A DNA stretch of 52,506 bases from Bacteroidota bacterium (lineage in GTDB: Bacteria; Bacteroidota; Bacteroidia; Palsa-948), in the NCBI GenBank assembly GCA_016213405.1, contig JACRAM010000038.1:1-52506 (forward strand), written 5' to 3'. Positions 1-52,506 of the stretch are shown in pieces. The notes beneath the pieces were generated by a model. That model did not search any database, was not told the origin of the DNA, and saw only the letters and a program-made list of their open reading frames with translations. Position numbers and translations under genes: made by a program. Within the stretch, counting starts at the first letter, position 1. Each line of letters starts with the position of its first letter.

Positions 1-1
1 C

Positions 2-169
2 TTCTATGATGAGTTCGGCAGCGAAATAAAATCCGTAGAACTTCCCTACAAAGGAACAAAAGCAGAATTGAATCTTTCCACTTCCAACCTCGCATCAGGA
101 ATTTATTCCTACTCACTTGTGGTTGATGGAAAAATTGCGGACACAAAAAAGATGTTGAAAACCAAATAG
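2..169 (+). CDS. C-terminal fragment of a secreted protein with a T9SS type A-like sorting tail
   Basis: Only the last 55 codons are inside the window; the gene starts upstream. The frame is open from base 2 to the TAG at 167-169. The translation contains SGIYSYSLVVDGKIADTKKM, which matches the end of type A sorting domains: an SGIY turn, two short beta strands, then a basic tail. In this family the domain carries an otherwise signal-peptide-exported protein through the type IX system to the surface. The body of the protein is not visible, so its activity is unknown. A perfect 9-bp stem (183-191 with 199-207) follows the stop and may end transcription. Confidence 0.75.
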   Translation, partial: FYDEFGSEIKSVELPYKGTKAELNLSTSNLASGIYSYSLVVDGKIADTKKMLKTK

Positions 170-182
170 CTCACCCCTAACT

Positions 183-233
183 CCCCTCTCTGCACGGTAG
201 AGAGGGGGCAGGTCGCTTGGGACTCCTTCGGAG
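183..233. repeat. CCCTCC-type palindromes behind the first gene
   Basis: CCCCTCTCT at 183-191 pairs perfectly with AGAGAGGGG at 199-207 around a 7-base loop. A second small palindrome CTCCTTCGGAG follows at 223-233. There is no good T-run, so a terminator role is uncertain. The sequence resembles other CCTCCC/GGGAGG elements in this window (4996-5017, 5126-5158, 19105-19187, 46150-46256). Confidence 0.6.
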
Positions 234-244
234 GGGAGAGTCAT

Positions 245-490
245 CTAACAATTCTCCTTCGTAAAAATGCCGGTCTTCCATGCAGTGTGCACCGCGCCTG
301 CACGGCTGTGGGCTTTCAGGGTTTTAAAAATACTTTTCAAATCCTTCACCACCGTGTGCAGGTTCTCTTTCATCTTTTCTGCAATCTGCTCGTTGGAACA
401 ATCTTCGCCCACCTGTTTGAGCACAATGAATCTGCGCTCTGCTTTTTTTCCCGTCCCGATTTTGCCGGGGTTTTCTTTTTTCTGTTTCAT
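245..490 (-). CDS. Small LuxR/GerE-type helix-turn-helix protein
   Basis: The 81 residues fit a single LuxR C-terminal HTH domain. After a lysine-rich start (residues 1-20) comes RRFIVLKQVGEDCSNEQIAE, then KMKENLHTVVKDLKSIFKTL, then a helix ending in AWKTGIF. This follows the GerE pattern of scaffold helix, 'NEQIAE' turn, recognition helix with 'TV', and a final helix. There is no receiver or sensor domain, so it is either an orphan regulator or a degenerate one. It is divergent from the gene at 612, with 121 bp between the start codons, so it may act on that gene (inference). The family is recognised by pattern only; the identity of the regulator is unknown. Confidence 0.65.
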   Translation of the reverse strand: MKQKKENPGKIGTGKKAERRFIVLKQVGEDCSNEQIAEKMKENLHTVVKDLKSIFKTLKAHSRAGAVHTAWKTGIFTKENC

Positions 491-611
491 CGTATGTTGG
501 TTTTATTGGTTATGAAACAGAGGTACTCAATTACGGACTTTTTGCATAAGAGATTACGCTTTATATTCGCTGATTGAAAAAAACAGAAACAATTTCTAAA
601 CTTTAATTTCA

Positions 612-1319
612 ATGCCAACACCTAACATCTCGGCAGTATTATCCAATGCGGATAAAGCCGCCATCATCACCAACACCGACAATTCAAAAGCGCTCATGCC
701 CTTTACCGTAAACCTTGATCCGGCAGCGCGAAAACGCCTCCGCAAAACAGGCAGCAAACGCGAGGGCTATGTGCTGGATGTTTACAACGGAGTCCTTGCA
801 AATCCCAGCGCTATTCCTGCTGATTTCTCCATTGCCGAATGGACCAAAGACGAAGACCTGAACAAGCAATTGGTGGAAGTGCGCGAAGAAATTTCCTCCC
901 TGCTCGAAGCCGTTGACGATACCATTTTGCTCATCGGCAGCGAACGAATCCATCAAGCCGATACCGGTTATGGTTTCCTCAAGCAAAGCGCCAAAGGAAA
1001 TTCGGCATTGACAACTTTAGTACAACGCATTGCGCGGCAGTTTTTAGGGCAGGGCAGGGAAGGAAGAAAAACCACCTTCACTATTCCTGCAGGCGGACAG
1101 GTTTCGGTAACTGATGTGGCAGCGCCCACACCTTTGTTAAATATCGGCACAACCATACTCAGTATTGTCAAAACCGGTTCTGGCAGTTCAAGGGCTGCCG
1201 CTCTCACCGTAAATCCGGGCGAAAGCGTTGCTATAGATTCTACTTCAATTTCGGTTACAAATACAGGCACATCCTCTCAAGGTGTTTTTACTGTGAAATT
1301 GAAACCATCAAGAGTTTAA
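612..1319 (+). CDS. Hypothetical protein, helical N-terminus and beta-rich C-terminus
   Basis: I do not recognise a characterised family. The 235-residue product has no signal peptide. Residues about 30-145 are charged and helical, with an amphipathic stretch around EVREEISSLLEAVDDTILL. Residues 155-235 are rich in T, S, V and G and look like a small beta-sandwich, as in phage or surface-associated accessory domains. The start is the first ATG, 14 bases after a TAAACTTTA stretch. The opposite strand is also largely open here, but the 612 frame has the better residue composition. It resembles the FN3 protein at 9636-10289 in layout (a helical part of similar size followed by a beta domain), though I see no clear sequence identity. 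Confidence 0.7.
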   Translation: MPTPNISAVLSNADKAAIITNTDNSKALMPFTVNLDPAARKRLRKTGSKREGYVLDVYNGVLANPSAIPADFSIAEWTKDEDLNKQLVEVREEISSLLEAVDDTILLIGSERIHQADTGYGFLKQSAKGNSALTTLVQRIARQFLGQGREGRKTTFTIPAGGQVSVTDVAAPTPLLNIGTTILSIVKTGSGSSRAAALTVNPGESVAIDSTSISVTNTGTSSQGVFTVKLKPSRV

Positions 1320-1383
1320 AATTGAATTGACAATTGTCTGTTTATGCGGCAAAAAGCTTTTTCCTGCTTTTTTCGCACTTCTG

Positions 1384-1610
1384 CAGTAATCAGGTTTCCT
1401 TTTGATGTAATCTGACGAACCTTTTCAGTAATCGGGTTCTCTTCTTTTCTGCTCTGTTTAGCTGTGAAGCAAACGGGTTTACCTGTGCTTGTAAACTAAC
1501 TTGCTTTTTCAGCAATCGGGTTCACTTCTTTTCTGATCTGTTTAACTGTAAAGTAAACGGGTTTACCGGCACTTGTAATCCGGTTTACTTCTTTGCTCTG
1601 ATAGATTACT
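1384..1610. repeat. Degenerate tandem repeat, period 84 bp
   Basis: This intergenic stretch holds two good copies of an 84-bp unit (about 1424-1500 and 1508-1583) flanked by decayed partial copies (1384-1420 and 1581-1610). Shared blocks are CAGYAATCGGGTTC, ACTTCTTTTCTG, CTGTTTARCTGTRAAG, AAACGGGTTTACC and CTTGTAA. No ORF runs through it. The 1320-1643 gap contains nothing else that I can name. Confidence 0.75.
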
Positions 1611-1695
1611 TCAAAGGTATACCGGATTAACTTAAAAGTTCGTGTGGCAACTTCAGGTGTGCGATGGATTACTTATGGTGGTTCAATCCTATTTT

Positions 1696-1703
1696 TACCT
1701 TTG
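1696..1703 (+). promoter_or_regulatory. Bacteroidota -7 promoter box TACCTTTG for the carboxylase gene
   Basis: TACCTTTG matches the Bacteroidota consensus TAnnTTTG exactly. It lies 18 bases before the GTG at 1722 but downstream of the ATG at 1644. It therefore argues that translation starts at 1722, since a transcript from here would not contain the ATG. Confidence 0.6.
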
Positions 1704-1721
1704 TCATCACAAACGCAAGTT

Positions 1722-3242
1722 GTGAAAAATAAAATAAACGAACTGCAACAAAAAATTTCCGAAGCCCAATTAGGCGGAGGGGAAAAACGCATTGAATCCC
1801 AACACAAGAAAGGAAAACTCACCGCAAGAGAACGCCTTCATTTTTTATTAGATGAAGGAAGTTTTGAAGAAATCGGAATGTTTGTTACGCACCGTTCCAC
1901 CGAATTCGGTTTGGAGAAAGAAAAATATTTAGGCGATGGGGTGGTGACGGGTTACGGAACCATCAACGGAAGATTAGTATATGTTTTCGCGCAGGACTTC
2001 ACCGTGTTCGGAGGTTCTCTTTCTGAAGCGCACGCTGAAAAAATTTGTAGAGTGATGGATTTAGCTATGAAAAATGGCGCACCAATAATTGGCTTGAACG
2101 ATTCAGGCGGAGCAAGAATCCAGGAAGGTGTTGTTTCGCTTGGAGGTTATGCAGATATTTTTTACCGCAACACGCGCGCATCAGGAGTCATTCCTCAGAT
2201 ATCTGCCGTAATGGGACCTTGCGCGGGCGGTGCGGTTTATTCTCCTGCGATTACCGATTTTATCCTGATGGTGGAACATACTTCCTACATGTTTGTTACA
2301 GGACCGAACGTAGTGAAAACCGTTACACACGAAGAAGTTACCAGTGAAGAACTCGGAGGGGCATCCGTGCATTCATCCAAATCGGGCGTGGCACACTTTT
2401 CCTGTGCGAACGGATTGGAGTGCATCAACAACATCAAAAAGCTTTTGAGCTACATTCCGCAGAACTGCGAAGAAGAAACTCCAATCCATTTTTTCGATTC
2501 GTCCCTCGTCCCTCGTCCCTCGTCCCTTGATAATATTATTCCCGAAAATCCGAATCAGCCTTACGATATGCGCGATGTGATAAACGGAACGGTTGATACG
2601 GATTCTTTTTTTGAAGTGCATAAAAATTTTGCAGAGAATATTGTCGTAGGTTTTGCGAGATTAGCAGGAAGAAGTATCGGTATTGTGGCAAACCAGCCAG
2701 CGCATCTGGCAGGAGTTCTCGATATTCACTCATCACAAAAAGCCGCTCGCTTTGTCCGCTTCTGCGATTCATTTAACATTCCGCTTTTGGTTTTTGAAGA
2801 CGTTCCCGGCTTTTTGCCAGGCACCGATCAGGAATGGAACGCGATTATTTCCAATGGGGCAAAACTTTTGTACGCTTTCTGTGAAGCAACTGTTCCGCGC
2901 GTTACGGTGATTACCCGCAAAGCTTACGGAGGCGCGTATGATGTGATGAACTCCAAACACATTGGCGCAGATATGAATTACGCATGGCCTTCAGCAGAAA
3001 TTGCTGTGATGGGTGCAAAAGGCGCAGTGGAAATTATTTTCAAGGGAACGCTGGATTTAAAAAAACAGGAAGCAGAATACATTGAACATTTTGCCAATCC
3101 TTACCGCGCTGCAGAGCGAGGATATATTGATGAAGTGATTCTCCCGGGGCAAACGAGGGATAAATTAATCTCCGCTTTCAAAATGCTGGAGAATAAGGTT
3201 GACAAGCTCCCTAAGAAGAAGCACGGGAATATTCCTCTCTGA
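1722..3242 (+). CDS. Acyl-CoA (propionyl-CoA-type) carboxylase carboxyltransferase subunit
   Basis: This is the biotin-dependent carboxyltransferase that moves CO2 from carboxybiotin to a short acyl-CoA, most likely propionyl-CoA to methylmalonyl-CoA. Family landmarks in order: GKLTARERL near the N-terminus, [27 protein letters not shown] (acyl-CoA pocket of the N-half), [15 protein letters not shown], then in the C-half [26 protein letters not shown] and [17 protein letters not shown]. An ATG at 1644 extends the frame by 26 residues with no family character. The GTG at 1722 gives [12 protein letters not shown], the usual family start, and 506 residues, the usual length; a promoter box at 1696-1703 supports it. 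A heptanucleotide array (2501-2528) is translated as [10 protein letters not shown] in a variable loop. No biotin carboxylase subunit lies next to it. Confidence 0.93.
2501..2528 (+). repeat. Heptanucleotide array GTCCCTC x4 inside the carboxylase gene
   Basis: Three perfect GTCCCTC units and a fourth, GTCCCTT, stand head to tail. They are translated as part of [13 protein letters not shown] between the conserved blocks [12 protein letters not shown] and [17 protein letters not shown], where related proteins vary in length. Confidence 0.9.
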
Positions 3243-3245
3243 AAA

Positions 3246-3386
3246 AGGGCGTACGACAAATTTCCGTTTTGTGATTTTTTGTGCCTTTGTGTCTTAGTGG
3301 CAAGTGGTTTTTTGCCACAAAAACACTAAAACACGAAAGCCCACGAAAGATTTATTTTTATAAAGCGGATTTTTGTCGTACACCCT
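3246..3386. repeat. Nested inverted-repeat element (MITE-like), copy 1
   Basis: Outer arms of 21 bases (3246-3266 and 3366-3386) are inverted copies with three mismatches and include GTACGACAAA / TTTGTCGTAC. Inside is an inner hairpin, GTGGCAA (3297-3303) with TTGCCAC (3312-3318), flanked by TGTGCCTTTGTGTCTTAG and ACACTAAAACACGAAAG. It fills the gap between the carboxylase gene and the next gene, and no ORF runs through it. The inner module resembles the one in the element at 9039-9178. Confidence 0.7.
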
Positions 3387-3400
3387 CTGAAAAAAGACGG

Positions 3401-3432
3401 TTTTGACAAGAAGTTTTTTTTACATACCTTTA
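3401..3432 (+). promoter_or_regulatory. Promoter for the type B sorted protein
   Basis: TTTTG at 3401-3405 and TACCTTTA at 3425-3432 are 19 bases apart. This fits the -33 TTTG / -7 TAnnTTTG arrangement of Bacteroidota with one mismatch. The ATG follows at 3450. Confidence 0.6.
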
Positions 3433-3449
3433 CGCTTTCAATTCAAAAC

Positions 3450-4976
3450 ATGAAACAGATTTTTTACATCGCTTCTCTCATCGCCATCGTCATTGCAATC
3501 GGAACGAAGCAATCCCAAGCCCAAACCTTTCTCTACAACGGAGGAACAGACATCACCGCTGATATCGGCTCCATCATTTATGTGGATGGAAATGTAGTGA
3601 ATAACACATCTGGGTTTATTCATAACAAAGGAGACATCTATCTCACAGGTGATTGGACGAACAACGAAGCATCAGGATGTTTGGATCCAACCACAGGCAC
3701 CGTTTGGTTATATGGAAATTCTCAAACTATTCAAGGAACTCAACCCACCACATTCAATAATCTTAATTGTGAGAATGGAGGAACAAAAACGCTGAACGTC
3801 ACCACAACATATGTCGGAGGAAATACAGGCGTGCTTCAACTTAAAAACAGCCCCTTTGATTTGAACAGCAAAACTTTGATTGTAACAAATCCGGCTTCTG
3901 CCGCCATTGCGCCACCCATCAGCGGCTACATTATTTCTGAAACTGATTTCACAGCAGGATACGGAATCGTTCAATGGAATCTTGGCATCTCAACAGGCAA
4001 TTATGTTTATCCTTTCGGAACAACAGGTGGCGGATACATTCCATTCATTTATAACATTACAACAGCGGGAGTGCAGTCAACATCAGGAAACATTTCAGTG
4101 GCAACTTACCCAACCAATGTTACTGCAAACCCGAACAACCGTCCGCTCCCGAATGGTGTTACCAATCTTACAAATCCTTTTTCCGGTGCTGAAGCCGCTC
4201 CTGTTTGTGCAGACAGATACTGGCCTGTTCTTGCAAACAATTACAGCATACAGCCCACTGCTGATGTAACTTTCACCTATGAAGATGCTGAATGGGATAT
4301 TTCTGGCGGAAGCACAAACACAATTATTGAAGACAGTTTGCGTGCATGGATGTGGAACGGAACGCAATGGCAATTGCCTGCATTGGGAACAGATAATATA
4401 TCTGCCAATACGGTTTTTGTTTCAGGATTAGATTCAATTTCTGCTTCATGGACATTAAAAGGTTATCCTCCCTGTGCCGTATTAGCTACAATAACAACTG
4501 CTACTACTACTATCACTCTTGGCAGTACTGTTCAGATAACTGCGAGCGGAGGCGGGAACTACTTATGGAATACAGGTGAAACAACCGCATCAATTTCTGT
4601 TTCACCCACTTCAACCACTGTATATTGTGTTACGACTACGGATGCAAGCGGAGGATGTGCAGACAGTGCTTGTATTTCAATCAAAGTAGAACTGCCCTGC
4701 GGAGATTTCTTCTTGCCGAATGCATTTTCACCGAATGGAGATGGAAAGAATGACCTCTTCAAGCCAAGAAATATCTGCATCAAGGATATTGATTTCAAAA
4801 TCTATAACCGCTGGGGTAACCTTGTATTTGAAACTACCGATATCACAATAGGATGGGATGGTTCAACTCCTAAAGGAAAAAATGGTAATGAAGGCGTTTA
4901 TGCCTATGAAATAACAGGGCACTTTAATGACGGAACTCTAATTGACAAAAAAGGAACGGTGACTTTGATGAAGTAA
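3450..4976 (+). CDS. Secreted protein with T9SS type B (gliding-associated) C-terminal domain
   Basis: A Sec signal peptide is visible at residues 1-24 (hydrophobic IASLIAIVIAIG, cleavage after QSQA). The middle is a beta-rich, T/G/N-rich body without recognisable catalytic motifs; an Ig-like stretch lies at about 345-410 (SISVSPTSTTVYCVTTTDA). Residues 416-508 form a classic type B sorting domain: FLPNAFSPNGDGKNDLFKP, then KIYNRWGNLVFE, then GWDGSTPKGKNGNEGVYAYE. Such proteins cross the inner membrane by Sec and the outer membrane by the T9SS and may be released or bound to surface fibres. The substrate or role is unknown. A promoter lies at 3401-3432, and a hairpin with a T-run after the stop may terminate the transcript. 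Confidence 0.88.
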   Translation: MKQIFYIASLIAIVIAIGTKQSQAQTFLYNGGTDITADIGSIIYVDGNVVNNTSGFIHNKGDIYLTGDWTNNEASGCLDPTTGTVWLYGNSQTIQGTQPTTFNNLNCENGGTKTLNVTTTYVGGNTGVLQLKNSPFDLNSKTLIVTNPASAAIAPPISGYIISETDFTAGYGIVQWNLGISTGNYVYPFGTTGGGYIPFIYNITTAGVQSTSGNISVATYPTNVTANPNNRPLPNGVTNLTNPFSGAEAAPVCADRYWPVLANNYSIQPTADVTFTYEDAEWDISGGSTNTIIEDSLRAWMWNGTQWQLPALGTDNISANTVFVSGLDSISASWTLKGYPPCAVLATITTATTTITLGSTVQITASGGGNYLWNTGETTASISVSPTSTTVYCVTTTDASGGCADSACISIKVELPCGDFFLPNAFSPNGDGKNDLFKPRNICIKDIDFKIYNRWGNLVFETTDITIGWDGSTPKGKNGNEGVYAYEITGHFNDGTLIDKKGTVTLMK

Positions 4977-4995
4977 AAAAGGAAGCCTTTCTCTA

Positions 4996-5030
4996 ATTCT
5001 CCCTCTTGGGAGAGAATTTTATCTTTTTTT
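4996..5030 (+). terminator. Hairpin plus T-run after the type B sorted protein
   Basis: ATTCTCCC (4996-5003) pairs, with a small bulge, with GGGAGAGAAT (5008-5017) around a TCTT loop and is followed by TTTTATCTTTTTTT. The stem belongs to the CCTCCC/GGGAGG repeat family, so the repeat may have been co-opted as a terminator. Confidence 0.5.
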
Positions 5031-5067
5031 AACAAAATTTTTTCTTACTTCTATCGTTTCATTATTG

Positions 5068-5075
5068 TAAGTTTG
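5068..5075 (+). promoter_or_regulatory. Promoter box TAAGTTTG for the DUF4175-like operon
   Basis: An exact TAnnTTTG match lies 86 bases before the ATG at 5162. The implied leader of about 80 bases contains a CCTCCC/GGGAGG palindrome (5126-5158). Confidence 0.5.
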
Positions 5076-5125
5076 TCATCATTTTTGATATGGAAATAGT
5101 GCAAACAATTTATCTTAATAAAAAG

Positions 5126-5158
5126 TCCTCCCTAACGGGGAGGATTTAGGAGGGGCTT
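5126..5158. repeat. CCTCCC/GGGAGG palindrome just before the DUF4175-like gene
   Basis: TCCTCCCTAACGGGGAGGA forms a hairpin, followed by TTTAGGAGGGGCTT. The second half places AGGAGG at 5148-5153, eight bases before the ATG at 5162. That would be an ideal Shine-Dalgarno site in other bacteria. Bacteroidota ribosomes mostly hide their anti-SD, so this is probably a by-product of the repeat. Confidence 0.7.
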
Positions 5159-5161
5159 CTA

Positions 5162-8100
5162 ATGTACAAATCCGATTATAACATATTGCTCGAAAAACTT
5201 GATGAGTTCATCCGCAAGTATTACAAGAACCAGCTGATACGCGGGCTACTTTATTCTACGGGAATTGTGCTGGCATTTTATCTTGCAGTTGCTATTCTGG
5301 AATATTATGGGCAGTTTGATACAACCGTACGCAGTATTCTTTTTTATCTTTTTATTCTGACGAACGGATATGTCCTAGCTAAATTGATTGCAATCCCTAT
5401 TATGAAACTTTATAAGATGGGAAAAATTATCTCCAACGAACAGGCATCAGAGATTATCGGAAAATATTTTTCAAATGTGCAGGATAAACTTTTAAATGTT
5501 TTGCAACTTCAAAGTCAATCTTCCATTCTTCCATCCTTCCAATCTTCCATTCTCATCGAAGCCAGCATCAACCAGAAGATAAAAGAACTTAAGCCCATTC
5601 CGTTTACATCGGCAATTGACCTGCGTCAGAATAAAAAATATCTGAAGTATGCATTAGTTCCTCTGCTTTTGTTCTTCGCAATTTTATTCGGGGCGCCAAG
5701 CATTATTAAAGATAGCACTGAGCGGTTACTTAATCACGGAACTTATTTTGAAAAGCAGGCGCCTTTTCAGTTTCTCATTCAGAACAAAGACCTGAAAACT
5801 CCTCAGCAGGAAGATTTTCTTCTCGAAGTTCAACTGGACGGAAAAGAAATTCCTGATGAAATATTTGTCAACCTGAACGGAAGCGAATACAAACTCACCA
5901 AAGAAAATAAAACCGAATTCAGTTTCCTTTTCAAGAATGTGCAGAAGAATATTCCCTTTCATTTTTCAGCGGAGGGATTTTCCTCTAAAAATTATGAACT
6001 GGTTGCTTTGCCAAAGCCGATTCTTTTAGATTTCTCTTTACGGTTGAATTACCCGAAATACATCGGGAAAAAAGATGAAACACTTCACAATACAGGCGAC
6101 CTGATGATTCCCGCAGGAACAAAAGTCACTTGGAATTTTAATACGCAGAATGCCAAACAGATGAAACTTGGATTTCAAGACACTATTTTTTTCGTTGCTC
6201 CTACAGAAGAAAATAAATTCACCGCTTCACAAATTTTCCTCAAAGACAAAACCTATTCCATTTCCACTTCCAACGAATTTCTTCAGAATAGAGATTCGGT
6301 TACATATTCTGTGAATGTGATACCGGATATTTTTCCCGCCATTATGGTGGAAGAGAGAAAAGATTCTGTTTCGCTTAAGCAGTTTTACTATGCAGGAAAC
6401 ATAAAAGATGATTACGGTTTCAGAAATCTGACTTTCAATTATAAATTCTTAGTTCACAATGATTCCTCATCCCATCTGCTCTCTGCTCTCTTACATCTTA
6501 CATCTATCCCAATTCCCATAGCTAAAAATGTTACCACACAATCGTTCTATCATTTCTGGGACATGACCAGTTTGAACATTTCCCCAGGTGATGAGATTGA
6601 ATATTATTTTGAAGTGTGGGATAACGATGGTGTGAACGGAAGCAAGTCTTCCAAATCACAATCCATGATTTACCGCGCGCCTTCACTCAATGAAATTGAA
6701 AAGAACACCGAGAAAAACAATTCAGATATAAAAAAAGAAATGGAGCAAAGCATTAAGGATGCGCAGTATCTGCAGAAGGAAATGCAGGATTTGTACAAGA
6801 AGATTCTGGAAAAGAAAAATCTTTCATGGGAAGAAAAGAAAAAGCTGGATGACCTTTTAAAGAAGCAGAAAGAACTGGAAGATAAGATCAACGAGATAAA
6901 AAAAGAAAACCAGCAGAACAACCAGCAGCAATCTGAATTTCAAAAACCGAACGATGAAATCCTTGACAAGCAAAAGCAATTAGAAAAACTAATGGAAACT
7001 GTGATGACGGATGAAATGAAAAAAATGTTTCTTGAAATGCAAAAGCTGATGGAAAAGATGGACAAGAATAAAATTCAGGAAATGCTGGAGAAAATGCAAC
7101 TCTCCAACAAAGACATTGAAAAAGAGCTCGACCGCAATCTGGAAATCTTTAAGAAGATGGAGTTTGAACAGAAGTTTGAAAAAACGCTGGACAAGCTGAA
7201 TGAACTTTCAAAAAAACAGGATGAACTTGGAGACAAATCGCTCGACAAAAAAGCAGACGACAAAGAATTAAAGAAACAACAGGATTCGTTGAACAAGCAA
7301 TTTGACGATATCAAAAAAGATTTGGAAGATTTGAAGAAAAAAAATGATGCTCTTGAAAATCCAGAGAACATGCCTGACACGAAAGAGAAGCAGGAAGAAA
7401 TTTCAAAAGACCAGCAAAACTCCAGCAAGGAATTAAATGACGGCAAAAGTAAAAGCGCTTCCAAGTCCCAGAAGAGCGCATCGCAAAAGATGAACCAGAT
7501 GGCGCAGCAAATGGGAGAGGCGATGGCGCAGATGCAACAAGAGCAAGAAGGAGAGGACGAACAGGCGCTTCGTGATATTCTGAACAACCTCATTCAGCTT
7601 TCATTTGATCAGGAAGCGCTGATGAAGGATGTGGAAAAAATAAAAACGGATAACCCGCAGTATGTAAAACTTTCGCAGCAGCAAAAGAAATTGAAAGACG
7701 ATGCCAAAATGATTGAAGACAGTTTGTTCGCGCTGAGCAAGCGACAGCCCATGATTGCTTCTGCAGTGAATAAAGAAATTTCTGCAATTAATTCCAATAT
7801 GGAAAAATCAATTTCCCTCATGGGAAAGCGCGAAAACAGATTTACGCCTGATATTACTTCGCGCCAGCAATTCTCAATGACCTCTATAAATAATCTTGCC
7901 CTCATGTTGAACGAATCGCTCAATCAGATGCAGAATAATTGCAAGAAGAGCGGGGCTTGCACCAAACCCGGTTCCTGCAAAAAGCCCGGTCACGGAAAAA
8001 AACCATCTGCCGGTAGCATGAGCAAAATGCAGGAGCAATTAAAGAAGCAGATGGAAGCGCTCAAGAAATCAATGGAGCAAGGAAAACAACAGGGCGGTCA

Positions 8101-8539
8101 GCAGGGCAACAGCAATTGGAGTCAGGAACTGGTGAGGATTGCCGCCCAGCAGGAAGCTTTAAAACAAATGATGCAGCAAATGCAGAAGGAGGGAGGCATG
8201 AACCCGGGTGACATGAAGAACATGCTTAAGATGATGGAAGAATCTCAAAAGGATGTGGTGAACCGTATATTAAATGAAGAAACCCTCAAGCGGCAGGATC
8301 AGATTCTGGAAAAGCTCCTTGACTATGAAAAAGCGGAAAAAGAGCGCGAAACCGAGAAAAAAAGACAGGCGGAACAACCAAAAGATGACTATAAACGTAA
8401 CCTTTCTCAATTTATGGAGTATAAAATCCATAAAGAGAAAGAGACCGAATTGCTGAAAACCGTTCCTCCCTCTTTTAATAAGTTCTATAAGAATAAAGTA
8501 TCTGAATATTTTAATAATTTCGCAAACGAAAAAGAATAA
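5162..8539 (+). CDS. Giant DUF4175-like membrane protein with long coiled coil
   Basis: The product has 1125 residues. Membrane segments appear at about 26-47, 57-80 and 162-184, followed by a beta-rich domain to about 505 that would face the periplasm, ending in a typical EIEYYFEVWDNDGVNGSKSSKS strand pair. From about 510 to 860 it is a K/E/Q-rich coiled coil. Residues 926-946 carry four closely spaced cysteines (NCKKSGACTKPGSCKKPG), then more Q/M-rich helix to the end. This is the layout of the Bacteroidota DUF4175 proteins, whose function is not established. The gene is followed after 5 bp by an RsbW-like ATPase, so the two are probably co-transcribed. Two short tandem arrays (5517-5554, 8-base; 6475-6509, 7-base) are translated inside it. 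Confidence 0.82.
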   Translation: MYKSDYNILLEKLDEFIRKYYKNQLIRGLLYSTGIVLAFYLAVAILEYYGQFDTTVRSILFYLFILTNGYVLAKLIAIPIMKLYKMGKIISNEQASEIIGKYFSNVQDKLLNVLQLQSQSSILPSFQSSILIEASINQKIKELKPIPFTSAIDLRQNKKYLKYALVPLLLFFAILFGAPSIIKDSTERLLNHGTYFEKQAPFQFLIQNKDLKTPQQEDFLLEVQLDGKEIPDEIFVNLNGSEYKLTKENKTEFSFLFKNVQKNIPFHFSAEGFSSKNYELVALPKPILLDFSLRLNYPKYIGKKDETLHNTGDLMIPAGTKVTWNFNTQNAKQMKLGFQDTIFFVAPTEENKFTASQIFLKDKTYSISTSNEFLQNRDSVTYSVNVIPDIFPAIMVEERKDSVSLKQFYYAGNIKDDYGFRNLTFNYKFLVHNDSSSHLLSALLHLTSIPIPIAKNVTTQSFYHFWDMTSLNISPGDEIEYYFEVWDNDGVNGSKSSKSQSMIYRAPSLNEIEKNTEKNNSDIKKEMEQSIKDAQYLQKEMQDLYKKILEKKNLSWEEKKKLDDLLKKQKELEDKINEIKKENQQNNQQQSEFQKPNDEILDKQKQLEKLMETVMTDEMKKMFLEMQKLMEKMDKNKIQEMLEKMQLSNKDIEKELDRNLEIFKKMEFEQKFEKTLDKLNELSKKQDELGDKSLDKKADDKELKKQQDSLNKQFDDIKKDLEDLKKKNDALENPENMPDTKEKQEEISKDQQNSSKELNDGKSKSASKSQKSASQKMNQMAQQMGEAMAQMQQEQEGEDEQALRDILNNLIQLSFDQEALMKDVEKIKTDNPQYVKLSQQQKKLKDDAKMIEDSLFALSKRQPMIASAVNKEISAINSNMEKSISLMGKRENRFTPDITSRQQFSMTSINNLALMLNESLNQMQNNCKKSGACTKPGSCKKPGHGKKPSAGSMSKMQEQLKKQMEALKKSMEQGKQQGGQQGNSNWSQELVRIAAQQEALKQMMQQMQKEGGMNPGDMKNMLKMMEESQKDVVNRILNEETLKRQDQILEKLLDYEKAEKERETEKKRQAEQPKDDYKRNLSQFMEYKIHKEKETELLKTVPPSFNKFYKNKVSEYFNNFANEKE
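5517..5554 (+). repeat. Octanucleotide-type array inside the DUF4175-like gene
   Basis: Units AATCTTCC, ATTCTTCC, ATCCTTCC, AATCTTCC and a partial ATTCTC follow each other. They are translated as SSILPSFQSSIL. Confidence 0.75.
6475..6509 (+). repeat. Heptanucleotide array inside the DUF4175-like gene
   Basis: Five consecutive 7-base units: TCTGCTC, TCTGCTC, TCTTACA, TCTTACA, TCTATCC. They are translated as part of HLLSALLHLTSIPI. Confidence 0.85.
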
Positions 8540-8544
8540 TCGAA

Positions 8545-8958
8545 ATGGTTTTGGCTGAAAATCAAAAATTACTTATCCCCTCTAAATCTGAGAATATTGT
8601 ACTGGTTGAAAAACTGGTGGATGATGTGTGCGACCTTTTTGACATCAAGGAAGATATTTACGGGCATCTTTTAGTTGCCCTTACCGAAGCTGTGAATAAT
8701 GCACTTCAGCACGGAAACAAAGCCAACCCCAACAAGAACATTGAAATTACTTTCAAGGTAAAGAATGACACGTTGTATTTTACCATCAAAGATCAAGGAA
8801 CAGGATTTGATTTCACCAATCTTGCCGACCCCACGGATCCAAAGAATATTGAAAAACCCACCGGTCGTGGAATCTTTTTGATGAAACATCTTGCCGATAA
8901 GGTTGCTTTTGAAGACAAGGGAACGAAGGTGATGCTGGAGTTTAATCTAAAAAAGTAA
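8545..8958 (+). CDS. RsbW-like ATP-binding protein (GHKL fold)
   Basis: A 137-residue HATPase_c protein of the anti-sigma factor/serine kinase type. N-box: ALTEAVNNALQHGNKANP (residues about 45-62). G1 box: IKDQGTGFDF (about 86-95). G2 box: TGRGIFLMKHLADKV (about 111-125). Homologues bind and phosphorylate an anti-sigma antagonist or hold a sigma factor in partner-switching systems, but no such partner is encoded nearby. It begins 5 bp after the DUF4175-like gene, which suggests one operon and a shared function. Many Bacteroidota have such stand-alone GHKL proteins in housekeeping clusters, so its target is open. Confidence 0.85.
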   Translation: MVLAENQKLLIPSKSENIVLVEKLVDDVCDLFDIKEDIYGHLLVALTEAVNNALQHGNKANPNKNIEITFKVKNDTLYFTIKDQGTGFDFTNLADPTDPKNIEKPTGRGIFLMKHLADKVAFEDKGTKVMLEFNLKK

Positions 8959-9038
8959 TTCCACTTTTCTCCCTAATCCTACTGAATGGGACATATTCTT
9001 TCTTTTTTACCTTTATAAAAGATTACGATTAACTGATA

Positions 9039-9178
9039 TTAGATTTCTTTCATAATTCATTTTATGCCACAAAAACACAAAGACACAAAATTTCACAAAA
9101 GAATTTTTAGTGTTTCTTTCGTGTTTTAGTGATTTAGTGGCAGATGTTTTTTTTATTTGAATTATGAAAGATGTCTAA
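9039..9178. repeat. Nested inverted-repeat element (MITE-like), copy 2
   Basis: Outer arms TTAGATTTCTTTCATAATTC (9039-9058) and its inverse at 9159-9178 match at 18 of 20 positions. The inner part begins GCCAC (9066-9070) and ends GTGGC (9137-9141), enclosing ACACAAAGACACAAAA and GTGTTTCTTTCGTGTTTTAG. This is the same inner theme as in copy 1 (3246-3386), but with different outer arms. It lies in the gap before tatA and contains no ORF. Confidence 0.75.
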
Positions 9179-9200
9179 TCATTAACAATTAACCTTTCCG

Positions 9201-9410
9201 ATGTTTGGCGTAGGCGGTTCTGAAATATTTTTCATTCTCTTCATCGTGCTGTTGTTTTTCGGCTCAAAGAAGATTCCTGAACTCGCGCGCGGACTCGGCA
9301 AGGGATTACGCGAGATGAAAGATGCTGCCAGCGGCTTAGAGAGAGAGATCACTCAAGAGATGAAGGACATAAAAGAGAAAACAGATATTAAAAAATTGCT
9401 GGACGAATAA
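9201..9410 (+). CDS. tatA: Sec-independent translocase protein TatA
   Basis: A 69-residue protein with one N-terminal membrane helix (residues 5-22, [14 protein letters not shown]). The diagnostic TatA hinge follows: [20 protein letters not shown], then an amphipathic helix and a charged tail. TatA oligomers form the pore-like assembly that lets folded twin-arginine substrates cross the inner membrane with TatC. No tatC is present in the window. A convergent gene follows, separated by an inverted-repeat element and a bidirectional terminator. Confidence 0.93.
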
Positions 9411-9429
9411 AACCCTATTTCTTTTTTAT

Positions 9430-9548
9430 AGGACTTACGCACTCTGTGAAACTCTGTTTTTCTCCGTGAACTCTGTGTTGAAAATTTTAACACAGAGAAC
9501 ACAGAGTTTTAAGAGTTTCACAGAGAAATACAAAATTGCGTAAGTCCT
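9430..9548. repeat. Nested inverted-repeat element (MITE-like), copy 3
   Basis: The ends are AGGACTTACGCA (9430-9441) and TGCGTAAGTCCT (9537-9548), perfect inverted copies. Inside are CTCTGTGAAACTCTG, CCGTGAACTCTGTGTT and the inverse AACACAGAGAACACAGAG, so the whole 119 bp can fold on itself. The architecture equals that of copies 1 and 2 but with different sequence. There is no ORF. Confidence 0.8.
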
Positions 9549-9560
9549 AAATAAAACAAA

Positions 9561-9589
9561 ACGCCCCTCATTTCTGAGAGGCGTTTTTT
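9561..9589. terminator. Bidirectional terminator between tatA and the FN3 gene
   Basis: ACGCCCCTCA (9561-9570) and TGAGAGGCGT (9575-9584) form a 10-bp stem with one mismatch and a TTTC loop. T6 follows on the plus strand, and AAAACAAAA precedes it, giving a T-run on the minus strand. It suits both convergent genes. Confidence 0.8.
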
Positions 9590-9635
9590 CATTTCCCCGG
9601 TCCGTCTTCACCTTGTGAATTCTCCGGGTCGAGCC

Positions 9636-10289
9636 CTACTGTGTAACGTGCACTGCGTGTTCGCTGAATGCGCCTGCGCCTGCAAAGTTAACTCCAGCTA
9701 CCCGTATCCAATAACGTTTCATCGAAGCAAGTCCAATGATTCGTGTTTCGGAACGAGTGCTCACACCGCCATTCACCACTCTGACAGGAGACCATGACTG
9801 CTCGCTCGTTGGGTTATCGGTAACTTCTACCGCATAACAACGGGCGCCCTGCACCGGATCCCAGATGACTAAGAGAGTACCCGGATGAGTACCTTCTTTT
9901 GCCACCACGTTTTCCGGTTGAGGAAGAATGCCTTTGGATTCTTTGGGCTTTCGCACTTCAAAACCAGAAGTGAGAAACACGCCAAGGTTTCCTTCAGCAA
10001 TCTGCGCGCAACGGAGACCAAGAGACATGAGGGCGTTCTCCAAAATAGCGCGCCTCTCATTTTTGATTTCCGTGTCGGCAGTTCTGCCGTCATCCGAATC
10101 GCCAAGCGCATGAATATATTCCCCAAGATCCTTTGCCATCGCATCCTTTTCAGGAAGCGGGTCGGGATAATGCGGATTATCCTTGAGCTTTTCGATTTTC
10201 TCCTGTGAGTAGCCGACCAGCCCCGTATCAGTAATATCACTGAGACTAAAGACTGCAATGATCGGTTTCACACCACTACTTATTGCCAT
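9636..10289 (-). CDS. Fibronectin type III domain protein with helical N-terminus
   Basis: The 217-residue product lacks a signal peptide. Residues about 35-110 are helical and charged (AMAKDLGEYIHALGDSDDG, NERRAILENALMSLGLRCAQ). Residues about 125-217 form one FN3 fold: GTHPGTLLVIWDPVQGARCY, TDNPTSEQSWSPV, then RYWIRVAGVNFAGAGAFSEH. FN3 modules mediate protein or carbohydrate contacts; no enzymatic motif is present. Its layout recalls the protein at 612-1319, so the two may share a structural role. It ends towards a bidirectional terminator at 9561-9589. The region upstream of its start holds a cluster of CCTATGAG-like octamers. Confidence 0.78.
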   Translation of the reverse strand: MAISSGVKPIIAVFSLSDITDTGLVGYSQEKIEKLKDNPHYPDPLPEKDAMAKDLGEYIHALGDSDDGRTADTEIKNERRAILENALMSLGLRCAQIAEGNLGVFLTSGFEVRKPKESKGILPQPENVVAKEGTHPGTLLVIWDPVQGARCYAVEVTDNPTSEQSWSPVRVVNGGVSTRSETRIIGLASMKRYWIRVAGVNFAGAGAFSEHAVHVTQ

Positions 10290-10449
10290 TTTGCTGTAAG
10301 TATTGTTCCGATGGAGAGTTTCCAGTTGCGCTACTTACACTGCATCCATCAGATATTGCAGGCGTTCACGGCACGCTTTGTTCAGCTTTCAACATTGCAT
10401 TGCGGGTAGAGATTTGCATTCTTTCTTTTTTGTTTTTGTTTTGATTTTT

Positions 10450-10695
10450 CACTATGAAAAACCAACATATTGCATTAAGCCATATAGTAACAAAACTCCT
10501 GCCATTCTCCTATGAGAAAGCAAGGTTTCCCCTATGAAAACCGCTCGCTCATAGGAGAAACACCTCGTTCCGCCTATGAGAAACCATCATTGGTCTAATA
10601 GTTTGCGGAAAAAGATTTTCAAAAATTTGAAATGCCAAAACGCCCTATGAAAAACTGGCAGTCAGGAGAAAAATTGTGGTAATTCTCATAGGGGG
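10450..10695. repeat. Cluster of CCTATGAG/CTCATAGG octamers
   Basis: Within about 245 bp the octamer or a close variant occurs seven times: ACTATGAAAAACC (10451), CCTATGAGAAAG (10509), CCTATGAAAACC (10531), CTCATAGGAGAAAC (inverted, 10548), CCTATGAGAAACC (10573), CCTATGAAAAACTGG (10644) and CTCATAGGGGG (inverted, 10684). Spacings are irregular. No convincing ORF runs here. It could be a set of binding sites or a decayed repeat. Confidence 0.6.
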
Positions 10696-10740
10696 AATCA
10701 AAATCCTTAAAATTTTCTCGCGGGCTAAAATAGTTTACGC

Positions 10741-10820
10741 CAAACTATTATAGCGCGGCTCAAACTTTAATAGCCCGTGCTAAACTATTATAGCGCAAGC
10801 CAAACTTTAATGGTTTATGA
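10741..10820. repeat. Four 20-bp tandem repeats
   Basis: Four consecutive 20-base units share the core YAAACTNTWATAGC: they begin CAAACTATTATAGCG, CAAACTTTAATAGCC, TAAACTATTATAGCG and CAAACTTTAATGGTT. The first and third units resemble each other more closely, as do the second and fourth, so the higher-order period is 40 bp. A decayed inverted copy (GGGCTAAAATAGTTT) precedes them. Confidence 0.75.
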
Positions 10821-10930
10821 CACGCCATATCAGACCATGGCAGAACAGTAAAGTTTGACATAGCGGGAAATGGCGCAGGGCATACTATAATAAGGAAGGA
10901 GTGGAGATTTGGTGGATAATGTGTATGTTT

Positions 10931-10988
10931 ATCCCGTTGGATGAACCCCGCAGGAAGAATTTCCAACGGGGTGAATATCCTACGGGAT
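10931..10988. repeat. CCCGTTGGAT / ATCCTACGGG hairpin element, copy 1
   Basis: ATCCCGTTGGAT (10931-10942) and ATCCTACGGGAT (10977-10988) are inverted copies with one mismatch. Between them lie AACCCCGCAGGA and TTCCAACGGGGT, a second nested pair of the same family. A related TCCCGAAGGGATGG box follows at about 11012 and recurs at 34985. The rest of the 10290-11105 gap has no gene I can support. Confidence 0.75.
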
Positions 10989-11105
10989 TTATGGTGGATA
11001 TAACGAGTCCCGAAGGGATGGATACCCATTAGCAATAATGCCCAAACAACAAAAGACAATGCAACCTTTTTCAATATTTTACGTCTTAACTTTAGACAAC
11101 CAAAA

Positions 11106-12341
11106 ATGAACAAGACCTTTTACATCTCGACAGTTTTTCTCGGCTTAACAGTTGCGCACATTCAGACAAATGCGCAAGGGACTTGGACACAAAAGGGAGA
11201 TTTTGGTGGGACTGGAAGAATTAACGCTGTTGTTTTCTCAATTGGAAATAAGGGATATTTAGGGTTAGGAAATGACGCTTCTGCAACAATATATTGCAAA
11301 GATTTATGGGAATATGATCCTATATATAATAACTGGACACAAAAAGCAGATTTTCCAAGCATTCCAAGAGATAGAGCAACCTCTTTTTCAATTGGTAATA
11401 AAGGATACATTGGTTTTGGAGTAGATACAAGTATTTATTATAATGATTTTTGGGAATTCGATCCATTATCAAATAACTGGACTCAAAAAAGTAATTTTAA
11501 TAAAGTTGCAGCATATAGACCAGTTGGTTTTTCTATTGGCTCTAAAGGGTATGTTGGTTTAGGATGGAATAATTTACAAACTGATACAGAATTCTGGGAA
11601 TGGGATCAACTGACAGATACATGGTCTCAAAAAGCAAATTTTGCGGGAAGTCCAAGATGGGGTGCTGCTGGATTTTCAATTGGCAATAAGGGTTATATTG
11701 GATTAGGTTTATCTTGTGCTGGATTAAATAGTGACTTTTGGGAATGGAATCAAACAACAAATGTTTGGACACAAAAGGCAAATTTTGGTGGAGGTAATCG
11801 TGAGTATGTTGCATCCTTCACTATTGGCTCGAAAGGTTATATTGGAACAGGTTATGGAACAGCTCCTTCCTACATGAAAAAAGATTTATGGGAATATGAT
11901 TCTTCCTTAAATACATGGATTCAAATGGCAGATTTTCCAGGAACAGAAAGAGATGGTGCGGCTGGGTTTGCAATCGGCAATAAAGGCTATATAGGAACTG
12001 GGCTTGACTTATCAGGCAACTATAGAAAAGACTTTTGGGAATATGATCCAAATGGAGTTACTGAAATAAATGACATAGTCATTAATCGTTCCACTATAAT
12101 TTTTCCTAATCCCTTTTGCGCACAGACAACTTTGCAGACAGACAATCTTTTACATAACGCAACTCTCACGGTTTACAATTTACACGGGCAGACAGTAAAA
12201 CAAATAAAAAACATCAGCGGGCAGACAGTTGTTCTCTCACGGGACAATCTTCCAAGCGGACTGTATTTCGTTCGGCTGACCCAAGACAATAAAGTCATCG
12301 CAATAGACAAACTTGTGGTGAGCGATGAGTCGAACCATTAG
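11106..12341 (+). CDS. Secreted Kelch-like beta-propeller protein with T9SS type A tail
   Basis: The 411-residue product begins with a signal peptide (residues 1-24, ending QTNA). Six Kelch-like repeats fill residues about 25-320. Each reads roughly W-TQKADFxG-R--A-GFSIGNKGY-G-G---------FWEYD, for example WTQKANFAGSPRWGAAGFSI and NKGYIGLGLS. Residues about 330-411 are a type A sorting domain: IFPNPFCAQTTLQ, YNLHGQTVKQI, SGLYFVRLTQD. It should be exported by Sec and displayed or secreted by the T9SS; propellers of this type usually bind ligands. The gene is visibly more AT-rich than its neighbours, so it may have been acquired or duplicated recently (inference). TAACTTTA at 11087-11094 is a one-mismatch promoter box. 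Confidence 0.87.
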   Translation: MNKTFYISTVFLGLTVAHIQTNAQGTWTQKGDFGGTGRINAVVFSIGNKGYLGLGNDASATIYCKDLWEYDPIYNNWTQKADFPSIPRDRATSFSIGNKGYIGFGVDTSIYYNDFWEFDPLSNNWTQKSNFNKVAAYRPVGFSIGSKGYVGLGWNNLQTDTEFWEWDQLTDTWSQKANFAGSPRWGAAGFSIGNKGYIGLGLSCAGLNSDFWEWNQTTNVWTQKANFGGGNREYVASFTIGSKGYIGTGYGTAPSYMKKDLWEYDSSLNTWIQMADFPGTERDGAAGFAIGNKGYIGTGLDLSGNYRKDFWEYDPNGVTEINDIVINRSTIIFPNPFCAQTTLQTDNLLHNATLTVYNLHGQTVKQIKNISGQTVVLSRDNLPSGLYFVRLTQDNKVIAIDKLVVSDESNH

Positions 12342-12411
12342 TAATCACCGACAACTGATTTTCTCGCCTTGACAGTTGCGCATATCCTCCTTCGTAACGG
12401 CACAAAATAAA

Positions 12412-12446
12412 AAAGGCGCTCCGAAATCCAGAAGCGCCTTTCTTTT
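12412..12446. terminator. Bidirectional terminator between convergent genes
   Basis: AAAGGCGCT (12412-12420) pairs perfectly with AGCGCCTTT (12433-12441). It is followed by CTTTT on the plus strand and preceded by an A-run, so it serves the Kelch gene and the convergent membrane-protein gene. Confidence 0.8.
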
Positions 12447-12457
12447 AGAAATAATAA

Positions 12458-12925
12458 TTACGCTTTCTTTTTGAAAGCATGAATAGTGCCTATAATGGAG
12501 AAGGTTAAAAGAACCACAGCATAAAGCACCCACACAATTCCCACTTCATCAAAAGAAATTGCACCGGGCGAGCCCATCATCACCGCGTTCCATGCAGACA
12601 TGATCACCGTGAGCGCTAATCCGATGATGGAAATAATTTTCATGGTTTTTGTTTTCAGTTTTATGAGCGTGAGAATTCCCAGCGCGAGAAAAAACAGGAA
12701 GAAGAAAAGCGACATCATGCCCGCTTCGGAAGTGAGGCGGTTGTCGCGCTCATCGTCATAACTGTTGTAAGAGTTGTAGCTGTCTTCGCTTCCTGAAGAA
12801 TAGCTGTTCATCATTTCATAAAGTTGCTCGCTTCTTGCAGCGTTCACACGAACGATGTAATCCAATATCAGCACTCCGAAGAAGAGACTGACAACAATAG
12901 CGAGGATGTAAGTAATACGCATCAT
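12458..12925 (-). CDS. Small four-helix membrane protein of unknown function
   Basis: I do not recognise the family. The 155-residue product has hydrophobic segments at about 3-26, 70-90, 95-112 and 127-149. Between the first and second helix lies a polar stretch rich in S, Y, N and D (SYSSGSEDSYNSYNSYDDER), probably a disordered loop on one side of the membrane. It ends HAFKKKA, a positive tail likely to be cytoplasmic. Two adjacent ATGs (codons 1 and 2) are possible starts. It appears to be transcribed alone and ends at the terminator at 12412-12446. Confidence 0.7.
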   Translation of the reverse strand: MMRITYILAIVVSLFFGVLILDYIVRVNAARSEQLYEMMNSYSSGSEDSYNSYNSYDDERDNRLTSEAGMMSLFFFLFFLALGILTLIKLKTKTMKIISIIGLALTVIMSAWNAVMMGSPGAISFDEVGIVWVLYAVVLLTFSIIGTIHAFKKKA

Positions 12926-12947
12926 GGTATTTAAGTTTTAAGAGTTT

Positions 12948-12981
12948 ACCCCGTTGGATAAAATCCAATATCCTACGGGGT
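12948..12981. repeat. CCCCGTTGGAT / ATCCTACGGGG hairpin element, copy 2
   Basis: ACCCCGTTGGAT (12948-12959) and ATCCTACGGGGT (12970-12981) are inverted copies with one mismatch around a 10-base loop. Confidence 0.8.
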
Positions 12982-12987
12982 TTATGT

Positions 12988-13077
12988 TGGGCTGAAGCCC
13001 AGTGGTTTTGCTGTTTTCAATAGCCACGACCTTAAGGTCGTGGCAAATTAGTTCAAATAAATAACGGGCTTTAGCCC
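12988..13077. repeat. Paired-palindrome element, copy 1
   Basis: TGGGCTGAAGCCCA (12988-13001) is followed after 21 bases by a perfect 22-base palindrome (13023-13044; half site GCCACGACCTT), then by GGGCTTTAGCCC (13066-13077). The same first two palindromes recur in the same order at 52308-52363. It lies downstream of secDF and may end its transcript. Confidence 0.85.
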
Positions 13078-13122
13078 TGATTTATTATGATTAAAATATA
13101 CAATCCTTATTCGGTATATTGT

Positions 13123-16100
13123 CTATTGTGCAATTTTTTTTCTTCTGTCAAAATCAATTACAATAGGAGTGGCAATGCAGATGGAAGAATATGTTCCGAT
13201 GACAATGCCGATAAGAAGTGCAAACGCGAAGGAACGAATTACTTCTCCGCCAAAGAAAAATATGGCAATCAATACGAAAAAAGTAATCAATGATGTTATC
13301 ATAGTTCGGCTTAGTGTAGTGTTCAGCGCATAATTGATGATGCGGTTTTTTTCTTCACCCGGTATTAACGCGCCTTTTCCTTTGTCATTCAGGTATTCGC
13401 GGATTCTGTCAAACACCACTACGGTATCCGTCATGGAATAACCCATTACCGTAAGAATTGCCGCTATGAAATCTTGGTTGATCTCCAGTGTGAACGGAAG
13501 CAGTCCGTCAAATATCGCGTAGCAGGAAAGTACCACCAGCACATCGTGAAAGAGCGCAACCGTTGCGCCAAGTCCGTACTGCCATCCTTTAAACCGAATG
13601 AGAATATAAACGAACATCAATCCGCAAGAAAATAAAATTGTCCACACCGCATTATTGCGCAAGTCGCGCGAAATGGTTTCTCCCACTTTCTGTGATTGAA
13701 TGATTTCGTATTTGTTGCCTATCAGATCCAATGCAGTAGTCAGTTTTTGTTTCACAATTTCTTCCGCATTGCTGCTGGTGTCGTCAATCATATAGGCCGT
13801 GGTGATGCGCACTTGATTGTTGCCGCCAAATGTTTTTACTTGTTCGCCCGTTTTTGTTCCGATGGTTTTACGGATGGCATTTCCGACTTCTTCGGTCTTC
13901 ACAGGGTTATCAAAACGCACTACATAACTTCTTCCCCCCTTGAAATCAACACCCATGGTGAATCCTCCGTGATTAAAATAAAAGATGGCGCCTGTAAGGA
14001 TGATGAGCGAAGAGAAAGCATAATACCATTTTCTTCTTTTCACAAAGTCAATGTTCACATTTTTGAATGCGTTTGCCGTGAGCGGAATGGAAAATGAAAC
14101 ATCCCTTTTTCTTCCAAGCAAACCTTCAAACACAAGGCGTGAAATGAATAATGCGCTGAAAAGAGAACAGAGAATGCCGATGATAAGCGTGGTGGCAAAT
14201 CCCTGCACCGGACCTGAACCATACGCGTATAAAATTATTCCGAGTAAAAGGGTCGTAACATTTGAGTCAAGGATGGATGACATGGCGTGCTTGTATCCGT
14301 CAGCCACAGCCATTTGTAAACCTTTTCCACCGCGGAGTTCTTCACGGATGCGCTCGAAAATCAAAACGTTTGCATCCACCGAAATCGCCACAACGAGAAC
14401 AATACCTGCAATGCCCGGGAGCGTGAGCACAGCACCAAGCGATGCAAGAACGCCAATAATGAAAAATGTATTTATAAGGAGAACAACATCGGCAACCATT
14501 CCGCCTTTTCCGTAGTAGAATGCCATGAAAACAAACACAAGAAGTAAAGCAATGGCAAATGATTTGAATCCTGCGTTGATGGATTCAGCACCGAGCGTTG
14601 GTCCAACTACTGTTTCTTCCACAATGCGCGCGGGTGCGGGCATTTTTCCTGCCTTCAGAATATTTACCAGGTCATCGGCTTCACGCGTAGTGAAATCACC
14701 GGTAATCTGAGAACTTCCTCCTGAAATTTTACCTTGAACGGTAGGATATGAATAAACATAATCATCCAGCACAATGGCAACGCTTTTTCCAATATTATCT
14801 CCTGTAAGAGCGGCCCATGTCTGCGCGGCTTCATCGGTCATTGTCATGGAAATATGCGGGCGTCCACCGCCTTTCTGGTCATAATCTTTTCTGGCATCGG
14901 TCATGATATCGCCAAAGAGTGCGGGCTTTTTGTCCCTGCGGGTAACTTTGAGTGCAATTAATTGCGTTACCGACTCAGCGCCTTTCACGGGTTTGAATGA
15001 CCATGCAAACTTTACGTTATCAGGAAGCACGCGTTTAATTTTTTCATTCAGCAAATAAGACATCACTTTCGCAGTATCTTTTATGAGCGAGCGTCCAACC
15101 ACAGGACCTGGAACGGCTGCGCCTTTCTGGTCAATGAACGGCTGAAGCAAAAAGAATAAAGGATGCTCACGCTTTGCTTTTGCCATGGCAGAAGTATCTT
15201 CAGTTGCTTTCTGCGCTGCTGTATTTTTCGCAGTGTCCTTGTTGTTCAGTCCGAGTTTTGAAAGAGCAGATGTGGTATCATCTTTTTTTAATGTGTCAGT
15301 CTTTGCAGTTGTTTTTGCTGAATCAATCTTTGCAGCAATTTTTACTGAATCAACTTTTGTTGTGTCACCAGAAGCAGTTGTATCTTTTATTCCTGTGAGA
15401 ATTTCCGCAAGGCGCTTGTCGGCTTCCACTAGTTTCCCTATGATTTCTTCGTTGTCAAATGTTTCCCAGAATTCAAGATTGGCGGTTCCCTGCAAAAGTT
15501 TGCGAACACGGTCCTGATCGCTTACGCCAGGAAGTTCAATCAGAATCCTGCCTGATGCTTCGAGTTTCTGAATGTTTGGTTGAGACACACCAAACTTATC
15601 TATACGCGCGCGAAGCGTTTTCTCTGAAGTGGCGATGGATTCATCCACGCGGTCTTTGATGAGTTTAATCACGGCTTCATCGGGCGTGTTGAAATCAATC
15701 TTTCCCTTCATGTCAATGGTGCGGAAATAACTTGCGAGCGATGCGCCCGGGTCAATCTTTTTCAGCTCTTCAGCGAAAATGTCAGCAAAATGTTTTTTCT
15801 CATGTGTTTCACGAACGCGGGCTTTTCCGAGAGCGAGATTTAACTTTGCATCATCGGGTTTAGCTGACATATTTCGGATGATGTCAGGAACAGACACCTC
15901 CAGTGTAACGTTCATGCCGCCTTTCAAGTCAAGACCGAGATTTATTTCATGTTCTTTGCAATCTTCATAGGTAAAGATGGAGCCGTAGAGAGGAAAGTCA
16001 ACAGGAAGTTTTCTTACGGAATCTAAAAAGATGGCTTTTGCTTTTCCACGCACAGAATCCAGAAATGCTTTTTCAACATCCGCATTTCCGTTTGCTTTTT

Positions 16101-16260
16101 TCTTTGCAAGTTCAACTATTTCTGTTTTGTTTGCATAGGTTTCTGCGCTTGCGCTTGCTTCGCCTTCCACTTTTCTGGTTATCCATGAGAACGAAAGGTA
16201 AAAGAGGCAGGCAAGTCCGAGCAGAATTGCAAATATCCGAATGGCGCCTTTATTTTGCAT
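13123..16260 (-). CDS. secDF: Protein translocase subunit SecDF (fused)
   Basis: This 1045-residue fusion uses the proton gradient to pull Sec-exported proteins out of the SecYEG channel. SecD half: membrane segment at about 10-27, LGLDLKGGMNVTLEV at about 108-122, the P1 region with VSQPNIQKLEASGRILIELPG, and the six-helix block with VVAISVDANVLIFERIREE. SecF half from about 735: GVDFKGGRSYVVRF and the second helix block with MGYSMTDTVVVFDRIREY. Between conserved parts lies a low-complexity insert rich in T, K, D and A (about 295-365), common in Bacteroidota SecDF. A TATATTTG promoter box stands 49 bases upstream. With this many signal-peptide and T9SS clients nearby, heavy Sec use is expected. 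Confidence 0.97.
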   Translation of the reverse strand: MQNKGAIRIFAILLGLACLFYLSFSWITRKVEGEASASAETYANKTEIVELAKKKANGNADVEKAFLDSVRGKAKAIFLDSVRKLPVDFPLYGSIFTYEDCKEHEINLGLDLKGGMNVTLEVSVPDIIRNMSAKPDDAKLNLALGKARVRETHEKKHFADIFAEELKKIDPGASLASYFRTIDMKGKIDFNTPDEAVIKLIKDRVDESIATSEKTLRARIDKFGVSQPNIQKLEASGRILIELPGVSDQDRVRKLLQGTANLEFWETFDNEEIIGKLVEADKRLAEILTGIKDTTASGDTTKVDSVKIAAKIDSAKTTAKTDTLKKDDTTSALSKLGLNNKDTAKNTAAQKATEDTSAMAKAKREHPLFFLLQPFIDQKGAAVPGPVVGRSLIKDTAKVMSYLLNEKIKRVLPDNVKFAWSFKPVKGAESVTQLIALKVTRRDKKPALFGDIMTDARKDYDQKGGGRPHISMTMTDEAAQTWAALTGDNIGKSVAIVLDDYVYSYPTVQGKISGGSSQITGDFTTREADDLVNILKAGKMPAPARIVEETVVGPTLGAESINAGFKSFAIALLLVFVFMAFYYGKGGMVADVVLLINTFFIIGVLASLGAVLTLPGIAGIVLVVAISVDANVLIFERIREELRGGKGLQMAVADGYKHAMSSILDSNVTTLLLGIILYAYGSGPVQGFATTLIIGILCSLFSALFISRLVFEGLLGRKRDVSFSIPLTANAFKNVNIDFVKRRKWYYAFSSLIILTGAIFYFNHGGFTMGVDFKGGRSYVVRFDNPVKTEEVGNAIRKTIGTKTGEQVKTFGGNNQVRITTAYMIDDTSSNAEEIVKQKLTTALDLIGNKYEIIQSQKVGETISRDLRNNAVWTILFSCGLMFVYILIRFKGWQYGLGATVALFHDVLVVLSCYAIFDGLLPFTLEINQDFIAAILTVMGYSMTDTVVVFDRIREYLNDKGKGALIPGEEKNRIINYALNTTLSRTMITSLITFFVLIAIFFFGGEVIRSFAFALLIGIVIGTYSSICIATPIVIDFDRRKKIAQ

Positions 16261-16309
16261 AGTAATGAGTTATCGGGGGAATGATTTTTAGTTTTTCAAA
16301 ATTGGGTTG

Positions 16310-16317
16310 CAAATATA
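16310..16317 (-). promoter_or_regulatory. Promoter box TATATTTG for secDF
   Basis: CAAATATA on the plus strand reads TATATTTG on the minus strand, an exact TAnnTTTG match, 49 bases before the secDF start. I could not place a clear -33 box. Confidence 0.5.
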
Positions 16318-16366
16318 AAGAAAAGAGGATAGGTTGTAAGAAAAAAAGCCTTCCCTAAATCTCCTC

Positions 16367-17056
16367 CTACAAAGGAGTCGTTGACTTTTTTCTCTTCCCT
16401 GATGGAATGGGTGGATTAGGCAGCCACTTTAGTGTAGTAATCATCCTCTCCACATCTTTTTTTATGAAGTCAATTACGGGAGCGAGAGAATCATAATTTG
16501 GATGCGCGAAAAAGTATAGCGCTCCTCTAAGAAAATGGTTGGTACTGTCGGTAACATAAAACTGGAGATTGGAAGCCGAATTACCTTCAATCTCAAACAT
16601 CAGCCCGTACACTTGCGCACTGTCTCGTTTGATAGGGGTTTCTGGCATGCCACTGGCTTTCAACTGATGCTTTGTAGCAAGCGTCCATGAATCGTCAAGA
16701 TATTTTTCAAGATTGGCTCCATTCTCAATATACTTGTAGCTGAGATTGAGTTCCGCACGAAATTTCGGATAAAGAATATTTTTCCAGCAAGGCTCTGCAT
16801 GATCGTCTGTATCAGGAAGAACAACAGCATAGTTGGATGGATATTCAAATTCAAACGGACAGGAATCGCTGAACACAGAATATTTTTTATCGGGCAAATC
16901 TATTCTAAAGTAAGCGAAAGGCTTGGGAGAGGGAATGTCATCATCTGAACCGCAGGAGGAAAAAAAACAGTTGGCAATAGGCAGTAGGCAAGAGGCAAAA
17001 AAAGACAACAAAAACACTTGTGACTTGTGACTTGTGACTTGAAATTTGAAACTCAT
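16367..17056 (-). CDS. gldD: Gliding motility lipoprotein GldD
   Basis: GldD is a lipoprotein required for gliding and, in several species, for T9SS function. The mature part matches the family: CGSDDDIPSPKPFAYFRIDL, then FEYPSNYAVVLPD, EPCWKNILYPKFRAELNLSY and FFAHPNYDSLAPVIDFIKKD. A lipobox Cys precedes GSDDD near residue 35. The 229-residue length fits, but the signal peptide is odd: residues 3-14 (FKFQVTSHKSQV) are encoded by a 5-unit heptanucleotide array and residues about 20-28 (CLLPIANCF) by another. The ATG overlaps the gldE stop by 4 bases (ATGA), so the two are translationally coupled, as in the usual gldE-gldD pair. The 3' end carries a decayed CCTCC repeat (16350-16378). Confidence 0.93.
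   Translation of the reverse strand: MSFKFQVTSHKSQVFLLSFFASCLLPIANCFFSSCGSDDDIPSPKPFAYFRIDLPDKKYSVFSDSCPFEFEYPSNYAVVLPDTDDHAEPCWKNILYPKFRAELNLSYKYIENGANLEKYLDDSWTLATKHQLKASGMPETPIKRDSAQVYGLMFEIEGNSASNLQFYVTDSTNHFLRGALYFFAHPNYDSLAPVIDFIKKDVERMITTLKWLPNPPIPSGKRKKSTTPL
16973..17000 (-). repeat. Heptanucleotide array in the gldD signal peptide (second)
   Basis: Four plus-strand units GGCAATA, GGCAGTA, GGCAAGA, GGCAAAA encode part of SCLLPIANCF on the minus strand. Confidence 0.9.
17016..17050 (-). repeat. Heptanucleotide array at the gldD start (first)
   Basis: Five plus-strand units ACTTGTG x3, ACTTGAA, ATTTGAA encode residues 3-14 of GldD and end three bases from its start codon. Confidence 0.92.
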
Positions 17057-18321
17057 ACTGCAACTGGAACTGTAACCTTCACCCGTTTTATTTTTCGGTT
17101 GTCTGCCGATTCAACGGTGAAGATATAATCTTTAAACTTTACCTCTTCTCCTTTTTTCGGAATGCTGCCTGTGTATTCTAAGAGGAACCCTGCGAGCGTG
17201 TCGGCTTCGCGCCCGGTGGGAAGTTCAAAAAGAACGCTGTCTATGGCGAGTTTTCGGGATAAGTCGTTGAGAGAAATTTTTCCTTCAAACACATAATTGC
17301 GCTCATCCAGTTTTGAGTAAATTAAATCGTCATCATCAAACTCATCGTTGATTTCGCCTACGATTTCTTCTATCACATCTTCAAGCGTTACGATTCCTGA
17401 AGTGCCTCCGTATTCATCCACCACAATCGCCATGTGAATTTTTCGGTGCTGGAATTCCTTAAGGAGATCATCGTTTTTTTTGTTTTCAGGAACGAAGAAC
17501 GGCTCGCGCAAAAGCGTCTGCCATTTGAAATCATCTTCCTTGTCAATGTACGGAAGTAAATCCTTCACAGAAAGAATTCCTGAGATTTTGTCAATCGCTT
17601 CTTTATAAATCGGAATCCGCGAATACCCCGAAGCGAAAACATCTTCCATCAGTTTTCTGAACGGAGAGTTGAATTCAAGCGCAGCAACATCCATACGCTG
17701 AGTCATAATCTGTTTCACATTCACTTGGCCGAATTTCACAATGCCTCTGAGAATTTTTTTTTCGGGCTCGGGCATATCGGCAGAAATGGTGAGGTCAAGC
17801 GCGTGCGATAAATCTTCCACTGAAATGGAGTGAGTTTTCTTTTTTACTTTTTTATCTATGAAGGCAGTGGATTTAATCAGCAGGAAACTCAGCGGATATA
17901 AAAACTTTTCCAAAAAAGAAATTGGAAACGCCATAAAGCGGGCTACGCTCAGAGAATGCTGGTTTGCAAAAACTTTCGGAATCACTTCGGCAAAAAGAAG
18001 AATGAGAAATGTTACCGCCACTACTTGTATGAGAAATGCTACAAGCGGATTTTGAATGAATGCAAGTTCTTCTTTCATGATGATTTCTGAAATCAGCACC
18101 ACGCCAATGTTCAGAAGGTTGTTGGCGATGAGCACGGTGGCGAGCAATCGTTTCGGCTTATCACAAATCTGCAGAACTGTTTTATCACGAGAGGAGGAAG
18201 ACTTTCTCAGTTCTTCCTTGTTCTTTGGCGATAGAGAAAATAATGCTACTTCCGATGCTGATATCAGGGCTGATAAGCTAAGAAAAATAAATGTGCAGAT
18301 AAGGGCAATAAGCAAACTCAT
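17053..18321 (-). CDS. gldE: Gliding motility-associated protein GldE (CNNM/CorC type)
   Basis: The 422-residue product has the CNNM/DUF21 membrane part (hydrophobic segments at about 1-25, 63-85 and 90-115), then two CBS domains (about 190-320: VKQIMTQRMDVAALEFNSPF, SGYSRIPIYKEAIDKISGIL, IHMAIVVDEYGGTSGIVTLE). A CorC/HlyC C-terminal domain follows (about 335-420: YVFEGKISLNDL, PTGREADTLAGFLLEYTG). GldE assists GldD in gliding species. Synteny mutY-ssb-gldE-gldD is classic for Bacteroidota. CBS domains suggest control by adenine nucleotides or Mg2+ (family knowledge). It overlaps gldD by 4 bases. The 90-bp gap to ssb contains a palindromic repeat (18332-18384). Confidence 0.94.
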   Translation of the reverse strand: MSLLIALICTFIFLSLSALISASEVALFSLSPKNKEELRKSSSSRDKTVLQICDKPKRLLATVLIANNLLNIGVVLISEIIMKEELAFIQNPLVAFLIQVVAVTFLILLFAEVIPKVFANQHSLSVARFMAFPISFLEKFLYPLSFLLIKSTAFIDKKVKKKTHSISVEDLSHALDLTISADMPEPEKKILRGIVKFGQVNVKQIMTQRMDVAALEFNSPFRKLMEDVFASGYSRIPIYKEAIDKISGILSVKDLLPYIDKEDDFKWQTLLREPFFVPENKKNDDLLKEFQHRKIHMAIVVDEYGGTSGIVTLEDVIEEIVGEINDEFDDDDLIYSKLDERNYVFEGKISLNDLSRKLAIDSVLFELPTGREADTLAGFLLEYTGSIPKKGEEVKFKDYIFTVESADNRKIKRVKVTVPVAV

Positions 18322-18331
18322 GTTGAAATGT

Positions 18332-18384
18332 GATTACACCGATAAATTAAAAAAAGATTACACAGATTATTTATCGGTGTAATC
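18332..18384. repeat. GATTACACCGATAAA palindromic repeat
   Basis: GATTACACCGATAAA (18332-18346) and its exact inverse TTTATCGGTGTAATC (18370-18384) flank GATTACACAGATTA. A further GTGTAATCTAA follows. The element sits between ssb and gldE and could attenuate read-through. Confidence 0.85.
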
Positions 18385-18410
18385 TTTCCGGTATCAGTGT
18401 AATCTAATAT

Positions 18411-18830
18411 TTAGAATGGAAGATCTGAGCCGGCACTTTCTACAGCGGGAGCTTCTGTAGTTGCGCCATGGTTATTTTCTCCTTCTTTATCTCGCTTCCT
18501 GTTTATAATCGTAAAAGTATCGGCAACAATCTCAATTGTGAAACGTTGATTGCCTTCTTTATCCTGCCACTTACGTGTTCTTATTTTACCTTCAAGATAA
18601 ACGCGGTCGCCCTTTTTGAGTTCTGATTTCTCAACGCTCTCGGCAAGTGCGCGCCACATAACAATATTGTGCCACTCGGTTTGCTCTCTCTTCTCACCGG
18701 AATTTTTGTCTCTGAATGATTCGGTGGTGGCCAATGGGAAACTCGCAACAGTTACACCTCCTTCCAGATGCCTGATGTCGGGGTCTTTTCCTGCATTTCC
18801 CAAAAGAATTACTTTGTTAACTCCTCCCAT
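18411..18830 (-). CDS. ssb: Single-stranded DNA-binding protein
   Basis: A 139-residue SSB. The OB fold runs from NKVILLGNAGKDPDIRHLEG through VASFPLATTESFRDKNSGEK, TEWHNIVMWRALAE, KKGDRVYLEGKIRTRKWQD to EIVADTFTII (about 5-105). A flexible acidic linker follows, and the last residues are SDLPF, the conserved acidic tip that recruits repair and replication enzymes. A strong promoter (18869-18898) precedes it, so ssb and probably gldE and gldD can be transcribed independently of mutY. Confidence 0.96.
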   Translation of the reverse strand: MGGVNKVILLGNAGKDPDIRHLEGGVTVASFPLATTESFRDKNSGEKREQTEWHNIVMWRALAESVEKSELKKGDRVYLEGKIRTRKWQDKEGNQRFTIEIVADTFTIINRKRDKEGENNHGATTEAPAVESAGSDLPF

Positions 18831-18868
18831 AGTTTGTAGATTTATTTTGTTTGTTTAAAAACGATTGA

Positions 18869-18898
18869 CAAAGGTAGAAAATAAAAGGAGCTTTCAAA
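18869..18898 (-). promoter_or_regulatory. Promoter for ssb
   Basis: On the minus strand TACCTTTG (18869-18876) is an exact -7 box. TTTG (18895-18898) lies 18 bases further upstream, a good -33 element. The ssb start is 38 bases downstream. Confidence 0.65.
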
Positions 18899-18915
18899 AT
18901 TTAAGAGGCTCGATT

Positions 18916-19986
18916 TCAGGCAATTTTTTCATCAAAATATCGCACTATAAGACGAGGGAAAGCATATTTATGTAATTGATTTTCATTTATATAAGTTGAT
19001 TCCCTGTTTGTAAAAAAATTATTATTACCTGATTTCTTTACCTCCCAGAACCGCGCTAAAATGACCTGATGGCTGAGCACATGTTTGAAGGGTTGTGAAG
19101 GAATAGCCCATCCTAAATCCTTCCCGAAAGGAAGGACTTGCAGTTTATTTTCTCCCTTCCCTTTGGGAAGGGCGGGGGGGATGGGCTTCATTTCTTTTTT
19201 TGTCTCTACCAACGGAAAATCATAAAGGTTTTTCCAGATATCGTTTTCTGTTCGTTTTCTTATCAGGATTTTTCCCTTATTGCGAAAGACGAGATAGTTA
19301 AAGTAGCGTGTTCGGATTTTTGTTTTTTTAGATTTGATGGGAAGAACACCAACAAGGTTTTTTGAATAAGCGATGCAGGATTTTTTCAGCGAACATTTTC
19401 CGCAATCAGGATTTTGCGGAACACATTGAAGTGCGCCAAACTCCATCACTGCCTGATTAAATGTGCCTGGATTTTTTTTGTCAAGCAGTTCTTCTGCTTT
19501 CTTCTTAAATACCTTTTTTCCCTCTGAAGAATCAATGGGGGTTTTTATTCCAAAATATCTTGAGAGAACACGGAAAACATTTCCATCCACCACCACATGC
19601 GGTTTGTTAAACGCCAGCGAAGCAATAGCTCCAGCGGTGTAATCGCCAATGCCTTTCAGTTTTTTTATTTCGTCAAACTCGTTTGGAAATTTCCCTTTCA
19701 GTTTAGTGCTGATATGTTTTGCCGTGTGATGTAAATTTCTCGCCCGTGTATAATACCCTAGTCCCTGCCAGACTTTCATCACCACATCTTCTTTTGCTTT
19801 GGCGAGATGATGAATGGTCGGGAATAGCTGAACAAACCGTTCATAATAAGGAAGCCCCTGACTCACGCGGGTTTGCTGAAGAATTATTTCTGAAAGCCAA
19901 ATTCGGTAGGGGTCTTTTGTTTTTCGGAAAGACAGGTTGCGCTTGTTTTTATCATACCATTTAATTATTGTCTTCGAAAAATCCAT
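18916..19986 (-). CDS. mutY: A/G-specific adenine glycosylase MutY
   Basis: MutY removes adenine mispaired with 8-oxoguanine. Visible: helix-hairpin-helix LKGIGDYTAGAIASLAF followed by VVVDGNVFRVLSRY with the catalytic Asp at about residue 134. The [4Fe-4S] set CVPQNPDCGKCSLKKSC follows (C188, C195, C198, C204; C-x6-C-x2-C-x5-C). The C-terminal NUDIX-like recognition domain starts near 225. Inside that domain a palindromic DNA repeat (19105-19187) is translated as part of MKPIPPALPKGKGEN and QVLPFGKDLGWAIPS, an insertion not expected in the family. Its own promoter box (20018-20025) faces away from that of the HU gene. Confidence 0.95.
   Translation of the reverse strand: MDFSKTIIKWYDKNKRNLSFRKTKDPYRIWLSEIILQQTRVSQGLPYYERFVQLFPTIHHLAKAKEDVVMKVWQGLGYYTRARNLHHTAKHISTKLKGKFPNEFDEIKKLKGIGDYTAGAIASLAFNKPHVVVDGNVFRVLSRYFGIKTPIDSSEGKKVFKKKAEELLDKKNPGTFNQAVMEFGALQCVPQNPDCGKCSLKKSCIAYSKNLVGVLPIKSKKTKIRTRYFNYLVFRNKGKILIRKRTENDIWKNLYDFPLVETKKEMKPIPPALPKGKGENKLQVLPFGKDLGWAIPSQPFKHVLSHQVILARFWEVKKSGNNNFFTNRESTYINENQLHKYAFPRLIVRYFDEKIA
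19105..19187. repeat. Palindromic CCTTCCC element translated inside mutY
   Basis: AGCCCATCC (19105-19113) and GGATGGGCT (19179-19187) are exact inverted ends. Inside are two hairpins, CCTTCCCGAAAGGAAGG and CCCTTCCCTTTGGGAAGGG. The element is in frame with the MutY C-terminal domain. Confidence 0.85.
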
Positions 19987-20017
19987 AAAAATGCGCTAAG
20001 TGGTTATTTATCAGGTA

Positions 20018-20025
20018 CAAAAGTA
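20018..20025 (-). promoter_or_regulatory. Promoter box TACTTTTG for mutY
   Basis: CAAAAGTA on the plus strand reads TACTTTTG on the minus strand, an exact TAnnTTTG match, 31 bases before the mutY start. Confidence 0.5.
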
Positions 20026-20047
20026 GGATAGTTTAAGAGATAAATCT

Positions 20048-20055
20048 TATATTTG
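20048..20055 (+). promoter_or_regulatory. Promoter box TATATTTG for the HU operon
   Basis: An exact TAnnTTTG match lies 20 bases before the ATG at 20076. Together with the mutY box it makes a compact divergent promoter region of 89 bp. Confidence 0.55.
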
Positions 20056-20075
20056 TCCAACGTAAAATTTCTTTT

Positions 20076-20372
20076 ATGACCAAAGCAGATGTTGTTGCAA
20101 AGATTTCAGAAAAGACAGGAGTGGAGAAAAAAGAAACTATGGCGATTGTGGAGGCGTTCATGAGTGTGGTGAAAAATTCCATGTGTGAAGGCAAAAATGT
20201 CTACCTCCGCGGATTCGGAACCTTATATATAAAGAAGCGCGCCAAAAAACCAGGCAGGATTATTTCGCGCAACACCACCATCATGATTCCCGCTCATAAC
20301 ATTCCCGCATTCAAGCCCGCAAAATCATTTGGCAACAGACTCAAAAAGAGCCAGCCAGTAAAAGAAGATTAG
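20076..20372 (+). CDS. HU/IHF-family DNA-binding protein
   Basis: A 98-residue nucleoid protein. The helical dimerisation part MTKADVVAKISEKTGVEKKE...IVEAFMSVVKNSM is followed by the beta arms, VYLRGFGTLYIKKRAKKPGR then NTTIMIPAHNIPAFKPAKSF. The proline at the arm tip (MIPAHN) and the FKPAK end are family marks. The dimer bends DNA. It leads a plus-strand cluster HU - TPR protein - small basic ribosomal-type protein - RNase G, an order widely seen in Bacteroidota. It starts 20 bases after a TATATTTG box. Confidence 0.93.
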   Translation: MTKADVVAKISEKTGVEKKETMAIVEAFMSVVKNSMCEGKNVYLRGFGTLYIKKRAKKPGRIISRNTTIMIPAHNIPAFKPAKSFGNRLKKSQPVKED

Positions 20373-20380
20373 TTCATCCC

Positions 20381-21109
20381 TTGATTTCCTCTAAACAAAA
20401 ATTCATAATTCTTCTCTCAGTCGTTTTGGCTGCACTGTTGTATTTCGCTCCCAAAATACAATCAGAAGCAAAGCAGAACGAAAAAGAAAATTCTGATTTC
20501 ACATCATCATTTGAAGAAGCGCTGAAAAATGCTCCGTCAGAACAGAAAGATATTTTTGCCCGGTTGGAAACAGGTTTGAAAAAAGCGGAAGCGGATAACA
20601 ATGAGCAATCGTGGCTGGCTTCGGCAAATGATTTTCTTAAGGGAGCGCAGCTTATTAAGAGTGACAAGAAAGCTACCTTATATATAGGTGCGATTAAAGG
20701 ATTTGAAAAAGCACTCAAATTCAGTCCTGAAAATCTTTCCATCAAGACAAATCTTGGAACAGCCATAGTGGAAAGCTCTTCTTTGATCGGAAATCAGCCA
20801 ATGAAAGGCATTACACTGCTTCGCGAAGTAATTCAGAAGGATTCAAATAACATTGAAGCAAACCTCCAACTTGGATTATTTTCTGTAACTTCGCAACAGT
20901 TTCAAAAAGCGATTGAACGCTTCAACCGAATCCTACGGATTGATTCCACGCACATTGACATGTATGTCTACCTTGGCGATACCTACATTCAGATGGGAGA
21001 AAAGCAGAAAGCGATTGAGAGCTACGAAAACTATAAAACAAGAGTCAAAGACACTTTAATAATAAAGGATATTGACGAATACATTAAAAAATTAAAACAA
21101 TCTAACTAA
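20381..21109 (+). CDS. Membrane-anchored TPR protein
   Basis: The 242-residue product has one N-terminal hydrophobic helix (about 8-22, IILLSVVLAALLYFAPK). Helical TPR units follow from about 95 to 240, e.g. GAIKGFEKALKFSPENLSIK, IEANLQLGLFSVTSQQFQKA and DMYVYLGDTYIQMGEKQKAI. TPRs build protein-binding solenoids; the partner is unknown. No ATG precedes the conserved membrane helix; the start assigned here is TTG at 20381, 8 bases after the HU stop, implying translation coupled to HU. The conserved placement next to HU and RNase G suggests a core cell role that is not yet defined. Confidence 0.85.
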   Translation: MISSKQKFIILLSVVLAALLYFAPKIQSEAKQNEKENSDFTSSFEEALKNAPSEQKDIFARLETGLKKAEADNNEQSWLASANDFLKGAQLIKSDKKATLYIGAIKGFEKALKFSPENLSIKTNLGTAIVESSSLIGNQPMKGITLLREVIQKDSNNIEANLQLGLFSVTSQQFQKAIERFNRILRIDSTHIDMYVYLGDTYIQMGEKQKAIESYENYKTRVKDTLIIKDIDEYIKKLKQSN

Positions 21110-21155
21110 CGATTTCACCGATAGCTAAATCGGCTCAATCAAAAAAGTAAACACT

Positions 21156-21251
21156 ATGCCATCAGGAAAAAAAAGAAAGCGCAAAAAAATGAACACTCAC
21201 AAACGCAAAAAGCGCCTGCGTAAAAACCGTCACAAAAAGAAAGGGCGTTAA
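21156..21251 (+). CDS. 31-residue AURKAIP1/COX24-type basic ribosomal protein
   Basis: The complete ORF encodes MPSGKKRKRKKMNTHKRKKR followed by LRKNRHKKKGR, 31 residues of which more than 20 are K, R or H. The KMNTHKRKKRLRKNRHK core matches the AURKAIP1/COX24 domain, found in mitochondrial mS38 and in very small bacterial 30S proteins (bS22-like). It would line the decoding region of the small subunit (family knowledge). It sits between the TPR gene and RNase G, its usual place in Bacteroidota. Gene callers with a length cut-off miss it. Confidence 0.88.
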   Translation: MPSGKKRKRKKMNTHKRKKRLRKNRHKKKGR

Positions 21252-21434
21252 AATAACCCCGGAAAAGCGGAACAGTGGAGTTGTGGATTAAAATTTAACC
21301 CATCCTCCGAATTTTATCTCTCCAAACATTTCGAGCAGAAATTTTCTTTAATGAAGAAGGTGTAATCACACGCTTCTTTCGTTTCATCTCACTTCCGTTT
21401 TTCTATCATCACAACAATCAATTACTATTATTAA

Positions 21435-22985
21435 ATGAACAGCGAACTATATATAAACACAACATCATCAGAGGTTGTCATTGCTCTATTGCACGACAAG
21501 CGTCTGGTAGAACTTAACCGCGAACACTCAGACGCGGGATTTTCTGTAGGAGATATCTTCCTCGGAAAAGTCAAAAAAATAATGCCCGGTCTTAACGCGG
21601 CATTCATTAATGTGGGCTACGAAAAAGATGCATTTCTGCATTACCTTGATTTAGGTCCTCAGGTTTTATCTCTCATGAAATTCACAAATATGGCTCACAA
21701 CGGAGCGCTCGGCACTCACCTGCTTAGTGATTTCAAACATGAGCAGGATATTGTGAAAACAGGAAAGGTAAACAAGGTGCTTCACAACAACCAGAACATG
21801 CTGGTGCAGATTATGAAGGAGCCGATTTCCAACAAAGGACCCCGCCTCACTGCAGATATTTCTTTACCAGGAAGATTTTTAGTGTTGATTCCTTTCTCCG
21901 ATAAAATTTCCATCTCGCAAAAAATACGAAGACTGGAAGAGCGCGATCGTTTGCGCAGACTGGTACAGAGCATCAAGCCCAAAAATTTCGGAGTCATCAT
22001 CCGCACGGTTGCAGAAAACCAAACTGTTGCTGATCTTGACACCGATATTAAAGACCTGATGGACAAATGGGAAAAAATGTTTCAAGCGCTCAAGGGCGCA
22101 ACCCCACCGAAGATAATGCTCGGAGAAATGAACCGTTCCATCACTATTCTCCGCGATATGCTTAACGCATCGTTCTCAGGAATTTATGTGAACAATCAGA
22201 ATCTTTACAACGATATAAAATCCTATATCCACACGATTGCTCCTGACAAAGAAAACATCGTGAAGTTTTACAAAGGAAACATGCCCATTTTTGAACATTT
22301 CGGAATTGACAAGCAGATAAAATCTTCCTTCGGGAAAATCGTGAACATAAAATCAGGTGGCTATCTTATCGTTGAACATACTGAAGCATTACACGTGATT
22401 GATGTGAACAGCGGGCATCGTTCGCATTCAAACAAAGATCAGGATTCAAACGCGCTTGAAATGAATCTGGAAGCAGCCGAGGAAATAGCGCGCCAGCTTC
22501 GCCTGCGTGATATTGGAGGAATCATCGTCTGCGATTTTATTGATATGCGCAATCCGAATCACCGCAGAACGCTGTACGAAAAATTAACAACTGCAATGAA
22601 GACCGACCCTGCAACTCATACCATTCTGCCTCCGAGTAAATTCGGATTGGTGCAAATTACGCGCGAGCGTGTTCGCCCTCAGGTGAAAGAAAAGACTACG
22701 GAGAAATGCCCTTCCTGCGGTGGAAGCGGAGAAGTGCAATCAAGCATTCTTCTTGCTGACCAGATTGAAAAGGATTTGAGTTATTTGGTGAGAGAACAGA
22801 ATCAGAAAAATCTTACACTTGCGGTACACCCGTTCATTGAAGCTTATTTCACAAAAGGAATTCCGAGCAGAAAACAAAAATGGTTTTTAAAATACGGAAG
22901 AAGCATAAATGTGAAGCCCGTATCCTCACACCATATTTTAGAATATCATTTCTACAATAAGAATGAAGAGGAAATAAAGATTTAA
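21435..22985 (+). CDS. rng: Ribonuclease G/E family endoribonuclease
   Basis: RNase G cuts single-stranded RNA in mRNA turnover and rRNA maturation. The S1 domain is at about 35-110 (VGDIFLGKVKKIMPGLNAAF, VNVGYEKDAFLHY-like). The catalytic core has metal-binding aspartates in HVIDVNSG (D323) and IVCDFID (D367), 44 apart as in RNase E (303/346). The zinc-link CPSCGGSG has C425 and C428, also at the expected distance. The 516-residue length fits RNase G rather than RNase E, with no degradosome tail. It is preceded by a 183-bp leader with no recognisable element, which could carry autoregulation, as known for rne. Confidence 0.95.
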   Translation: MNSELYINTTSSEVVIALLHDKRLVELNREHSDAGFSVGDIFLGKVKKIMPGLNAAFINVGYEKDAFLHYLDLGPQVLSLMKFTNMAHNGALGTHLLSDFKHEQDIVKTGKVNKVLHNNQNMLVQIMKEPISNKGPRLTADISLPGRFLVLIPFSDKISISQKIRRLEERDRLRRLVQSIKPKNFGVIIRTVAENQTVADLDTDIKDLMDKWEKMFQALKGATPPKIMLGEMNRSITILRDMLNASFSGIYVNNQNLYNDIKSYIHTIAPDKENIVKFYKGNMPIFEHFGIDKQIKSSFGKIVNIKSGGYLIVEHTEALHVIDVNSGHRSHSNKDQDSNALEMNLEAAEEIARQLRLRDIGGIIVCDFIDMRNPNHRRTLYEKLTTAMKTDPATHTILPPSKFGLVQITRERVRPQVKEKTTEKCPSCGGSGEVQSSILLADQIEKDLSYLVREQNQKNLTLAVHPFIEAYFTKGIPSRKQKWFLKYGRSINVKPVSSHHILEYHFYNKNEEEIKI

Positions 22986-22996
22986 TCTAGATTAGG

Positions 22997-23004
22997 TAGA
23001 TTTG
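22997..23004 (+). promoter_or_regulatory. Promoter box TAGATTTG directly before the sulfatase-like gene
   Basis: An exact TAnnTTTG match ends 6 bases before the ATG at 23011. Transcription would start at or next to the start codon, giving a leaderless mRNA. Confidence 0.5.
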
Positions 23005-23010
23005 CACCTG

Positions 23011-24501
23011 ATGCAATTCAGGATTTCAAATCTTACCCGCACTCCTTTTTTATATCTTGCCTTTTTTGCAGCGCTATTTATAATTAATACTGCCAGAAAT
23101 AAATTTGTATTTTATTTCCCTGCTGCGCAAGATGTAATTTTATTTTCCCTGATCATAGTTTGCTTTGCCGGAGTTTGTTTTTTAATGAGCAGACTTTTAG
23201 TGAAGGATAGTATAAAAACCGGCATCCTTACTTTGTCAATACTTATCTTTTCATTTTACTATTTTGATATTTATTATTGGCTGTTTGATTTTAAACCGCT
23301 AAGCGGAATTATTACAAAATTTTTGTTTTCAAAATTTCATTTAGTGCTGACAGGGATGATGTTTCTGATTTCTTTTAGTATTTTTCTTTTTCTTAAAAAA
23401 ACGAAACGTTATCTCATTAGGTTAAACACCTATTTCAACCTTGTGTTTTTTATGTTTCTCCTGTTTGAGATATACAAAACAGCCACGTATAAAGAATTTA
23501 ACCCTATACTACAGAATAAATTTAAAGCTAGCGAAATCCAGTCCCATTCCGATTCTATACAACAAAGAAATATTTATTACATCGTTCTGGATTCTTATAC
23601 GAATTCTTCCAGTTTAAAAAAATATTGGAACTATGACAACGATACACTGGCAGGTTTTTTAAAGTCAAAAGGATTTTTCATAGCTGAAAAGAGCCATTGC
23701 AATTATAACTCTACTCCATTCAGCATTGCATCATCGCTTAATATGTCTTACCTGAATATTGAAAATTATGAACAGGCGCAAAAGGTTCAGATTTCGAAAG
23801 CCTATGACATGGTTAAAAATAGTGCGACTGCAGAAATGCTTTCGGCATACGGGTATGAAATAAAAAATTTATCTCTCTTCGATTTGAAAAATATTCCTGC
23901 TTTTTACACCGACCCCTTTTACCGAAAAACAAATTTATTTGACAGAACAATTTTCTTTCTGCTGACTGAGAGACTGGGAATTACTCATGAACACCGACAA
24001 TTAATTTCTCTTGCAGAAATCAATCCTGAAATTTTTATGCGATTAATATCTGTCAGGGAAAAACCGTCTTTCTGTTATGCACACGTAATGATGCCACATT
24101 ATCCGTACTTCTATGATGAAAACGGAAACAGAATGTCGGATGAATATGCATGCTCAGAGGAAGGAAGAAAAGAAAAATATCTTAAGCAGCTGAAATTCGC
24201 CAATCAGCAGCTGATGAAAACTATAAATTATATTCTCAGCCATTCAGAAGTAAAGCCAGTTATTATTATACAAGGCGACCACGGTTTTCGTGATTTTGCG
24301 GAACTTGGAAGCGAGGAGCAAATAAAAGAATCAAAAACAATTTTCAATGCCTGTCTTTTACCAGATGATACGCTAAAAAATTCAGCTTACGATTCTATTT
24401 CTCCGGTTAATTCTTTTCGAATTGTTTTCAATAATTATTTCGGAACAAAATTTTCCCTCCTTGAAGATAAATCTTGCAATACAGAAATAAAGTCAGAATA
24501 A
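23011..24501 (+). CDS. Membrane-anchored sulfatase/phosphatase-superfamily protein
   Basis: The N-terminal 150 residues form four or five membrane helices, as in LTA-synthase-like and phosphoethanolamine-transferase-like enzymes. The rest is an alkaline phosphatase-like catalytic domain: IYYIVLDSYTNSSSL (N-terminal metal site with D and the T/S nucleophile region), HVMMPHYPYFYD, and near the end IIIQGDHGFRD (D and H ligands). Probable activity is hydrolysis or transfer of a phosphate or sulfate ester at the periplasmic face; the substrate is unknown. A TTG at 23002 is possible in frame, but it overlaps the promoter box, so ATG 23011 is chosen. Mildly lower GC and the lack of operon partners suggest an accessory gene. 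Confidence 0.78.
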   Translation: MQFRISNLTRTPFLYLAFFAALFIINTARNKFVFYFPAAQDVILFSLIIVCFAGVCFLMSRLLVKDSIKTGILTLSILIFSFYYFDIYYWLFDFKPLSGIITKFLFSKFHLVLTGMMFLISFSIFLFLKKTKRYLIRLNTYFNLVFFMFLLFEIYKTATYKEFNPILQNKFKASEIQSHSDSIQQRNIYYIVLDSYTNSSSLKKYWNYDNDTLAGFLKSKGFFIAEKSHCNYNSTPFSIASSLNMSYLNIENYEQAQKVQISKAYDMVKNSATAEMLSAYGYEIKNLSLFDLKNIPAFYTDPFYRKTNLFDRTIFFLLTERLGITHEHRQLISLAEINPEIFMRLISVREKPSFCYAHVMMPHYPYFYDENGNRMSDEYACSEEGRKEKYLKQLKFANQQLMKTINYILSHSEVKPVIIIQGDHGFRDFAELGSEEQIKESKTIFNACLLPDDTLKNSAYDSISPVNSFRIVFNNYFGTKFSLLEDKSCNTEIKSE

Positions 24502-24660
24502 TTATTTTTTCTTCATGGCGCCAATGATCACTACCATTCCCCATGGGAGCGCCAGCGGAGCGATATAGATGGTAGAAATTCCAAAAATCAATCTTAACAG
24601 AATTACAATTCCAATGGTGGATGAAAATCCGATGAGGCCGATTTTGAGAATCTTGTTCAC
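24502..24660 (-). CDS. Possible small two-helix membrane peptide after groEL
   Basis: From a GTG at 24660 the frame encodes 52 residues with two hydrophobic segments (KIGLIGFSSTIGIVILLRLI and IYIAPLALPWGMVVIIGAM) and a basic end, KKK. The frame stays open further upstream into groEL, but that part reads through the groEL terminator and is unlikely to be coding. No relative is recognised. It may be a real small membrane protein or chance. Confidence 0.35.
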   Translation of the reverse strand: MNKILKIGLIGFSSTIGIVILLRLIFGISTIYIAPLALPWGMVVIIGAMKKK

Positions 24661-24663
24661 GCA

Positions 24664-24699
24664 GTAAAAATAAAAAACCCCCGACAATTGCCGAGGGTT
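24664..24699 (-). terminator. Terminator of groEL
   Basis: On the minus strand AACCCTCGGC-AATT-GTCGGGGGTT forms a 10-bp stem (two G-T pairs) followed by TTTTTATTTTTA, 23 bases after the groEL stop. Confidence 0.8.
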
Positions 24700-24721
24700 T
24701 TCTTTTTCTGCTTGGAATTTA

Positions 24722-26380
<1,659 letters not shown>

Positions 26381-26400
26381 TTACTTTTTGTTTTGCATTT

Positions 26401-26460
26401 GTCATTTCGACCAAAGGGAGAAATCTCCTTAATGAGATTCCTCACTGCATTCGGAATGAC
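26401..26460. repeat. GTCATTTCGA palindromic repeat between groES and groEL
   Basis: GTCATTTCGA (26401-26410) and TCGGAATGAC (26451-26460) are inverted ends with one mismatch; GAAATCTCC and GAGATTCCTC lie inside. Half or full relatives occur at 28930-28956, 41236-41264, 41427-41453 and 52134-52160. Confidence 0.8.
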
Positions 26461-26466
26461 AGTGTG

Positions 26467-26751
26467 TTATCCAATCACGCCAAACACATCATCCTGGCGC
26501 ATGATTAAAAATTCTTTTCCATCAACAGAGATTTCTGTTCCGGAATATTTTCCGTAGAAAACTGTGTCGCCCACTTTAACGGTCATGGGTTCGTCTTTCT
26601 TTTTGCCGGGACCTACCGCTACGATGGTTCCTTTCTGTGGTTTTTCTTTTGCTGTGTCTGGAATGATGATTCCGCCAGCGGTTTTTTCTTCTGCGGGAGC
26701 TGCTTCAACGAGAACTCTGTCTCCCTGTGGTTGAAATTTTACTTTTGCCAT
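26467..26751 (-). CDS. groES: Co-chaperonin GroES
   Basis: The 94-residue product has the GroES order: [40 protein letters not shown] (mobile loop between), [40 protein letters not shown], then DDVFGVIG. It caps the GroEL ring. The 226-bp region upstream contains a CCCCGTTGGAT hairpin but no exact TAnnTTTG box that I could find. Confidence 0.97.
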
Positions 26752-26776
26752 GGTTTTGTTTTGTTTTATTTGATTT

Positions 26777-26842
26777 ACCCCGTTGGATATTGTTTTTAAT
26801 TTTTATTTCACTCCGCTGTTCAACGGGATTATCCTACGGGGT
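26777..26842. repeat. CCCCGTTGGAT / ATCCTACGGGG hairpin element, copy 3
   Basis: ACCCCGTTGGAT (26777-26788) and ATCCTACGGGGT (26831-26842) are inverted with one mismatch; CAACGGG (26821-26827) lies between. It occupies the leader or promoter region of groES. Confidence 0.8.
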
Positions 26843-26977
26843 GAACTTTATTTTTACTTTTTCACGTCCCCTTTGTCAGTTATAGTGCCAAAGGCTTTTT
26901 TATTTTCTTATCGGACAATTTTTCCTGATTAATATTTTATTTACAACCGATGTCAGAATTTCTGATGACAGGATGGC

Positions 26978-27325
26978 TTACTTCGGTTGTTGCTGAGTCG
27001 GAGCTTGCTGTTGCTGAGCAGGCATAGAAGGAGCTCCGTTGCCAGGCATAGGCATTTCAGATTTCCCAACAATGGATTCTTTGGTTTCAGTTTTTCCGGC
27101 ACCGTTTCCAACAATTGCTGCAAACGCTATGCACAGCACTACAAGTCCGCCAACAAATCCCCAAGTGATTTGCTCGATGAGCTCAACTTGCTGTTTTGCG
27201 CCAATGAATGTGTTGGTTGACATAAAGTTTGACGCGATTCCACCACCTTTTGGATTCTGAATGAGAACAATCAAAGTGAGAAGAACGCATACGATAATAA
27301 TAAGGATGGAAAGAAAAGTAGCCAT
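26978..27325 (-). CDS. secG: Preprotein translocase subunit SecG
   Basis: A 115-residue protein with two membrane helices (about 3-23, LSILIIIVCVLLTLIVLIQN, and about 53-75, ITWGFVGGLVVLCIAFAAIV). Between them is the SecG signature NPKGGGIASNF. The Q/P/A-rich tail (PAQQQQAPTQQQPK) is typical of Bacteroidota SecG. It assists SecYEG. The gene order lptE - TPR gene - secG - groES - groEL is a conserved block in the phylum. Confidence 0.94.
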   Translation of the reverse strand: MATFLSILIIIVCVLLTLIVLIQNPKGGGIASNFMSTNTFIGAKQQVELIEQITWGFVGGLVVLCIAFAAIVGNGAGKTETKESIVGKSEMPMPGNGAPSMPAQQQQAPTQQQPK

Positions 27326-27346
27326 ATCCCGAAAAGTTTTTAGTTA

Positions 27347-27697
27347 TTACTTGTTTTTCTGATCCTCCAAGAGTTTTTTTATTTTCTCTAAAAGGGGAGC
27401 GAATATATGAATCTTTTCGGGATGCTTCACAAGCAAAATTTCGTAGGCACGGAGGGCTTTCGGGAGGTTGCCTTGCTTTAAATAGATGGTGGCAAGCGTC
27501 TCGGAAACGAAGGTTTCATCATCCTTAATGCTTTTTTTCGCCATGGCTTCGGCAGAATAGAATTCGGCTTTGGGTTTGGGAGCCGATTTAGCCGTTTGGT
27601 CAAGGAGAAAGTTATCAATGAGCTGATTCGTTTGCTTTTGCTGATTTACTTTTTGCTCAATCGCAGAAGCGGGAGTTTGTCCGCTCACTACTTTCAT
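27347..27697 (-). CDS. C-terminal half of a split TPR-like gene
   Basis: These 116 residues include EFYSAEAMAKKSIKDDETFV, SETLATIYLKQGNLPKALRA and YEILLVKHPEKIHIFAPLLE, a TPR-like ending. The same frame is open upstream of the ATG and encodes GTYSFGDW before MKVVSG, which continues the protein family's conserved text. The ATG at 27697 is therefore not the true beginning of the domain. The missing N-terminal part lies in another frame at 27748-28272. Two heptanucleotide arrays occupy the junction. If translated separately, this half could start at the ATG; otherwise it needs a frameshift. Confidence 0.7.
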   Translation of the reverse strand: MKVVSGQTPASAIEQKVNQQKQTNQLIDNFLLDQTAKSAPKPKAEFYSAEAMAKKSIKDDETFVSETLATIYLKQGNLPKALRAYEILLVKHPEKIHIFAPLLEKIKKLLEDQKNK

Positions 27698-27723
27698 CCA
27701 ATCGCCAAAAGAATATGTTCCTT

Positions 27724-27781
27724 GTTTGTGGTTTGTGGTTTGTGGTTCTATTGGAACTTGAGATTTGAGACTTGAGACTTT
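27724..27781 (-). repeat. Two heptanucleotide arrays at the frame junction
   Basis: Plus-strand units GTTTGTG x3 (27724-27744), then GAACTTG, AGATTTG, AGACTTG, AGACTTT (27754-27781). They lie exactly between the two halves of the TPR gene. Confidence 0.92.
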
Positions 27782-28272
27782 TCCTCAAGAATATCAATCG
27801 TCATTGAAGTGCGGTACGCTTCTCTCAGCATTTCTTTTTCCAGCAATTGAAGGTCATCGTATTCGTCTTTCTTTTCTTCCTTAATAGTCATTGGCATTTC
27901 CTGAAGGATAGCAATCGGTTCTAACTTTGGAAAAATTTCTTTCGGCTGTTCTTTGTCTACTGTTGACTGTCTACTGTCTATTTGTATTTCTTGAGATGGT
28001 TCGGCTTCGCTCACCATATGCTTGTGAATTGAGACTTGTGGTTTTTTCTTGATTAAATTGTAAAGCACCTTCCCGCTCGGAGCATAGGCAGAAGTGATGT
28101 GCAGATTTTTTTCGTAGTCAATGCTGTTTTGATTGTGAAGGTTTTTCAGGTACAGCATTCTTCCCGTTTGGAAATAGGGATACTCCTGCACCAATTTTTC
28201 CAGCGCGGAAATGGAATGACCGTTCAACTTCTCAGGAAAATTCAGGTATTCTATAAATTGATTGCGGGTCAT
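27748..28272 (-). CDS. N-terminal half of a split TPR-like gene
   Basis: The 174-residue product begins MTRNQFIEYLNFPEKLNGHS and has the family block PYFQTGRMLYLKNLHNQNSI and HITSAYAPSGKVLYNLIKKK. It then ends in SQVSNLKFQ, which is translated heptanucleotide repeat, and stops at TAG. Relatives continue straight into a YSFGDW...TPR part, which here is found in the frame shifted by one base. A third heptanucleotide array (27955-27982) is translated as part of QIDSRQSTVDKEQ. Promoter box TAAGTTTG lies at 28291-28298. The protein sits between lptE and secG, the usual place; its function is not established. Confidence 0.72.
   Translation of the reverse strand: MTRNQFIEYLNFPEKLNGHSISALEKLVQEYPYFQTGRMLYLKNLHNQNSIDYEKNLHITSAYAPSGKVLYNLIKKKPQVSIHKHMVSEAEPSQEIQIDSRQSTVDKEQPKEIFPKLEPIAILQEMPMTIKEEKKDEYDDLQLLEKEMLREAYRTSMTIDILEEKSQVSNLKFQ
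27955..27982 (-). repeat. Heptanucleotide array inside the split TPR gene
   Basis: Plus-strand units GTCTACT, GTTGACT, GTCTACT, GTCTATT. Translated on the minus strand as part of QIDSRQSTVD. Confidence 0.9.
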
Positions 28273-28290
28273 AAGTCAATTACGAATGTA

Positions 28291-28298
28291 CAAACTTA
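28291..28298 (-). promoter_or_regulatory. Promoter box TAAGTTTG for the split TPR gene
   Basis: CAAACTTA on the plus strand is an exact TAnnTTTG on the minus strand, 18 bases before the ATG at 28272. Confidence 0.5.
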
Positions 28299-28300
28299 GA

Positions 28301-28382
28301 TAGTTAATTGGTTGACTGGTTAATTGGTCAATTAAGGTAGAGTGAGGGGCTGTTCCTTAATTAACTAATCAACCAATTGACT
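28301..28382. repeat. Octanucleotide-like inverted repeat between lptE and the TPR gene
   Basis: TAGTTAAT, TGGTTGAC, TGGTTAAT, TGGTCAAT form an 8-base array on the left. TTAATTAACTAATCAACCAA with ATTGACTC on the right is its partial inverse. The region could fold into a long hairpin behind lptE. Confidence 0.65.
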
Positions 28383-28388
28383 CGGCTG

Positions 28389-28904
28389 TTACCAGTTAAC
28401 CATCGCCTTGTTAAAAATATCCTGAACCAATTGCTTGTTGATGTCTTCTATGAGCGATTCCTGCACGGATGTTAAGCTTTGTGTGCTGGAATAATCTGAA
28501 TAGCGGGCGAAACTTGTTTCAAAGTTTTGCTTTTCATCTTTTGCATTTGTAAATAGTATATGCACTGTGATGGTGAGGCGGTTGAGCGCTGCCTGGTCGT
28601 TGCTTTGGATGGCAACAGGTTGTGTAATGTAGTTGGTAATCTCGCCTTCAAAACTCAAATCTCCGCTTTGTGAAACGATGCCGAGATTGGTTTGCGAAGT
28701 GAAAATATCTTTTACCGCCTCGGTGAGCGACTGGCTGAGCGTGGGAGGAGCCAGCGATGCGTTGTTCTTGAAAGTTTGTATGGAAACGGTTTTTACATCG
28801 GGAGAAACGGATGCACCTGAAAAGGAGTAGTGGACTTTGCAGGAAGAGAATGCAAGTAAACAACAGACAATAGACAATAGACAATATTTGAATGCGCGTT
28901 TCAT
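28389..28904 (-). CDS. lptE: LptE-like LPS-assembly lipoprotein
   Basis: From the ATG at 28904 the product has 171 residues: a lipoprotein signal ending LLAFSSC (Cys at about 22), then VHYSFSGASVSPDVKTVSIQ, TFKNNASLAPPTLSQSLTEA, DLSFEGEITNY and VQESLIEDINKQLVQDIFNK. This is the LptE/RlpB pattern of Bacteroidota. LptE plugs LptD in the outer membrane. A longer frame from 28952 adds residues encoded by a GTCATTGCGAG-type repeat (28930-28956) and is unlikely to be the real start. The signal-peptide region KYCLLSIVCCLLAFSS is encoded by a heptanucleotide array (28861-28888). Confidence 0.87.
   Translation of the reverse strand: MKRAFKYCLLSIVCCLLAFSSCKVHYSFSGASVSPDVKTVSIQTFKNNASLAPPTLSQSLTEAVKDIFTSQTNLGIVSQSGDLSFEGEITNYITQPVAIQSNDQAALNRLTITVHILFTNAKDEKQNFETSFARYSDYSSTQSLTSVQESLIEDINKQLVQDIFNKAMVNW
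28861..28888 (-). repeat. Heptanucleotide array in the lptE signal peptide
   Basis: Plus-strand units CAACAGA, CAATAGA, CAATAGA, CAATATT; they encode YCLLSIVCCL on the minus strand. Confidence 0.9.
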
Positions 28905-28929
28905 TTTAGAAATTAACAGATGCGAAGTT

Positions 28930-28956
28930 AGATTGCTTCGCTTCGCTCGCAATGAC
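28930..28956. repeat. GTCATTGCGAG-type half palindrome upstream of lptE
   Basis: The minus strand reads GTCATTGCGAGCGAAGCGAA followed by GCAATCT, almost identical to the copy translated at 41236-41264. Confidence 0.85.
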
Positions 28957-29053
28957 GATGATGAGTAAGAGAAGAATTTTTTTCATTCGGAATCTTTTCT
29001 CAAAGATAGGGATAAATATTTTGTTTGCGTTAGCGATTGCAGCGGCATATGAG

Positions 29054-29440
29054 TTACAGTTCTTTTCCTGCCGAATAATTTTTTCGGGTAATAACTTTCA
29101 GCAACTCTCTTTTCAGGATCAAATCGGTTACAACTTCAGAAAAGGATTTATCTGTTGCCTGTTCAACTGCTTTCTTGATTTGGGTTTCGCTGATGTCAAT
29201 CCGATACATCAGGTTATAAAATGCCTCAGCCCCAGCTTCTCTCCGAAGGAGAGGGGAGTTTTTATGAGTCAGCATTTTTTCTATGTGTGGAAGAATCTGA
29301 GCAAATAGTTCGGCATAGGCGTTATCAGCAGTGCCGGAGAATTTTATTTCCAAACCTGCCATTCCGAAATCCTTGATGATTTGTTTTGCGGTATCGTTTA
29401 GAATGTCGAGGCGGTTAAAATATGGAGTTAAGTCTGTCAT
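29054..29440 (-). CDS. Hypothetical small protein, repeat-containing
   Basis: The 128-residue product is not recognised. It reads as an alpha-helical cytoplasmic protein (LDILNDTAKQIIKDFGMAGL, FAQILPHIEKMLTH, ISETQIKKAVEQATDKSFSE). Residues about 80-93 (NSPLLRREAGAEAF) are encoded by a CTCTCC/GGAGAG palindromic repeat (29228-29262), so that stretch is probably inserted rather than ancestral. It lies between lptE and the ferredoxin gene in the same direction. A hairpin with AATCCCCC / GGGGGATT ends stands immediately upstream. Confidence 0.65.
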   Translation of the reverse strand: MTDLTPYFNRLDILNDTAKQIIKDFGMAGLEIKFSGTADNAYAELFAQILPHIEKMLTHKNSPLLRREAGAEAFYNLMYRIDISETQIKKAVEQATDKSFSEVVTDLILKRELLKVITRKNYSAGKEL

Positions 29441-29445
29441 GAAAG

Positions 29446-29493
29446 AATCCCCCTACTTCGCTTTCCCTCTTTTAAGGGGAAAAAAGGGGGATT
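29446..29493. repeat. AATCCCCC / GGGGGATT inverted repeat
   Basis: Perfect 8-base ends at 29446-29453 and 29486-29493 enclose CCCTCTTTTAAGGGG. It overlaps the ferredoxin stop codon and precedes the next gene. Confidence 0.7.
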
Positions 29494-29818
29494 AGTATTT
29501 GTCTTTAGTCAGAACCAATCGCTGAACAGGGCGGTTATTGATAATATGTTCTTCAATGATTTCATCCACATCTTTCAGTTCAACGCCCGTATAAAAAATT
29601 CCTTCGGGATAAACAACAACGGTTTGTCCATAATGACAGACATCCAAACATCCGGCTCGTTGCGCCCGAACTTTAACCGAGAGTTTTTTTGCTTTCAGTT
29701 TTGTTTTGAATGCTTCCACGATTGCCATTCCGTGCGTTTCTCCGCAGAATGGTTTTTCTCCCGGCATTCCCTCGCGCTGGTTGGTGCAGATGAAAATATG
29801 TTTGTCGAATTTGAGCAC
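29492..29818 (-). CDS. Thioredoxin-like [2Fe-2S] ferredoxin
   Basis: From GTG at 29818 the product has 108 residues: KFDKHIFICTNQREGMPGEK, then PFCGETHG, then VRAQRAGCLDVCHYGQTVVV and YPEGIFYTGVELKDVDEIIE. Four cysteines in a C-x13-C ... C-x3-C arrangement match the thioredoxin-like [2Fe-2S] ferredoxins (the NuoE/Shethna fold), small electron carriers of uncertain partner. A longer frame to 29863 exists, but a promoter box TACTTTTG (29823-29830) lies inside that extension and the family begins at (M/V)LKFDKHIF, so the GTG is chosen. The transcript would then be practically leaderless. Confidence 0.83.
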   Translation of the reverse strand: MLKFDKHIFICTNQREGMPGEKPFCGETHGMAIVEAFKTKLKAKKLSVKVRAQRAGCLDVCHYGQTVVVYPEGIFYTGVELKDVDEIIEEHIINNRPVQRLVLTKDKY

Positions 29819-29822
29819 GAAG

Positions 29823-29830
29823 CAAAAGTA
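29823..29830 (-). promoter_or_regulatory. Promoter box TACTTTTG directly before the ferredoxin gene
   Basis: An exact TAnnTTTG match on the minus strand ends 4 bases before the GTG at 29818. Confidence 0.45.
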
Positions 29831-29863
29831 AAAGAAAGAGAGATTGTAAAATCTGAAAGGCAA

Positions 29864-32800
29864 TTATCTTATCAGATACATTTTGCCATATCCCTGTGTG
29901 AAAAACGGGTCGGCAGTTGTTTCCCGATGCTCAAGCGATTTGCCATCGAGCTGGGTAATCACACGGTAGAGATACAGTCCGTTTGCAAGCTGGTCGCCAA
30001 ATTCATCTTTACCATCCCATGCATACTCAGTAATATTTCTGCCGATGTGAAGCCAACCGAGTTCCTGCTTATTTATTTCGCGCACCATTTTTCCGCTGAT
30101 GGTGATAATCTGTATTTTGAAATAATCGGGAACCTCTGAACCGGTGAGCGTGAAAACAAACCGGGTGGAAGTTGAAAAAGGATTCGGGTAATTCAAAACG
30201 CTGGTGACGGTTGGCTTGTTAATCACTTCAAAAGAAATTTTGTATTCCACAATTCCTGAATTATTTCCGCTTCGGTCTTTTGCCTGAACTTTCAATTCAT
30301 ATATTCCATCCGGCAGAGCAGGCATATAATTTATTTTACAACTGTTACTTGGCAATACTGCCGGTTCAAATGTCATGCTGCTGCCAAACAAAACTGTATC
30401 ATACGTTGTTTTTCCCGGACGTTTGAGGCGAACATCAAAATCAGAAGGGTCATTCAAAGCAAGAAAAGTATTTTCATCTTTCAGTTTTATGAGAATATTT
30501 GGTTTTGCCGAAACAAGGTCACCGTTCATGATGTGAACTCCGTCAAAGGTAACATCCATGAGCGGATTTATTTTATCTGTATTCACATTGAAAGGAATGG
30601 TGCCGATATTATTAAAATGATATTGTTCCAGTTGATGCTGCGCGTTAAATGGATTTGCTTCCACCCACAAACTGTTCAATCCGCCCGGAATATTTATGCC
30701 GTTGAGATTTACAGTCGGAAATTTTGTATTTGCAATTAAAAAACTGTCAACTAATAACGGGGCGAGCTTTACAGAAGGAAGAGGCACTTTACTCCTGTTG
30801 GAATCATACACCCAAAAGTCAACCCACAAACTGTCCATGTCATAATCGCCAATGTTTTCTATGGCAACGCTCATTTTAATGCTGTCGCCCTGTTGAATGC
30901 TTGGGTTATAGAATGTATAATTCTTAAAAGGATTCAGCGATGCTTCGGGAACTCCGTCATAATAAACTCTCCAGTAGGTTAATTGCGCGGGCATGTGTTT
31001 GATGCTGTCTTTCACCCAGGCAGTTAATTTCAAATAAGGATAAGTATCCGCGCTGATGGTGTTGTCAAGATTATATATGTCAAAACCGAGATAATCTTTG
31101 GAAATATTTTTTATCAGTGTGGCGGTATCGCCATTATTTTTTATTCCGATAACGGTTATTTTTATGGAATCCTGAGAACCGGGTGATGGCAAACGGTATT
31201 TCCAGTGCATGGATTCCCATTTGGATGCAGGACCCACTGTTTCAGAAAAAATATATCCGCTTTCTCTTTTTATCATAAGTGTATCGGAAAGAAAAGAGAC
31301 CGTATTACTATTCGCTCCGAGTTCTTCAACGGCAGTGCCGCATTTTCTTCCTATGAGAATGTACGGATAATTATTTTGAATAGCGGAAAACTGCGTTCCC
31401 CCTATTGACATAAACGCCTGCACCAGCCCGGGATTTGTTGTGAGCGGATTTCCTCCGAGAATATCTCCGAGATTATGATTGCCGCTTGTATATAAAATCA
31501 CTTTGCTTCCGCAGGGAATACTGTCCTGTAAAAAGGTTCTGAGTGTTTCCTGCTGTGAAGGAGTACTTGTGAGGAATTCAAAACGATTGCAGGGGTTAAT
31601 TGGAAAACTTCCGTAATCGTTTCCGTTGATATTAGACCAAACAACTCCTGTAATCGGATTAATAACCGAAACTAATACATGGGGAATAAAAGCCGAAACA
31701 GATGAGTTAAATGATATCACCTGCCCATCCATATTAAAATATACGCTACCTGTCGCCTGTGTGCTATTGCAAGTTCCTACTTCAATGGCATGAGTTTGAA
31801 AATCCAGATCAAAAGACCGGTTCACTCTGTTGGTATCTATGTAGCTGAACTTATCGCCTTTCAGAAACTGAAAGAAGTGCGACTGCCCCCAGCCGCGCTT
31901 GTTCGGGATATACTGAAAAGAACTTTCTCTCCACCGGTAGGTTAATGTGTCAAGGTCATCTCTTCTTACGCGCCAGAAATAAACTGTGCTGTCAGGAAGA
32001 GAAGATAGAATTACGGGCAGTGGTGTTTTTATCACTGCGCCCATTTGTGTTGCATACTGAGTTTTTTTCTGAAAACTATTAAACAAATCTGTAGTATCTA
32101 CTTCAAAAATATATTGAGCAGATAAAGCAAAAGGATTTGCGGTGTATGCTTTCAGTATAATGGTATCATTGGGGACAATGGCATATTTATACGGGTAAAC
32201 AGGAATAATATCTCCCGAATAAATCAGCAGGGGAATTTCATTTGGAGGAATAATATTGTTGTTGATAAAATTATCCAGTTCATCAACTGAATTGAGAGGG
32301 TCAACATGCACTTCAAATTTATTTAAGCCGGGTCCATGAATGGGATCAACGGGCAAAGTAAATATTACGGTGTCTTTATAATATAAATATGGTAGCGTAT
32401 CAGAATAAGAAACAGAAGTTCCGTCAACAAAAACCCGTTTTATGTCCACCTTAACGCTGTCGTTTGTGGCTTTTCCGATATTGGTGACAATCACATTCAT
32501 ATCAAATGAATCCAAATCGGTGGAAACATAAGCGGGAGTAAAATAAACGGAAGAATTATTTAAAGAATTATTTACTGCGTAGTCAGGTAATTTGCTTGCA
32601 TGAATTACAATGGCGGGGTCTCCGTGCAAAGTCATTTCAAGGCAAGTGGCGTTTATATACATTGCTGTTCCGTTTCCTTCAATCGTGTCAATAGCAGACT
32701 GAATGCATTTGCCGATGGATTGGCCATATAAATCTTTTCCTATATTTTTATACAAATTAGATGCAAACTTGTCCATGTCAGGAGGGGTTCCGGGTCCGGA

Positions 32801-35041
32801 AGAAGCAAGAAAACCAATCATGCCCTTATCCGTAAGAACATAAATCTCGCTGGAGCTTTCTCCGTCCTGAATGGGTTTATGAATATCTCCGGCTGAACAA
32901 CCATACGCACTGAAGAACGGGTATTTTCCATTTGAGTTATTATTGTATTGTTCAGGAGGAAGAAGATTATAATCAAATATGGAAGCGGAAGAATGCCCGA
33001 AGAAAGTGATGAGTGAAACACCGTTGTTTATTAATCCGCGAATTGAATCAGTGGGCGCGGTCTGAGTTGGTAACGAAGAATTTTTTTTGAATGTGTGCAC
33101 ATATCCGCCAAAACTGGTGTCTTCAAGGGTTGTTTCATATCCCAAAAGATAAGTGGTTATTTCCCCCTGCAGGCTGGGAGTATCTCCTCCTCTCAGATGA
33201 ATAATATGCTTCATCCATTCATCGGGATTTGGCAGCGGATGTTCATACTTCCTCACCTTATCAAGGTAATTGGTAATGTCAGGATTATTTTTTGCCGCGA
33301 GACGCCCTAACGGAATTGCTGGTTTCATAAGATTGCCGTTAAGCACAGCAACCAGCATATTATCGCTGGTGGGAAACCCGATGGAGGGCACTAAACAATT
33401 TGCGTAATTGATTCCTGAAGGATCTGAATAATTGTTTCTGATAAGATCGGTTTGAATGGATTTTCCTATAAGGAAAAGATCTTGCGGCAAAGAAGGAAAA
33501 ACATCCGTGCAGTAATCAGCAAAATGGCGAATGGCAAACGGATGTTTTGGAATGCCGTAGGCAAACTGGTCATATAATTCATCAATGTCAGCAACAATCA
33601 CATTATGCCCGCCACCTCCGGAAGTGGAAGGATCTGCCCGGTAATTTTGATAGGCAAGTGCGCCCGACATCAAACTATTATGAGTAATGATGATGTATGC
33701 AGAATCAGCAGCCATTGCCGAATAATCAGTAAAAAAACCTGTGCCTCTTACCGGTTTTATAGACGGCACGGATAAAAAATGATTTTCAGATTTCACCACA
33801 CAGAATTTTTCAGAAGCATTAAACGCATTCGGCACAAGCGCTTTATACGCGCCTCCGCTATTAGTCATCTGAATTTTTAAGTGATTGGTAAAATCATACA
33901 AATAGGCGGAAGAACTGGAGTCATTAAAATTTGTGAAACTGAAATTGGATTTGGATTGTTGAGAAGAATTGTCCGGCACGAACATTTCATAGTAAGTTTT
34001 ATTTTCAAGATTCATGTTGTGAGGGAATTTCATCACTGCATAAGGAACTGTGTTGCGGCTGGCAGTAGCAGGAGCTACGGAAAGTGCTGTAACTACCAGC
34101 TCAGTTGATGCGCCAAAAGTAGCAGAGGGCAAATAATAAGCCGAATCAAAAAGAGAGTACCCGTTAAATGAATCGGTATCAAATGAAATATAATTGCCCA
34201 AAACATCTTTATATTTTAAATTAAACTTGTGATTATAAGTAGTAGCATAGTCATTAGATTCTCCCATTAAAGCAAGTTTAATTTCTGTTTGCTGCGGACA
34301 AACAGAACATGTGTTTGATGTATTAAAAGTAACAGTAAATTTATTTGTAGGGACATATTCATCGAAATCAACACCTGACCAGCCTTCTGCTTCGTGATAT
34401 TCAGGAAAATTAATATTTTGGGCAGTGAATTTTCCGGCATAATAATTTGTATGGTTTTCAATAATAATTTCTTTCATGAAATAATTTGTCTGCGGAATCG
34501 AAGAATAGGCGGTATCGGTGTCAGGCACAATCCGGTTGTTGGCAGTTAAATTATTCCAGGTGAGAAAGTATGCCGAAGTATCGTTGAACAAACTGTAATA
34601 CGGATTCGGCTGCCGAACTGGCTTGTCATATAAATCGCCTTTATAAAGGACGGAATCAAGCGAGCCGTCATTTTTCTGCCCGTAAAATTCTATGTAGTCG
34701 TTAGTATCTAATGTGTCATTTCCATTTTTGTCTTCCACATAAATGTATTGTTCCTGTCCGCGAAAGAAAATTTGAAAGTTGCGGGAATCCTTTGTTAAAG
34801 GATTAATTCCTGCATTTGAAAGCGTTTGAAAATCGAGCCGGTAAATTCCGTTTTTCGCTATGGGAATTTTGTAATAAGTTTGGGAGAAATTAATCCACTC
34901 GTTCCAATAAATCTGTGGCTGAGAAAAGCAAAAAGAAGAAGGCGAAAAGCAAAAGGCAAAAAAAATCACAATCTTTTTAACCTGTCCCGAAGGGATGGAT
35001 TTCCATAACTTGTAATTTGTAACTTGTAATTTTTTCTTCAT
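29864..35041 (-). CDS. C25-family gingipain-like protein, probable T9SS sortase PorU2
   Basis: The product has 1725 residues. Catalytic C25 motifs are present: ITFFGHSS with His at about 683 and FSAYGCSAG with Cys at about 715, 32 apart as in gingipain. The N-terminal part carries YRLDFQTLSNAGINPLTKDS and RNFQIFFRGQEQYIYVEDKN, the PorU-type entry domain. After the peptidase come several beta domains with CARDB-like repeats (about 840-950 and 1400-1550). A FlgD-like end follows at about 1615-1725 (YPNPFSTSTRFVFTL, GWLHIGRNITEYAWDGKDEF). PorU proper has about 1150 residues; the longer form next to a PorV/PorQ-like gene fits the PorU2 group. Such enzymes cut sorting domains and attach cargo to the surface. 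The signal peptide is encoded by two heptanucleotide arrays. The start overlaps the porV-like stop (ATGA). Confidence 0.85.
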   Translation of the reverse strand: MKKKLQVTNYKLWKSIPSGQVKKIVIFFAFCFSPSSFCFSQPQIYWNEWINFSQTYYKIPIAKNGIYRLDFQTLSNAGINPLTKDSRNFQIFFRGQEQYIYVEDKNGNDTLDTNDYIEFYGQKNDGSLDSVLYKGDLYDKPVRQPNPYYSLFNDTSAYFLTWNNLTANNRIVPDTDTAYSSIPQTNYFMKEIIIENHTNYYAGKFTAQNINFPEYHEAEGWSGVDFDEYVPTNKFTVTFNTSNTCSVCPQQTEIKLALMGESNDYATTYNHKFNLKYKDVLGNYISFDTDSFNGYSLFDSAYYLPSATFGASTELVVTALSVAPATASRNTVPYAVMKFPHNMNLENKTYYEMFVPDNSSQQSKSNFSFTNFNDSSSSAYLYDFTNHLKIQMTNSGGAYKALVPNAFNASEKFCVVKSENHFLSVPSIKPVRGTGFFTDYSAMAADSAYIIITHNSLMSGALAYQNYRADPSTSGGGGHNVIVADIDELYDQFAYGIPKHPFAIRHFADYCTDVFPSLPQDLFLIGKSIQTDLIRNNYSDPSGINYANCLVPSIGFPTSDNMLVAVLNGNLMKPAIPLGRLAAKNNPDITNYLDKVRKYEHPLPNPDEWMKHIIHLRGGDTPSLQGEITTYLLGYETTLEDTSFGGYVHTFKKNSSLPTQTAPTDSIRGLINNGVSLITFFGHSSASIFDYNLLPPEQYNNNSNGKYPFFSAYGCSAGDIHKPIQDGESSSEIYVLTDKGMIGFLASSGPGTPPDMDKFASNLYKNIGKDLYGQSIGKCIQSAIDTIEGNGTAMYINATCLEMTLHGDPAIVIHASKLPDYAVNNSLNNSSVYFTPAYVSTDLDSFDMNVIVTNIGKATNDSVKVDIKRVFVDGTSVSYSDTLPYLYYKDTVIFTLPVDPIHGPGLNKFEVHVDPLNSVDELDNFINNNIIPPNEIPLLIYSGDIIPVYPYKYAIVPNDTIILKAYTANPFALSAQYIFEVDTTDLFNSFQKKTQYATQMGAVIKTPLPVILSSLPDSTVYFWRVRRDDLDTLTYRWRESSFQYIPNKRGWGQSHFFQFLKGDKFSYIDTNRVNRSFDLDFQTHAIEVGTCNSTQATGSVYFNMDGQVISFNSSVSAFIPHVLVSVINPITGVVWSNINGNDYGSFPINPCNRFEFLTSTPSQQETLRTFLQDSIPCGSKVILYTSGNHNLGDILGGNPLTTNPGLVQAFMSIGGTQFSAIQNNYPYILIGRKCGTAVEELGANSNTVSFLSDTLMIKRESGYIFSETVGPASKWESMHWKYRLPSPGSQDSIKITVIGIKNNGDTATLIKNISKDYLGFDIYNLDNTISADTYPYLKLTAWVKDSIKHMPAQLTYWRVYYDGVPEASLNPFKNYTFYNPSIQQGDSIKMSVAIENIGDYDMDSLWVDFWVYDSNRSKVPLPSVKLAPLLVDSFLIANTKFPTVNLNGINIPGGLNSLWVEANPFNAQHQLEQYHFNNIGTIPFNVNTDKINPLMDVTFDGVHIMNGDLVSAKPNILIKLKDENTFLALNDPSDFDVRLKRPGKTTYDTVLFGSSMTFEPAVLPSNSCKINYMPALPDGIYELKVQAKDRSGNNSGIVEYKISFEVINKPTVTSVLNYPNPFSTSTRFVFTLTGSEVPDYFKIQIITISGKMVREINKQELGWLHIGRNITEYAWDGKDEFGDQLANGLYLYRVITQLDGKSLEHRETTADPFFTQGYGKMYLIR
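34927..34961 (-). repeat. Heptanucleotide array in the porU2-like signal peptide (second)
   Basis: Plus-strand units AGCAAAA, AGAAGAA, GGCGAAA, AGCAAAA, GGCAAAA; they encode AFCFSPSSFCFS. Confidence 0.85.
35006..35033 (-). repeat. Heptanucleotide array at the porU2-like start (first)
   Basis: Plus-strand units TAACTTG, TAATTTG, TAACTTG, TAATTTT; they encode residues 3-12 (KKLQVTNYKL). A TCCCGAAGGGATGG repeat (34985-34998) follows and encodes SIPSGQ. Confidence 0.9.
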
Positions 35042-36117
35042 TTCGACTGTTTATTGATATCCAGCCTCACTGAAAACACATGTGAATAAAGAGCAACAGA
35101 TTGATTGCCGATATCTGTTTTTGCATAATCAATGCTGATGCGTTTAATTTTTATGCCTACTCCGAAATTTGGTTGAAGCGTTGTAATGTTTTTTCCTGTT
35201 ACATCCTGTTCATGCTGAATATTCAGGATTCCTCCTCTTAAAAATGCAATGCCTTTGTATCCTAACTCAAGCCCGAAGTGCGGGTCTGCACTGATGGGAT
35301 TACTTTTAATAAGCACATTTCTCATTCCGTCAAATGTCATATCAACATTTAATTCTGCCAGCATTGATAAATCCTTCATCAAATCAAATTTTCTGGCTCC
35401 GCCAAGTATCAAGCGAGGCAAAGTAACTTCAATGGAGTTGGTTGGAATTTCATTGTTGGTATAGGCAAAAACATCTTTCATTTCCTGCGTCAGGTTGTAG
35501 CTCCATGCGTTGAAAGTAGAAGTGATGTCTCTTGCCATTGCTCCCAACTTCCATCCTTTGTATTCGTATTGTGCTCCCGCATCTAATCCGAATCCCCATG
35601 CGCCTGCAAAATCTCCAACAATCCTTCGGATTATTTTTGCATTTGCTCCAAGCCGAAGCCCTTTTATTTTCGGAGTGCGTGCGTAGGAGATAATAAATCC
35701 GTAATCAACAGCGGAGAACTGAGTGATCTTATCATAATCAACATTTCCGGAAGCATCAATCAGTTCGGTGGTGTTGGGGATATTGTCAACTCCAAAACGA
35801 ATCATGCTTAAGCCAAAAGCGCTGCTGCTGTCAAGCCGCCTTGCAACGGCTCCGTAATCGTATTTGGCAATTCCGGCAAAATATTCTGAATGCATCAGAC
35901 CCACCTGCATATCATTTTTCACACCAAGCAATCCTGCCGGGTTCCAGTATCCTGAAGTTACATCGTTCACAGATGCAATGCAGGAGTTGGAAAGCCCAAG
36001 CGCTCGTCCGCCCACACCAATGGCAAGAAACTCGTTGCTGTATTTTGGAGCCTGTGCTGAAAGCATATTTGAAAGAAATAATGCCAGAACAGGTAATAAA
36101 GATTTTATGTTTTTCAT
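35038..36117 (-). CDS. PorV/PorQ-family outer membrane protein
   Basis: The 359-residue product starts with a signal peptide (residues 1-22, LPVLALFLSNMLSAQA). The family opening follows: NEFLAIGVGGRALGLSNSCI, then SVNDVTSGYWNPAGLLGVKN and QVGLMHSEYFAGIAKYDYGA. The remainder has alternating strands of a FadL-like beta-barrel, e.g. GLRLGANAKIIRRIVGDFAG and LPRLILGGARKFD. PorV shuttles T9SS cargo from the translocon to the sortase and PorQ acts likewise; this copy is paired with the PorU2-like gene, which starts within its stop codon. PorV and PorQ cannot be told apart safely by eye. Confidence 0.85.
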   Translation of the reverse strand: MKNIKSLLPVLALFLSNMLSAQAPKYSNEFLAIGVGGRALGLSNSCIASVNDVTSGYWNPAGLLGVKNDMQVGLMHSEYFAGIAKYDYGAVARRLDSSSAFGLSMIRFGVDNIPNTTELIDASGNVDYDKITQFSAVDYGFIISYARTPKIKGLRLGANAKIIRRIVGDFAGAWGFGLDAGAQYEYKGWKLGAMARDITSTFNAWSYNLTQEMKDVFAYTNNEIPTNSIEVTLPRLILGGARKFDLMKDLSMLAELNVDMTFDGMRNVLIKSNPISADPHFGLELGYKGIAFLRGGILNIQHEQDVTGKNITTLQPNFGVGIKIKRISIDYAKTDIGNQSVALYSHVFSVRLDINKQSK

Positions 36118-36193
36118 ACTGAAGATAAAGATAAAAATTATTTGAAGGAAACCTACTTCTGCGTAACAGAATTTCGACCAATATATTGTTTAT

Positions 36194-37822
36194 TCACTCA
36201 GCTTTTTTCCAGCTATCACTTCCAGCATATATGAAAGCAGAATTTAGAGGAATTTCATTTTTAAATCTGAGCAAATAAGAGCACTTTGCAGAATCAAAAG
36301 TTACTTTATACTGATCCGTCTCATAGGATTTTGCCCACCCACCACCCGTGCTGAAGTAAGGAGTTTTTTTCTTTGGTCCAATAACTTGTATCTCATTGCC
36401 AATGGTTTTTACAGACGCTATAGAATCCGAATCAAAATCCTGATAACAACCTGCAATTACCTGAATTTTTTTTATGGGAGATTTATCGTATGTAAAAAAA
36501 ATGGAAGCATCAAACGAAGAACGAAAAGCGGCAATCCCTTTATAGTAAGCGGGAATATTCAACACATATACATGATCATATTTTATGAACGGCTTGTACT
36601 GTTCAACCAAACGATTACAATAATTATTTGCTTTGTTCCAGACCGGAATAGTTTGCATCAGCAGGACCCAGCATAATACGGCATATCCGGTCATGGCTGC
36701 GAACGCAAATTTTCTTAGCACAAAAAAGAACGAAGCAGAAACAAAAATGTAGAAAAAAACTGAAGCAAGGTAACCGTATCTGTCCGGGTAAATATATTTC
36801 AGGAAAGAAGAATCAAGAGGGAGCATGGGCAGGAGAAAAAGAATGAAGCATATAAAAATTGAAATTAAAAAATAACCTTCTTCTTTTTTGTTTTTCACTA
36901 TTCGCATAAAGAAAAAAGCAAGAAAGGAAGCAACAGCAAGGAATAAAAAGGAAAGCAAAAAATAATTTGAGGAAAAACTTCTTAGCAAATTGTCGAATTC
37001 GCTGACGGGAATGTAGCGATAGAATAAAAAGAATTTGGCAAAATATTTCAGAAGCGTTTTTACATAGTTGCCTGATTGTGTAATGTGTTCCGAAGTTCCG
37101 GCATGCCAGATCCAATGCCCATACCGGATTTTACAAAAAAGAAAATAAAGTGCAATGAACAGAACCTGAATAAATATAATTTGAATAATAACTTTTTTTA
37201 ATGACATGTTTGTCTTGTGAAGTTTTTGAAACAAGAAATAAATAACCAGGCAAATCACGGGGACAATGGCGGTGATTTCATTAGAAAAAATTCCTAACAG
37301 AAACAAAAAATGAATTACAGAAACTTTCTTTACAGAAGGGTCTGTTAAATAGAGAATAAAAAAATAAAGGCCAGCGAGAGCTACACTCGCATGAAACAGC
37401 CAGCGGATATTCAACCACAGAATATCTTCGGTCTGATAGGGCGACACAAGAAAAATAAGGGCTGAAAAAAAAGCAACTGTTTCTGTCGTGCGATTAAGGC
37501 ATATTTTAAAAAACAGTTTTACAATCAGGAAAACAAGAAATGTGTTTAATGCATGCAATAAAATCCCCGCACTTATCCAGTAAGAAGGCACTAATCCGAA
37601 AAAGTGATAAAGAAAATATACTATGGAATACCCGGAAAAATAAGGAGCAGCAGTTTGCGAATATTCATTAAATCCTGTAATAAATCCTTTTTCAAATAAA
37701 TAAAATTGTCCGTACGTGTCACAAGGCATTAAAATACCAAAACAATCTTTGTAGGCGAGAAAACCGATTACCGTAAACAGCAGAAAAAAAACAATATTCC
37801 GTACGGGTATATTCGTATTCAT
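36194..37822 (-). CDS. Polytopic membrane protein, possible GT-C glycosyltransferase
   Basis: The ATG at 37822 gives 542 residues with about ten hydrophobic segments in the first 390 (e.g. VFFLLFTVIGFLAY, YSIVYFLYHFFGLVPSYWIS, FSALIFLVSPYQTEDILWLN). A soluble domain of about 150 residues follows (YKPFIKYDHVYVLNIPAYYK). A first-loop acidic motif (MPCDTYGQF) and a membrane region followed by a periplasmic tail resemble GT-C enzymes that transfer sugars from polyprenyl carriers, but no signature is decisive. A promoter box TATCTTTG (37832-37839) lies 9 bases upstream and overlaps an alternative TTG start at 37834, which is therefore rejected. The gene is divergent from pssA. Confidence 0.7.
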   Translation of the reverse strand: MNTNIPVRNIVFFLLFTVIGFLAYKDCFGILMPCDTYGQFYLFEKGFITGFNEYSQTAAPYFSGYSIVYFLYHFFGLVPSYWISAGILLHALNTFLVFLIVKLFFKICLNRTTETVAFFSALIFLVSPYQTEDILWLNIRWLFHASVALAGLYFFILYLTDPSVKKVSVIHFLFLLGIFSNEITAIVPVICLVIYFLFQKLHKTNMSLKKVIIQIIFIQVLFIALYFLFCKIRYGHWIWHAGTSEHITQSGNYVKTLLKYFAKFFLFYRYIPVSEFDNLLRSFSSNYFLLSFLFLAVASFLAFFFMRIVKNKKEEGYFLISIFICFILFLLPMLPLDSSFLKYIYPDRYGYLASVFFYIFVSASFFFVLRKFAFAAMTGYAVLCWVLLMQTIPVWNKANNYCNRLVEQYKPFIKYDHVYVLNIPAYYKGIAAFRSSFDASIFFTYDKSPIKKIQVIAGCYQDFDSDSIASVKTIGNEIQVIGPKKKTPYFSTGGGWAKSYETDQYKVTFDSAKCSYLLRFKNEIPLNSAFIYAGSDSWKKAE

Positions 37823-37831
37823 TGGTAAATT

Positions 37832-37839
37832 CAAAGATA
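37832..37839 (-). promoter_or_regulatory. Promoter box TATCTTTG for the polytopic membrane protein
   Basis: An exact TAnnTTTG on the minus strand, 9 bases before the ATG at 37822; it faces away from the pssA box at 37872-37879. Confidence 0.5.
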
Positions 37840-37871
37840 TTAAAAGAAGATACGCAGGAAAAAACCTTTCT

Positions 37872-37879
37872 TAACTTTG
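37872..37879 (+). promoter_or_regulatory. Promoter box TAACTTTG directly before pssA
   Basis: An exact TAnnTTTG ending 6 bases before the ATG at 37886. It overlaps a TTG that would extend the ORF by three codons, so the ATG is the likely start. Confidence 0.5.
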
Positions 37880-37885
37880 GCTTTG

Positions 37886-38620
37886 ATGATTAAGAAAAAC
37901 ATCCCTAATTTTTTCACGCTTTGTAATCTGTTTTGCGGATGTATTGCCATTGTTTTTGCTTTTGAAGGAAATTTAATCTGGAGTGCTTACATGGTAGGCA
38001 TTGCCTGCCTGTTTGATTTTCTGGATGGAATGGCTGCGCGTGCTTTAAAAGTAAATTCTGAAATCGGAAAACAATTAGACTCGCTTGCTGATATGGTTAG
38101 TTTTGGTGTGGTGCCGGGAGTGATAGTATTTATATTGCTAAATCATTCTATGGTAACATGCGGAGCCGATGTATTTGTTGCCGCACCTATTTCGTTCTGC
38201 GGATTTTTAATAACTATTTTTTCAGCAATCAGGCTGGCAAAATTTAATCTTGATACGCGTCAGTCTGATATGTTTATCGGTCTTCCAACTCCTGCAAACA
38301 CAATATTTATTTCATCATTGCCCGTTGTATTACAGTTCAATTTAATTAGTGAATCAATGAAGCAAATAATAACCAATCCTTATTTCCTTATTTCCCTATC
38401 CCTTATTTCCTCTTTTCTCCTCATCGCTCCCATTTCCCTCTTTGCATTCAAGTTCAAAAACTTTTCATGGGCGGATAATAAAGTGCGTTACATTTTTCTC
38501 ACTCTTGCTTTTGTGTTGTTAATCATTTTAAAGTTCGCAGGTATTCCTTTAATAATAATTTTGTACATCGTTTTATCAGTTATTAATAATTTGGTTTCAA
38601 AAAAGAAATTGGGAAAATAA
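37886..38620 (+). CDS. pssA: CDP-diacylglycerol--serine O-phosphatidyltransferase
   Basis: PssA makes phosphatidylserine from CDP-diacylglycerol and serine, the first step to phosphatidylethanolamine. The CDP-alcohol phosphotransferase motif is complete: DFLDGMAARALKVNSEIGKQ followed by LDSLAD (D-x2-D-G-x2-A-R-x8-G-x3-D-x3-D, about residues 46-71). N-terminal KNIPNFFTLCNLFCGCIAIV and several further membrane helices match the family; the 244-residue length is usual. An octanucleotide-type array (38388-38411; TCCTTATT repeated) encodes part of NPYFLISLSLISSFLL in a membrane helix. Confidence 0.94.
   Translation: MIKKNIPNFFTLCNLFCGCIAIVFAFEGNLIWSAYMVGIACLFDFLDGMAARALKVNSEIGKQLDSLADMVSFGVVPGVIVFILLNHSMVTCGADVFVAAPISFCGFLITIFSAIRLAKFNLDTRQSDMFIGLPTPANTIFISSLPVVLQFNLISESMKQIITNPYFLISLSLISSFLLIAPISLFAFKFKNFSWADNKVRYIFLTLAFVLLIILKFAGIPLIIILYIVLSVINNLVSKKKLGK
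38388..38411 (+). repeat. Octanucleotide-type array inside pssA
   Basis: TCCTTATT, TCCTTATT, TCCCTATC follow each other and encode YFLISLSL in a membrane helix. Confidence 0.7.
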
Positions 38621-38737
38621 TTTTCTGGTAACTAAGTAACGAATTCAAAAACGAATATTACGAATGACGCATAGTATGATTTGTAAAATTCGTAAAAAGA
38701 TTCGCAACTTCGTTCCCAGAAAAAAGATAATTACTCT

Positions 38738-38992
38738 ATGAAATTTAAAGCAGAAATAAACGTGATGCCCCTCAAGGCACTCCTTGACCCTCAGGGAAAA
38801 GCAGTAACAGGAAGCATGAAAAACATCGGGCTTGCTGAAATTCAAAATGTGCGTATCGGCAAACACATTTCATTGGAGATAGAAGCCGCTGACAAAGAAG
38901 CCGCTCATAAAAAAGCAGAAACTGCCTGCAAAAAACTTCTCGCCAACCCGATTATGGAGTTTTACGAGGTTACGCTGGAAGAAAGCAAGTAA
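38738..38992 (+). CDS. purS: Phosphoribosylformylglycinamidine synthase subunit PurS
   Basis: The 84-residue product has the PurS pattern: FKAEINVMPLKALLDPQGKA, VTGSMKNIGLAEIQNVRIGK, then EIEAADKEAAHKKAETACKK and LLANPIMEFYEVTLEE. PurS bridges PurL and PurQ, which are not in the window. The 117-bp upstream gap contains ACGAAT-rich repeats (38640-38710). Confidence 0.92.
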   Translation: MKFKAEINVMPLKALLDPQGKAVTGSMKNIGLAEIQNVRIGKHISLEIEAADKEAAHKKAETACKKLLANPIMEFYEVTLEESK

Positions 38993-39045
38993 TTCTCTTT
39001 GCCTTCTTCTTTTCTTTTCCTACCATTGCACTATAATTTCATCTT

Positions 39046-41421
39046 ATGAAAAAATCATTTATTGCCTTTTGTATTTTACAATTTGCAATCTGTAACCTGC
39101 AATCTGTAATTGCGCAGCAAAAATATTTTCGCGTTAAAATCTTTACTGACGGAAAAGGATTAAAAGAACTTTCGGCTTCAGGAGTTTGCATTGACCATGG
39201 CGACAGCAAAAAAGGATTTTTCTTTGTTTCCGATTTCTCGGAACAGGAAATTAACATCATCAAAGAAAAAGGATTCAAGTATGAAATCCAGATTGATGAT
39301 GTACAGAATTTTTACAGAGAACAAAACAATCCTTCATCCGAAAAATATGTTCCCGCCCCCGAACCTTTGACACACGGATGCAATTCCACCATCAATTATC
39401 CTACACCCGCAAATTTTACGCTCGGAAGCATGGGCGGATATTTTACTTACACAGAAATTCTCTGGCATCTCGACAATATGAAAACTCTTTTCCCGAATCT
39501 CGTGAAAACAAAAACTCCTCTCGATTCGCTTACCATTGAAGGTCGCCCCGTTTACTGGCTGAAAATTTCTGACAACGCGAGTGCAGATGAATCCGAACCC
39601 GAAATGCTTTACACGGCAGTTCATCACGCGCGCGAACCCAACTCGGTTTCGCAACTCATTATGTATATGTATTATCTCCTGGAAAATTATAATACAAATT
39701 CCGAAATAAAATATTTAGTTGATAATCTTGAAATGTATTTTGTTCCCTGTATAAATCCTGACGGATATATATACAATGAAACCACCGACCCCGGAGGCGG
39801 AGGTATGTGGAGAAAAAACCGTAAAGATAATGGAGACGGAACTTTTGGAATTGACCTGAACAGAAATTACGATTACAACTGGGGATTTGATGACAATGGT
39901 TCTTCTCCCAGCACTTCTTCCGATACATACAGAGGCACTGCCGGATTTTCTGAACCCGAAACCAAAAACCTGCGGAACTTCTGCAACGCCCGCCAGTTTA
40001 AACTCACACTCAACTATCACACGTATGGAAATCTTTTAATCTATCCCTGGGGATATCAGCCCTCTATTTACACTCCCGACTCCGCGCAGTTTGTAGAGTA
40101 TGCAGAATATTTAACCTGGCAGAATCACTACAACTACGGAACTGCCGATCAAACAGTGGAATATGTGGTGAACGGCAGTTCTGACGACTGGATGTACGGT
40201 GAGCAATTATCGAAAGCGAAAATTTTCGCCATGACTCCCGAAGCAGGCGATGCGGCAAACGGTTTCTGGCCTCCGCAGAATTTAATTGAGAGTATTTGCA
40301 AGGAAAACATTTCACAGAATCTTCACGCAGCACATTTACTGTTGAAACATGCAGTGGCAACGGATGAAGAACCGAGATACATTTCCTCGCAAAACGGATT
40401 TTTCAATTACAACATAAAATGTCTGGGAATGGATGCGCCCGCCACATTCACGGTTTCCATTACTCCGATAACTCCTGAAATTACAAGCGTGGGTGCGCCA
40501 AAAACATATTCCAATTTCACTATGCTGCAGGAAGCCAATGATTCCATTTCGTTTACCATAAGTCCTTCCGCTGTGCAGGGACAAGTGCTTGAATATATAA
40601 TTTCAGTAAACAACGGATTATACACACACAGCGATACCATCGAAAAAGTTTTCGGAACGCCAACCATTCTGTTTTCCAGCAACGGAAATTCCATGACGGG
40701 CTGGACATCTTCAACGGGTTGGGGAGTTGACAATAACATTTATTATTCCTCAACAGGTTCTATTGCCGACAGTCCGAACGGAAATTACAACACCAATGAT
40801 TCCACAAGAATAAGAACTACAACTCAGATGAGCTTAGCAGGAGCGGTGAGCGCCACGCTTTCTTTTCACGCGCGATGGGAAGTGGAACCGCGTTTTGATT
40901 ATGTAGAAGTGATGGCATCCAATAACAATGGAAACACATGGACGGCTCTCTGCGGAAAATATACCAAGCCCGGCAATGCCTATCAGGATAATCTACAGCC
41001 CATTTATGACGGCTTCATGTTCCCCTGGGTGCGTGAAGAAGTTGATTTGGATAGCTACGCCAACCAAAATCTGCTCATCCGCTTTATGCTCAAATCAGAT
41101 AACGGAGCTGAGTACGATGGATTTTTCTTTGATGATTTGAAAGTGGAAGCCATACTTTCTGCGAATGCTGTGAATGAAATAGGAAATGAAATGGAATTTT
41201 CTGTTTCTCCTAATCCTGCTTCCAAGATGATAACCGTCATTGCGAGTGGAGCGAAGCAATCTCTTGTGATGTGTAATCTTCTTGGTGAAAAAGTCGGCAG
41301 TCAGCAATTGGCAATTGGTAAGAATGAAATAGACATTTCAAATCTTCATGGAGGAATTTATTTTGTAAAAGTTGCAGATGAGAAAGGAAATTTTGGTGTA
41401 AGAAAAATAATACTGCAATAA
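39046..41421 (+). CDS. Secreted M14 zinc carboxypeptidase with T9SS type A tail
   Basis: The 791-residue product has a signal peptide at residues 1-25 whose core (LQFAICNLQSVI) is encoded by a heptanucleotide array. The M14 catalytic domain spans about 115-430: zinc ligands H194 and E197 in HHAREPN, the substrate-binding DLNRNYDYNWG, third ligand H325 in NYHTYGNLLIYPWGY, catalytic E399 in MTPEAGD. A beta domain follows (about 440-700, with a jelly-roll-like LSFHARWEVEPRFDYVEVMA). A type A sorting tail ends the protein (718-791: FSVSPNPASKM, GGIYFVKVADEKG). It should digest extracellular peptides at the cell surface. The sorting tail contains two translated repeats (41236-41264 and 41298-41325). 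Confidence 0.93.
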   Translation: MKKSFIAFCILQFAICNLQSVIAQQKYFRVKIFTDGKGLKELSASGVCIDHGDSKKGFFFVSDFSEQEINIIKEKGFKYEIQIDDVQNFYREQNNPSSEKYVPAPEPLTHGCNSTINYPTPANFTLGSMGGYFTYTEILWHLDNMKTLFPNLVKTKTPLDSLTIEGRPVYWLKISDNASADESEPEMLYTAVHHAREPNSVSQLIMYMYYLLENYNTNSEIKYLVDNLEMYFVPCINPDGYIYNETTDPGGGGMWRKNRKDNGDGTFGIDLNRNYDYNWGFDDNGSSPSTSSDTYRGTAGFSEPETKNLRNFCNARQFKLTLNYHTYGNLLIYPWGYQPSIYTPDSAQFVEYAEYLTWQNHYNYGTADQTVEYVVNGSSDDWMYGEQLSKAKIFAMTPEAGDAANGFWPPQNLIESICKENISQNLHAAHLLLKHAVATDEEPRYISSQNGFFNYNIKCLGMDAPATFTVSITPITPEITSVGAPKTYSNFTMLQEANDSISFTISPSAVQGQVLEYIISVNNGLYTHSDTIEKVFGTPTILFSSNGNSMTGWTSSTGWGVDNNIYYSSTGSIADSPNGNYNTNDSTRIRTTTQMSLAGAVSATLSFHARWEVEPRFDYVEVMASNNNGNTWTALCGKYTKPGNAYQDNLQPIYDGFMFPWVREEVDLDSYANQNLLIRFMLKSDNGAEYDGFFFDDLKVEAILSANAVNEIGNEMEFSVSPNPASKMITVIASGAKQSLVMCNLLGEKVGSQQLAIGKNEIDISNLHGGIYFVKVADEKGNFGVRKIILQ
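39077..39111 (+). repeat. Heptanucleotide array in the carboxypeptidase signal peptide
   Basis: Units TACAATT, TGCAATC, TGTAACC, TGCAATC, TGTAATT. They encode LQFAICNLQSVI. Confidence 0.92.
41236..41325 (+). repeat. GTCATTGCGAG half palindrome and heptanucleotide array in a sorting tail
   Basis: The half palindrome at 41236-41264 (begins GTCATTGCGAGTGGAGCGAA) is translated VIASGAKQS. Then units CAGTCAG, CAATTGG, CAATTGG, TAAGAAT (41298-41325) are translated SQQLAIGKN. Confidence 0.85.
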
Positions 41422-41426
41422 AAAAG

Positions 41427-41488
41427 AGATTCTTCACTTCGTTCAGAATGACAATCCAACCGTAAACTGTAGACTGAAAACCGTAAAC
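41427..41488. repeat. GAATGACA half palindrome and heptanucleotide array downstream of lepA
   Basis: The first part (41427-41453, ending CAGAATGACA) is a GTCATT-family half element. The second (41461-41488) has units CGTAAAC, TGTAGAC, TGAAAAC, CGTAAAC. Together they fill the convergent gap between the carboxypeptidase gene and lepA. Confidence 0.85.
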
Positions 41489-43285
41489 TCAATCCAGCTT
41501 CAGCACCGCCATAAACGCACTCTGCGGAATCTCCACATTGCCAATCTGCTTCATTTTCTTTTTCCCTTCTTTCTGTTTCTCTAAGAGTTTGCGCTTGCGG
41601 GAAATATCACCGCCATAACATTTTGCGGTAACATCTTTTCTCATGGCAGAAAGTGTTTCGCGGGCGACTATTTTTGCGCCAATAGCTGCCTGTATCGCAA
41701 TCTGAAACTGCTGGCGCGGGATTAATTCTTTCAGCTTCTCGCATATCTTTCTTCCGAAATCATGCGCGTGGCTTTTGTGAATGAGCGCGGAGAGCGCATC
41801 CACCTGATCTCCATTTACTAGAATATCCAGTTTCACTAATTCTGATTCGCGAAATTCTATCGGGTGATAATCAAACGAAGCGTATCCTTTGGAAATACTT
41901 TTCAGTTTGTCGTAAAAATCAAAAATCACTTCGCCCAGCGGAAGTTCAAATGTAAGTTCAACGCGGTCGGTGGTGAGGTATACCTGATTTTTTATGTTGC
42001 CTCGTTTGCCCATGCACAAATTCATGATGTTGCCCACGTATTCCACTTTGGTAATAATGTTAGCGATGATGTATGGCTCTTCCACTTTTTCCATCTGCGT
42101 GGGGTCGGGCATTTCGGATGGATTGTTAATTATTTTCATCACGCCCTTTGTGTCATATAATTTATAACTCACGTTCGGAACGGTGGTAATCACATTCATG
42201 TTGAACTCGCGGTCTAATCTTTCCTGCACAATTTCCATGTGAAGCAATCCTAAAAATCCGCAGCGGAAACCAAAACCCAGCGCGGCAGAACTTTCGGGTA
42301 CCCAAGTAAGAGACGCATCGTTGAGCTGCAATTTTTCCATCGCATCGCGGAGCTCGGCAAAATCATCGGTACTCACAGGGTAAATTCCTGCGTACACCAT
42401 CGGCTTCACATCTTCAAAACCTTGTATCGGTTCGGCAGGATTTTCTACAAGCGTAATCGTGTCGCCTACTTTTACTTCGCTCGCCTGTTTGATTCCGGAA
42501 ATGACATATCCCACGTTTCCTGTTTCTATAATATCTCTCGGGGTTTGTTTTAATTTAAAAATTCCTACTTCTTCGGCAACGTATTCTTTTCCTGTGGCAG
42601 CAAATTTTATTTTGTCTCCCCTTTTTATTTCTCCGCTGAACACTCTGAAGTAGGCAATAATTCCTCTGAAGGTGTTGAACACGGAATCAAAAATGAGCGC
42701 CTGCAACGGAGCATCTGATTTTCCTTTTGGAGGAGGAATTTTTTCAATGATGGCTTGAAGAATTTCATCCACGCCTTGTCCGGTTCTTCCGCTCGCCTTC
42801 AGAATATCTTCGTGCTTGCATCCGATAATGTCCACCATCTGGTCGGCTACTTCTTCGGGTTTGGCGGCATCCATGTCCACTTTATTCATGACAGGAATTA
42901 TTTCAAGATTATTATTCAATGCGAGATACATATTTGAAATGGTCTGCGCCTGAATTCCCTGTGATGCATCAACTAAAAGCAATGCTCCTTCGCAGGCAGC
43001 AATCGCACGCGAAACTTCGTATGAAAAATCAACATGACCCGGAGTATCAATCAGATTTAAAAAATATTTTTCGCCTTTATAGTCATACTCCATCTGAATC
43101 GCGTGGCTCTTTATGGTGATACCGCGTTCACGTTCAATGTCCATATCATCCAGCACTTGCGCCATCATGTCGCGCTTGTTAATGGTTTTGGTTATTTCAA
43201 GCAAACGGTCAGCTAAAGTGCTTTTTCCATGGTCAATATGGGCGATGATGCAAAAGTTACGTATATATTTTTGTTCAACTGCCAT
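41489..43285 (-). CDS. lepA: Elongation factor 4 (LepA)
   Basis: LepA is a ribosomal GTPase affecting translation under stress and ribosome assembly. Visible: G1 AHIDHGKST, switch [16 protein letters not shown]3 [16 protein letters not shown]4 [13 protein letters not shown]. Domain II follows, then the LepA-specific C-terminal end [40 protein letters not shown] and [11 protein letters not shown]. Full length, 598 residues. A one-mismatch promoter box (43294-43301, TATTTTCG) lies 8 bases upstream. Confidence 0.97.
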
Positions 43286-43333
43286 AAGGGAAGCGAAAAT
43301 AGTTAAAATGCCTATAGGAGAGAAGAAATAAAA

Positions 43334-44317
43334 CTACACTTCTCTCTTCAGAAGTGCAGAAGTAAAATCAACCAGCGCTTTCTTTTTTTCTTCTTGCGCG
43401 GAAATTTTTTCGAGCGAAACAATTGCTTTTTGATGAAAGGATTTAATTTCTTCTTCAGTAATTTTTTTCACATTCGTAAAATCATAAATGCTTTTCACGG
43501 CATTTATTTTTTCCGCGGAATCTTTTTCAGTTTTCGGAACGAAGGCAAGCCATTGGGTCAGTTCTTCTTTTTTGTAAGCATTAAGATTTGATAGTTCAGA
43601 TGCTTTCAACAGGAGAAAAGTTTTTTTGTTGGAAATGATGTCGCCACCTTGTTGCTTTCCGAATTTTTCAGATTCACCGTATACATCCAGCAAATCGTCT
43701 TGCAGCTGAAATGCCATGCCAGTATTTTTTCCGAATTCGTAAATGTTTTTTGCATCTTCTTCGTTTGCACCTCCAATCATCCCGCCAATCTTCATGCTTG
43801 CCGCAATCAGCACAGCTGTTTTCAGTTCAATCATTCTGAAATATTGGGCAATAGAAATTGTATACAGTTTTTCATAATTCAAATCCCATTGTTGTCCTTC
43901 GCAAACTTCTGCCGCCATTTTATTGAAGAAGGGAAGAATTGCATCGCACATTTTACTCCTGCCAATAAGTTGATATGCTTTCACCAGCATTACATCACCG
44001 CTTAGAATGGCAGTAGATGTATTCCATTTCTGATGAACAGTGGGCTGATTTCTGCGAAGCAATGCATTATCCAATACGTCATCATGCACTAATGTGAAGT
44101 TGTGAAAAAGTTCAATCGCAAGAGCGGAAGAAATTGCATCGTCAGTCTTACCTCCGAATAAATCGCAGGAAAGCAAAACAAACAGCGGGCGGATTCTTTT
44201 TCCGCCCAGCGAAAGCATGTAACGCGCGGGCTCGTATAATTCAGCAGGCGGAACGGAGAGTTCAGCAGAAAGTTTTTCTGTCTCTTCGCTGATTCTATGC
44301 AGAAAAATTTCAATCAC
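43334..44317 (-). CDS. Polyprenyl (octaprenyl-type) diphosphate synthase
   Basis: The 327-residue product condenses isoprenyl diphosphates in trans and probably supplies the menaquinone side chain. First aspartate-rich motif LVHDDVLDNALLRRNQPTVH at about 77-96; second motif FQLQDDLLDVYGESEKFGKQ at about 203-222; GGKRIRPLFVLL at about 35-46. It lies 12 bp after the NAD-epimerase gene in a minus-strand run. Chain length cannot be read safely from the sequence. Confidence 0.92.
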   Translation of the reverse strand: MIEIFLHRISEETEKLSAELSVPPAELYEPARYMLSLGGKRIRPLFVLLSCDLFGGKTDDAISSALAIELFHNFTLVHDDVLDNALLRRNQPTVHQKWNTSTAILSGDVMLVKAYQLIGRSKMCDAILPFFNKMAAEVCEGQQWDLNYEKLYTISIAQYFRMIELKTAVLIAASMKIGGMIGGANEEDAKNIYEFGKNTGMAFQLQDDLLDVYGESEKFGKQQGGDIISNKKTFLLLKASELSNLNAYKKEELTQWLAFVPKTEKDSAEKINAVKSIYDFTNVKKITEEEIKSFHQKAIVSLEKISAQEEKKKALVDFTSALLKREV

Positions 44318-44329
44318 AAAAAAGAAGAA

Positions 44330-45274
44330 TTAATCTTTCAGGATGAATCGTGTGTCGGCAAGAATTTTTTTCAGGCCTTCTTCCAGTGAAAGAAAATTTC
44401 TATTGAGAAGTTTTTTCATTTTGGTGGCGTCCGGTTGTCTGCGTGTCATGTCGCCTTCGGCAAGCGGAGGGAGATGAATGATTTTGGATTTTGAATCAGT
44501 GAGTTTGATAATTGTTTTCGCAAGTTCAAGAATGGTTATTTCAATATCGCTGCCGATGTTGACTACATCGTCAATAAAAAGATTTTTGTAGAAAGCGTTG
44601 ATAGTTGCTTCAATGTTATCATCAATGAAACAAAACGTGCGGGTTTGCCTTCCATCGCCAAAAATTTCCATATCAGCATTTCTCAAAGCGCAGTTAATGA
44701 ATTTAGAAATCACAAAATCTTTGCTTTGTTTTGGCCCGTAGGTATTAAAAAATCGAAATACTGTAAAATCCAAACCGAATTCTTTTTTATATGCTTTGAG
44801 ATACGCTTCGCCAATGTTTTTCACAATGGCATAGGGCAAACGGGAATTCAGGGGGGTAGTTTCTTCATGTTGAGGTAGTTCAACCGGCTCGCCATAAACT
44901 TCGGAGGAGGAAGAATAATAAACTCTTTTCACTCCGGTACTTTTAGAAAGATTCAGAATATTTTTTATGCCCGAAACATCGTTCAAGACCTTCACAGGGT
45001 TTTCCAGCGTACGATTTACTCCCACTACAGCCGCGTAATGAAAAACATAATCCGGCTGAAAAGAGAAAAAAATATTTGAGATGTCATCAAATACATTCAC
45101 ATCAGCTTTGATGAAGCGAACATTGTCGTGCTTGGAGTGAGGAATTTTTTCTATAGCTCCTGTTGTTAAGTCGTCAACAATCACGATATTATTTTTCGCT
45201 TGCTCAGCAAGTTTTTCAGCAAGACAACTCGCTATGAATCCGGCTCCGCCTGTAATTAAGATTTTTCGGATCAT
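44330..45274 (-). CDS. NAD-dependent sugar-nucleotide epimerase/dehydratase
   Basis: A 314-residue extended SDR protein. The Rossmann motif ILITGGAGFIASCLAE is at residues 5-20; DDLTTG follows the second strand; the catalytic YxxxK is LPYAIVKNIGEAYL, with SSSSEVYG before it. FRFFNTYGPKQSKDFV and RTFCFIDDNIEATI belong to the GDP/UDP-sugar epimerase or UDP-glucuronate decarboxylase-like branch. The substrate is unknown. It starts one base after the rfbA stop, so the two form a translationally close pair for surface sugar synthesis. Confidence 0.88.
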   Translation of the reverse strand: MIRKILITGGAGFIASCLAEKLAEQAKNNIVIVDDLTTGAIEKIPHSKHDNVRFIKADVNVFDDISNIFFSFQPDYVFHYAAVVGVNRTLENPVKVLNDVSGIKNILNLSKSTGVKRVYYSSSSEVYGEPVELPQHEETTPLNSRLPYAIVKNIGEAYLKAYKKEFGLDFTVFRFFNTYGPKQSKDFVISKFINCALRNADMEIFGDGRQTRTFCFIDDNIEATINAFYKNLFIDDVVNIGSDIEITILELAKTIIKLTDSKSKIIHLPPLAEGDMTRRQPDATKMKKLLNRNFLSLEEGLKKILADTRFILKD

Positions 45275-45275
45275 G

Positions 45276-46139
45276 CTATTCTTCAGCGATTTTCAAAAGA
45301 TATTTTCCATATCCGCTTTTCATCAGAGGTTCTGCAAGTTTTTTTAATTGAATTTTATTGATGTGCCCCATACGGTAAGCGACTTCTTCGATGCATCCGA
45401 TTTTTAAATCCTGCCTTTCTTCAATTACCTGCACGAATTGGCTTGCCTGCATCAGTGATGAAAAAGTTCCTGTGTCAAGCCAGGCGGTTCCGCGATCCAA
45501 AATTCCAACTTTAAGTTTTCCTTGCTTTAAATATTCTTTGTTTACATCTGTGATTTCGTATTCCCCGCGAGCGCTTGGCTTAAGGTTTTTTGCAATCTTA
45601 ATTATGGAATTATCATAAAAATATAATCCGGGCACCGCATAATTTGATTTTGGCTGTTGCGGTTTTTCCTCTATGGAAATTGCTTTACCTTTTTTGTCAA
45701 ACGCAACAACACCATACCTTTCAGGGTCAGAAACATGATAAGCAAATACAACTCCACCTTCAGGGTTCTGGTATTGCTTGAGCAATCTTCCCAAACCACC
45801 TCCGTAAAAAATATTGTCGCCAAGAATAAGCGCTACAGAATCTTTGCCAACAAATTTTTCTCCAATCACAAATGCCTGTGCAAGCCCGTTGGGATTTTTT
45901 TGTTCAGCATAAGCAAATTTACATCCGAGATTTTTTCCATCGCCTAAAAGTTTCTGAAAGCTCGGTAAATCATGAGGAGTTGAAATGATAAGCACTTCGT
46001 TTATTCCCGCCATCATTAAAACCGAAAGAGGATAATAAACCATAGGCTTGTCGTAAATCGGCATGAGTTGCTTGCTAATAGCAAGAGTGAGCGGATGAAG
46101 CCGCGTGCCTGAACCTCCTGCGAGAATTATTCCTTTCAT
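45276..46139 (-). CDS. rfbA: Glucose-1-phosphate thymidylyltransferase
   Basis: RfbA makes dTDP-glucose, the first step to dTDP-rhamnose and related sugars. Family features: [74 protein letters not shown], then [20 protein letters not shown]. The ATG at 46139 (MKGIIL) is the usual start, with three extra codons available upstream. 287 residues. It is followed by the epimerase gene. Confidence 0.95.
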
Positions 46140-46149
46140 AAGTTCCACC

Positions 46150-46256
46150 TAAATCCTCCCCGTTGGGAAGAACTTGTTGGTGTTATTATTTTTATTGTCG
46201 TTCATTTTTGTTTTGCCTTTTCCTTCTCCTCCCTAATGGGGAGGTCGGGTGGGGCT
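46150..46256. repeat. CCTCCC/GGGAGG palindromes between rfbA and the RND gene
   Basis: AATCCTCCCCGTTGGGAAG (about 46151-46170) and CTCCTCCCTAATGGGGAG (about 46226-46243) followed by GGGTGGGGCTTTTT lie in this 119-bp gap; ATTATTTTTATTG lies between. No ORF. It may act as a terminator for the RND gene on the minus strand. Confidence 0.7.
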
Positions 46257-46258
46257 TT

Positions 46259-48664
46259 TTATTTTTCATCATCTTCGTCTTCGTCATCTTCCACTTCAAT
46301 TATCGGAGTTTCCAAAAGAGCTTTCGTTGTTAATCGTTTTTCAAGCGAAAGCAAAAAGCAAGGCAGCAAAATCAGGTTTGAACAATATGCCATAAACAAA
46401 GTTATGGAAATTAATAAACCGAGCGCGGCAGTTCCGCCAAAACTGGAGGCGGTAAAAATTCCGAATCCGCAGGACAGAATGATAGCAGTATAAATCATAC
46501 TCACGCCTGTTTCTTTGATGGTTAGCGAAACGCATTTAGAAATGCTGTTGGGGAAATGCTTGTATTCCTGGCGGTATTTCGTTAAAAAATATAATGTGCC
46601 GTCAGAGGAAATTCCGAACGCAATACTGAAAATTAAAATCGTACTGGGCTTGAGGTGAATGTCAAAAAAACCCATCAGTCCTGCTGTGATGATAAGTGGA
46701 ACCAAACTCGGAATAACGGAAACAGAAATCATTCTTGGCGACATGAAGAGCGTGTAAAGCACCAGCGCAATCAGAACGATGGCGAGCAAAACACTTTCCA
46801 ATAAATTCTGAACGAGAAATCCATTTCCTTCCATGAACATCATACTTGTTCCTGTGGCAGCAACATTGAATCGCAAACTATCGGCAGCCCATTTATTTTC
46901 ATCGTAATCAAAATTGAAAACAGAATCAATGAGGGGGCGAAGTTCTTTTACAAGAGCTTTCATTTTTATGGAACCGATGTCTGCCATCTGAACACTAACG
47001 CGCGTATATCTTTTCGTGCTGTCAAGGAACGCCCGGAAGCGGTCTTGCTTTTCTTTCGCAGAGGAAGAATAATCCGCAATCTTGGCGAGGTCTAAACTTC
47101 CCGGCAGGATGTAAAACTTTTTCTTTCCGTCATTCATCGCCTGATTGGAAAATTTTATCGCCTCTACTATCGAAAGCGGGCGGGTGAATTCTTCGTACTG
47201 CGATAAAAGTTTTTGAAGTTTATTTATTTTTCTCAGCGTTCTGTCCTTCAGCGCGATGCCTTCCCGTTTTCCATCCACCACAATTTCAAACGGAAGAACA
47301 CCTCCTAACTTCTCCTGAAAAAATTTCATGTCCTTGTAAATCGGATGCTTCTCCGGCAAATCATCCACCACATAGCCGAGCACTTTTATTTTTGTGATTC
47401 CGTAAATAGAAATCAGAACGATGATAGTTACAGCTGCGTAAATAATTCTTCGGTGATGATGAACCCAGTAATCAATAGTCTCCAAAACTTTAGCGAGAAA
47501 TTTTCGTGAAAGATGTTTTGTATGTTTTTCGTGCGGAGCCGGCAGAAAACTAAAGATGATAGGAATCAGATGCATGGAAATAACATAGGTCGCCATCACG
47601 TTGAGGGAAGCAACCAATCCGAATTCAAAAAGTATTTTGCTTTTGGCGAAACAAAACACAGCGAAACCGATGGAAGTAGTAACATTCGCAAGAAAAAGAG
47701 AAATGCCGATTTTTTCTATCATCCTTGCAAGCGCGAGCCCCTGGCTTTTGTGGCGGGAAAATTCAATGTGATATTTATTCAGAAGCAGAATGCAATTAGG
47801 AATTCCAATGATAATGAGAAGCGGAGGAATCAATCCTGAAATGCTCGTTATCTGATAGCCGAAAAGATGAATGCATCCAAGCGACCATGTTACGCCTACG
47901 CAAACTACAAGAATGGAAAATAAAACGGGAAGTATCGAACGAAAAAAAAGGAACAGAACAATCGTGGTGACAAGAAGAGCAAGCCCCATGAACAAAAGCA
48001 TTTCGTGGAGAATGGTGCGCGCGATTTCTGTGCGGATGTACGGAAGCCCTGAAAAATGAACTTTTGTTTTTAGTTCAGAATGCTTGGCAAGAAAATCATT
48101 TACGTGATTGCGGATAGTGTCAACAATGGCAAGACGGTCTTTTGAATCAAGTTCCTTAGTATTGAACGTAATCGCCATGATCTGCGTGCCGGATTTTTTC
48201 TCATACAGAAATCCTTCGTAGAAGGGAAGATTCTCTATTACATTTTTCAAGCTGTCAGTTTCTTCCTGAGTTTTTGGTTTTTGATTTATGATCGGATTAA
48301 ACTCAAATTTGTGAAGCGAATCATTTTTTGTGAGATTGTTCAGCCGCGCAACAGAAACGACTTCCTGAATTCCTTTTACTTTTTTTATTTGATAGGTGAG
48401 GTCATACCAGTCGTTAAATTTTTTCAACTGGTATAAATTGCTGTCTTCAATGCCGATGACCATCACGGCTCCGTCCTTGCCGAAAAGTTTTTTAAAATTA
48501 TCATACGTAATGCTCGTGCTGTCGCTGTCGGGAAGAAGTTTCGGAAGTTCGTATTGAATCCTCACCATGCTCGTGTGCCAGCCCATGAAAACAGTAATGC
48601 CCGCAAGAACAACCGTGATTATAATTCTGTTGCGAAGGATATAGCGGGCAATCGTTTTCCACAT
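46259..48664 (-). CDS. RND/MMPL-family transporter
   Basis: The 801-residue product has a first membrane helix at about 12-30, a periplasmic loop to about 220, then a block of five to six helices (225-385). A second periplasmic domain and a second helix block (about 620-775) follow, the twofold RND layout. Motifs typical of the SSD part are GLIPPLLIIIGIPNCILLLN and TTSIGFAVFCFA. The last residues are acidic (EVEDDEDEDDEK). Proteins of this type export hydrophobic molecules; many Bacteroidota have a copy of unknown cargo, and hopanoid-, lipid- or pigment-related roles are possible. A one-mismatch promoter box (48671-48678) stands 6 bases before the ATG. Confidence 0.85.
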   Translation of the reverse strand: MWKTIARYILRNRIIITVVLAGITVFMGWHTSMVRIQYELPKLLPDSDSTSITYDNFKKLFGKDGAVMVIGIEDSNLYQLKKFNDWYDLTYQIKKVKGIQEVVSVARLNNLTKNDSLHKFEFNPIINQKPKTQEETDSLKNVIENLPFYEGFLYEKKSGTQIMAITFNTKELDSKDRLAIVDTIRNHVNDFLAKHSELKTKVHFSGLPYIRTEIARTILHEMLLFMGLALLVTTIVLFLFFRSILPVLFSILVVCVGVTWSLGCIHLFGYQITSISGLIPPLLIIIGIPNCILLLNKYHIEFSRHKSQGLALARMIEKIGISLFLANVTTSIGFAVFCFAKSKILFEFGLVASLNVMATYVISMHLIPIIFSFLPAPHEKHTKHLSRKFLAKVLETIDYWVHHHRRIIYAAVTIIVLISIYGITKIKVLGYVVDDLPEKHPIYKDMKFFQEKLGGVLPFEIVVDGKREGIALKDRTLRKINKLQKLLSQYEEFTRPLSIVEAIKFSNQAMNDGKKKFYILPGSLDLAKIADYSSSAKEKQDRFRAFLDSTKRYTRVSVQMADIGSIKMKALVKELRPLIDSVFNFDYDENKWAADSLRFNVAATGTSMMFMEGNGFLVQNLLESVLLAIVLIALVLYTLFMSPRMISVSVIPSLVPLIITAGLMGFFDIHLKPSTILIFSIAFGISSDGTLYFLTKYRQEYKHFPNSISKCVSLTIKETGVSMIYTAIILSCGFGIFTASSFGGTAALGLLISITLFMAYCSNLILLPCFLLSLEKRLTTKALLETPIIEVEDDEDEDDEK

Positions 48665-48754
48665 AGTTTGCGAAGATAATAATTCGTGAGAGGTTGAAGG
48701 GTAGACGTTTGATGTTGGTAATTCGTATATTCGTAAACAATTCGTACTTCGCTG

Positions 48755-49774
48755 ATGGATTCTCTCAACCTTCTTTCAAAATTCACTTTCCGAAGAGGAA
48801 TTAACGCTGGAAAAGTTCTCGCGGGATATTGTTATTCAAAGTGGACGAAGAAACCTCACCAGTGGGGTTCGCCCATCAGTATTGCGATTGAGCCGACCAC
48901 GAGTTGTAACTTACGCTGTCCCGAATGCCCGAGCGGACTCAGAAGTTTTTCGCGTCCAACAGGAATGCTGGATGAAAACTTTTTTCAGAAAACGATTGAC
49001 GAACTCCACAAAGAAATTTTTTACCTCACATTTTATTTTCAGGGCGAGCCGTATCTGAATCCAAAATTTCTGGAGATGGTGCAATATGCTTCGCAGAAAA
49101 ATATTTACACTTCCACAAGTACCAATGCACATTATTTGGATGATGAGAACGCGAAAGCCACGGTTGAATCAGGATTAGACCGTTTGATAATTTCCATTGA
49201 CGGCACTACACAAAAATCTTATCAGTCATACAGAATCGGTGGCGATCTGCAAAAAGTGACTGACGGCACAAAAAAAATTTTGAAGTGGAAAAAAGAATTA
49301 AAATCAAAAACCCCTCACGTTGTTTTTCAGTTTGTAGTTTTCCGTCAGAACGAACACGAAGTAGAAGAAATAAAAAAACTCGGAAAAAAATTAGGTATTG
49401 ACGAAGTAAAAATAAAATCCGCGCAGATATATGATTACGAGAAAGGAAATGAACGCATTCCAATCAAGGAAGAATTTGCTCGTTACAAAAAAAGGGAAGA
49501 CGGCACCTATCTTCCCCCCAATGGGCGGAATGAGGGGGGCTTGGCTTCTTGCTGGCGCATGTGGCACTCCTGCGTAATCACATGGGACGGCAAAATTGTT
49601 CCCTGCTGTTTTGATAAGGACGCCAAACACCTGCTGGGAAATCTGAATGAAAAAACATTTAAAGAAATTTGGTTTAACGGCTCGTACACAAAATTTCGTT
49701 CAGCGCTTTTGAAATCAAGAAAAGAAATTGATATTTGCCAAAACTGTTCGGAAGGAACAAAGGTATGGCTCTAA
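48755..49774 (+). CDS. Radical SAM protein with SPASM domain
   Basis: The 339-residue product has the radical SAM CxxxCxxC motif as TTSCNLRCPECPSG (C51, C55, C58), which binds the [4Fe-4S] cluster that cleaves SAM. The C-terminal SPASM region carries further cysteines: CWRMWHSCVITWDGKIVPCC and ICQNCSEG. The family includes peptide- and sugar-modifying enzymes; the precise substrate is unknown. Residues EDGTYLPPNGRNEGGLASCW include a CCCCCC/GGGGGG repeat (49511-49545) that is translated between the two domains. No small substrate peptide gene is evident nearby. Confidence 0.88.
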   Translation: MDSLNLLSKFTFRRGINAGKVLAGYCYSKWTKKPHQWGSPISIAIEPTTSCNLRCPECPSGLRSFSRPTGMLDENFFQKTIDELHKEIFYLTFYFQGEPYLNPKFLEMVQYASQKNIYTSTSTNAHYLDDENAKATVESGLDRLIISIDGTTQKSYQSYRIGGDLQKVTDGTKKILKWKKELKSKTPHVVFQFVVFRQNEHEVEEIKKLGKKLGIDEVKIKSAQIYDYEKGNERIPIKEEFARYKKREDGTYLPPNGRNEGGLASCWRMWHSCVITWDGKIVPCCFDKDAKHLLGNLNEKTFKEIWFNGSYTKFRSALLKSRKEIDICQNCSEGTKVWL

Positions 49775-49805
49775 ATAACTTCATTTAACAAATAACACTA
49801 CCAAC

Positions 49806-52304
49806 ATGAAAAAATTTGCACTCTCCATTTTTGTCTTTTTACTTTTTACTTTTTATTTGCTAGCACAACCAACTTCTTGGTCAGCACGCGGAGTAGGCGG
49901 AGGAGGCGCGCTGTTTTCACCCAGCATTAATCCCGCAAACACCAGCGAGTATTACATCGCCTGCGATATGAGCGAACTTTTTCACACTACGGATTTCGGT
50001 CTCACTTACTCGCAGGTGCACTTTTCTGAATTCATGGGAGGACAAAATGCAAAAGTTTGTTTCACTTCCACTACTAATCTTCTTTACGCAATAAGTTACG
50101 TCAACGACATAGGCACACCTGTAACGAGCACGGATAACGGTGTAACATGGGTGCTGGTTTCTGGAAATCCCGACCCTTCGCAGGATGTTTATACGATTCA
50201 TGTTGATTACTCCACGCCCTCGCGCATTATCATTTCCACTTATGGAGAAATTTATTTTTCTAATAACGGTGGAACTTCTTTCACGTTAATTCATACCGCG
50301 ATAAATGGAGGTTCTGGCAATATTGTGGGCGGAGTTTTCTTTGACGGACTAAATATTTACATCGGAACCAATGATGGCGTTTTAATTTCCACGAATGGCG
50401 GAGGAACATGGAGTACCGCTTCTATCACAGGCATTCCGGCAGCCGAAGCAATTTTTTCTTTCACAGGAGCCAAGGTGGGAGCCACCATAAGATTTTTCTG
50501 TACAACAGGAACCGCTGCGAATATGTATGTGGGTTTGGTAGGAAGTGATTACAGCGGGTTTTTGGCTGGAGTTTATTCCTGCGATTACGGAAGCACGCAA
50601 TGGGTTTCCAAAATGACAGGCATCACTCCGGGAACAGATGAAATAATGTATGTTGACATGGCGGAGAATGACATTAACACCGCCTATCTTGCCGGAAGCC
50701 GCACTTCTTATCCTGAGATTATGAAAACTGTAAATGCAGGAGGTGCATGGGCTCAGGTGTTCAACACAAACAATAATCAGAATATTATCACTGGCTGGAG
50801 CGGATATCAGGGGGACAAAGATTGGAGCTGGGGAGAATGCCCGTTTGGGTTTGATGTCAGCGCAACGAATAAAGATGAAGTTATTTTTGGCGATTTTGGA
50901 TTTTGTCACAAAACAAATGATGGTGGAGTAACATGGAAGCAGGCGTATGTAAATACTTCGAATGAACATCCGGCAGGCGCGCCCACTCCCAAGAAAACAA
51001 ATTACAACAGCATCGGAATGGAAAACACAACTTGCTGGCAAGTATTTTTTCTTGCGGCAGCAAATAATATGTGGGCAAGCTATTCTGACATAGGGGGGAT
51101 TCGTTCTACTGATGGAGGAAATGCCTGGTCGTTCAATTACACGGGAAATTCGGTGAACTCAACTTACCGCGTTGCGCAAGGAGCGAACGGAACTTTATAC
51201 GCGGGCACTTCAGGCATTCACGATATGTATCAGAGCACGCGATTGCAAGATGCACAGTTGGATGCGAATGACGCCAGCGGAAAAATTGTTTACTCAACCG
51301 ATAACGGTTTGACATGGACACAGATTCATTCATTCGGTCATCCTGTTTTCTGGGTTGCGTTGGATCCGAACAATCCGAACCGCGCGTATGCAAGTGTGAT
51401 TCACTATGGTGGAGGAACAGGACTTGGCGGAGTTTATCGTTGTGATAATTTAAATTTACTCGCGTCTTCTACCTGGACGCTTTTACCTAATCCTCTGAAC
51501 ACAGAAAAACATCCGGCATGTTTGGTTGTGTTGAACGATGGGAAATTAGTTGCGACTTATTCCGGCAGAAGAAATTCTTCAGGAACTTTTACCGCGAGTT
51601 CAGGTTGTTTTATTTATGACCCTGTTGCAAATTCATGGACAGATGTTACTGACCCCGGAATGAAATACTGGACAAAAGATATTGTCGTTGATCAGAATGA
51701 TGTGAATCAAAATACCTGGTACGTTGGAGTTTTCAGCGGATGGGGTGGAAATCCGAACGGCTTGGGAGGTTTGTACAAAACTACCAACCGCGGAATTTCG
51801 TGGACAAAACTTACAGGCTCAACTTTAGACAGAGTTACTTCCTGCACCTTTAATCCTTCTAACGCAAATGAAATTTATCTGACTACCGAAACACAGGGAC
51901 TTTGGATGAGCAGTAACATCAATTCAGGCACTCCCACATTTTCAAACGTGGCGAGTTATCCGTTTAGACAGCCCGAGAGAGTTTTCTTTAACCCCACCAA
52001 CGCAAATGAAATCTGGGTATCCAGTTTCGGAAACGGAATGAAGACGGGAACACTGGGAGGCAATGGTGTTGCAGAATTTCAAAATGAAGATGAGGTTTCT
52101 GTTTATCCGAATCCAGCATCAACAAATGTATTTGTCATTCTGAGCGAAGCGAAGAATCTTCAACTATTTAACACTCTCGGAGAAAAAGTCGGCAGTCAGC
52201 AGTTGGCAGTTGGCAAAAATTCCATTGATGTTTCAAAACTTCAAAATGGAATTTACTTTTTGAAAATTGGAAACTCTGTCAAAAGAATTGTAGTAAACAA
52301 ATAA
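49806..52304 (+). CDS. Large secreted BNR-repeat protein with T9SS type A tail
   Basis: The 832-residue product has a signal peptide at 1-20 (FLLFTFYLLAQ encoded partly by a CTTTTTA heptanucleotide array, 49835-49855). The body (about 25-750) contains at least eight Asp-box-like repeats, e.g. TTDFGLTY, STDNGVTWVL, FSNNGGTSFTLI, STNGGGTWST, TNDGGVTWKQ, STDGGNAWSF, STDNGLTWTQ and TTNRGISWTK. These suggest two beta-propellers, as in xyloglucanases, VPS10 or sialidase-like proteins. A type A tail (about 764-832; VSVYPNPASTN, NGIYFLKIGN) ends it. No catalytic pair can be assigned. The tail contains translated repeats at 52134-52160 (VILSEAKNL) and 52193-52217 (SQQLAVGKN). Confidence 0.88.
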   Translation: MKKFALSIFVFLLFTFYLLAQPTSWSARGVGGGGALFSPSINPANTSEYYIACDMSELFHTTDFGLTYSQVHFSEFMGGQNAKVCFTSTTNLLYAISYVNDIGTPVTSTDNGVTWVLVSGNPDPSQDVYTIHVDYSTPSRIIISTYGEIYFSNNGGTSFTLIHTAINGGSGNIVGGVFFDGLNIYIGTNDGVLISTNGGGTWSTASITGIPAAEAIFSFTGAKVGATIRFFCTTGTAANMYVGLVGSDYSGFLAGVYSCDYGSTQWVSKMTGITPGTDEIMYVDMAENDINTAYLAGSRTSYPEIMKTVNAGGAWAQVFNTNNNQNIITGWSGYQGDKDWSWGECPFGFDVSATNKDEVIFGDFGFCHKTNDGGVTWKQAYVNTSNEHPAGAPTPKKTNYNSIGMENTTCWQVFFLAAANNMWASYSDIGGIRSTDGGNAWSFNYTGNSVNSTYRVAQGANGTLYAGTSGIHDMYQSTRLQDAQLDANDASGKIVYSTDNGLTWTQIHSFGHPVFWVALDPNNPNRAYASVIHYGGGTGLGGVYRCDNLNLLASSTWTLLPNPLNTEKHPACLVVLNDGKLVATYSGRRNSSGTFTASSGCFIYDPVANSWTDVTDPGMKYWTKDIVVDQNDVNQNTWYVGVFSGWGGNPNGLGGLYKTTNRGISWTKLTGSTLDRVTSCTFNPSNANEIYLTTETQGLWMSSNINSGTPTFSNVASYPFRQPERVFFNPTNANEIWVSSFGNGMKTGTLGGNGVAEFQNEDEVSVYPNPASTNVFVILSEAKNLQLFNTLGEKVGSQQLAVGKNSIDVSKLQNGIYFLKIGNSVKRIVVNK
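52134..52217 (+). repeat. GTCATTCTGAG half palindrome and heptanucleotide array in a second sorting tail
   Basis: The half palindrome at 52134-52160 begins GTCATTCTGAGCGAAGCGAA and is translated VILSEAKNL. Units CAGTCAG, CAGTTGG, CAGTTGG, CAAAAAT (from 52193) are translated SQQLAVGKN. Both occupy the same positions of the sorting tail as in the carboxypeptidase (41236-41325). Confidence 0.85.
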
Positions 52305-52307
52305 GTT

Positions 52308-52363
52308 TGGGCTGAAGCCCATCTTCTTTTATAATTCATTTGCCACGACCTTAAGGTCGTGGC
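52308..52363. repeat. Paired-palindrome element, copy 2
   Basis: TGGGCTGAAGCCCA (52308-52321), then after 20 bases the 22-base perfect palindrome (52342-52363; half site GCCACGACCTT), followed by TATTTTTT. It may act as terminator of the BNR-repeat gene. Confidence 0.88.
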
Positions 52364-52371
52364 TATTTTTT

Positions 52372-52506
52372 GTGCGCCATCCATGTTCTTTTACTATAGG
52401 GTGCAAGTCCCGAACACACGTTGATAACGCGAAGTGTTAGCTGAAAGCAAGTGCAATGTTGCGAGGCATTGTGCGGAGGAAGCCGAAGGCAAAAGCAAGT
52501 GATAAC
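52372..52506 (+). mobile_element. 5' end of a probable group II intron (truncated by the window)
   Basis: The sequence starts GTGCG, the conserved 5' end of bacterial group II introns, directly after a palindrome plus T-run. It continues with GGGTGCAAGTCCCGAAC and TTAGCTGAAAGCAAG, which resemble domain I text of bacterial group II introns, and has no long ORF in the visible part. The intron-encoded reverse transcriptase/maturase and domains V-VI would lie beyond base 52506. Insertion just behind a stem-loop and T-run is the habit of class C introns. Confidence 0.65.

Follow-up and report, generated by a model that had tools for sequence, protein, structure and literature searches.

Rickettsia palindromic elements are repeats inserted in frame in protein-coding genes. 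Among long simple sequence repeats, heptanucleotide units dominate according to Mrazek et al. 2007, as described in PMC4679880 and PMC4692102, and the heptanucleotide repeats of cyanobacteria are of the same kind. Direct repeats of the unit TAACTGA, which for the most part directly precede start codons, occur in Beggiatoaceae, Cyanobacteria and some Bacteroidetes (PMC4679880). Strain-variable heptanucleotide tracts of Haemophilus influenzae are located in the hmw1A and hmw2A promoters and elsewhere, near adhesin or receptor genes (PMC2651432). The window analysed here, the whole stretch of 52,506 nucleotides from a Bacteroidota genome (G000 below), contains a conserved gene between lptE and secG that is interrupted at heptamer arrays with the units AAGTCTC and CCACAAA; the TAACTGA unit is absent from these arrays.

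Frames and arrays of the split gene

The features of the interrupted gene and its surroundings are given by position in the window and by strand.

lptE, start ATG at 28904, upstream neighbour of the split gene
27748..28272, minus strand, N-terminal open reading frame (N-ORF) of the gene between lptE and secG, 174 amino acids, ATG at 28272, stop codon TAG at 27750-27748
27756..27780, minus strand, AAGTCTC-type array (ACTTGAG-type by TRF), 3.6 copies, 88% match, within the overlap of the two frames; the only array whose length can join them
27748..27784, minus strand, overlap of the N and C open frames, 37 nt, the sole place for a joining shift
27724..27747, minus strand, CCACAAA (= GTTTGTG) array, 3.4 copies by TRF, 100% match, 3' of the stop codon
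27347..27697, minus strand, C-terminal open reading frame (C-ORF) with a weak TPR motif, 116 amino acids from its first ATG at 27697; frame open from 27784
26978-27325, secG, downstream neighbour of the split gene

The preliminary description of this DNA stated that the gene is divided between two frames, that two heptamer arrays occupy the junction, and that one added unit, or the loss of two, would restore the frame. The division is present in the assembly, with the N-ORF at 28272-27748 and the C frame (PQTTNHKQGTYSFGDWMKVVSG...), which includes GTYSFGDWMKVVSG and the conserved C-terminal part, open from 27784. The ATG codons of the two ORFs are 575 nt apart (2 mod 3), which places the C half in the -1 frame and bears out the arithmetic: a net change of +7 or -14 nt (+1 or -2 heptamers) would fuse the N and C frames. 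Any join is confined to 27784-27748 because a TGA just to the 5' side closes the C frame and the TAG at the 3' end closes the N frame. Read in the N frame, the overlap is GAG GAA AAG TCT CAA GTC TCA AAT CTC AAG TTC CAA TAG.

On the coding (minus) strand, both arrays belong to one phase-7 series in which the unit drifts from AAGTCTC to CCACAAA (AAGTCTC AAGTCTC AAATCTC AAGTTCC AATAGAA CCACAAA CCACAAA CCACAAA). The AAGTCTC-type array fills 25 of the 37 nt in which the frames can be joined. The GTTTGTG array is outside this stretch, and a change in its length cannot restore the frame because the whole array is 3' of the TAG; a join through it is ruled out. The placement of arrays at the junction thus holds for the AAGTCTC-type array, inside the overlap, whereas the GTTTGTG array, beyond the stop codon, has no part in frame restoration.

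Conservation of the split gene

The gene was compared between G000, the genome analysed, and its relatives, including the congeners G001-G006, of which G006 is the sister of G000. A match to the C half was found in 54 of 60 relative genomes, including 53 of the 56 that are near-complete, and nearly all of these have a long open frame around the match. All five congeners that possess the gene (G001 and G003-G006) encode it as one unbroken ORF of 294-312 amino acids; G002 has no match to it, and G000 has a single copy. The N-domain of G000 is 79-87% identical to those of the congeners, and domain identities between G000 and the congeners are about the same as those among the congeners, the N-domain being slightly less similar to those of G003 and G004. 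Where dS is not saturated, either G000 half has a pairwise dN/dS of about 0.1; by this measure both halves are under purifying selection, and decay of the C half is ruled out. Given unbroken congener genes, similar identities and dN/dS of about 0.1, the break must therefore be recent, inconsequential, or not real. The earlier view that the two halves represent one conserved gene agrees with its unbroken state in five congeners and in nearly all other families; far from having two separate genes without repeats, the relatives have one gene, and most have different repeats of their own within it.

No Pfam or NCBIfam family scores above threshold for the protein, in which only a weak TPR motif is recognizable (TPR_6, E=1e-4 in a congener protein, below its cutoff), and no surface or modification signature was seen in these searches. 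The AlphaFold2 model of an intact congener protein, built from an alignment of three sequences, has a mean pLDDT of 43, which hints that residues 76-250 are largely unstructured. The gene normally encodes one continuous protein consisting of an N-domain, a probably unstructured linker and a C-terminal TPR-like part. Lag 7 is the strongest short periodicity of the gene in all five congeners, though weak in G005 (0.57); its peak is in the linker that matches the broken array in G003 and G004, and in the adjacent linker in G001 and G006. The first linker of the gene has a heptamer-type array of its own in G000 (27954-27980, listed below), and lag-7 arrays are also present within this linker in the homologs of G001, G003 and G006.

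Heptamer arrays in the window and across the genome

The window contains further heptamer arrays on both strands.

2499..2527, plus strand, TCGTCCC array, 4.1 copies, in frame in a carboxyltransferase gene (MmdA/PccB-like, 1644-3242; TIGR01117, E=2e-237, below its cutoff)
6475..6505, plus strand, TCTGCTC/TCTTACA arrays, in frame in the ORF 5162-8539
27954..27980, minus strand, third heptamer-type array of the split gene, in its first linker, in frame, peptide IDSRQSTVDK
28860..28886, minus strand, ACAATAG array encoding the LptE lipoprotein signal peptide CLLSIVCCLL (LptE Pfam, E=7.5e-20)
35006..35032, minus strand, TAACTTG/TAATTTG heptamers at the 5' end of a PorU2-like C25 protease ORF (MKKKLQVTNYKLWKS)

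Other heptamer units occupy the equivalent place in the LptE signal peptides of G003, G004 and G006, and CCGAAAT-type units are found in G001 and G002 at the site equivalent to the carboxyltransferase array. The heptamers at 35006-35032 encode a portion (LQVTNYKL) of the N-terminus of the PorU2-like protease. Between groEL and groES (26400-26461) are two inverted repeat arms of 31 nt that directly adjoin and are 74% complementary (TGTCATTTCGACC ... CATTCGGAATGACA); they resemble a dispersed palindromic element.

G000 was sampled in stretches totalling 678 kb, and 348 kb served for counts of exact arrays. Exact arrays of at least three copies numbered 15 at period 7 and none at period 6 or at periods 8-20; period 21 had two, period 5 two and period 4 six, and a second-order Markov control gave no exact array of period 7. 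By an imperfect-array score over the 678 kb, there were 55 arrays of period 7 and at most seven at each of periods 5, 6 and 8-13; harmonics or protein repeats probably account for some of the arrays at period 14 (11) and period 21 (30). A period-7 excess was likewise found in two congeners, and 24 short loci representing other families in the class had runs of at least 10 at lag 7 (15) and at its harmonic 14 (11), with at most one such run at any other tested lag. Runs of at least 6 in G000 were 2.4 times as frequent as expected at lag 7, versus 1.3-1.8 times at other lags except 14; a pervasive weak lag-7 bias outside arrays was rejected, because lag 14 is also in excess and the signal is inseparable from that of decayed arrays. 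The majority of arrays are flanked by coding sequence on one side or not at all, and nine of the 53 sampled in G000 lie inside coding sequence.

The 140 arrays fall into 91 distinct unit classes, which rules out a single dispersed unit family. Units are nevertheless shared between arrays more often than by chance: a hand count from class sizes gives roughly 90-100 unit-sharing pairs, versus a mean of 16 and a maximum of 34 in 200 draws of random 7-mers from the genome. The CATCAAC class has eight arrays in the sample, and a 22-nt CATCAAC pattern has eight matches in G000 (overlapping matches counted) and 17 in G006, is rare in G001 and G003, and is absent from the other nine genomes. The array in BioA (L056 16602-16632) and that in a spermidine-synthase-like gene, named by eye (L059 12644-12674), are unlinked and share 31 identical nt, a variant unit among them, which suggests that array DNA may have been copied between loci. 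Two identical 35-nt compound heptamer arrays are located about 930 nt apart in L062 (3920-3954 and 4849-4883).

Arrays within genes stay in frame

A 7-nt repeat in a coding sequence is necessarily a 7-residue (heptad) repeat in the peptide. Arrays were taken from samples of G000, G001 and G006 and counted as coding if a hexamer coding model called both flanks coding with one orientation. Thirteen arrays qualified, of which 12 are in frame and open, and the sole exception is the array of the split gene; if array length were random modulo 3, at least 12 of 13 in frame would have p of about 2e-5. Apart from the split gene, the G000 sample contributed eight coding arrays, all in frame. The genes concerned in G000 include those for ArgS, BioA, an ArgD-family transaminase, AroE, futalosine hydrolase (MqnB) and the carboxyltransferase, and in G006 that for PyrD; family names were checked by profile, with matches for AroE, ArgD and the carboxyltransferase that are strong but below the curated cut-offs. 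None of the array-bearing congener homologs tested is broken at its array. The futalosine hydrolase of G006 (L148) has an open frame about 18 amino acids shorter at the C-terminus than those of its congeners, away from the array.

Different units at the same protein position

For six array-bearing genes, homologs within the genus and in six other families were aligned, and the segment corresponding to the array was scored by its lag-7 rank within its own gene. The segment ranked in the top 5% of its gene in 17 of 34 congener homologs, where 1.7 would be expected (binomial p = 7.8e-14, homologs being treated as independent), and in two of 28 homologs from outside the genus, both of them from G011. 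A score of at least 9 was reached by lag 7 in 15 of the 34, and by any of nine other lags in one. Because the original sites had been chosen in G000, the test was repeated starting from arrays of G006 and G001: five of seven congener homologs were in the top 5%, one of them within the window. The PyrD array of G006 has counterparts in G000 (TCACTTC, four copies), in G001 and, weakly, in G005; an array found in G001 (CATCAAC) corresponds to 6475-6505 of the window and to CTCTTCC-type units in G003.

The units themselves differ. The ArgS site has GGTTACA-type units in G000, CATTAAC in G003, AATCACA in G006, AGTATCA in G001 and AGAAGTC in G002, and a unit is shared with G000 at an equivalent site only in BioA of the sister G006 (support 0.986). 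Judged from the aligned genes, array position persists among the congeners and the unit turns over. In PyrD and BioA the segment is as long in species with an array as in most of those without one, so that the array seemingly replaced sequence in place; in ArgD, and partly in AroE, the array adds length. An excess of heptamers was already known; their recurrence at homologous coding sites with different units is apparently the new part, no report of it having been found in the open-access papers searched.

Several other observations concern these genes. The array-encoded segment of PyrD in G000 (NLTSHFSLLTSIGAGG, L205) keeps the residue pattern of array-less relatives such as G009 (NLTSDLQLLTSIGAGG, L208). 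ArgS of G000 (L154) has a second repeat-like segment in frame (KSPPQPSRREGVAGLSSTPSGELEGA), and the ArgS gene of G005 has an AAGTCTC array elsewhere than at the tested ArgS site. Where AroE of G000 has heptamers, that of G002 (L103) has an element of about 85 nt that looks palindromic and keeps the frame (CGTCATTGCGAG ... CTCGCAATGACG); a piece similar to it, GATTGCTTCGCTTCGCTCGCAATGACG, is located upstream of lptE in the window (28931-28960).

Origin of the frame break

The explanation that we prefer, with moderate confidence, is that the arrays at 27724-27780 are the local version of a genus-wide linker array, in which a recent slippage-type length change, and not a dedicated switch, broke the frame. 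The AAGTCTC-type array would be off by a net one unit modulo three, putting the conserved C half out of frame, and the most likely cause would be that 7-nt units were recently gained or lost by a slippage-type event, the change being either fixed or segregating in the sampled population. A genome-wide process favouring 7-nt displacement may make and remodel arrays in tolerant DNA, such as intergenic DNA, signal peptides, linkers and variable segments. Within genes, selection would purge most out-of-frame outcomes, units would turn over through frame-restoring or length-neutral changes, and the split gene, with the one out-of-frame array found, may be the visible cost of the array-generating process. 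The preliminary description had offered disruption by repeat slippage as one of two readings; its observable part stands, since the break is in a heptamer array, is off by whole units and is lacking in the congeners, and slippage as the mutational step, together with the recency of the break, is what we infer. On the other side, the array is short for efficient slippage, the congeners carry other units and hence offer no ancestral array length for comparison, and simple unit gain fails for the PyrD and BioA segments, which are as long as those of most array-less relatives. A rather unlikely alternative, in which the split gene is one failure, is that a process rewrites short coding stretches in place into 7-nt-periodic sequence, often without change of length. 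Rewriting could proceed by misaligned copying from 7 nt away or by the use of arrays at other genomic places as templates, and variable protein segments would keep being rebuilt from heptamers with the enzyme still in frame.

An error of assembly or consensus, in which the real gene is continuous and heptamer units were gained or lost during assembly or in a low-coverage consensus, is somewhat unlikely. The assembly is a draft of 127 contigs, the gene is conserved in nearly all near-complete genomes and never array-broken in congeners, the estimates above show purifying selection on both halves, and interrupted coding sequences are often sequencing errors (PMC1852416). However, arrays of about 25 nt are well within short-read length, so that collapse is not expected, and the eight other coding arrays of G000 were assembled in frame. 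That the gene is stably split, into two separate polypeptides or as a young pseudogene, is quite unlikely: the C half has its own ATG at 27697, both halves are still conserved, and the linker is predicted, with low confidence, to be unstructured, so that the halves could in principle act apart, but no congener divides the gene at the break, the ATG of the C-ORF is 50 nt beyond the stop codon with no evident coupling, and the event is not datable from sequence. The other earlier reading, a phase-variable contingency locus in which toggling of the 7-nt array turns the full-length protein on and off, does not hold up well and is very unlikely. The unit is not a multiple of three, is inside an ORF and needs one addition to fuse the frames, and in H. 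influenzae phase variation depends, or has been proposed to depend, on tracts of heptanucleotides (PMC2651432); yet the H. influenzae hmw tracts have 13-38 copies (PMC2651432) and the arrays here 3.4 and 3.6, the profile searches gave no indication of a surface or modification gene, the GTTTGTG array beyond the stop codon cannot take part, and with 12 of 13 coding arrays in frame no other array-bearing gene copy examined is array-broken. Translational recoding, by which a -1 ribosomal frameshift in the overlap would yield the full-length protein, is extremely improbable: the C frame is indeed the -1 frame, with a 37-nt overlap, but the N frame of the overlap contains no slippery heptamer of the form X XXY YYZ, and the arrangement is found in no relative.

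Frame breaks at heptamer arrays in draft genomes should be read as switches only when sequencing reads are at hand. Arrays with fixed position and changing unit in ordinary enzymes make the origin of bacterial heptamer repeats testable, and they raise the questions of whether period 7 is set by the replication machinery, whether array DNA is mobile between loci, and what share of variable protein sequence derives from such arrays.

Comparison with known repeat systems

Like Rickettsia palindromic elements, the arrays are repetitive DNA coding for tolerated segments within housekeeping proteins; unlike them, they are tandem direct heptamers rather than inverted repeats, and the sole palindromic insertion seen is that in AroE of G002. 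With the H. influenzae tracts they share 7-nt units, and one intra-ORF tract of H. influenzae is associated with a frame shift (PMC2651432); those tracts mostly have 8-38 copies (PMC2651432), whereas about 3.5 copies are present here, in a conserved gene without an assigned role. TAACTGA repeats are likewise dispersed heptamer direct repeats whose coding orientation is restricted by stop codons, but they have one fixed unit, in contrast to the 91 classes among 140 arrays described here, some of which are coding. The long heptanucleotide simple sequence repeats are similar in that period 7 far outnumbers every other long unit and the arrays are short, diverse in unit and genome-wide; the arrays of this genus differ in that many are in frame within conserved genes, where they recur by position with different units.
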